Part shown: positions 1-33,555 of the stretch, piece after piece
Layout of the letters: the number at the start of each line of letters is the position of its first letter
Position numbering within the stretch: the stretch's first letter is position 1
DNA from: an uncultured Christensenella sp.
Lineage (GTDB): Bacteria; Bacillota; Clostridia; Christensenellales; UBA1242
DNA: 33,555 nucleotides
Assembly (NCBI GenBank): GCA_949294585.1
Contig: CASFHZ010000029.1
Location: 1-33,555 of the forward strand
Direction: 5' to 3'
Notes under the pieces: generated by a model
Database searches by the model: none
Seen by the model: only the letters and a program-made list of their open reading frames with translations
What the model was told of the DNA's origin: nothing
Program-made: the position numbers and the translations under genes

Positions 1-111
1 AAACGCATTCCAGAGATAATTGAACACAGTGATAAAAAAGCAATAAGCTTGGCTGCTGATGAAATTTATAATGGAAAAGTTGTTGCAAGTGACAGTGTTA
101 GCAACAATTAA
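1..111 (+). CDS. rpoZ: RNA polymerase omega subunit, C-terminal end (partial)
   Basis: Only the last 36 codons are inside the window; the gene enters from the left edge and stops at TAA 109-111. The visible peptide ends with the segment KKAISLAADEIYNGKVV. This resembles the conserved omega tail (xKPVxIALEEIxxGKI), in which a short helix is followed by the E-I-x-x-G-K motif. Omega helps fold and assemble the beta-prime subunit of RNA polymerase. In Firmicutes rpoZ commonly lies just upstream of (coaBC and) priA, and here priA follows directly, which supports the call. The 5' part and start codon cannot be judged. Confidence 0.75.
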   Translation, partial: KRIPEIIEHSDKKAISLAADEIYNGKVVASDSVSNN

Positions 112-138
112 TAAAAAAATTTAATTATATAACTTTTC

Positions 139-173
139 AATTCTACTACTTTGTGGTAGAATTGTTTTGTTTT
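139..173 (+). terminator. Hairpin with T-tract between rpoZ and priA
   Basis: An 11-bp stem, AATTCTACTAC / GTGGTAGAATT with one G-U pair and a TTT loop (139-163), is followed by GTTTTGTTTT (164-173). It looks like an intrinsic terminator for rpoZ. The T-tract runs straight into the priA start codon at 174, so the hairpin could also affect priA expression. Confidence 0.7.
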
Positions 174-2369
174 ATGAGAATAGCAGAAGTAATAGTAGAT
201 ATAACAAATAGTCAGGTAGATAAAATTTTTGACTATCAAATAGACAATTGGGGCGAAATCGGAATGAGAGTTCTGGTTCCGTTTGGCAATAGAGTTGTTC
301 AAGGCTTTGTTATAAACATTAAAGATTCAACAAATGTTGACCTAACGAAATTAAAAAGTGTAATTAAACCTGTTGATAGTTATGTTATCATACAACAAGA
401 ATTAATTGAACTTATGAAATTTATGGTAAAGAAATACCATTTAAGATATGTTGATTGTTTAAGGTTGTTCATTCCATCTGAAATGAGAAGTGACAAAGTT
501 AAACCTCTTGTTGTTACAAATTTAGTATTAAACGAAAATGTAAATTTGCAGGAGTATAAAACAAAGCTCAGAAAAAACGCAAAAAATCAAATGGAATTGT
601 GTAATTTTTTAAAGTTAAACACAATATATCAAAAAAGTTATCTAAGTGAAAAGTTTTCAAATAGTGCTGTTGATAAATTAATTGATGATAATGTTTTAAT
701 TGAGCAAAAAGAAGAAATTTCAAGAAAACCTTATTTTGAAAATATAAAAACAACTAAACCTGTTCACACACCTTTGCAAACAAGGGCAATACAAACAATT
801 TTGTCATCAAATGACACTTTTCTTTTGTTTGGAGTAACAGGCAGTGGCAAAACAGAAGTTTATATGAGTGTTATTGAAGAAGTTATAAACAAAGGCAAAA
901 CAGCAATAATGCTTGTTCCTGAAATTTCATTAACCCCACAAGTTCTTGCAAATTTTAAGTCCAGGTTTGGCGAAGAAGTTGCAATTTTGCACAGTGGGCT
1001 AAGTGCTGGTGAAAGATTTGATGAATGGCGAAGAATACTATTTAAACAAGCAAAAATAGTTGTTGGTGCAAGGTCAGCAATTTTTGCACCTTTAACAAAC
1101 ATTGGGGCAATAATAATAGATGAAGAGCACGAAACAAGTTACATAAGCGAGAGTAATCCAAGGTATAGTGCTTTTGATGTTGCAAAGTTTAGAAAGGATT
1201 ATAACAATTGTCCATTGGTCCTTGCAAGTGCAACACCAAACATAACATCGTTTAACAAGGCTTTAAATGGCGAATATAAATTAATTGAACTTCCAGAAAG
1301 AGTTAACGGCAAGGCAATGCCTAAAATTCAAATAGTTGATATGTTGTCAGAAATAAGAAATGGCAACACAACAATGTTTTCAAGTGCACTGCTTTATGAA
1401 TTGGATAAATGCATCAAAGATAAACATCAGGCAATGATTTTTATTAATCGCAGAGGTTACAGTTCGTTTATGCGTTGTTTAGATTGTGGTTATGTTGCAA
1501 AATGCACCGATTGTGATGTAACGCTTGTTTATCACAAACAAGAAGACAAACTTAAATGTCACTATTGTGGAAAAAGATATAAAGCACTAACAAAGTGCCC
1601 AGAGTGTGGAAGCGAAAGCATAAGAAAAGGTGCGGTAGGAACAGAGCAAGTTGTTGCACACCTGCAAGAATTGTACCCAGATGTAAAAATTTTAAGAATG
1701 GATAATGATACAACAAGAACAAAAAATGCATATCAAAAAATACTATCCGAATTTGCAAAAACAAAACCTGCAATACTTGTTGGAACTCAAATGATTGCAA
1801 AAGGTCACGATTTTGCAGATGTAACCGTTGTTGGAATTGTTGATGCTGACCAAAGTTTGTATCATTCTGATTTTAGAAGCACAGAAAAGACTTTTGAACT
1901 AATAACACAAATGGCAGGAAGAGCAGGAAGGGCAAAAGAAGATGGAAAGGTTATTTTGCAAACCTATGCACCAAGACACTATGCATATAGGTATATTGCA
2001 AATTATGACTACAAAAACTTCTTTAATAAAGAACTAAATTTAAGGAAAACAACGCAATTTCCACCATTTACAACAATAATAAGGCTTTTATTTACTTCTG
2101 AAAATGAAGAAATAGTTAGGGAAATTACAAAATTGTGTTATAATGACATAAAGACTTTAAGAATGGATAACATAGATAGTTTTGTTTATCTTGATGTTAT
2201 GAAAAGCCCTATAGGAAAAATTAAGAACAAAACAAGATATCAAATTCTTGCGAGAATAACATTAGATAAAGAAAATGAAATAATTTCAAAAATGTATGAA
2301 ATATGTGATAAATACCAAAATCAAAATGTTAGTGTTTTTGTTGAAATTAATCCACAAAATTTAAGTTAA
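174..2369 (+). CDS. priA: Primosomal protein N' (replication restart helicase PriA)
   Basis: PriA is a superfamily 2 DNA helicase that recognises stalled or collapsed replication forks and reloads the replicative helicase. The 731-residue protein has the usual length and domain order. An N-terminal 3'-DNA-end-binding domain begins MRIAEVIVDI. Next come Walker A GVTGSGKT (about 220-227) and the DEEH box (316-319). Four CxxC-type pairs (Cys 435/438, 444/447, 462/465, 475/478) form the zinc-binding insert. GTQMIAKGHDF (537-547) and QMAGRAGR (579-586) are late helicase motifs. The ATG at 174 is chosen because the family starts with M-R-I/Y-A-x-V; an in-frame GTG at 153 would add seven residues encoded by the terminator stem. 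No Shine-Dalgarno precedes the ATG, which is unusual beside the strong sites of the next genes. def follows 12 bp after the stop. Confidence 0.95.
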   Translation: MRIAEVIVDITNSQVDKIFDYQIDNWGEIGMRVLVPFGNRVVQGFVINIKDSTNVDLTKLKSVIKPVDSYVIIQQELIELMKFMVKKYHLRYVDCLRLFIPSEMRSDKVKPLVVTNLVLNENVNLQEYKTKLRKNAKNQMELCNFLKLNTIYQKSYLSEKFSNSAVDKLIDDNVLIEQKEEISRKPYFENIKTTKPVHTPLQTRAIQTILSSNDTFLLFGVTGSGKTEVYMSVIEEVINKGKTAIMLVPEISLTPQVLANFKSRFGEEVAILHSGLSAGERFDEWRRILFKQAKIVVGARSAIFAPLTNIGAIIIDEEHETSYISESNPRYSAFDVAKFRKDYNNCPLVLASATPNITSFNKALNGEYKLIELPERVNGKAMPKIQIVDMLSEIRNGNTTMFSSALLYELDKCIKDKHQAMIFINRRGYSSFMRCLDCGYVAKCTDCDVTLVYHKQEDKLKCHYCGKRYKALTKCPECGSESIRKGAVGTEQVVAHLQELYPDVKILRMDNDTTRTKNAYQKILSEFAKTKPAILVGTQMIAKGHDFADVTVVGIVDADQSLYHSDFRSTEKTFELITQMAGRAGRAKEDGKVILQTYAPRHYAYRYIANYDYKNFFNKELNLRKTTQFPPFTTIIRLLFTSENEEIVREITKLCYNDIKTLRMDNIDSFVYLDVMKSPIGKIKNKTRYQILARITLDKENEIISKMYEICDKYQNQNVSVFVEINPQNLS

Positions 2370-2381
2370 TAGGAGGAATAT

Positions 2382-2831
2382 ATGGCAGTTAGAGAAGTTT
2401 TACAAGTGGGAGATGAACTTTTAAGGAAAAAATCTAAAGAAGTTAAAATATTTGATGAAAGATTAGAAGAAATATTAGATGATATGTGGGATACTATGTA
2501 TGCTAATAATGGAATGGGTTTGGCAGGACCACAAGTTGGCATATTAAAGAGAATTGTTGTTATGGACGTAAATAATATGCGATTGGAACTTATTAATCCC
2601 GTTATTGTTGAATGTCACGGAAAAGATGTTGAACAAGAAGGTTGTTTAAGTTGTGGCAAAATTAAAGGCAATGTAGAGCGACCAATGTATGTTACAATAA
2701 AGGCACAAGACAGATATGGCTATTCGTTTACAATATCAGGTGAAAAATATCTTGCTAGGTGCTTTTGTCACGAAATAGACCATCTTGATGGAATTTTGTT
2801 TATTGATAAGATGATAAAAAATAAGGAGTGA
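2382..2831 (+). CDS. def: Peptide deformylase
   Basis: This metalloenzyme removes the formyl group from the N-terminal methionine of nascent proteins. All three family motifs are present in the 149-residue protein: GMGLAGPQ (44-51), EGCLS with metal ligand Cys88, and HEIDH (130-134) with the two His ligands and catalytic Glu. The residues after EGCLS are C-G rather than the usual hydrophobic residue plus Pro, so a second Cys (Cys91) sits near the metal site; Cys129 also lies just before HEIDH. AGGAGG at 2371-2376 precedes the ATG. It lies between priA and fmt, with one base to the fmt start, so formylation and deformylation are encoded together as in most Firmicutes. Confidence 0.95.
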   Translation: MAVREVLQVGDELLRKKSKEVKIFDERLEEILDDMWDTMYANNGMGLAGPQVGILKRIVVMDVNNMRLELINPVIVECHGKDVEQEGCLSCGKIKGNVERPMYVTIKAQDRYGYSFTISGEKYLARCFCHEIDHLDGILFIDKMIKNKE

Positions 2832-2832
2832 T

Positions 2833-3765
2833 ATGAAAGTTATATTTTTAGGAACACCAGATTTTGCCTGTAATTGTTTAAAAGCTATTGTTAACTCTAA
2901 GCATAAAGTGATAGCTGTTGTTTGTCAACCAGACAAGCCAAGTGGCAGAGGGCATAAACTTGTTAAACCACCAGTTAAAATTTTAGCAGAGCAATTAAAC
3001 ATACCAGTTTATCAATTTCAAAAAATACGAAAAGATGGAGTTGATATTTTAAAGAGTTTAAATGCTGATATTATGGTGACGGCGGCTTATGGGCAAATTT
3101 TAAGTCAAGAAGTTATTGATTTATGTCCACATAAAATAATTAATGTACACGGTTCTATTTTGCCAAAATACAGAGGTGCATCGCCAATACAATATGCCAT
3201 TATGAATGGTGATAAACAAACTGGTATAACAATTATGGAAACGCAAAGTGGAATTGATACAGGTGACATTATGCTACAAAAAAACATTGATATAGGCGAA
3301 GATGACACATATGGAACTTTGTCTGAAAAATTATCAATTTTAGGTGGGGAGTTAGTTGTTGACGCGCTTGATAAAATTGAAGATGGTTTAATAACAAAAA
3401 CGCCTCAAGTAAACAATTTGGCAACACACACAAAAATGATTAAAAAAGAAGATGAAATTCTTGATTTTAATGAAACAGCAACAAATTTGGTAAACAAGGT
3501 AAAGGCACTAAACCCATCTCCTCTTGCAAAAATATCAATACTAGGCAATGAGTTTAAGGTGTTTTCATTAAAGCCTTATAACACGCAAGAAAACGCTTTA
3601 AATGGGCAAATCATATGTGCATCATCAAAACAAGGTTTGGTAATTAAATGCAAAGATGGTGCAGTTGAAGTGGTAGAATTTCAACCTCAATCTTCAAAGA
3701 GAATGTTGGCAAAAAGTTATTTAAACGGTAAAAAAATAGAAATAGGAACAATAGTAAATGCTTAA
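2833..3765 (+). CDS. fmt: Methionyl-tRNA formyltransferase
   Basis: Fmt transfers a formyl group from 10-formyl-tetrahydrofolate to initiator Met-tRNA. The 310-residue length is standard. The N-terminal Rossmann-type domain starts MKVIFLGTPDFA. The catalytic segment NVHGSILPKYRGASPIQ (104-120) carries the expected Asn104 and His106, and the conserved Asp is in GIDTGD (140-145). The C-terminal OB-like tRNA-binding domain covers roughly residues 205-310. The ribosome binding site (AAGGAG) overlaps the end of def. The last 8 bp overlap rlmN, so the two are probably translationally coupled. Confidence 0.96.
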   Translation: MKVIFLGTPDFACNCLKAIVNSKHKVIAVVCQPDKPSGRGHKLVKPPVKILAEQLNIPVYQFQKIRKDGVDILKSLNADIMVTAAYGQILSQEVIDLCPHKIINVHGSILPKYRGASPIQYAIMNGDKQTGITIMETQSGIDTGDIMLQKNIDIGEDDTYGTLSEKLSILGGELVVDALDKIEDGLITKTPQVNNLATHTKMIKKEDEILDFNETATNLVNKVKALNPSPLAKISILGNEFKVFSLKPYNTQENALNGQIICASSKQGLVIKCKDGAVEVVEFQPQSSKRMLAKSYLNGKKIEIGTIVNA

Positions 3766-4798
3766 TTTATTAGATTATAGTTATAATGAGATTGAAAAAA
3801 TAATAGCAGAAATGGGTGAAAAATTTTTTAGAGCAAAACAACTTTATTCTGCTTTGCAAAATTATAAAAAGGCTGATGAAATTTCTAATTTATCAAAGTC
3901 TTTTTTAAGTGAATTATCAAAAACATATACTTTTTGTCCTTTGCAAATTTTTAAAAAATTTGTTGGTAAAGATGGAACTGTTAAATACCTTTACAAGTTA
4001 GATGATGGAAATTTAATTGAAGGTGTTTTGATGTCATATAAATACGGCAACACAATTTGTGTTTCAACACAAGTTGGTTGCAGAATGGGTTGTAAATTTT
4101 GTGCGTCAACACTAAATGGTCTCGTGCGAAATTTAACAGCAGGTGAAATATTAGCACAAGTGCTTTGCGTAAACAAAGACTTAGGTGGAACTTATGAGAA
4201 TAGAAAAATAACAAATATCGTGCTTATGGGCAGTGGAGAGCCTTTGGACAATTATGACAATGTCGTTAAATTTATAAGATTGGTATCATCTGAAAAAGGT
4301 ATAAATATAAGTCAAAGGAATATATCATTATCGACTTGTGGACTAGTGGATAAAATCAATAAACTAGCAGATGAAAATTTGCAAATAACTTTAACAATTT
4401 CACTCCACGCACCAAATGATGATATAAGAAAACAGACAATGCCAATAGCCAACAAATACGGCATAAAAGAAGTTATTAATGCCACCAAGAATTACTTTAA
4501 CAAAACAAAAAGAAGAATAGTTTTTGAATACGCATTAATTAGTGGAGTTAATGATTCTTTTGAGTGTGCTGAGCAACTTGCATATCTTGTTAAAGGTATG
4601 AGTTGTCACATAAATTTAATTCCATTAAATGAGGTGAAAGAGCGAGGTCTTGTTGGAACAACACGAAAAAAAGCATATGCTTTTATGAATAAACTTGCAC
4701 AACTTAATGTTTCTGCAACCGTTAGAAGAACAATGGGTGAAGATATTGAAGGTGCATGTGGTCAATTAAGAGCAAAAGTATTAAACAACAAAATATAG
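3758..4798 (+). CDS. rlmN: Dual-specificity 23S rRNA A2503 / tRNA A37 C2-methyltransferase
   Basis: This radical-SAM enzyme methylates C2 of adenine 2503 in 23S rRNA and of A37 in some tRNAs. The 346-residue protein has the 4Fe-4S cysteines in CRMGCKFC (Cys108, 112, 115). The methyl-carrying/catalytic pair matches Cys101 (in TICVSTQVG) and Cys334 (in EGACGQL). GSGEPL and SLHAPND are the SAM- and substrate-binding segments. Both catalytic Cys are present, as in RlmN; Cfr, the resistance paralogue, methylates C8, and nothing here suggests it. The start overlaps the fmt stop by 8 bp. The usual neighbour rsmB is absent between fmt and this gene, and the phosphatase/kinase pair stp/prkC, which often follows it, is also absent. 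Confidence 0.94.
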   Translation: MLNLLDYSYNEIEKIIAEMGEKFFRAKQLYSALQNYKKADEISNLSKSFLSELSKTYTFCPLQIFKKFVGKDGTVKYLYKLDDGNLIEGVLMSYKYGNTICVSTQVGCRMGCKFCASTLNGLVRNLTAGEILAQVLCVNKDLGGTYENRKITNIVLMGSGEPLDNYDNVVKFIRLVSSEKGINISQRNISLSTCGLVDKINKLADENLQITLTISLHAPNDDIRKQTMPIANKYGIKEVINATKNYFNKTKRRIVFEYALISGVNDSFECAEQLAYLVKGMSCHINLIPLNEVKERGLVGTTRKKAYAFMNKLAQLNVSATVRRTMGEDIEGACGQLRAKVLNNKI

Positions 4799-4856
4799 TA
4801 TTATGCATAATAAATAATACACATAATATTGTGGTATTATGTAAAATAGGAGTAGT

Positions 4857-5726
4857 ATGGAAGGAATAGTAATCAAAAAATTGTCAAATGATTTTTGGGT
4901 TAAAGTTGGAGATGAAGTAAAAAAATGTAAGCCAAGAGGAAATTTAAAGAGCAGTGGCATTTATGTTGGTGATAGTGTTGAAATTGAGGAAGCACAAAGC
5001 ACAATTGTTATAACAAAGGTTAACGAAAGAGCAAACATTTTAATTAGGCCACCAATTGCAAATTTAAGTCAATTAATTATTGTTGTTTCTCCAATTCCAA
5101 AACCAGATTTTTTGATTGTTGATAAGCTTATATTGTTTGCATATTCTCACGGCATTAAACCAATAATTGTTATTAACAAACAAGATATTTCAAATGAATT
5201 AAATGATTATATAAAATTTGCATATTCTAGTTTTGTTGATGTTGTTTTTGTTTCTGCAAAATCAGGTGAGAATATAAACAAATTACAAGATATATTAAAA
5301 GGTCACATATCAGCTTTTGCTGGTCAGTCTGCTGTTGGCAAAAGTGCTTTAATTAATATTCTATTTAATAATTCCAAAGCAATTGAAGGAACTTTAAGTA
5401 AAAAAATTAATAGAGGAAAAAACACCACAAGACATAGTGAAATCTATTACAACGATGATATTATGATAGCAGACACCTCAGGCTTTACTTCTCTTGATGA
5501 AACATTGTTGCCAATACCATATTATGAACTGCCATTTTATTATCTTGACTACAATGTTTATAAAAATCAGTGCAAATATACAAGTTGTACACATATTAAT
5601 GAACCATATAAAGATTGTAAAATTAAGCAACTGGTAAAAGAAAACAAGTTAGATGAAAATAGGTATGAAAGATACAAAAAAATATATGACATATTAGAAA
5701 AAAAGTGGGTGAAAACGCATGGATAA
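4857..5726 (+). CDS. rsgA: Ribosome small-subunit maturation GTPase RsgA (YloQ)
   Basis: RsgA is a circularly permuted GTPase that binds the maturing 30S subunit and helps late assembly. The motifs occur in the permuted order: G4 NKQD (107-110), G5 SAKSG (133-137), G1 GQSAVGKS (156-163), G2 around Thr190-191 and G3 DTSG (206-209). An OB-fold covers about residues 1-65. The C-terminal zinc knuckle uses Cys239, Cys244, His246 and Cys254. AGGAG precedes the ATG. The 58-bp gap from rlmN holds an AT-rich inverted repeat and a TGG-TATTAT extended -10-like motif, so an internal promoter is possible. The end overlaps rpe by 8 bp. Confidence 0.95.
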   Translation: MEGIVIKKLSNDFWVKVGDEVKKCKPRGNLKSSGIYVGDSVEIEEAQSTIVITKVNERANILIRPPIANLSQLIIVVSPIPKPDFLIVDKLILFAYSHGIKPIIVINKQDISNELNDYIKFAYSSFVDVVFVSAKSGENINKLQDILKGHISAFAGQSAVGKSALINILFNNSKAIEGTLSKKINRGKNTTRHSEIYYNDDIMIADTSGFTSLDETLLPIPYYELPFYYLDYNVYKNQCKYTSCTHINEPYKDCKIKQLVKENKLDENRYERYKKIYDILEKKWVKTHG

Positions 5727-6381
5727 ATTTTTAGTTGCTCCATCAACAGATCCAATTAAATCTGTTGAGGAAATAATTGTGTATGCAAATGAAATTCAAG
5801 ATGAAGCAGATTTGCTCCATTGTGACATTATGGACGGTAAATTTGTTGAAAGTGTTACTTATTCTTATGATGAATTAAAAAAAATAAAAGAAAGAGTTTT
5901 GTTGCCATTAGATGTTCATCTTATGCTTATTAATCCAACAAAGGTTATTAAATCATATATAAAAAGTGGAGCAAATATAGTAACTGTGCACTATGAGGCA
6001 TATAAAAATAAAAAACAAATTATTTCTGATTTAAAGATGATTAAAAAATTGGGAGCACTTGCTGGATTGAGCATAAAACCAAACACACAAATATGTGAAA
6101 TCACTCTATTTTTATCATATTGTGATGTTGTTTTAATAATGAGTGTTGAACCGGGCAAGAGTGGACAAACATTTATTGATAACACATATCAAAAAGTGTT
6201 AGAGTTAAATAAAATAAAGAAAGATTATAACATTCTTCTAAAAATTGAAGTTGATGGGGGAATTAATCCAAAAATAAGTTGCAAACTTAAAGAACTTGGT
6301 GCAGATATCGTAGTTAGTGGAAGTTATGTTTTTAATAGTCAAAACAAACTTGATGCAATAAAAAGTTTAAAATGTATTTAA
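5719..6381 (+). CDS. rpe: Ribulose-phosphate 3-epimerase
   Basis: This TIM-barrel enzyme interconverts ribulose 5-phosphate and xylulose 5-phosphate in the pentose phosphate pathway. The 220-residue protein keeps the metal and catalytic residues in LHCDIMDG (His34, Asp36), DVHLM (His67) and EVDGGI near residue 176. The phosphate-binding segment reads SVEPGKSGQTF where many homologues have PGFGGQ, and the segment after MDG lacks the common N-x-T-x-G-P pattern. It is therefore somewhat divergent but probably active. A related sugar-phosphate epimerase specificity cannot be excluded. Position directly after rsgA is the standard Firmicutes arrangement. Confidence 0.9.
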   Translation: MDKFLVAPSTDPIKSVEEIIVYANEIQDEADLLHCDIMDGKFVESVTYSYDELKKIKERVLLPLDVHLMLINPTKVIKSYIKSGANIVTVHYEAYKNKKQIISDLKMIKKLGALAGLSIKPNTQICEITLFLSYCDVVLIMSVEPGKSGQTFIDNTYQKVLELNKIKKDYNILLKIEVDGGINPKISCKLKELGADIVVSGSYVFNSQNKLDAIKSLKCI

Positions 6382-6425
6382 CCAACTATCACCTCTTAGC
6401 ATATTATTATACGAGGAGGCAAAAT

Positions 6426-6506
6426 ATGAAGATTATTTGTATTAAGGTACCAAAAGTTTTGTCTGGAATATTAAAACTTATTTGCAAAAGAATGGTAATA
6501 AAATAG
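6426..6506 (+). CDS. spoVM: Stage V sporulation protein M (26 residues)
   Basis: The short ORF encodes 26 residues beginning MKIICIKVPKVLSGILK. This matches the SpoVM pattern M-K-x3-I-K-x-P-K-x-L-x-G-I and is exactly the length of Bacillus SpoVM. SpoVM is an amphipathic helix that recognises the convex membrane of the forespore and anchors SpoIVA to start spore-coat assembly. A perfect GAGGAGG (6413-6419) sits 6 nt before the ATG, so translation is well supported. The location is also the conserved one, after rsgA-rpe and beside rpmB. I found no convincing sigma-E promoter in the 44-bp gap from rpe, so it may be read through from rpe. Small genes like this are often missed by gene callers. 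Confidence 0.87.
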   Translation: MKIICIKVPKVLSGILKLICKRMVIK

Positions 6507-6531
6507 GGCATAGTGTTATTTTTGATTACAT

Positions 6532-6558
6532 AAAAAAACTCACCAAAACTGGTGAGTT
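6532..6558 (-). terminator. Terminator of rpmB (minus strand), shared with spoVM
   Basis: A 9-bp perfect stem AACTCACCA / TGGTGAGTT with an AAAC loop (6537-6558) is followed on the minus strand by a T-run (plus-strand A-run 6532-6538). It fits rpmB termination well. On the plus strand the hairpin is followed by a weaker, interrupted T-rich stretch and may also stop transcripts from spoVM. Confidence 0.85.
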
Positions 6559-6577
6559 ATCAATTATATTTTTACAC

Positions 6578-6760
6578 TTATGCTTTTTTTGCTGTCTTTA
6601 TGCATTTTGTGCAAGCTTTAACAACTTTTTCTTTTCCATCAACTTCTATTGTTGTTTTTTGTAAGTTAACTTCATAAGTGCGATTTGATTTACGGTTACT
6701 GTGGCTTACATTGTGTCCACCCATTTTACCCTTTCCGCATATTTCACATACTCTGCTCAT
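6578..6760 (-). CDS. rpmB: 50S ribosomal protein L28
   Basis: This 60-residue ribosomal protein of the large subunit carries the L28 core GGHNVSHSNRKSNRTYEVNLQ. It is the zinc-ribbon (C+) form: CEIC (Cys5 and Cys8) near the N-terminus and CTKC near the C-terminus. The ATG is at 6758-6760, preceded on the minus strand by GGAGGAAATT. It is divergent from yloU as in Bacillus, with its own promoter at 6794-6822 and its own terminator. Confidence 0.97.
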   Translation of the reverse strand: MSRVCEICGKGKMGGHNVSHSNRKSNRTYEVNLQKTTIEVDGKEKVVKACTKCIKTAKKA

Positions 6761-6793
6761 AATTTCCTCCGTTATATCTTTTTTTCACAACAC

Positions 6794-6822
6794 ATACTAT
6801 CATTTTTTTTGAAACAAAGCAA
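6794..6822 (-). promoter_or_regulatory. Sigma-A-type promoter of rpmB
   Basis: On the minus strand TTGCTT (6817-6822) is separated by 17 bp from TAGTAT (6794-6799), upstream of the rpmB ribosome binding site. Confidence 0.6.
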
Positions 6823-6860
6823 GAGTTTTATTGAATTTTTTAAAAAAATGTAAAAAATAC

Positions 6861-6889
6861 TTGAAGTATTATTTATTTTATTGTATCAT
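6861..6889 (+). promoter_or_regulatory. Sigma-A-type promoter of yloU-yloV
   Basis: TTGAAG (6861-6866), a 17-bp spacer and TATCAT (6884-6889) lie about 30 bp before the yloU start, divergent from the rpmB promoter. Confidence 0.6.
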
Positions 6890-6919
6890 AAGTTGTGCAA
6901 ATTTGTTATTGGAGGTATT

Positions 6920-7270
6920 ATGGCTGTTGAAACAAACAACTTCTATGGCAAGATAACTATATCGAACGATGCTATTGCAACTGTCGCAGGTTTCGCAACT
7001 CTTGATTCTTATGGCGTTGTTGATTTAGTTTCTAAAAACCTCAAAGATGGTTTGCGTGAACTTTTAGTTAAACAACCTTATTCTAGAGGAATAAAGATTA
7101 CAAATATAGATAACAGAATATTTATAGACATATACTGTATATTAAAATACGGTATTTCTGTAAGCGCTGTTGCCGAAAGTTTGAAAAAAACAATAAAGTA
7201 CAGTGTTGAGGATTTTACTGGTATGATTGTTGATACAGTTAATATTCACGTTGTTGGTGTTCGAGTTTAG
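6920..7270 (+). CDS. yloU: Asp23/Gls24 family protein YloU
   Basis: The 116-residue protein belongs to the Asp23/Gls24 (DUF322) family, whose members are abundant cytoplasmic or membrane-associated proteins linked to envelope stress. Family features include the N-terminal G-K-I-x-I-S-x-x-A-I segment with V-x-G near it, and the C-terminal pattern V-N-I-x-V-x-G-V. The exact biochemical role is unknown. ATG 6920 is preferred over an in-frame TTG at 6881 because GGAGG (6911-6915) lies just before it and the family starts nearby. The order rpmB (divergent) - yloU - yloV is conserved in Firmicutes. yloV starts 10 bp after the stop, so the two are co-transcribed. Confidence 0.9.
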   Translation: MAVETNNFYGKITISNDAIATVAGFATLDSYGVVDLVSKNLKDGLRELLVKQPYSRGIKITNIDNRIFIDIYCILKYGISVSAVAESLKKTIKYSVEDFTGMIVDTVNIHVVGVRV

Positions 7271-7280
7271 GAGTATATAA

Positions 7281-8918
7281 ATGCAAAAGTCAATTAATGG
7301 CGCTATTTTTAGAAAAATGATTATCGGAGGAGTTTCGCTCCTCGACCAAAATAAACAAGTTGTTGATTCATTAAATGTTTTCCCTGTACCAGATGGTGAT
7401 ACTGGTACAAATATGTTTTTAACAATGAAGTCTGCAGGAAATGAGGTAAATAATTGTCCTGATAACACACTTTTAAACTTATGCGAAGCTTTCGCAAAAG
7501 GTGCATTAAGGGGGGCAAGAGGAAATTCTGGTGTTATTACATCTCAAATTATCAAAGGTTTAACAAAATCTCTTTCCACTGTTGAAAACATAACAACAAA
7601 AAATTTTGCAAAGGCAATGATGGAAGGAAGCAAAGTTGCTTATAAAGCCGTTACAAAACCAAAAGAAGGAACAATTTTAACTGTTATTAGAGTTATGAGT
7701 GAACAAGCAGTTGAAATTGCAAAAAAAGTTTCTGATCTTGAAGAGTTTTTTAAGTTAGTTATTGAAAAAGGTGAAGAAGTCCTTCAACAAACACCTGAAA
7801 TGTTGCCAGTGTTAAAAAAAGCTGGAGTTGTTGATGCAGGTGGCAGAGGTTTAATCATTATATTCACAGGATTCTATAAAGCTCTTATTGGTGAAGAAGA
7901 TTTTAATGTTGTTTTTGAAGATGGACAACCAGTTCAAACAGCAGATGATGTTATAGCTGATATAAACAATCTTGCTGATATTGAATTTGGATATTGCACT
8001 GAATATATGATTATTAATATGCACAAGAAAACAACTGAGGCAGATATTGAAAAACTAAAAGAAAAACTTATGCAAATAGGTGATTCAGTTCTTTGTATTG
8101 GTGATTTATTGCTTGTAAAAGTTCACGTTCACACAAATCAACCAAACTTAGCTCTTGGTTATGCACTTGAACTTGGTGAACTTTATAATTTAAAAATTGA
8201 AAATATGCGTGAGCAAAACAGAGAACTAAAAAAGAAAGCAGGTCAAAAACAAGAAAATCTTAAAGAATTAGGTATGGTTTCTGTTGCTCCTGGAAAAGGT
8301 ATTGCAGACCTTATGAAAGATTTGATGATTGATGAAATAATTCAAGGTGGGCAAACAATGAATCCAAGTGCTGCAGATATTGCAACAGCTGTTGACAAAG
8401 TTCCTGCAAAAACTGTTTATGTTTTTCCTAACAACAAAAATATTATACTTGCCGCAGAGCAGGCAAAAGGTCTTACAACCAAAAATTTAATTGTAATACC
8501 AACAAGAAGTGTTCCAGAGGGTATTTCGGCTTGCTTGGCATTTAATCCAGAAGCATCTATTGAAGAAAACACGGAAAGTATGAGTAATGCTTATACAAAT
8601 GTAAAAAGTGCATCGGTAACATATGCTGTTAGAGCTACTCACGTTGATGGATTTGACCTATCAGTTGGTGAAGTTATTGGTCTGGACGATAAAGCAATTT
8701 TGGCAAAAGGTAATCTTGTTAACCCAACAACAGAGGATTTAATATCAAAAATGATAGATGAAAGTGTTGTTAGTGTTACACTTTTCTATGGTGAAGACGT
8801 AAAACAAGAAGATGCTGAAGCACTTAGAGATGTTTTGGCACAAAAATACCCTGAGTGTGAAATAACTGTTATTGATGGTGGTCAACCAGTTTATTACTAT
8901 ATAATTTCTATGGAATAA
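7281..8918 (+). CDS. fakA: Fatty acid kinase subunit A / DAK-domain protein YloV
   Basis: The 545-residue protein has an N-terminal DhaL-like kinase domain with the ATP/Mg-binding motif PVPDGDTGTNM (35-45) and the GARGNSGVI helix about 40 residues later. A central domain and a C-terminal DegV-like region follow. FakA phosphorylates fatty acids presented by a separate DegV-type FakB protein, so that exogenous or recycled fatty acids can enter phospholipid synthesis. No fakB is in this window. Length and order after yloU match Bacillus YloV. AGGAG overlaps the yloU stop codon. In many Firmicutes sda genes or recG follow; here the giant surface-protein operon starts instead, marking the edge of the accessory region. 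Confidence 0.9.
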   Translation: MQKSINGAIFRKMIIGGVSLLDQNKQVVDSLNVFPVPDGDTGTNMFLTMKSAGNEVNNCPDNTLLNLCEAFAKGALRGARGNSGVITSQIIKGLTKSLSTVENITTKNFAKAMMEGSKVAYKAVTKPKEGTILTVIRVMSEQAVEIAKKVSDLEEFFKLVIEKGEEVLQQTPEMLPVLKKAGVVDAGGRGLIIIFTGFYKALIGEEDFNVVFEDGQPVQTADDVIADINNLADIEFGYCTEYMIINMHKKTTEADIEKLKEKLMQIGDSVLCIGDLLLVKVHVHTNQPNLALGYALELGELYNLKIENMREQNRELKKKAGQKQENLKELGMVSVAPGKGIADLMKDLMIDEIIQGGQTMNPSAADIATAVDKVPAKTVYVFPNNKNIILAAEQAKGLTTKNLIVIPTRSVPEGISACLAFNPEASIEENTESMSNAYTNVKSASVTYAVRATHVDGFDLSVGEVIGLDDKAILAKGNLVNPTTEDLISKMIDESVVSVTLFYGEDVKQEDAEALRDVLAQKYPECEITVIDGGQPVYYYIISME

Positions 8919-8950
8919 ATCTCATTTTTTAATGAGATTTTTCTTTTTAT
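8917..8950 (+). terminator. Terminator of yloU-yloV
   Basis: A 10-bp perfect stem AAATCTCATT / AATGAGATTT with a TTTT loop is followed by TTCTTTTTAT. The stem begins inside the yloV stop codon. Confidence 0.88.
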
Positions 8951-9002
8951 ATATGTATTTTATGTTATAAATTTATAACTAATATGATAGATTATAAAAT
9001 TT

Positions 9003-9019
9003 TATTGACAAAGTCAATA
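9003..9019. promoter_or_regulatory. Dyad operator-like site I
   Basis: The perfect inverted repeat TATTGAC-AAA-GTCAATA is centred at 9011, about 110 bp upstream of the predicted start of transcription of the surface operon. It shares TTGACAAAGTCAATA exactly with site II. The symmetry suits a dimeric winged-helix regulator of the MarR type, but the regulator is not identifiable here. Confidence 0.6.
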
Positions 9020-9043
9020 TTTATTTTTACTGCATTTGTTTTG

Positions 9044-9058
9044 TTGACAAAGTCAATA
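9044..9058. promoter_or_regulatory. Dyad operator-like site II
   Basis: This is the second copy of TTGACAAAGTCAATA, 39 bp downstream of the first, with the dyad TTGAC-AAA-GTCAA centred at 9050. It lies upstream of the -35 element, a position that suits an activator or cooperative binding rather than simple occlusion. TTGACA is also a consensus -35, but no -10 lies at the correct distance from either copy. Confidence 0.6.
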
Positions 9059-9085
9059 AAATCATATTTTTTGTTATAAAAGTAC

Positions 9086-9114
9086 TTTACATTTTATATT
9101 TATTAGTATATAAT
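9086..9114 (+). promoter_or_regulatory. Sigma-A promoter of the giant surface-protein operon
   Basis: TTTACA (9086-9091), 17 bp, then a perfect TATAAT (9109-9114). The predicted start near 9121 gives a leader of about 46 nt. Confidence 0.75.
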
Positions 9115-9166
9115 ATGTTCGTTATATTAAATATACAGGTTATTACCTTTAAAATAGAGAATACAT

Positions 9167-12100
9167 ATGAAATATATAAGTAGAATTTTCACAGTGCTTA
9201 TTGCACTGTTTGGTATAGTTATTTTTTTTGGGTGTGGTGAAAAGCCACCTGAAACATTTTCAATATCTGGTTATGTACTTGAAGATGGTGTTGGTGTTAG
9301 TGATGTAACACTTTCATCTGATGTTGGCAATGTGACTACAGATGAAAATGGTTTTTTTATTTTTTCTGACATATCAAATGGTTTAACAATTGAAGCTCAA
9401 AAAGAGGGATATACTTTTGAAAAAATTTCGCAAACATTTTTTGGTGCAACAACAAATGCAACATTTATAGCACATAAATATTATGACATAACTGGCAAAG
9501 TTGTTAGTAATGGAATTGGTATAGAAGGTGTAAAAGTTACTGCAAGTGCGTTAAAAGGTGGATACACTGTAACTAACAATAGTGGTGAGTTTGTGTTGTA
9601 TAACATTGCTGGAAATGCCACACTAAGTGCAGAAAAAGCAGGTTTTGTGTTTTTTGAAAAAACCTGTTCTCACGAAACTAGTCAAAATATTCAAATTACA
9701 GCAACGACAAACTGCAATATTAACATTGATTATTGTGGTTTAGCAGGTGATTTTGCCAGTGATACAAAAGTTTTTGTAAATAACAGTGAAGTAAATGTAA
9801 CAGGTAATAGTTTTGTATTAGAAAATTTAACATTTGGTACCAAAATTTCGTTAAGCAATGATTTTGTTAAGTTTGAGCCTAATCAAGTTATAATATCAAA
9901 AGAAAATCAAATAATTAATTTTGTTGGTGAAAAAATATATTCAATTAGTGGATTTGTAAAAAGTGGAAGCACTGCATTAGGTAACGCACTTTTAAGTATA
10001 GGAGAAATAACAACATTTTCTAATTCACAAGGTTATTTTACATTTGATAATGTAACAGGAGAAAATACTGTTTGTTGCAGTGTTGATGGATTTGAGTTTA
10101 ATAATATTGTATGCAATGAAGCAAACAACTCAATTGAATTTCAAGGCACAACATCTTTATTTGGAAGAATTACAAACAATGGTAGTGGTTTTGCTGGTGT
10201 AAATGTAATTAGCAAAAAAATGACTTCAATATCAAATGCTGATGGTTCATTTGAATTACATAATTTGCAGTTAGGTGATGTTGTAAATTTTGAATGTAGC
10301 ACTGCAAAACTAAGTGTTGACGCAACAACTGTTTTAGAGGCAAATAAGTTTATCGAAGTTACTGCACAAAATTATTACAATGCAACAATATGTGTTGTTG
10401 ATGATTATGGTGAAAGTTTAAACAATGTAAACATTACACTTAATAATAATATTTTTGTCACAAATCAAGATGGAATTGTTGAATTAACCAATTTATTTGG
10501 TACAAATTACTGCAATATTGAACTTGATGGCTATAAGGCTTTACAAAATGTTGAGATTGGTGAAAATCAAAATGTTTATAACATAGTTTTGCAAAAGTTA
10601 TATAATGCTTCAATTACATTAAAAACTGGAGATATAGTATTATCAAACAAACAAGTTGTAATAAACGAAGAAACTTATTCTACAAATGAAAATGGTGAAA
10701 TTTTATTTAATAATTTGTTTGGAGAATTAATATTTAACATATCTTGCGAGGGATATAATAATATTTCAATAAATACGAACTCAAAAGATTATAACAAAAA
10801 TGTATCATTAACTTATAATATAAGTGGTTATGTAAAAAGTGGTAATGTTTTTGTTCCTGATGTAAAAGTCAGCTATGATGATAATTTTGTTTTAAGTGAT
10901 AAAAATGGATATTTCACAATAACAAATTTGGAAGGACAAATTGAAATTACATATTATAAAGAATTTTATAATTTTCAAACTTCAAGCATTGTTTCATCAC
11001 AAGATAATAATATTATTGTTGAAACTTCGTATAAAGTTTTTGGTTATGCAATGAGTGATGACTTGGGGTTATTTAACACTCAGATAATAATAACAAGCAG
11101 TAATGATGAAAACAATTTATCTGTTTATACAAACCAAGATGGATATTATGAATTTAATAATATTTATGGCGAAAATGTGTTGTTTTATGTAAATGCTGAT
11201 GGTTTAAAATTAAGACCACTATCTTATAGCGTTTTAGCTGGCGGACAATATGATTTTATGCTTAATGGATATGAGCTTGGAGGATATGTTCTTTCAAATG
11301 GTGAACCTGTTGAAGATGTTAAAATATCAGCAGGAGAAAGTGTGACATACACAAATGAAGATGGTTTTTATTATTTTAATTTGTTAAAAACCGACTGTGA
11401 AATTATGGCATATAAAGAGGGTTACAGTTTTACACCAAACACCATTTCGGTAACAACTGATGACAATGAAAGAAAAGATGTCAATTTTGAGGCAAGTTAT
11501 ATTTTTGAGGGTTATATACTATGGGGTGATAAACCTGTTGATGATGTGGCAGTTAGTGTTGGAGATAATAGCACAACAACAAATGAATTAGGTTATTTTA
11601 AGTTTGATTCAATTGTTGGAACAAATGAAATTTGTTTTTCAAAAAATGGTTATGAAATTAAATATTCTAATGACATTAAAGGTTATGTAAATTTAAAAAT
11701 TCAAGCAGGTGCGATTATAACTGGTGTGATTTTGAGTGGTGATTTACTTGTTGGAGATGTTGATGTAAAATTAGGTATAGTAACAACAAAAACAAATGAA
11801 AGTGGACTTTTTGTTGCAACGGTATATCAAAACAATTTTGAAATTGAATGTGTAAAAGAAGGATTTAGTTTTGATACTTCAAACTTTGCCATAAAAGCTG
11901 GTGAAAAGCAAAGTATTTCAGCTTCTTATTCTATTAGTGGAATTGTCAAATCATCTGATATTTTAATTAATGATGTTACTATAAAAATTAATGATGAAGA
12001 AACAAATTATAAATCTGAAGTAAATGGTACATTTAACATAATAAACTTAACAGGTACAACAACACTATCTTTTGAGAAAGATGGATATCAAATTGATAGG

Positions 12101-13822
12101 ATAACAGTAAATGAACCGGGTGAAATTGTTGCTAACGCAACATTTAGTGTATATGGTTACATAACATTTAATAATTCTGGATTAAAAGATATAACTGTTT
12201 CTTCAAATGGCAACAGTGTTTTAACGAATGAAGATGGTTATTACATTATTTCAGGACTTGTTGGTAGTGGAAATTTAACAATTGAAAAAAATGGTTACAA
12301 TTTTGTTGGTGAAAAAACTTATGCTGGATATTGTCAATTAGATTTTAATGCTTTATTTACTATAAGTGGAGTTATTAAGTCTGGCGAAACAGTTTTGACA
12401 AATGTAAATGTAAAATACGGTGACAATGAAACATTAACTAATGAAAATGGTTACTTTTATATGGAAAATATAGCATATGCTGGTGAAATTGAATTTTCAA
12501 AAACAGGTTATAACACTTTAACAAAAACTTATTTCGAATATTGTGAAAACGATATTATTAATTTATCATACAACGCAACAATAATATTCAATGGTTTAGA
12601 TAATTATGAAAATATTATAATTTCTGTTACAAATGAACAAGATGAAGAGAGTATTTACAATTCATCAAATTCTAGATACACAATTGAAAATATAAGTGGA
12701 GAAATATATGTGTCTTTGTCAAAAACGGGTTATGTGTTTAATCCACAAGTATTTGCGATAAAATCACCAACAGCAATTTCTGTTAATGTTAATAAATCTT
12801 ATTCCGTTAGTGGAAAAGTTTTAATTGATGGAACCAATGTTCCAATTATTGGAATGAAAGTTTCTGCGGGAAATGAGGTTGCTTATACAGATTCAAATGG
12901 TTATTATGTGTTAAACAATTTAGTTGGAAAAACAGTGATAAAAGGTGAATTGAGTTATGATAATTGTATAACAATTTCAACATCTTCAATTCAAGTGTCA
13001 GGTGAAATTGTTCAAGATTTCACTGTTTCAGCACTCGACTACACATTCTTTATGTTCCAAAAAGGATATCAACTATTAGAGGAAGCAAATAGTTCATATG
13101 TAAGTATGAACGGAACAGTTTCTTTAACTATGGGAGGAACACAACAAGTTAGAGGAATAAGAAAAAGAGATTCAAATGGCATAACTTTAACAGAAAAAAT
13201 GAATTATGGCAACAGTGTTGCAGGTATTGACCCAAAAGTTTCTCTTTTAACATACTACAACAGAAACACTGGCGAAACAAAATATCAACAAGTAAAAAAT
13301 GTTAGTTCTGACTATGTCGCAACTTACGGCAGTTTTACAAATACTTCTGCAAGTGAGTATAAGTCACTATATGGGTTGTATCCATACGATCATTATGCAT
13401 ACATAATTAACAAGTCCACAATAACAAGTGTTAACAACATAGTAAAAGATGGAACAAATACAACATTTACATTCAATTTAAACACAGGAACAGCTGTTTC
13501 AAACTACATAAAACAAATGTCATCTCTTTCAGGTCAAACTCCATCAAAATTCAACTATTGCAATTTGACTTACACAATTGGCGATGATGGATATATTAGG
13601 ACTTTAAAAATAAAAGAAGAATATGTAATTAATGTAGTTGTTTCTGTTACAGGGACATCTGAAATAACAGAAACTTATATGATTACAGATAAAGATACAA
13701 AATTAACAGACATAAATCTAAACGATATTCACAAATCGTTGGAGTTTGAGGTAAAGACAAATGAAAATAATGTTTTGTCAATGCCAAATAAAAAATTTAG
13801 TTTAAAAGGGGAAGAAAAATGA
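9167..13822 (+). CDS. Giant surface lipoprotein with about 17 carboxypeptidase-regulatory-like repeats
   Basis: I do not recognise this as a named protein. The 1551-residue product starts with a lipoprotein signal peptide: MKYISR, a hydrophobic stretch, then FFGC with Cys23 as the likely lipidated residue. From about residue 32 to 1288 it consists of about 17 tandem units of 70-80 residues, following I-S-G-x-V ... V-x-V ... T-N-x-x-G-x-F/Y-x-F-x-N-L-x-G ... K-x-G-Y/F. This pattern fits the CarboxypepD_reg / SpaA-like beta-sandwich families. Units 3, 6, 7 and 16 are the most divergent. Residues 1289-1551 form a different, non-repeated C-terminal domain. The ribosome binding site is weak (AGAG). 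The stop overlaps the next start as ATGA, so the two are coupled. A membrane-tethered stalk carrying a terminal binding or scaffold domain is inferred. Confidence 0.8.
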   Translation: MKYISRIFTVLIALFGIVIFFGCGEKPPETFSISGYVLEDGVGVSDVTLSSDVGNVTTDENGFFIFSDISNGLTIEAQKEGYTFEKISQTFFGATTNATFIAHKYYDITGKVVSNGIGIEGVKVTASALKGGYTVTNNSGEFVLYNIAGNATLSAEKAGFVFFEKTCSHETSQNIQITATTNCNINIDYCGLAGDFASDTKVFVNNSEVNVTGNSFVLENLTFGTKISLSNDFVKFEPNQVIISKENQIINFVGEKIYSISGFVKSGSTALGNALLSIGEITTFSNSQGYFTFDNVTGENTVCCSVDGFEFNNIVCNEANNSIEFQGTTSLFGRITNNGSGFAGVNVISKKMTSISNADGSFELHNLQLGDVVNFECSTAKLSVDATTVLEANKFIEVTAQNYYNATICVVDDYGESLNNVNITLNNNIFVTNQDGIVELTNLFGTNYCNIELDGYKALQNVEIGENQNVYNIVLQKLYNASITLKTGDIVLSNKQVVINEETYSTNENGEILFNNLFGELIFNISCEGYNNISINTNSKDYNKNVSLTYNISGYVKSGNVFVPDVKVSYDDNFVLSDKNGYFTITNLEGQIEITYYKEFYNFQTSSIVSSQDNNIIVETSYKVFGYAMSDDLGLFNTQIIITSSNDENNLSVYTNQDGYYEFNNIYGENVLFYVNADGLKLRPLSYSVLAGGQYDFMLNGYELGGYVLSNGEPVEDVKISAGESVTYTNEDGFYYFNLLKTDCEIMAYKEGYSFTPNTISVTTDDNERKDVNFEASYIFEGYILWGDKPVDDVAVSVGDNSTTTNELGYFKFDSIVGTNEICFSKNGYEIKYSNDIKGYVNLKIQAGAIITGVILSGDLLVGDVDVKLGIVTTKTNESGLFVATVYQNNFEIECVKEGFSFDTSNFAIKAGEKQSISASYSISGIVKSSDILINDVTIKINDEETNYKSEVNGTFNIINLTGTTTLSFEKDGYQIDRITVNEPGEIVANATFSVYGYITFNNSGLKDITVSSNGNSVLTNEDGYYIISGLVGSGNLTIEKNGYNFVGEKTYAGYCQLDFNALFTISGVIKSGETVLTNVNVKYGDNETLTNENGYFYMENIAYAGEIEFSKTGYNTLTKTYFEYCENDIINLSYNATIIFNGLDNYENIIISVTNEQDEESIYNSSNSRYTIENISGEIYVSLSKTGYVFNPQVFAIKSPTAISVNVNKSYSVSGKVLIDGTNVPIIGMKVSAGNEVAYTDSNGYYVLNNLVGKTVIKGELSYDNCITISTSSIQVSGEIVQDFTVSALDYTFFMFQKGYQLLEEANSSYVSMNGTVSLTMGGTQQVRGIRKRDSNGITLTEKMNYGNSVAGIDPKVSLLTYYNRNTGETKYQQVKNVSSDYVATYGSFTNTSASEYKSLYGLYPYDHYAYIINKSTITSVNNIVKDGTNTTFTFNLNTGTAVSNYIKQMSSLSGQTPSKFNYCNLTYTIGDDGYIRTLKIKEEYVINVVVSVTGTSEITETYMITDKDTKLTDINLNDIHKSLEFEVKTNENNVLSMPNKKFSLKGEEK

Positions 13823-16800
13823 AAAATAAAATAATAAAAACATCATTAATAACATCAATTTGTTTATGTATTTTTTCTATTTTCTTTCCTTTTATTTTAG
13901 AGGATAACGAAAATGTTTTGGCAGAAACAATAAATCAGGCTCAACAAATTACACTTGAAAATCTTGGAACATATTATTTGTATCCAAATAATAATGGAGT
14001 TAATTCTATATGCGATTATTTTGAGTATAGAACAGATAAAAATAATTGGGAAAGAAGGGATAATGAGTTATATCATAAGTATAAAAGTAGAATGCAAATA
14101 ACAAGTGAAACAACAAAATTTATCTCTACAATAAATTTATCAGATGCTTTAAAAAATGCTGGAAAAAATGGATATTTATCTGTTTCTGCAAGTGCTTATT
14201 TTGCATCTGAATATGGCGGAAAAATATTTTTTGTAGATGATAGTGTTGATGAACTTAGAATGAGTTTAAGTTCAATCACATCTTCTGGTGAAGTTGTTTC
14301 AACAAATTCTGTTGACTACACATCTTATGACTACAGTGAAACACCTTTTGTTTTAAATATAGATGTTAACAGTGGTGAATATTTACAACTTAAATTTGAA
14401 GAGTTATATGGTAAAACAGTATATGAGATTATGCGTGTTAAAGAACCAACAATAACTTTAACATCTTCAGATGTAACTGCACCAACAGTTAGCATTTCAA
14501 AAAATGTTGAAGGGTTTGTTAATAACAGAACAATAACATTAACTGTAAAGGATTTGGAGTCTGGAATTTTTTCTGTTGAGTGCGATAACGCAACACTAAA
14601 AGAATATTCTATTCAAGAAGATACAAAAACTGCAACATACACTTATGAAATTACAGAAAATGGTGAGTACAATTTTAAAGTTACAGACAATGTTGGAAAC
14701 ACACTTCAAACAAGTTACACAGAAAGCGAGATTGATAAAGAAAAGCCAAGTTTAGTTTTTGTTAATGGAATTAAGGATTTGTATTATACAAAAACAATTT
14801 CATTTGAAGCAACATATGAGCAATCTTTTAACAGCTCTAATGAATATTTTGTTTATACAATTGATGGCACAACACCAAATGAGAATAGTCCTGTTTTAGT
14901 GAATGGAACTAATGAAATTGAAGTGCAAAACAATGGTGAATATACTTTAAAAATTTTATCTTTTGATGAGGCTGGCAACTATAATGAAATTCAAGAATTT
15001 GCCTTTTATGTTGATGATAGTTATTATAGTATAAATATAACATCTTCAAATGGTGGGGATGTACCCCCATCTATTGATAATTTAAGGTATAAAGACATAC
15101 AAACAATATCGTTTAGTTGTCAAGATGGATATCAATTTTACTATGTTTCTGTTAATGGTGAAAAAATTGAAACAGATGGCAACAGTATTGAAATAGAGGT
15201 TACTCAAAACATTGATGTATATTTTGCATTTAGAAAAATAGTAAATGTTGTTCTGTTAACAAATTCATATTCATATACTGGTGAATTTGTTGAATTAAAT
15301 TTCACTAGTAACATAGATGACAATTCACTAATTGTTTTTGAATTTTATAAAAATGATGAGCAATGCGATTTCATTGAAGAGGGTGAATATCAAATTTATT
15401 ACACCATAGAAACAGAAGAATATATAGGAAGTGGTTCACTTAACGCAAACATAACAAAGAAAAATATTGGATATGTCTCATTAAATACAACTTCTTATGT
15501 TTATAACCCAAATGGTTTAACTCTTGATTATTCATCTAATGTTGAAGAAAGTGAAATAGTATTCACTTATTACTTAGCAACAACTATGGAAATTGTTACG
15601 CCAATAAATGTAGGCGATTATATTCTTGAATATAGTATTTCAAATAATGAGTTTGTTGGAAGTGGGATTTTAAGTTTTAATATTACAAAAAAAGAAATTG
15701 AAATTAAAGTTGAACAGTCTAATTTTATATATGATGGTTACATTAAAAATTTGGTAGTTTCAAATGATTTGAATTTGCAAATGCAAACTAAATATTTTTA
15801 CAACAATGAAGAAACACAACCTATAAATGCTGGAAGCTATTCATATAAAGTTGTAATAATAAATGACAATTACACAGGAACAATAACTGGAGAATTTTTA
15901 ATACAAAGAGCAAGTGTTGATATTTCAATTAATGATGATGTATTAATTTATGATGGGCAAATAAAATCACCTAGTGTACAAATTTCAAACAATCACAGTT
16001 ACACAATATTTATTTTGCAAAACGACTATTTAACAAATTCTATTAATGCAGGAGAATATGTTTTAAGAGTTGTTGTTGATGAAGAAAATTATTTTACTGA
16101 AAAGTTTTTTAATTTTACAATACAAAAACGACCAATTGTTGTTTTGGCACAAAACAAAACCATAACATATGGTGAAGATTATGGCGAATTAGTTTACACA
16201 ATAGAAAACGATATAAAATCGGATAACTTAATGTTTGACTTATATGTAAAAGATTACTCTGTAAATGTTGGCGAATACCAAATTGTTATCAATCAACAAA
16301 CATTAGAAAATTATAGTGTTGACTATAAAAATGCAACATTAACTATACAGCAAAAAGAGATTGATGTATTTATTGCAAATGATAATCAAAAAACATATGG
16401 TGAAAAAGACTCTGAAATTAGATTCACCTATGACACAGAAGATGTAATGTATAATGATATTTTGGAATTTTCAATTGAAAGAGAGTCTGGAGAAGATGTT
16501 GGAAGTTATGCAATAAACATAGTTAGTGTAAACAATTCCAATTACAAAGTTAAATTAACATCTTTTTCATACAAGATTAACAAAAGAAAAGTTGTAATAA
16601 AGCTTGATGATGTTGAAAAAATATATGGCGACTCGGATCCAGAATTTAGTTATGCATTGTATTATGGAAATATTGTAGGCAATGATGTTCTTATTAATTC
16701 ATACACAAGAGAAGAAGGTGAAAATGTTGGTGAATATCAAACATCACTACTTGAAACTAATGAGAACTATGAAATAATTTACATTAATGGAACTCTTGAA

Positions 16801-18450
16801 ATAAAACCAAAAGAAATTAATGTAGTTGCAGATGACATTAACTCAATCTATGGCGAAGAAGAAAAACAACTAACATATACTGCAAATTTATTAAATGACG
16901 ATGTTTTGGAAGGTGAATTATTTAGAGAACAAGGCACTAATGTTGGCGAATATTTAATAACAATTGGTACATTGCATAATAATAACTATTCAATTAATTT
17001 CACAGGTGCAAAATATATAATTGGAAAAGCAATATTAAATGTTAGTGCAAACGCAACAGTGAAGTTTTATGGAGATGCTGACCCAGTATTAACATATACA
17101 ATAAACGGCTTTGTAAACGATGAGTATTTTGATATTAACCTTGTTCGACAATCAGGAGAAAATATTGGCTCATATGAAATAATGCTTGGAGAAAATGATT
17201 TACAAAATTATAATATCAACTATACTGCAAACTTGTTTACAATCTCCAAAAAACCAATCACATTAACTTTTGATGTAAATCAAAGTAAAAATTATGGCGA
17301 CATTGATCCAGAAATTAAATATTCACTAAGCATAATTGACATTCCAGGAGATTTGAAAGTTTACAGGGAAGAAGGCGAAGATGTTGGTGAATATAAATTA
17401 TGTGTTGAATCAAATGAATTAGAAAATTATGTTATAACAAATATTAATGATTGTTATTTCACAATTAATAAAGGGAATATAAATATTTCATTAAATGATG
17501 CAACATACACATACGATGGAAATACACATAGTATATCAATAAATGAAGATTATGATGTCGAGTATGTTTATTATCAAAACGGAATAGAAATAACTCAACC
17601 AGTTAATGCTGGCGAATATATGGTTATTGCAATATTTACTGGCAACGAGTGTTATAATAAAACACAATCAAACTTTGCAACATTGACAATTGTTAAAAAA
17701 TCAGTTTTTATTACTGTTGAGCAAGATTTATATGTTTATGATGGAAATGCAAAATTGCCTAAATTCACTCTAAGCGAAGATTGTTCGGCAATTGTTGAAA
17801 TGGATACGCTTAATGCTGTTGATATTGGTACTTATCCTTTTGAAATAGTTGTTAACGAAGCAAACTACACAGGCTCAATAAAAGGTGAGTTAAAAATTAT
17901 TGAAGCACCTGTTTTTGAAAATGAAAGTGGAAATCAAGTTTATGATGTAAATGGTGATTTAATAACACATAATGTTTCTGTGGTTCTATGCGAAGATAAA
18001 TCAAATAAAACACTATCTAACTTAAATCAAATGCTAACTTCGAAACAAGCAATATCTTCATATTCGTTTGATGTAAACGGTGAATTAAATGCAAATACAA
18101 CCGTTGTTATTAGATTAAATGTGGATAGTGCCGAAAACCTGAATGTATTTTTGTATAATGACCAAAACGAAATAAAAGAAGTAGGTTATAAAATAGAAGA
18201 TGGAAAAATTGTTTTTGAAATATCAGACTTGTCTTTAAAATTTATGCTTGCAAAAGAAAATAATGGTGCATCTTGGCTATTTTATGTCGCAATTGGTGGT
18301 GGAATAATAATTGTTATTATTGTTGCTTGGCTTTCTATAAAGATGTACATTTTTGTTAAGAAAACGCTAAATAAAGATAAGGAAGAAAAACAAATTTTAA
18401 AAAGCAAAAATGCTAAAAGGTTTAAACACAAAAAAGAATTAAACAAATAA
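13819..18450 (+). CDS. Giant membrane-anchored surface protein with MBG/YDG-type repeats
   Basis: This is a probable adhesin-like protein of 1543 residues with no specific name. A signal peptide covers about residues 1-36. An unassigned N-terminal domain (40-210) is followed by Ig-like/chitobiase-type segments (215-400, including IDGTTPNENSPVL) and an InlB B-repeat-like unit (about 402-475). Residues 475-1365 hold about 12 units of roughly 74 residues. Four have the Y-D-G-type start with N-A-G-x-Y, six are MBG_2-type (K-x-Y-G-D-x-D-P-E ... R-E-x-G-E-x-V-G-x-Y), and two more are Y-D-G type. A transmembrane helix (about 1485-1508) and a Lys-rich cytoplasmic tail end the protein. There is no LPxTG signal, so anchoring is by the membrane helix, not sortase. 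Translation is coupled to the upstream lipoprotein gene by a 4-bp overlap. Confidence 0.8.
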   Translation: MKNKIIKTSLITSICLCIFSIFFPFILEDNENVLAETINQAQQITLENLGTYYLYPNNNGVNSICDYFEYRTDKNNWERRDNELYHKYKSRMQITSETTKFISTINLSDALKNAGKNGYLSVSASAYFASEYGGKIFFVDDSVDELRMSLSSITSSGEVVSTNSVDYTSYDYSETPFVLNIDVNSGEYLQLKFEELYGKTVYEIMRVKEPTITLTSSDVTAPTVSISKNVEGFVNNRTITLTVKDLESGIFSVECDNATLKEYSIQEDTKTATYTYEITENGEYNFKVTDNVGNTLQTSYTESEIDKEKPSLVFVNGIKDLYYTKTISFEATYEQSFNSSNEYFVYTIDGTTPNENSPVLVNGTNEIEVQNNGEYTLKILSFDEAGNYNEIQEFAFYVDDSYYSINITSSNGGDVPPSIDNLRYKDIQTISFSCQDGYQFYYVSVNGEKIETDGNSIEIEVTQNIDVYFAFRKIVNVVLLTNSYSYTGEFVELNFTSNIDDNSLIVFEFYKNDEQCDFIEEGEYQIYYTIETEEYIGSGSLNANITKKNIGYVSLNTTSYVYNPNGLTLDYSSNVEESEIVFTYYLATTMEIVTPINVGDYILEYSISNNEFVGSGILSFNITKKEIEIKVEQSNFIYDGYIKNLVVSNDLNLQMQTKYFYNNEETQPINAGSYSYKVVIINDNYTGTITGEFLIQRASVDISINDDVLIYDGQIKSPSVQISNNHSYTIFILQNDYLTNSINAGEYVLRVVVDEENYFTEKFFNFTIQKRPIVVLAQNKTITYGEDYGELVYTIENDIKSDNLMFDLYVKDYSVNVGEYQIVINQQTLENYSVDYKNATLTIQQKEIDVFIANDNQKTYGEKDSEIRFTYDTEDVMYNDILEFSIERESGEDVGSYAINIVSVNNSNYKVKLTSFSYKINKRKVVIKLDDVEKIYGDSDPEFSYALYYGNIVGNDVLINSYTREEGENVGEYQTSLLETNENYEIIYINGTLEIKPKEINVVADDINSIYGEEEKQLTYTANLLNDDVLEGELFREQGTNVGEYLITIGTLHNNNYSINFTGAKYIIGKAILNVSANATVKFYGDADPVLTYTINGFVNDEYFDINLVRQSGENIGSYEIMLGENDLQNYNINYTANLFTISKKPITLTFDVNQSKNYGDIDPEIKYSLSIIDIPGDLKVYREEGEDVGEYKLCVESNELENYVITNINDCYFTINKGNINISLNDATYTYDGNTHSISINEDYDVEYVYYQNGIEITQPVNAGEYMVIAIFTGNECYNKTQSNFATLTIVKKSVFITVEQDLYVYDGNAKLPKFTLSEDCSAIVEMDTLNAVDIGTYPFEIVVNEANYTGSIKGELKIIEAPVFENESGNQVYDVNGDLITHNVSVVLCEDKSNKTLSNLNQMLTSKQAISSYSFDVNGELNANTTVVIRLNVDSAENLNVFLYNDQNEIKEVGYKIEDGKIVFEISDLSLKFMLAKENNGASWLFYVAIGGGIIIVIIVAWLSIKMYIFVKKTLNKDKEEKQILKSKNAKRFKHKKELNK

Positions 18451-18452
18451 AA

Positions 18453-18478
18453 AAAATTCTACAATTATGTAGAATTTT
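18453..18478 (+). terminator. Hairpin ending the surface-protein operon
   Basis: An 11-bp perfect stem AAAATTCTACA / TGTAGAATTTT with an ATTA loop starts 2 bp after the stop codon. Its terminal T4 is cut off by the IS, which begins at the next base. Confidence 0.65.
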
Positions 18479-18511
18479 CAGACTGTAGACAAACTACAGT
18501 CTGTTTTTTTT
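18479..18511 (+). terminator. Inward-facing terminator at the left end of the IS
   Basis: The left inverted repeat forms a 10-bp perfect stem, CAGACTGTAG / CTACAGTCTG with an ACAAA loop, followed by eight T residues (18504-18511). It would stop read-through from the surface operon before the transposase promoter. Confidence 0.85.
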
Positions 18512-18521
18512 GGTATATACT

Positions 18522-18550
18522 TTGAGAAGATATAGTTTTTGTGGTATAAT
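18522..18550 (+). promoter_or_regulatory. Transposase promoter
   Basis: TTGAGA (18522-18527), 17 bp, then TATAAT (18545-18550) with an upstream TGG extended -10. The predicted transcript start falls at or next to the transposase ATG at 18556, implying a leaderless mRNA. Confidence 0.7.
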
Positions 18551-18555
18551 AAATT

Positions 18556-19953
18556 ATGTTAAAAAAAGTAGAAGATAATAGAAAACAAATTGAACTAATC
18601 TGTCTTGAACAATTGGTTCCACAAGAACATTTGGTTAGAAAATTAGATAATGCTATTGACTTTAGTTTTATCTACAATGAGGTCAAAGATTTGTATGGAG
18701 ATGTCGGTAGAGGCAGTATTGACCCTGTCTCTTTAATTAAAATTGTACTTGTACAATACATGTTTGGTATTAAAAGTATGAGACAAACAATTAAAGAGAT
18801 AGAAGTAAATGTTGCATACAGATGGTTCTGTGGTTTTGGATTAACTGGAAGTGTTCCACATTTTTCTACCTTTGGTAAGAATTATGTAAGAAGATTTAAA
18901 GATAATGACATATTTCAAAAGATATTCAATAAAATTTTATCTGAAGCAATACAATGTGGGTTTGTGGATACTAAAGCAGTATACTTAGATTCTACTCACA
19001 TTAAAGCAAATGCTAATAGAAAAAAGAAGATAGAAGTATATGTACAAAAAGAAACAAAGAATTACCAAAAGACATTAGAAAGAGAGATAAATGAAGATAG
19101 AATAAACAAAGGCAAGAAAGAATTTGAAGATAGAGATGACAACGATACACACAAGATAACGAAGAGTACAACAGACCCAGATGCTGGAGAGTTTCACAAA
19201 GGTGAACATGAGAAAATGTTTGCATACTCAGCACATACAGTATGCGATACAAAAGGATTTATACTAGAATGTGAAGTAACACCAGCAAACAAGCATGACA
19301 GCACAATGTTTTCTAAGATATTTGAGAAGATAAAGAAGAGATATACATTTAATTACATAGGTTTGGATGCAGGATACAAGACACCAGCAATAGCAAAAGA
19401 GATAATAGAAAGTAATGTACTACCGTTAATGCCATACACAGCACCAAGAAGTAAGAAGTTTGAATACAATAAATATTATGACTATTACATTTGTCCAAAC
19501 GGGAACATATTAGAACATACAACAACAAATAGATTGGGATATAGAGAATATACCAGTGATGCAAGTATGTGCAAACAATGTCCAAACCAAGAACAATGCC
19601 TATCTAAGACACAGAAACATAAAACAATGTTTAGGCACTTATGGCAAAAGTATATAGATAAAGTAAATGAGATACGGCATACCAAGATATGGAAAGAATA
19701 CTATCCAAAGAGAAGCGAGACAATAGAACGAGTATTTGGAGATGCAAAAGAGAAACATGGTATGAGATATACACAATTAAGAGGGAAAGAGAAAGTAAGT
19801 ATACAAGTCTTACTAACTTTTGCGTGCATGAATTTAAAGAAATTAGCGAATTGGAAGTGGCAAAACACAGACAAAACCAAACAAAAACACACAATAATTA
19901 ACAAAATACAAAAAATATTAGAGAAACTCACTCTTTTTAAACAATTTGCATAA
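18556..19953 (+). CDS. IS1182-family-like DDE transposase
   Basis: The 465-residue transposase has the N-terminal DUF772-type domain (about 40-115, including PVSLIKIVLVQYMFG) and an RNase-H-like catalytic domain. The probable acidic triad is Asp145 (YLDSTHIKAN), Asp271 (IGLDAGYK) and Glu391 (ETIERVFGDAKE), followed by the GMRYTQLRG segment. Cys313, 339, 342 and 348 form the Cys cluster common in this family before the final Glu. No frameshift or stop interrupts it, so it is probably functional. There is no Shine-Dalgarno before the ATG, and the promoter position suggests leaderless translation. Confidence 0.92.
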   Translation: MLKKVEDNRKQIELICLEQLVPQEHLVRKLDNAIDFSFIYNEVKDLYGDVGRGSIDPVSLIKIVLVQYMFGIKSMRQTIKEIEVNVAYRWFCGFGLTGSVPHFSTFGKNYVRRFKDNDIFQKIFNKILSEAIQCGFVDTKAVYLDSTHIKANANRKKKIEVYVQKETKNYQKTLEREINEDRINKGKKEFEDRDDNDTHKITKSTTDPDAGEFHKGEHEKMFAYSAHTVCDTKGFILECEVTPANKHDSTMFSKIFEKIKKRYTFNYIGLDAGYKTPAIAKEIIESNVLPLMPYTAPRSKKFEYNKYYDYYICPNGNILEHTTTNRLGYREYTSDASMCKQCPNQEQCLSKTQKHKTMFRHLWQKYIDKVNEIRHTKIWKEYYPKRSETIERVFGDAKEKHGMRYTQLRGKEKVSIQVLLTFACMNLKKLANWKWQNTDKTKQKHTIINKIQKILEKLTLFKQFA

Positions 19954-19993
19954 AAAAAGACAAATAACCCATTTTTAAAAAGTTATTTGTCTT
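19952..19993 (-). terminator. Inward-facing terminator at the right end of the IS
   Basis: The arms AAGACAAATAAC (19957-19968) and GTTATTTGTCTT (19982-19993) pair perfectly. On the minus strand the hairpin is followed by a T-run (plus-strand A-run 19952-19958). It would stop transcription entering the IS from the right; on the plus strand it has no T-tract. The A-run and hairpin also follow the transposase stop. Confidence 0.75.
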
Positions 19994-20000
19994 CAGCCTG

Positions 20001-20030
20001 AGCCTATTTTTATAAATAGGCTTTTATTTA
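20001..20030 (+). terminator. Terminator hairpin flush with the right end of the IS
   Basis: A 9-bp perfect stem AGCCTATTT / AAATAGGCT with a TTAT loop (20001-20022) is followed by TTTATTTA. It may be the original second terminator of the surface operon, now separated from it by the IS. Confidence 0.75.
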
Positions 20031-20139
20031 CTGATAAAAAATATAATTCTCTATGTAAAGTTATAAATTATGTTTTAGTATAATGAATGTGCAAATCACA
20101 AATATTAAACAATTTTCATAAGTTAATTTGGAGAAAGTT

Positions 20140-21402
20140 ATGGAGAATTTTTTTATTTGTGGGGGCAACAAACTAAGTGGTGAGTTGGATATATCTACTT
20201 CAAAAAACGCTGTGTTGCCAATTTTAGCAGGGTGCATCTTATGTGAAAAGCAAATTATAATACATAAATTCCCAAAGTATGCTGATACAAAAAGTATGTT
20301 GGATATTTTGGAGAGTTTGGGTGCAAAATGGTACTTTCAAGATGAAAGTGTTGTAATAGATGGTGAAAATATTTCTAAAAGCGAAATTCCTGTGGAGTTA
20401 GCATCAAAAATTCGCTCTTCCATTTTCAGTTTGGGTTCAATATTATCAAGGTTCAAAAAGGCAAAAGTTTCATATCCAGGTGGTTGTGCAATCGGTGCAA
20501 GACCAATCGATTTACACCTTAAAGGCTTAAAGAGTTTGGGTGTGAAAATAACTGAGAGACACGGATATATTTATTGTGATGGTTCCAATATGAAAAGTGG
20601 AACGGTAAATTTAGACTTTCCATCGGTTGGTGCAACAGAAAATATAATTTTGGCATCTGTGTATTTGAAAGGAAAAACAAGAATTGTAAATTGTGCAAAA
20701 GAACCAGAAATTGTAGATTTGTCAAACTTCTTAAATTCCATTGGTGCAAAAATAACGGGGCAAGGCACAAGTATAATTGAAATTGAGGGTGTACAAAAAG
20801 TTGATGGGGGTGAATATACTCCAATTGCAGATAGAATTATTACAGGAACATACATAATTGCAACTGCAATGTGTGGAGGCAATGTTCAACTTAACAATGT
20901 AAATATTGAAAATGTGTCTGCACTAGTGAGCAAACTTAAAAATAATTGTTGCAAAATTACATATAAAGGTGATAAACTTATTTTGGTTGCAGATAAAAAA
21001 CCAAAAAGTATTGCAAAAGTGGAAACGATGCCGTTTCCAGGTTTTCCAACAGATTTACAACCTCAAATAACATCAATGCTGTCCATAAGCAAAGGTACAT
21101 CGGTTGTTGTTGAAAATATGTTTGAATCTAGGTTTAAGTATATTAGCGAACTCAAAAAAATGGGTGCAGATATAATTGTTAATGACAAAACTGCAATAAT
21201 TAAGGGAGTTCCTCAACTTTATGGAGCAACTGTTATGTCTAATGATTTAAGAGGTGGTGCAGCACTTGTTTTGGCAGGATTGGTTGCAAACGGCTACACA
21301 ACTGTGTGTGATGTTAAACACATAGACAGAGGTTATTACAAAATGGAAGAAGATTTGCAAAAATTAGGAGCAAATATTGAAAGAATTATTACAAAAGCAT
21401 AA
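20140..21402 (+). CDS. murA: UDP-N-acetylglucosamine 1-carboxyvinyltransferase
   Basis: MurA transfers enolpyruvate from phosphoenolpyruvate to UDP-GlcNAc, the first committed step of peptidoglycan synthesis. The 420-residue protein keeps Lys22-Asn23 (STSKNAVLPI) and the catalytic-loop Cys116 in PGGCAIGARPID. That Cys is the fosfomycin-alkylated position in the family; an Asp here would suggest resistance. FPTDLQPQ and DLRGGAALVLAG are also present. ATG 20140 is chosen over TTG 20128 because GGAG at 20130-20133 is correctly spaced. Upstream a TATAAT (20079-20084) without a clear -35 may be the promoter. The end overlaps ftsQ by 26 bp. Confidence 0.95.
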   Translation: MENFFICGGNKLSGELDISTSKNAVLPILAGCILCEKQIIIHKFPKYADTKSMLDILESLGAKWYFQDESVVIDGENISKSEIPVELASKIRSSIFSLGSILSRFKKAKVSYPGGCAIGARPIDLHLKGLKSLGVKITERHGYIYCDGSNMKSGTVNLDFPSVGATENIILASVYLKGKTRIVNCAKEPEIVDLSNFLNSIGAKITGQGTSIIEIEGVQKVDGGEYTPIADRIITGTYIIATAMCGGNVQLNNVNIENVSALVSKLKNNCCKITYKGDKLILVADKKPKSIAKVETMPFPGFPTDLQPQITSMLSISKGTSVVVENMFESRFKYISELKKMGADIIVNDKTAIIKGVPQLYGATVMSNDLRGGAALVLAGLVANGYTTVCDVKHIDRGYYKMEEDLQKLGANIERIITKA

Positions 21403-22273
21403 AAAATTAATCATTTCACTTGGTGTTATATTGGGTGTTGTTTTAATTTTAATAATTTTAAATTTCACCCTTTTTGCACTAAAAAGTGTTGAGATAGATT
21501 TTAAAAACGACTCAAATATATTCACAGAGGAGTCTAAGGATAGTATTGCAAATAATGATGTGATAAAAAAAGGCACATCAATTTTTGCTTTAAGTAAAAA
21601 AAACATAACAAACACTTTGGAAAAGGACAACCCTTACTTAAAGGTTATTAACATTGAAACTGTTTTTCCAAACAAAATAATTATACACTGTGCCGAAAGA
21701 GAGGAAACATATGCAGTTAAAGCCAGTGACACAAAATATTTCATTTGCGATGCAGAGTTTAAGGTTTTGAACATTGCAACATCTTTCTATAACGAGCAAT
21801 ATAACCCAATTTTGTTTACAGGTCTTGAAAATTTAATTGTGAACACAAACAGGGTAAATGCAGGGGAATTCCTTGAGTTTAGTTCAGAAACTGAAATTCT
21901 TAAAAGCATTGGCACAAGCCTACTTATGAACAACAAAACAGTTGCAATGCAAAGAGGACTCATACAATCAATTGAGTTAACATCAGGTATTTATTACTAC
22001 ACTGCAACAAATATGCCATATTTAATTATTAAAGATTTCAATGGTTTTCAAACAAATATCTATATGCTAGAAACCTTGCTTGCTGAAAAATTTCAATATA
22101 TGTTTGCAACTTGGTCGCAAGTTGTTTATAATCCTCAAAACTTTTTTGCAAAAGAACTGCAAGAAGGCTCTTTAAATATTGAAAATATTGAAGAAAAGTA
22201 CTACCTTGATTATGTTCTTCAAATTAGAGAAAATTTGCAAAGCCAAATTTTAATAAGACTGGAAAAAAATTAA
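21377..22273 (+). CDS. ftsQ: Cell division protein FtsQ/DivIB
   Basis: This divisome protein is bitopic: a short cytoplasmic Lys-rich start, one membrane helix (about residues 11-35) and an extracytoplasmic POTRA domain (about 36-105, starting LKSVEIDF), then the beta domain. FtsQ/DivIB bridges FtsL/DivIC and the septal synthase complex. The length of 298 residues suits the family. The start is TTG at 21377 with AGGAG at 21366-21370, inside murA; no ATG lies before the membrane helix. Overlap with murA implies translational coupling. It is followed by 100 bp containing the ftsA promoter. Confidence 0.88.
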   Translation: MKELLQKHKKLIISLGVILGVVLILIILNFTLFALKSVEIDFKNDSNIFTEESKDSIANNDVIKKGTSIFALSKKNITNTLEKDNPYLKVINIETVFPNKIIIHCAEREETYAVKASDTKYFICDAEFKVLNIATSFYNEQYNPILFTGLENLIVNTNRVNAGEFLEFSSETEILKSIGTSLLMNNKTVAMQRGLIQSIELTSGIYYYTATNMPYLIIKDFNGFQTNIYMLETLLAEKFQYMFATWSQVVYNPQNFFAKELQEGSLNIENIEEKYYLDYVLQIRENLQSQILIRLEKN

Positions 22274-22298
22274 TTTTTTATTTTCTTAATGTTTTGTC

Positions 22299-22327
22299 TT
22301 GACATTAATTTTGTTAAAGTTTATAAT
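22299..22327 (+). promoter_or_regulatory. Full-consensus sigma-A promoter of ftsA-ftsZ
   Basis: TTGACA (22299-22304), a 17-bp spacer and TATAAT (22322-22327) give perfect hexamers at ideal spacing. The start of transcription near 22334 leaves a 40-nt leader. ftsAZ can therefore be transcribed independently of murA-ftsQ. Confidence 0.88.
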
Positions 22328-22373
22328 TATAAAAAAATGTTATAAATATGCATTTTGTAAAAGGAGAAAAACC

Positions 22374-23540
22374 GTGCCAAGGGATAAAGTGACTGTTGTT
22401 GATATTGGTTCATCTAGCATAAGAGTGCTTATTGGCTCAAAAGGCGTTAATGACACTTTTGTTGTTTCTGGATATGGCGAATGTGAATATGCAGGATTTT
22501 ATGAGGGTGAGTTTTTAGAAGAAGAAAAACTGAAAAATGTTTTTGCAAAAGCAATTAACGATGCTCAAAGTTCGGCAAGTGTTGTAATTGAAAAACTATA
22601 TGTTGGCGTGCCTGCAAGTTATTCTTTTTGCAAAACAAAAACAATAACTCAAAATTTTGGTCAAAGAACAAGAATTGTTGAACAAGACATAAACGAATTA
22701 TACAGACGAGCAAATGAATTTGAAAACAATGATAACTATGTGCTTATAAGTTGTTCGCCAATTGTATTTGTGTTAGATGATGGAAGAAAAACCTTAAAAC
22801 CAGTAGGTCACAAGAGTTCAAAAATTTCAGCCAGCGTAAGTTTGGTTTACGCAGAAAAAACATTTATAGAAAAAATTAATGCATTATTAAAAAATATTGG
22901 AATAACAACTGTTGAATATTTGTCATCACCACTGTGTGAAAGTTTGTATTTGTTACCAGATGAACGAAGGGAAGAGTGTGCTGTTTTAATTGATTGTGGT
23001 TATATTGAAACTTCTGTTGCAATTGTTAAAGGTGGTGGATTAATTTCATTAAAGTCATTTTCAATTGGTGGAGCACACATTTCGGCAGACCTATCAGAAT
23101 GTTTGCACATTAATTTTGAAGAAGCAGAACAGTTAAGAAAACAATTGGTGTTAACTGTTGTGCCAAGTGCAAATGATGATTATGAAATTATTAGGAATGC
23201 AAATGTTTTTCCAGTTGGAATGAAGCAAGCCAATGAAATTGCTTGTGCAAGAATTGAAATGATTGCATCACTGGTGAAAAAATGCCTTCAAAAAGATATG
23301 GAAAGTTTGCCACCAATGCCATACTACATAACAGGTGGAGGAATTTGCTATCTTAAAGGTGGAGCAGATATTCTTGCCGAAAGTTTAGGTGAAAATGTAA
23401 AAATCTTGTGTCCAAAAGATGTGCATTTATCAAAACCAAATTATTCATCTTTGCTTGGAATTATGGACAAAGCACTAAAACAAGAATCAAAAAATAACGG
23501 TTTTTTGAAAAATATAATAAACAAATTTATAAAAAGATAA
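22374..23540 (+). CDS. ftsA: Cell division protein FtsA
   Basis: FtsA is an actin-fold ATPase that tethers FtsZ filaments to the membrane. The 388-residue protein begins with the phosphate-1 motif VDIGSSSIRVLIG and has a 1C (SHS2-like) insert around residues 75-160. The second nucleotide segment is AVLIDCGYIETSVAIV, and the adenosine motif is YYITGGGICYLKG. The C-terminal amphipathic tail GFLKNIINKFIKR is a typical membrane-targeting helix. The start is GTG at 22374 with AAGGAG at 22361-22366. It is slightly shorter and more divergent than Bacillus FtsA, but the tail and position before ftsZ make the assignment firm. Confidence 0.92.
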   Translation: MPRDKVTVVDIGSSSIRVLIGSKGVNDTFVVSGYGECEYAGFYEGEFLEEEKLKNVFAKAINDAQSSASVVIEKLYVGVPASYSFCKTKTITQNFGQRTRIVEQDINELYRRANEFENNDNYVLISCSPIVFVLDDGRKTLKPVGHKSSKISASVSLVYAEKTFIEKINALLKNIGITTVEYLSSPLCESLYLLPDERREECAVLIDCGYIETSVAIVKGGGLISLKSFSIGGAHISADLSECLHINFEEAEQLRKQLVLTVVPSANDDYEIIRNANVFPVGMKQANEIACARIEMIASLVKKCLQKDMESLPPMPYYITGGGICYLKGGADILAESLGENVKILCPKDVHLSKPNYSSLLGIMDKALKQESKNNGFLKNIINKFIKR

Positions 23541-23552
23541 GGAGAAAGGAAT

Positions 23553-24764
23553 ATGTATAGTAATATCAATGTAGGTCCAGTTGCAAATATCAAAGTTATT
23601 GGAGTTGGTGGTGGTGGAAACAACGCCGTTAATAGAATGATTGATGCAAATATAACAAGTGCTCAATTTATTGCAATTAACACAGATAAACAGGCTTTAC
23701 TTTTAAGCAAAGCAGATCACAGATTGCAAATTGGTGAAAAATTAACAAGAGGTCTAGGAGCAGGTGCTGACCCAGAAGTTGGACAAAAAGCAGCAGAAGA
23801 AAGCAAACAAAGTATTTCTGAAATTTTAAAAGACTGTGACCTAGTGTTCATTACAGCAGGAATGGGAGGTGGCACAGGAACAGGTGCTGCCCCAGTTGTT
23901 GCTCAAATTGCAAAAGAAATGGGCATTTTAACAATTGCCGTTGTAACAAAACCTTTTGGATTTGAAGGTAGAAGGCGTATGGAAAATGCTGAAAAGGGAT
24001 TGGAAAATTTAAGAAAATATGTTGATACATTGGTTATTATACCTAACGATAAATTGTTGCAACTTGTTCCTCAAAAAACACCAATAATTGAAGCATTTTT
24101 GTATGCAGATGATGTTTTAAGACAAGGTATTCAAGGTATTTCTGACCTTATTGTTACTCCAAGTTTAATCAATTTGGACTTTGCAGATGTTCGTTCTGTA
24201 ATGAAAAACACAGGACTTGCTCATATGGGTATTGGACACGCAAAAGGTGAAAACAAAACAATTGAAGCAGTTAGACAAGCAGTTTCATCTCCACTTCTTG
24301 AAACAACAATTGAAGGTGCAACAGGTGTTATATTAAATGTTAAAGGTGGAATGGACTTGCCACTTGATGAAGTTTATGAAGCTGCAAACTTGGTTAGGGA
24401 AGTTGTTGACCCAAGTTGTAATATAATTTTCGGTTCTGGAATTGATGAAGGAATGAATGATGAAGTTGAAATAACAATTATCGCAACAGGATTCCAAATC
24501 AAACTAACAGGTCAAGACAAGGATTTGTCAAAAGTTAAACAAAATGTTGAAGCTGCAAATAATTTTTCTGATAGAAGATATGAAGGCTTTCCAACAACAA
24601 AGAGTTTGTTCCCAAGACAAGAAGTTAACGAACAACGTGAACAAAGACCTGTTGAACCAAAAGCAGAGTTTGTAAAAAGACCAGATGGTGAAGAATCTTC
24701 TAGACTTCGTGTTGATGATGCATATGTTCCACCATTTTTAAGAAAGTATAGAGATAATAAATAA
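23553..24764 (+). CDS. ftsZ: Cell division protein FtsZ
   Basis: FtsZ is the tubulin-like GTPase that forms the Z-ring. Key parts of the 403-residue protein: [13 protein letters not shown] near the N-terminus, tubulin signature [11 protein letters not shown] (about residues 108-118), NTDKQ, and the T7-loop region [10 protein letters not shown] variable Gln/Glu/Arg-rich linker (about 320-385) leads to the C-terminal peptide [10 protein letters not shown], which binds FtsA and other partners. AGGAGAAAGG precedes the ATG, 12 bp after ftsA. In an endospore former the same ring must move to a polar position, and the sporulation genes follow directly. Confidence 0.98.
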
Positions 24765-24766
24765 CA

Positions 24767-24851
24767 AAAATCCACGGATTTTATGAAGTGAAACTCCTAA
24801 AGTTGTCCAACTTTTGGGGTTCACTTCAGAATTTCAATTAAAATTTTAATT
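24767..24851. repeat. Cluster of inverted repeats after ftsZ
   Basis: Three structures follow the ftsZ stop: a 7-bp stem AAAATCC / GGATTTT (24767-24782); a long imperfect hairpin with outer arms GAAGTGAA / TTCACTTC and inner arms AAAGTT / AACTTT around a GTCC loop (24785-24827); and a 16-bp palindrome AATTAAAATTTTAATT (24836-24851). The first two may end ftsZ transcripts, but neither has a clean T-tract. The purpose of the long hairpin is not clear. Confidence 0.6.
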
Positions 24852-24892
24852 TTATTATTTACATATTATAATTATTTAGTGTGATAAAAGTT

Positions 24893-24919
24893 AATGCTGT
24901 GAAGTAACGGCATTTTTTT
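24893..24919 (+). terminator. Intrinsic terminator before spoIIGA
   Basis: An 8-bp stem AATGCTGT / ACGGCATT with one G-U pair and a GAAGTA loop runs into seven T residues. It is the best terminator between ftsZ and spoIIGA. Confidence 0.75.
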
Positions 24920-24926
24920 ATGCTTA

Positions 24927-24941
24927 TTTTGTGTCAAAAAT
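24927..24941. promoter_or_regulatory. Possible Spo0A box upstream of spoIIGA
   Basis: TTTTGTGTCAAAAAT contains TGTCAAA, close to the 0A-box consensus TTTGTCRAA with one mismatch. It lies about 50-65 bp before a TATAAT (24990-24995) that has no good -35, the layout expected of a Spo0A-activated spoIIG promoter. Confidence 0.4.
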
Positions 24942-25013
24942 AGATTAATTTCGTTGTTTTTATATAGATATATTTATATGACAATGTTATATAATGCATT
25001 AAGGAGATTTGTT

Positions 25014-25850
25014 ATGACAGTATATATTGAAGATACTTTAATTGAGAATTTCCTTATAACATTTTTTATTATCAATATTATATTTGGTTTTTTAAGAGAG
25101 AAAAAGAGCAATTTAAGAGTTTGTTTTGCAAGTTGTTTTGGAGCAATTATCAGTTTAATATATCCTTTAATTTCAACATCTAGTTTTTTTGTTGTGTTGA
25201 TAAAATTTGGAGTTGCATATGTAATCACATTAATTGCTTATAACAACAACAAACTAAAAAAGCAAATATTTTTCTTTTTAATGTTTATGGCAATAACTGC
25301 AATTTATGGTGGTATAAATTTAATGATTTACTATTCTATTTATGGGACATTTAGTAGCAGCCATAAACTTCCAACAATTGTTTTTATATTGCTATTATTC
25401 ATAATTACTTTTGTGCTTAAACAATTTGAAAAAGTGTTATATAAAAAAAAGACAATAAACAATTTTATGTTTGATGTTGTTATTTGCAAAGATAAAAAAA
25501 TAATAAAATCAAAGGCGTATCTGGATAGTGGGAATATTTTGTGTGACCCAATTTCAAATAAACCAATAATTTTGGTAAATTTCAAAATTTTTGAACAAAT
25601 TTATGATGATTATTCAATGCAAGATTTACTGACTAAAAATGTTTCAAAATTAAAAGATGGACACTATGTTAAAGTTAAAACAGCAACTTCTGTTGACACA
25701 ATTTTGGCGTTTAGTGTTGACTGTTTAAAAATTGTGCAAAAGAATAAAACAACAACAATTCAAAGTCCAATGTTTGCATTGTCAAAAGTTAATATTTCTG
25801 GTTTTGATTGTGATGTGATTTTAAATTCAAAAATTGTTATGGGAGTGTAA
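25014..25850 (+). CDS. spoIIGA: Sporulation sigma-E factor processing peptidase
   Basis: SpoIIGA is a membrane aspartic protease of the mother cell that removes the pro-sequence of sigma-E after a signal from the forespore. The 278-residue protein has about five hydrophobic segments in residues 8-136. A cytoplasmic protease domain contains the catalytic DSGN motif (Asp171) in [17 protein letters not shown], matching the family D-S-G-N-x-L-x-D-P. ATG 25014 is selected because AAGGAGA (25001-25007) is 6-7 nt upstream and the family N-terminus starts V-Y-I/V-x-x. sigE starts 2 bp after the stop. Confidence 0.93.
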
Positions 25851-25852
25851 AA

Positions 25853-26569
25853 ATGTTTAAAGAATTATTTATAAAAGTTAAAAAATTTTTTGGACTAAGT
25901 TTGTTTGATGAAGTAGATAACATTGTTATGTACATTTGTGGGAACGACACTTTGCCAACACCACTAGAACCAGAAGAAGAACAAGTTTTGCTTGAAGAAT
26001 TGGCAAACAACAACAAACAGGCAAAAGAAAAATTAATTGAGCACAATTTAAGACTTGTTGTTTACATAGCAAAAAAATTTGAAAATACTGGTATAAACAT
26101 AGAAGATTTATTTTCAATTGGTGCAATTGGACTTATTAAAGCAGTACAAACATATAACTTTGATAAAAAAATTAAACTGGCAACATATGCAAGCAGATGT
26201 ATTGAAAATGAAATTTTAATGCAACTAAGAAAAACAAACAAATTAAAAAATGAAATAAGTTTAGATGAACCTTTAAATTTAGATAGCGATGGCAATGAAT
26301 TACTACTTGAAGATATTTTGTTTATTGATGGAGAAACTGTTTCAAAAGACATTGATAAATCAGCTGAAAAACAAGTGCTTTGGAATGTTATTAACAAACT
26401 AAATTCAAGAGAAAAAGAAATTATGATTCTAAGATTTGGACTGGGTGGAAAAGAGGAGAAAACACAAAAAGAAGTTGCAGATTTAATGGGAATATCACAA
26501 AGTTATATATCAAGAATAGAAAAAAAGATTTTAGGAAAAATGAAAAAGGATTTAGAAAAGGTAATATAG
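25853..26569 (+). CDS. sigE: RNA polymerase sporulation sigma-E factor (pro-form)
   Basis: Sigma-E directs early mother-cell transcription. The 238-residue protein has an amphipathic, basic pro-sequence (about residues 1-26, [14 protein letters not shown]) that holds it inactive at the membrane. Conserved region 2 has [20 protein letters not shown] and [15 protein letters not shown]. The segment ISLDEPLN with DGNELLLED is typical of sigma-E, and region 4 ends with the helix-turn-helix [21 protein letters not shown]. The ribosome binding site GGGAG lies in the end of spoIIGA, so protease and substrate are translated together. Confidence 0.96.
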
Positions 26570-26781
26570 ATGCTATAAATTTTTATTTAAAAAATTAATT
26601 TGATTTACATTATTCGCAGGCACAAAATTCTTATTTGAGATTTATATAAGTAAAAAAATAAAAAATAATAAGTAAAAAATTTATATATTAAAATATAAAA
26701 AAAATTCAATATTAACACTAAAAATGATTAAAAATTAATTACATAATAAAATAAATTAAAAAAATATAAAAATTTTTTTGT
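26570..26781. other. Very AT-rich spacer between sigE and sigG
   Basis: About 210 bp made almost only of A and T, with short homopolymers. I see no ORF with a ribosome binding site, no convincing terminator hairpin and no RNA structure here; only the sigma-F-like promoter at its right edge. Confidence 0.6.
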
Positions 26782-26811
26782 GTATAATTAATGCAAAAAT
26801 AGGAAAGTATA
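26782..26811 (+). promoter_or_regulatory. Sigma-F/G-like promoter of sigG
   Basis: GTATA (26782-26786), 15 bp, then GGAAAGTATA (26802-26811). This matches the sigma-F pattern GWATA / GGNNANANTR except at one -10 position. sigG is sigma-F dependent in Bacillus, so the site is where it is expected. Confidence 0.5.
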
Positions 26812-26834
26812 TTTGCAATAGAGAGGTGTTTTCT

Positions 26835-27608
26835 ATGGCAAATAAGGTTGCAATCTGTGGTGTTGATACTTCCACACTACCAAAACTGAAAAATGATGAT
26901 TTGTTGGAATTATTAAAAAAAGTAAAAAACGGAGATGAACTTGCAAGAGATGAATTTGTTGTTGCAAATTTGCGACTTGTTTTAAGTGTTGTTCAACGAT
27001 TTTCTAACAAGCGTGAAAAGTCTGATGATATGTTTCAAGTTGGTTGTGTTGGATTAATGAAAGCAATTGATAATTTTGATATGTCATTAAATGTTAAATT
27101 TTCAACTTATGCAGTTCCTATGATTATTGGTGAAATTAGAAGATTTTTAAGAGATAACAATTCTATTAGAGTTTCAAGAAGTTTAAGAGATATTGCTTAC
27201 AAAGCACTACAGGCAAGGGAAAAATTACTAAAAAAATACAACAAAGACCCAGAGATTGAAGAAATAGCAAAAGAAATTGGAATTGATGCAAAGGAAGTTA
27301 ATTTTGCATTAGATGCAATAAGTGACACAATTTCTTTAAACGAGCCAGTTTATAATGATGGAAGTGAAGCTGTTAGAATAATGGACCAAGTATCTGATGT
27401 AAAAAACAGTGATGAAGCATTAACAGAACACATTGCACTACGAGATGCACTTGCAAAATTAAGTCCAAGAGAAAAAGAAATATTATTGATGAGGTATTAC
27501 ATTGGCAAAACACAAATGGAAGTTAGTGAAGAAATTGGAATAAGTCAGGCACAAGTTTCTAGGCTTGAAAAAAATGCACTTAGTGCAATGAAACATAATT
27601 TGAATTAA
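26835..27608 (+). CDS. sigG: RNA polymerase sporulation sigma-G factor
   Basis: Sigma-G drives late forespore transcription. The 257-residue protein is very close to the family consensus. It has the hallmark N-terminus NKVAICGVDTSTLPKLK and region 2 RLVLSVVQRFSNK, FQVGCVGLMKAIDNFD and KFSTYAVPMIIGEIRR. FLRDNNSIRVSRSLRDIAYK is typical of sigma-F/G, and region 4 carries the helix-turn-helix QMEVSEEIGISQAQVSRLEK. The CGVDTS N-terminus separates it from sigma-F. ATG 26835 is used because GAGAGGTG precedes it; an earlier in-frame start would run through the promoter. Confidence 0.96.
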   Translation: MANKVAICGVDTSTLPKLKNDDLLELLKKVKNGDELARDEFVVANLRLVLSVVQRFSNKREKSDDMFQVGCVGLMKAIDNFDMSLNVKFSTYAVPMIIGEIRRFLRDNNSIRVSRSLRDIAYKALQAREKLLKKYNKDPEIEEIAKEIGIDAKEVNFALDAISDTISLNEPVYNDGSEAVRIMDQVSDVKNSDEALTEHIALRDALAKLSPREKEILLMRYYIGKTQMEVSEEIGISQAQVSRLEKNALSAMKHNLN

Positions 27609-27610
27609 TT

Positions 27611-27640
27611 AAAAATTAAGCAAAATTGCTTAATTTTTTT
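27611..27640 (+). terminator. Terminator of sigG
   Basis: A long stem AAAAATTAAGCAA / TTGCTTAATTTTT with a very short loop ends in a T-run (27634-27640). Confidence 0.88.
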
Positions 27641-27699
27641 AATTAAGCTACTTTCTACTATAACACTACATATATTTTTAAAATCTACTTTTTAAATTG

Positions 27700-27728
27700 T
27701 TGACATTATTGCTTTTATGTGATATATT
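27700..27728 (+). promoter_or_regulatory. Sigma-A promoter of rplU-prp-rpmA
   Basis: TTGACA (27700-27705), 17 bp, TATATT (27723-27728); transcription should start near 27735. Confidence 0.8.
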
Positions 27729-27734
27729 TATGCA

Positions 27735-27793
27735 GTATGCCACATATTAAAGGTTAAAAAGTGCATTTGCCACCTTTCGTAGTGAGATTTATT
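27735..27793 (+). ncRNA. Probable L21 leader (ribosomal protein autoregulatory structure)
   Basis: The 5' leader contains AAAGG ... CCTTT arms (about 27750-27778) enclosing a smaller GTGCA / TGCCAC pairing, just before the rplU ribosome binding site. Firmicutes rplU operons often carry an L21 leader of this kind that binds the ribosomal protein. The call rests on position and pairing only; the family was not searched. Confidence 0.45.
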
Positions 27794-27808
27794 AAGGAGG
27801 AATTTTAA

Positions 27809-28114
27809 ATGTTTGCAGTTATTCAAACCGGAGGAAAACAATACAAAGTTCAAGTTGGTGATGTTTTGGAAGTTGAAAAACTTGAAAAACAAGTTGGCGA
27901 AAAAGTTGAATTTGATGTTTTACTCACTTCTAATGAAGGAAAAGTTGTTTGTGGAACACCTGTTGTTGACAAAGTAGTTTGCGTTGCTGAAGTTGTTGAA
28001 CAAGGCAAAGGTAAAAAAATTGTTGTTTACAAATATAAAGCAAAGAAAAATGTTAGAAGCAAACAAGGTCACAGACAACCATATACAAAAGTTAAAATTT
28101 TAGAGATTAAGTAA
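27809..28114 (+). CDS. rplU: 50S ribosomal protein L21
   Basis: L21 binds 23S rRNA in the large subunit. The 101-residue protein starts with the family signature MFAVIQTGGKQYKVQVGD and ends with the KKRxRxKxGHRQPYTxVKIxxI segment (here KAKKNVRSKQGHRQPYTKVKILEI). AAGGAGG (27794-27800) is 8 nt before the ATG. It is the first gene of the L21-Prp-L27 operon; prp starts 1 bp after the stop. Confidence 0.98.
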   Translation: MFAVIQTGGKQYKVQVGDVLEVEKLEKQVGEKVEFDVLLTSNEGKVVCGTPVVDKVVCVAEVVEQGKGKKIVVYKYKAKKNVRSKQGHRQPYTKVKILEIK

Positions 28115-28115
28115 T

Positions 28116-28457
28116 ATGACTCATATTAAATTTTTAACTAAAAACAAAAACATTGTTGCTTTTGAAATTTCTGGACACACTGGTTATGCAGATTGGGGAA
28201 AAGATATCCTTTGTTCTGCAATTTCTGCAATTTCACAAAGTGCTTGTTTGGGAATACAAAAAGTTCTTAAAATTAATGCCATAGTTAACAAAAATGACAA
28301 AACTGGATATCTAAAACTTGTTTTGCCTAAAAATCTCAGTGATGAGTTGCTTAAAAAGTCACAAATTATTTTAAAGACAATGCAATTAAGTATTGAAGAT
28401 TTAACATTTGATTATGGCGACTATATTAAATTGGAGGTTCAAGATGAAATTTATTAA
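28116..28457 (+). CDS. prp: Ribosomal-processing cysteine protease Prp
   Basis: Prp trims the N-terminal extension of L27 in Firmicutes and related bacteria. The 113-residue protein has the catalytic pattern [18 protein letters not shown] with His21 and Cys33. It sits between rplU and rpmA and overlaps rpmA by 14 bp, so protease and substrate are coupled. The L27 encoded here does carry the extension that Prp cuts, which supports an active pair. Confidence 0.94.
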
Positions 28458-28719
28458 CATTCAACTTTTTGCCCACAAAAAAGGTGGCGGAAGTACTAAA
28501 AATGGTAGAGATAGTAATTCCAAAAGACTTGGTGTAAAAAGAGCTGATGGTCAAGCAGTTCTTGCTGGCTCAATTATAATTCGTCAAAGAGGAACAAAAG
28601 TTTATCCTGGCGTTAATTGTGGTTTGGGTAAAGATTATACTATATTTGCAACTGCTGATGGAAAAGTTAAATTTTCAAAGAGTGGTTCAAAAAAGATTGT
28701 CAGTGTTATTGCTGAATAA
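28444..28719 (+). CDS. rpmA: 50S ribosomal protein L27 (with Prp-cleaved N-terminal extension)
   Basis: L27 reaches toward the peptidyl-transferase centre with its N-terminus. The 91-residue precursor starts [16 protein letters not shown]. The nine-residue leader ending in L-F before A-H-K-K matches the Firmicutes extension that Prp removes (between F and A) so that the mature tail can fit the ribosome. The body has [17 protein letters not shown] and [15 protein letters not shown] at 28433-28437 precedes the ATG. obg, the usual next gene, is absent; a terminator follows. Confidence 0.97.
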
Positions 28720-28728
28720 TGCTAGTTA

Positions 28729-28758
28729 AGTGTTTCCAAATTAGGAAGCACTTTTTTT
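28729..28758 (+). terminator. Terminator of rplU-prp-rpmA
   Basis: A 9-bp stem AGTGTTTCC / GGAAGCACT (one G-U pair) with loop AAATTA is followed by a run of T to 28758. Confidence 0.9.
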
Positions 28759-28774
28759 ATGCAATAAGTGTTGT

Positions 28775-28803
28775 TTGACATATATAAAATTATGTGATAT
28801 TCT
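28775..28803 (+). promoter_or_regulatory. Sigma-A promoter of the HExxH-protein gene
   Basis: TTGACA (28775-28780), 17 bp, TATTCT (28798-28803), ending 18 bp before the GTG start. The segment TATGTGATAT just before and into the -10 also occurs in the rplU promoter. Confidence 0.7.
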
Positions 28804-28821
28804 TTTTGTGAAGGTAGAGCT

Positions 28822-30087
28822 GTGAATATCAAGGAAGACTTTTTAAATAAGTACGAATACTATTTTAAAGATAAGCCTGATTTTTGCTATGAGGCTATTT
28901 TAAAGTCTGTTTTTGATATAGTTTCTTTTTATAAATCGGTTTGCAAAGATGAATTATATAGTGCTGAAATGCTGGGCAACATAAATTTGTTTAAAGACAA
29001 AAAAACTCAATACAACATTGAAGAGGTTGTGTTTAATAGGCTTTATTCAAACATAAACAAAGTTGTTTTAGATGAACAAAATTCACATAAGTATTTTGAA
29101 GATGCACTTGCTTTTTATGATGCCAACAATAAAGAAATTTTTATTGATGTTAATAAGGTTAAAGAAAATACTTCAAAAATTTTTAAAAGTTTAACTGTTG
29201 AGCAAAAGCAAAATCAATCTTTTATGGATAAAATAAAGCGTTTTAGTATTGTTCACGAGTTGTTACACGCAATTTCTGATGACAGAACTGCCAATTTTAT
29301 TTTTAATAAAAAGCAAAAACTAAATGAGTTAATAACTGAGGATATAACAATTAAGGTTTTGGGGTTAAATTGTTTACATCTTATGAAAGCAATTCGTTTT
29401 GAAGATGAAACAATTTACATATTAAACACAAACAGCAGGTCTGGGTATGGTTGGGGTAATGGAATTGCAACTTTGTTAAATTCAATTCCAAATTTTAATC
29501 CCATAAGGGGATATGTTGTAAATTCAATAAATTCTGAAATTGCTTATGAAAACTATGTTAAAGATTTTTCTCAGTCATTAAATAGATATAAGGTAAAAAA
29601 TGCAAGAAGTGTGTATTTTGAAGGCTTGGTTAATGCAATTGAAAAAATACACAAATTGTTAAAATCAAATTCTGACCGTGAAAAAGCACTAAAAAAAATT
29701 ATAACTTTGCAAACAGATTTATTGTTGGAATACAATAGGAACATAATGGGTGAATTGTCGTTAAAATCATTGCAATCACTAACAAAAAAAGATATTAATA
29801 ATGCCAGAAAAGAGATTGACAATTTAAAATATCAACTGACTTTGGTTTTGGGTGATAATTCAAAAAACATAAGCATTGATAAGTTTAAAAAAGATTTAAA
29901 AGGCACATCTATTCAATTAAAAGATTTAGTAAAAAATAACATTTTAAAATTAACTTCAAATTTAAAAGTTATGATTGAAATTGAAGAATGTATGGAAAGA
30001 ATTGAAAAATCTTCATATGTAAAAAAAAATATTAATAAAGAAAATATAAAAAATAATGAAAATATAAAAGAAAATTTATCTAAATAA
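28822..30087 (+). CDS. Uncharacterised protein with a gluzincin-like HExxH metallopeptidase motif
   Basis: I do not recognise this family. The 421-residue protein has no signal peptide or membrane helix and is predicted cytoplasmic. Its central region contains VHELLHAISDD (His145, Glu146, His149), and about 20 residues later NELITEDIT (Glu169 and Glu173). This spacing and the N-E-x-x-T-E pattern fit gluzincin zinc peptidases, where the second motif supplies the third ligand. Roughly residues 265-400 are Lys/Glu/Leu-rich and likely helical. The last 20 residues are low-complexity Asn/Lys/Ile/Glu. The start is GTG with AAGGTAGAG upstream and a good promoter. gtrA-like and small exported genes follow and may be in the same transcript. 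Substrate unknown. Confidence 0.7.
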   Translation: MNIKEDFLNKYEYYFKDKPDFCYEAILKSVFDIVSFYKSVCKDELYSAEMLGNINLFKDKKTQYNIEEVVFNRLYSNINKVVLDEQNSHKYFEDALAFYDANNKEIFIDVNKVKENTSKIFKSLTVEQKQNQSFMDKIKRFSIVHELLHAISDDRTANFIFNKKQKLNELITEDITIKVLGLNCLHLMKAIRFEDETIYILNTNSRSGYGWGNGIATLLNSIPNFNPIRGYVVNSINSEIAYENYVKDFSQSLNRYKVKNARSVYFEGLVNAIEKIHKLLKSNSDREKALKKIITLQTDLLLEYNRNIMGELSLKSLQSLTKKDINNARKEIDNLKYQLTLVLGDNSKNISIDKFKKDLKGTSIQLKDLVKNNILKLTSNLKVMIEIEECMERIEKSSYVKKNINKENIKNNENIKENLSK

Positions 30088-30104
30088 TTATTTAAGGATT
30101 AACT

Positions 30105-30623
30105 ATGGAAAATGACGAGAAAACTATTATAAATGACATTGAAAATATAGATGAAAATAATATAGAAATAATTGATGAAAAAATTAATAATATAGAAATA
30201 AATAATATAGAAACAAAAAAAATAAAAATATCAGAAAAATACAAATCATTAATTCAAGCAGTAAAATTTTTGCTTTTTTCAATCTCTGCTGGTGTTATAC
30301 AACTTTTAGTGTTCACACTTTTAAACGAATTGGCAAAATTACCATATTGGCCTGCTTATTTAATTGCTCTTTTGTGTTCTGTTTTGTGGAATTTTACTTT
30401 AAACAGAAAATTCACATTCAAATCGGCAAATAATATTCCAATTGCAATGCTTAAAGTTTTGGCATATTATCTTGTTTTCACACCTCTATCAACTTGGTGG
30501 GGTGATGCACTTGAAAATGTTGGCTGGAATGAATATTTAATTTTGGCTCTAACAATGATAATTAATTTTGTCACTGAATTTTTGTATAGTAAATTTTTTG
30601 TTTTTAGAGAAAAAAATAAATAA
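30105..30623 (+). CDS. GtrA family membrane protein
   Basis: GtrA proteins are small four-helix membrane proteins linked to flipping or handling lipid-linked sugars for surface glycosylation. This 172-residue protein has an unusual 45-residue cytoplasmic N-terminus rich in Asn, Ile and Glu, then four hydrophobic helices at about 48-71, 76-95, 107-126 and 137-160. The GtrA pattern NFTLNRKFTF is present, and the C-terminus has NFVTEFLYSKFFVFR. AAGGA precedes the ATG. It is 17 bp after the HExxH gene. No glycosyltransferase partner is nearby. Confidence 0.82.
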   Translation: MENDEKTIINDIENIDENNIEIIDEKINNIEINNIETKKIKISEKYKSLIQAVKFLLFSISAGVIQLLVFTLLNELAKLPYWPAYLIALLCSVLWNFTLNRKFTFKSANNIPIAMLKVLAYYLVFTPLSTWWGDALENVGWNEYLILALTMIINFVTEFLYSKFFVFREKNK

Positions 30624-30651
30624 TTAATATTTTTTTAAACAAAATATAAAT

Positions 30652-31155
30652 ATGAAAATTAAAAAGTATTTTATTTTTTGTTTAGTTGCAATTTCTCTAT
30701 TATTCTCATTTTCACAATATAAAAATAATGAGGTTTTTGCAGATATGATTAAAAAGTCAAATGATTGTATTATTTGTTTGAATAATTTTGATAGTGTTAG
30801 TGATGAATACAAAAAGATGTTTTGGGATATTAAATGTCCTTTAACATTTCAAGTTAACAACACAGATGATTATTCTGATTATGAAAAAAAATTTGATAAA
30901 ATGTTGGTGAACTCTTTGTCAATACCAAAAATGTTTATGTCTTTGGTTGCAAATGGCGATGGAAAATCAATTAGAGAAACATTATATAATGCAAGCGAGA
31001 TTGCAAAAAATCAAGGTAAATGCGTTGTTATAATTGATATGGATAAAAATGATGAAGAAGTGGTTTATTATGCAATTGCAGACAGTTTGCCAACTTTAAA
31101 CAAACTAAATGTTAATTTTGTTACAATGGAATGTATCTACAAAAGAGTTGATTAA
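30652..31155 (+). CDS. Small exported protein, possible divergent polysaccharide-deacetylase relative
   Basis: The 167-residue protein has a Lys-rich start, a hydrophobic signal peptide and a likely cleavage site after VFA (residue 31). The rest is an alpha/beta sequence without repeats. The order of segments (CPLTFQV; then S-I-R-E-T-L near NASEIAKNQGKCVVII; then LPTLNKLNVNFVTME) resembles the second half of the YibQ-like divergent polysaccharide deacetylase family. The length is short for that family and the catalytic residues are not evident, so it may be degenerate or unrelated. No Shine-Dalgarno is visible before ATG 30652, 28 bp after gtrA. Confidence 0.55.
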   Translation: MKIKKYFIFCLVAISLLFSFSQYKNNEVFADMIKKSNDCIICLNNFDSVSDEYKKMFWDIKCPLTFQVNNTDDYSDYEKKFDKMLVNSLSIPKMFMSLVANGDGKSIRETLYNASEIAKNQGKCVVIIDMDKNDEEVVYYAIADSLPTLNKLNVNFVTMECIYKRVD

Positions 31156-31176
31156 TTAACTCAATAATAATATAAT
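31148..31176 (+). promoter_or_regulatory. Sigma-A promoter of ldh
   Basis: TTGATT (31148-31153), 17 bp, TATAAT (31171-31176). The -35 lies across the last codons and stop of the upstream gene. Confidence 0.65.
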
Positions 31177-31204
31177 AAAATAGTATAAACATAGAAGGGA
31201 AAAA

Positions 31205-32113
31205 ATGAGTAAAATTGTTATTGTTGGTTGTGGAAATGTTGGAATGAGTTATGCATACTCTTTGGTTGTTACAAAATGCAAAATAAGCGAACTTGTGCTT
31301 ATTGATATCAACAAAGTAAAAGCAGAGGGCGAGGCGCTAGACCTTTTGCACGCAAGCACATATAATTCTAATAGAATTTCAATTAAAGCAGGAGATTATT
31401 CGGACTGTGATGATGCTGATATTATATGTATTTGTGCAGGAAGAAATCAAGAAATTGGCGAAACAAGAAGAGATTTAATTAATAAAAATTATGAAGTATT
31501 TAAAAGCATAATAACTGAAATTAACAAAACAAAATTCAATGGAATTTATTTAATAGCAACAAATCCACTTGATGTTATGACTTATATAACCTATAAACTT
31601 TCAAATTTCCCAGCACACAAGGTTATTGGAAGTGGAACAGTTTTGGATAGTGCAAGGCTAAGAGGTCTTATTGGTGCAGAATTAGAAGTTAATCCTCAAA
31701 ACATACACGCATATGTTATAGGTGAACACGGTGATTCTGAGTTTATCCCTTGGAGCAATGCAATAATTGGGTTAAATAAAGCAAAGTTGTATTTAGATGA
31801 TGACCAATGTTCAAGAATACTCTATAATGTTAGAACAAGTGCATATGATATAATAAATAAAAAAGGTAACACTTGCTATGGAATTGGAGTTTGTTTAACA
31901 GATATAACCAATGCAATTTTGGGTGACTCAAATAAAATTATGACTGTTTCTGCATACAATAAAGAACACGACATATTTTTTGGTATGCCAACCATTTTAA
32001 ACAAAGATGGTGTAAAAAAGACATTGTTTTTGGAATTAAATCAACAAGAAAAAGACTTTTTAAGTCAATCAATAGAATGTATAAAAAATACTATTTCTCA
32101 AATAAAATGGTAG
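31205..32113 (+). CDS. ldh: L-lactate dehydrogenase
   Basis: This NAD-dependent enzyme reduces pyruvate to L-lactate to regenerate NAD in fermentation. The 302-residue protein starts with the Rossmann motif GCGNVG (8-13) and the acidic NAD-binding Asp34. Substrate-loop Gln82 in AGRNQEIGETRRD points to lactate rather than malate dehydrogenase, where Arg is expected. The catalytic residues Asp148 and Arg151 (VLDSARLR) and His175 (GEHGDSE) keep the standard spacing. A GAAGGG-type ribosome binding site and its own promoter precede it. The stop codon lies inside the shared terminator. Confidence 0.92.
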   Translation: MSKIVIVGCGNVGMSYAYSLVVTKCKISELVLIDINKVKAEGEALDLLHASTYNSNRISIKAGDYSDCDDADIICICAGRNQEIGETRRDLINKNYEVFKSIITEINKTKFNGIYLIATNPLDVMTYITYKLSNFPAHKVIGSGTVLDSARLRGLIGAELEVNPQNIHAYVIGEHGDSEFIPWSNAIIGLNKAKLYLDDDQCSRILYNVRTSAYDIINKKGNTCYGIGVCLTDITNAILGDSNKIMTVSAYNKEHDIFFGMPTILNKDGVKKTLFLELNQQEKDFLSQSIECIKNTISQIKW

Positions 32114-32136
32114 GCAAAAACCTACCATTTTATTTG
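32099..32136. terminator. Bidirectional terminator between ldh and the FAD oxidoreductase
   Basis: A 16-bp perfect stem, CAAATAAAATGGTAGG / CCTACCATTTTATTTG with a CAAAAA loop, contains the ldh stop (TAG 32111-32113) and the stop of the convergent gene (32130-32132). T-rich tails occur in both directions. Confidence 0.88.
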
Positions 32137-33332
32137 TTTAAAACTCTAAGTGGAGTGAATAAATGCTCAAATTTATCAATTTTGTTGTTTAGTATATTTT
32201 CAATAAGAGTAACACCATACATTGCATTAACAATTCCATTTGCTCCACAACTCATAAAATAGTAAACATTTGGAACATCTGTTTCTCCAATTAAACCCAA
32301 GTTGTTATCTGTTGCACCAAAACAACTACAAAATTGATAATCTATTTTAAGACTATCTTTTAGAGTTGGAAACATCTCTTGAAGTGTTTTAAAAAGTTTT
32401 TTGTATATAGAATTTGCTTTTTTATCCGACATATTATTTTGTTTGAAAGCAATATCTTCTCCACCAAAAATTATTCTGTTGTCGGGCAATAAGCGCATAT
32501 AGTGATATGGACTAATGTTATCGTGTACAGTTGCTCTGTTGTACCATTCTTTTTCAATTGGATTTGTTACAATTGTATATGTTACAAATCTCTCTATAAT
32601 ATCTTTGTTTTCAAATTCCTCTAAATTAAAACCTGTTGCAAAAATTATTTTTTTACATTTTATTATTTGATTATAATTTGTTCTTACAATTATTTCATCA
32701 TTAAGTTGCTCCATACTTTCATAACCCGTATTTTCGTATATGCTTGTTTGATTTTTTGCATTTTCAATTAATTGCTTAGTAAAAAGATATGGATTTAGTT
32801 CTGCTCCTCCATCTTTACAATAAAGTCCATATGCTAACTCAAAAGGGAAGGGATTGTTTGTCTTGTCCAAAAGTTCACACTTTAATCCGTTTTGTTTTCT
32901 TAGCTCATACTCTTTTTTGAATAGTTTATATTCAGATTCTTTTGTGGTAAACAAAAGTGATGGCCTTTTGTAAAAATCACACTCATTTCCATATTTTGCA
33001 ATAAATTTTTCTATTTTTTTAATGGAATTTTGTCCCATTTTATAAATTTCTATTATTTCGCTTTTTGATATTTCATTTTTTAATTTGCTAAAAAATTCAT
33101 CAAGTTGATATTCCAAAATGGCTGTTGCACAGGAAGTACAACATTGACCAATCCTTCCTTTGTCTATCAAAACAACATCATATTTTTGAGATAAATAAAA
33201 ATTTAGTATTGCTCCACAAATTCCACCTCCAACAATTAATATGTTTGTGGAAATGTCATTTTCTAGATATGGATATTGTTTTATTTTTTTAAAATTTTTG
33301 CAAAAATATGGAGTACCTTTAACATATTGCAT
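32130..33332 (-). CDS. FAD-dependent oxidoreductase of the DAO (glycine/D-amino acid oxidase) family
   Basis: The 400-residue flavoprotein has the N-terminal FAD-binding motif IVGGGICGA (about 33-41), followed by a Cys-rich CCTSCATA segment where homologues have the substrate-side loop. A central substrate domain includes ELNPYLFTKQL and MRLLPDNRIIFGGED. The C-terminal FAD segment is CGANGIVNAMYGVTLIENIL. It resembles gamma-glutamylputrescine oxidoreductase or DadA-type enzymes without the Rieske extension; the substrate cannot be named. The start (33330-33332) follows GAGGTG on the minus strand. It converges on ldh and shares its terminator. I found no clear promoter. Confidence 0.8.
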   Translation of the reverse strand: MQYVKGTPYFCKNFKKIKQYPYLENDISTNILIVGGGICGAILNFYLSQKYDVVLIDKGRIGQCCTSCATAILEYQLDEFFSKLKNEISKSEIIEIYKMGQNSIKKIEKFIAKYGNECDFYKRPSLLFTTKESEYKLFKKEYELRKQNGLKCELLDKTNNPFPFELAYGLYCKDGGAELNPYLFTKQLIENAKNQTSIYENTGYESMEQLNDEIIVRTNYNQIIKCKKIIFATGFNLEEFENKDIIERFVTYTIVTNPIEKEWYNRATVHDNISPYHYMRLLPDNRIIFGGEDIAFKQNNMSDKKANSIYKKLFKTLQEMFPTLKDSLKIDYQFCSCFGATDNNLGLIGETDVPNVYYFMSCGANGIVNAMYGVTLIENILNNKIDKFEHLFTPLRVLNK

Positions 33333-33397
33333 AATTACACCTCATAAAAGGTATTGACAATAATTAATAGTTTTATAATTTAACTAAATATGTTTAT

Positions 33398-33426
33398 TTG
33401 ATAATCTGATTTGTGTATGTTATACT
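33398..33426 (+). promoter_or_regulatory. Sigma-A promoter of the last gene
   Basis: TTGATA (33398-33403), 17 bp, TATACT (33421-33426), 25 bp before the ATG at 33452. Confidence 0.7.
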
Positions 33427-33451
33427 AAACATATAAAAAGGGGTGAATTAT

Positions 33452-33555
33452 ATGAATAAAACAAAAAAAATTTTATTAATTTCTTCATTAACTTGCGTTG
33501 GAATAACTTGTTTGTTTTTTATCCTAGCAATTTTTGGCATTAAAGTTTTTGATGG
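33452..33555 (+). CDS. Membrane or exported protein, N-terminal part only
   Basis: The ORF starts at ATG 33452 after GGGGTG and runs off the window edge after 34 codons. The visible part is MNKTKK followed by a hydrophobic stretch of about 25 residues, a signal anchor or uncleaved signal peptide. Identity cannot be determined. Confidence 0.7.
   Translation, partial: MNKTKKILLISSLTCVGITCLFFILAIFGIKVFD

Follow-up and report, generated by a model that had tools for sequence, protein, structure and literature searches.

Two adjacent genes of UBA1242 bacteria encode a putative paired surface apparatus with lipid-carrier-like and sugar-binding-like heads

The window, i.e., the whole stretch of 33,555 nucleotides from an uncultured Christensenella sp. 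analysed in this work, carried two giant genes in tandem on its forward strand. Both open reading frames proposed originally were real: gene A (9167-13822) encoded a stalk lipoprotein of 1551 aa anchored at its N-terminus, and gene B (13819-18450) an MBG stalk protein of 1543 aa anchored to the membrane at its C-terminus. They overlapped by 4 nt (ATGA, 13819-13822), in which the stop of A meets the start of B, and the AAAGGGG-type ribosome binding site of the latter, AAAAGGGGAAG, was read at 13804-13814. The best promoter candidate of the region (TTTACA-17-TATAAT, 9086-9114, 11 of 12 consensus positions) lay 5' of A, no terminator was found between the two genes, and an intrinsic terminator with a 10-pair stem and a T run appeared just 3' of B (18479-18503). 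This agrees with the shared promoter of the original prediction, and consensus matches suggest that A and B are read as one operon behind this candidate, while B might also have a promoter of its own. Two exact copies of TTGACAAAGTCAATA located 5' of the promoter (9005-9019 and 9044-9058, forward strand) form a possible operator; they were the only forward copies across the 1.03 Mb assembly, and copies were absent 5' of A in a sister species. Matches to TTGACAAAGTCAA with two or fewer mismatches were as numerous in the window as expected by chance, and genome-wide only two exact copies stood out.

Protein A started with a signal peptide and a plausible lipobox (FFG-C23), in agreement with its earlier description as a lipoprotein. 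Its stalk consisted of exactly 17 carboxypeptidase-regulatory-like units, previously estimated at about this number (residues 31-1279, positions 9257-13003; iterated HMM; Pfam CarboxypepD_reg 8e-43). Protein B presented a signal peptide at its N-terminus and a stalk of 12 MBG-type units, as anticipated, each scoring at least 28 bits (residues 475-1366, positions 15241-17916; iterated HMM; Pfam MBG_2 1.8e-61 and MBG_3 7e-23), and ended in a membrane helix (18280-18360) followed by a basic tail, recognised from its sequence and from the C-termini of relatives. LPXTG was not seen in the translation of B, as had been noted before, and its C-terminus thus departs from the LPXTG-type signal of sortase-anchored Gram-positive adhesins. 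An exported protein with several MBG units, B resembles the known MBG-repeat surface proteins of Gram-positive bacteria in its MBG_2/MBG_3 repeats, signal peptide and C-terminal membrane helix, but differs from them by the lack of a visible LPXTG, by a specific jelly-roll head and by the constant presence of A as a partner in the genomes searched.

Besides the repeats, each protein contained a non-repeat head domain (residues ~1287-1526 of A and ~47-216 of B) that had been overlooked in the original prediction. The head of A, hereafter the CTD (13025-13744; AlphaFold2 pLDDT 88), was modelled with a LolA/LppX/LprG-like fold, displaying the highly curved β-sheet half-barrel of the LolA-fold superfamily. 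In comparisons with VIA-align the best solved structure was LppX (Z 11.9 over 171 residues at 3.9 Å), and LprF (Z 10.3), LprG (Z 10.1), LolA (Z 8-9.5), and RseB and MucB (Z 7-9) were also among the matches; support for this fold from Foldseek was weaker. Sequence similarity to the LolA and LppX families was undetectable, no sequence relatives of the CTD were found in the PDB, no Pfam family matched the head of A, and neither LolA nor LppX_LprAFG matched the C-terminus of A or the small CTD proteins described below at E values up to 10. LolA-like folds also work as sensors (RseB) and enzymes (VioE). The common feature of the LolA/LppX-type superfamily is the binding of hydrophobic ligands (PMC6363788), and the modelled head of A may handle such ligands as a lipid-carrier-like domain. 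The head of B (13957-14466; AlphaFold2 pLDDT 85) was predicted as a galactose-binding-like jelly roll, the fold of glycan-binding jelly rolls of the CBM22, CBM4 and Fbs1 type, and its model resembled sugar-binding domains: VIA-align matched it to the sugar-binding domain of Fbs1 (Z 11.2 over 143 residues at 2.8 Å), to CBM22 (Z 10.7-9.5) and to CBM4 (Z 9.1). Eph receptors, which bind proteins, appeared in the same list of structural matches; jelly-roll folds are common, and protein ligands are also known for them.

The distribution of both genes was analysed in 309 genomes from one family, which is very likely UBA1242 of GTDB (Christensenellales), the presence of B being scored by strong matches to its N-terminal domain. 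As expected for a two-component system, relatives of the two proteins occurred together: A-type and B matches were obtained in the identical 17 of the 309 genomes (probability 2.6e-28 under independence of the genomes, an assumption that does not hold). B was directly 3' of A in all 16 loci where this could be checked, at distances from -8 to +103 nt, several pairs overlapping by 4 or 8 nt. This adjacency held across five genera, in differing gene neighbourhoods, and a genome of another family (G610) also carried B directly after A, whereas a sister species presented a clean empty site. A and B are partners in this sense, and the proposal of partner stalks survived the refutation that had been set for it, i.e., homologues that never occur together; the two proteins may also be in physical contact. 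Since no Pfam family matched the head of A and no publication on such a pair was found, the pair can still be called undescribed. Other features proposed at first did not hold across the 16 pairs. The near-equal size of the two proteins is partly a chance likeness rather than a sign of matched stalks, A being constant (1562 ± 19 aa) whereas B varied (1603 ± 193 aa, range 1259-2022; r = 0.38); in units, A scored 16-17 without overlap and relatives of B 8-17. The contrast between a lipid and a helix anchor was not conserved either, and was discarded as a functional one: the N-terminal lipid anchor of A occurred in 14 of the 16 pairs, and in the other two (G282 and G284) A instead had a simple membrane helix at its N-terminus, lacking Cys, so that the lipid anchor is dispensable for A.

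The CTD was also encoded alone, in small genes located 5' of a second kind of giant protein, and in nearly all the family loci inspected a giant built of 175-aa repeats was directly 3' of the small CTD gene. In families f13, f15, f20, and f32 the CTD and the same 175-aa repeats were part of one polypeptide. These repeats were considered as copies of the CTD and discarded, no profile similarity being found in either register, although a shared fold is still conceivable. CTD genes preceded giants of the MBG and 175-aa-repeat types and also an LRR protein. This, together with the coupled synthesis of A and B, could indicate that A assists the following giant as its dedicated chaperone or partner in assembly, the CTD acting as the chaperone and keeping the giant soluble or folded during export; we regard this as improbable, given that A bears a 17-unit stalk of its own and that in other families CTD and giant are permanently joined in a single polypeptide. 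The pairing of the CTD with giants of several architectures would also suit a sensory or regulatory role of this domain, comparable to that of RseB among LolA-fold proteins, with A monitoring whether B, or the envelope, is assembled or ligand-bound. The RseB and MucB matches and the regulators found 5' of A in several genera are consistent with such a role, but no sigma or anti-sigma gene was recognised in the inspected neighbourhoods and A exposes an outer stalk without any evident signalling domain, making a sensor quite unlikely. In family f6 the CTD was a lipoprotein with a DegV/FakB gene nearby in 18 of 20 loci (at ≤0.9 kb in 14, at 2.3 kb in three, where a second CTD-like gene was nearer, and at 3.6 kb in one). 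In one typed locus of this family it was located 5' of PAP2 phosphatases, a long-chain-fatty-acid-CoA-ligase-like enzyme and an FGGY kinase.

FabF, used as the single marker of fatty-acid synthesis, was undetected in 307 of the 309 family genomes, that of the window included, whereas the same search was positive in 14/14 control genomes. The bacterium apparently cannot synthesise fatty acids itself; according to a published study, UBA1242 lacks lipid biosynthesis and relies on other cells (PMC12306168). The CTD was undetected in 135 of the 309 family genomes, although nearly all of them lacked FabF. Order-wide, FabF was present in 12 of 101 genomes with the CTD and in 62 of 295 without it (Fisher P = 0.05, uncorrected for kinship), a tie too weak for a strong link between the CTD and the loss of FabF. 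The genome of the window contained three DegV/FakB genes and, directly 5' of A and outside the operon, a gene for a YloV/FakA fatty-acid kinase homologue (7281-8918, forward strand; 612 bits with TIGR03599 YloV, above its cut-off, and 530 bits with NF038248 FakA, below its cut-off of 975). FakA adjoined A-B only in the genus of the window, and a sister species of that genus has it at this place without A-B; for this reason a functional cluster of FakA with A-B was rejected and the neighbourhood is not used as strong evidence.

The adhesion or cell-cell contact complex suggested originally is possible but incomplete as an account of these data, given the lipid-carrier fold of the A head and the location of its relatives beside genes for fatty-acid uptake, which favour lipid capture over adhesion alone. 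Our preferred reading, held tentatively and at somewhat less than even probability, is a surface apparatus of two paired proteins for the capture of lipids or glycolipids, which may allow the bacterium to obtain lipids from its environment or from other cells. A and B would be two subunits of this apparatus, both exported and anchored to the cytoplasmic membrane at opposite ends. Anchored by its N-terminus, A would carry its C-terminal LolA/LppX-like head outward at the end of the 17-unit stalk, and B, anchored by its C-terminus, would hold out its N-terminal, sugar-binding-like jelly roll on the MBG stalk. The head of B would bind a glycan of mucus, of a host cell, of another microbe or of a glycolipid, and that of A would take hydrophobic cargo (a fatty acid, an acyl-lipid or a glycolipid) from the glycan-bearing surface, supplying a bacterium without FabF in which exogenous fatty acids would enter FakA/FakB. 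In this model we infer the physical contact between A and B, the ligands of both heads, the direction of transport and the route of the cargo to the membrane. How cargo would be handed over to the membrane along such a long stalk is unexplained by the model.

The main rival, possible but rather doubtful, is adhesion proper, a two-subunit contact complex in which the A head would be structural, bind protein or grip a membrane or lipid surface, and no cargo would be moved. Adhesins typically have stalk repeats and a lectin-like head, a partner-dependent lifestyle has been proposed for the family, and no transporter could be recognised in the genes flanking A-B (read by eye, part of them scanned). 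Small lipoproteins related to the A head and encoded beside FakB, PAP2 and acyl-ligase-like genes in f6 would be odd for a pure adhesin, however, and A has an almost constant number of units, in contrast to the variable repeats usual in adhesins.

With respect to known systems, the predicted fold of the A head is that of LolA and of the mycobacterial lipid-carrier lipoproteins LppX, LprF and LprG, the latter three sharing with A (14 of 16 pairs) the N-terminal lipid anchor. A differs from all four in that its head has no sequence-profile match and stands on a 17-unit stalk, in being paired with a lectin-like stalk protein, and in that a transporter gene was not recognised beside it. The Isd haem system is a surface relay through which Gram-positive cells acquire a hydrophobic nutrient; A-B would work alike, but with other folds, no transporter seen and lipid as the proposed cargo, and uptake of the Isd/NEAT type was discarded as no NEAT domain appeared in the Pfam scan. 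An effect of LprG on triacylglyceride handling has been reported (PMC4709180). FakA/FakB, represented by FakA 5' of A in the window and by FakB-type genes beside the CTD lipoproteins of f6, is the intracellular route which exogenous fatty acids would enter; it is cytoplasmic, whereas A-B would be its extracellular front end, of which no description was found.

A broader proposal, which we consider rather unlikely as it stands, is that gut bacteria with a single membrane and a reduced genome possess a hitherto unknown class of machine for acquiring lipids, with long paired stalks whose lectin head would dock on another cell or on mucus while the LolA-fold head would extract its lipids, and with a sister class formed by the CTD and the 175-aa-repeat chain, encoded by two genes in one family and as a fusion elsewhere. 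The UBA1242 lineage comprises gut bacteria that are uncultured and have reduced genomes. Dependence on partners and a lack of lipid synthesis have been reported for it with no known route of acquisition (PMC12306168); A-B and the sister modules supply named genes and add the CTD and the 175-aa repeat as domain families without an earlier description. If the head of A binds lipid and that of B the glycan of a particular partner, the pair would reveal a way in which Gram-positive cells can obtain lipids from other cells, and the LolA fold would be found on long stalks outside monoderm cells, at their surface.

The original prediction of two open reading frames with an ATGA overlap was confirmed at 9167-13822 (A, 1551 aa) and 13819-18450 (B, 1543 aa), together with the signal peptides and repeat counts; iterated HMM searches gave 17 carboxypeptidase-regulatory-like units in A and 12 MBG units in B. 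A candidate promoter was located at 9086-9114 (11 of 12 consensus bases, a consensus match rather than transcript proof), no terminator was found between A and B in the window sequence, and a strong predicted one lies directly past B. Farther downstream the window carries an IS1182 element and other genes; the transposase (18556-19953) immediately follows B, at the place occupied by rpsB in sister species carrying the pair. Two exact copies of the near-palindrome TTGACAAAGTCAATA, at 9005-9058, were absent from the rest of the assembly, which measures 1.03 Mb, is 96 percent complete and contains the window as one contig. The YloV protein of the window displayed 88 percent identity to its counterpart in the record "Christensenella sp. 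UBA1242"; Candidatus Caccovivens is also among the related records, along with further gut Clostridia. The family sampled here (309 genomes, 42 genera, about 1 Mb apiece) very likely corresponds to the GTDB family UBA1242 of the Christensenellales.

Full-length A appeared in six genomes among 99 relatives searched, with B adjoining it in all of them save G058, where A is cut by a contig end and B starts another contig. The A-type head domain (CTD, about residues 1287-1526 of A; within open frames spanning some 1495-1593 aa) and strong matches to the N-terminal domain of B (E below 1e-40) were found in the same 17 of the 309 family genomes. B was downstream of A on the same strand in 16/16 intact loci, the two being separated by -8 to +103 nt, and a seventeenth adjacent pair occurred in a genome of another family (G610, 2.5 Mb). 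Gene neighbourhoods of A-B vary from genus to genus, indicating that the pair stays together while its surroundings change; in G013 and G015, from the window's genus, it sits between yloV and rpsB, whereas in the sister record L151 these two genes are 194 nt apart. We regard the pairing of A and B as practically certain. A genus member without A-B (G009) presented a weak CTD match (about 1e-11; L265, 7184-8131) with no giant gene adjoining. Related regulators of ~195 aa, with a helix-turn-helix and membrane helices, are encoded directly upstream of A and divergent from it in two genera and a second family (L058 4970-5542, L108 1719-2315, L109 14612-15211, L110 800-1399, L114 14843-15427, and L134 13711-14292).

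No Pfam family was found for the domain in the last 265 residues of A. Its AlphaFold2 model, obtained from alignment A1 with 15 relatives, reached a pLDDT of 88 and a pTM of 0.84, and the top VIA-align matches were LppX (Z 11.9, 171 residues, 3.9 Å), LprF (10.3), and LprG (10.1), followed by LolA and RseB, mostly at Z 8 to 9.5; values below 8 are possibly due to chance, and fold likeness by itself is no evidence of function. Foldseek alone gave weaker, mixed matches, LolA-superfamily entries among them, and no sequence-level relation of this head to LolA/LppX-fold proteins was found. Judging from the model, the A head most probably adopts a LolA-type fold. What members of the LolA/LppX superfamily share is hydrophobic-ligand binding (PMC6363788).

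The head of B was modeled from alignment A2 (residues 36-318 of B and 15 relatives) with a pLDDT of 85. Structure comparison of the model matched residues about 47-216 to galactose-binding-like jelly rolls, including the Fbs1 sugar-binding domain (Z 11.2, 143 residues, 2.8 Å), CBM22 (10.7-9.5), and CBM4 (9.1), and likewise MAM and Eph receptor domains. In B, this region is followed by an Ig-like domain. The likeness to sugar-binding domains makes glycan binding by the B head plausible.

The CTD was present in 174/309 family genomes, mostly as a single copy, and no more than one A-type genome out of the 17 had a second hit (6.6e-5 if genomes are independent). Outside A it belongs to proteins that measure about 300-550 aa and have a helix at the N-terminus; four inspected genomes presented a long extra N-terminal part, across the membrane helix from the CTD (L062, L066, L075, and L149), which was methyltransferase-like in L075, the one scanned. 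In those inspected family loci whose contig extends over the next gene downstream of the small CTD gene, that gene encodes a second kind of giant surface protein of about 950-4150 aa (L072 9158-15148, L073 5268-14825, L120 626-11689, and others), which carries a 175-aa repeat in 1-16 copies, often together with InlB-type repeats at the C-terminus, the exceptions being G052, with an LRR protein after the CTD gene, and G306, with a second CTD gene next to another gene. No Pfam family was found for the 175-aa repeat, and no similarity to the CTD was detected with sequence profiles. Since CTD and repeats are fused in one polypeptide in families f13, f15, f20, and f32, the CTD is well supported as a working partner of the protein encoded beside it, and by analogy the same goes for A and B. 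In several genera, small CTD genes have immediately upstream of them short, mutually similar genes (L072 16130-16906, L074 13857-14612, and L123 12060-12821) that by eye resemble REP-associated transposases (RAYT); an NCBIfam scan of one of them gave no match.

Family f6 carries the CTD as a small lipoprotein. A DegV/FakB gene was present around it in 18 of 20 loci examined and in none of the other two, no more than 0.9 kb from the CTD match in 14 loci, at 3.6 kb in one and at 2.3 kb in three, the latter having a second CTD-like gene nearer to DegV/FakB; f6 genomes are related, so that these 18 loci do not equal 18 independent events. The lipoprotein genes are divergent from DegV/FakB and upstream of PAP2, acyl-CoA-ligase-like, and FGGY kinase genes (L146, L147, and L250-L263). 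At L146, to which further f6 loci are similar in appearance, the downstream genes encode two PAP2 phosphatases, an FGGY kinase, and an AMP-binding enzyme whose nearest matches are long-chain-fatty-acid-CoA ligases, albeit below all curated cut-offs shown. DegV proteins are the FakB partners of FakA (PMC11617999, PMC9136124, PMC10138225); the two f6 DegV-type proteins scanned scored above the DegV cut-off and below that of FakB1. The f6 CTD locus is likely a lipid-uptake locus in its own right.

FabF was found in just 2/309 family genomes, the control having worked in 14/14 genomes. A FakA homologue is encoded directly upstream of A in the window, whose genome has three DegV genes. Begmatov et al. 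described UBA1242 as lacking lipid biosynthesis, with metabolites probably obtained from other cells, and suggested that hypothetical membrane proteins could serve in transport or contact (PMC12306168). Order-wide, presence of the CTD (E below 1e-8) and loss of FabF were only weakly associated, FabF (E below 1e-20) appearing in 12/101 genomes with CTD and 62/295 without it (p = 0.05).

A measured 1562 ± 19 aa, and 16-17 units were scored in each relative; many A units match best the same-position unit of distant relatives (for example, 9/17 in G325 and 10/17 in G029), whereas B ranged from 1259 to 2022 aa and from 8 to 17 units. Thus, A resembles a fixed-length ruler, in contrast to the repeats usual in adhesins; this does not hold for B. 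The anchor of A has a lipobox cysteine in 14/16 cases and is a plain helix in two. Since the anchor of A is N-terminal and that of B C-terminal, the heads of the two proteins point outwards; B would dock on a glycan and A would take hydrophobic cargo. We infer the A-B contact, the ligands, and the transfer step, and lipid capture by the pair is put forward tentatively, at somewhat less than even chances. The main rival explanation is adhesion by A-B with no cargo moved; if true, the pair would be a novel variation on known surface proteins.
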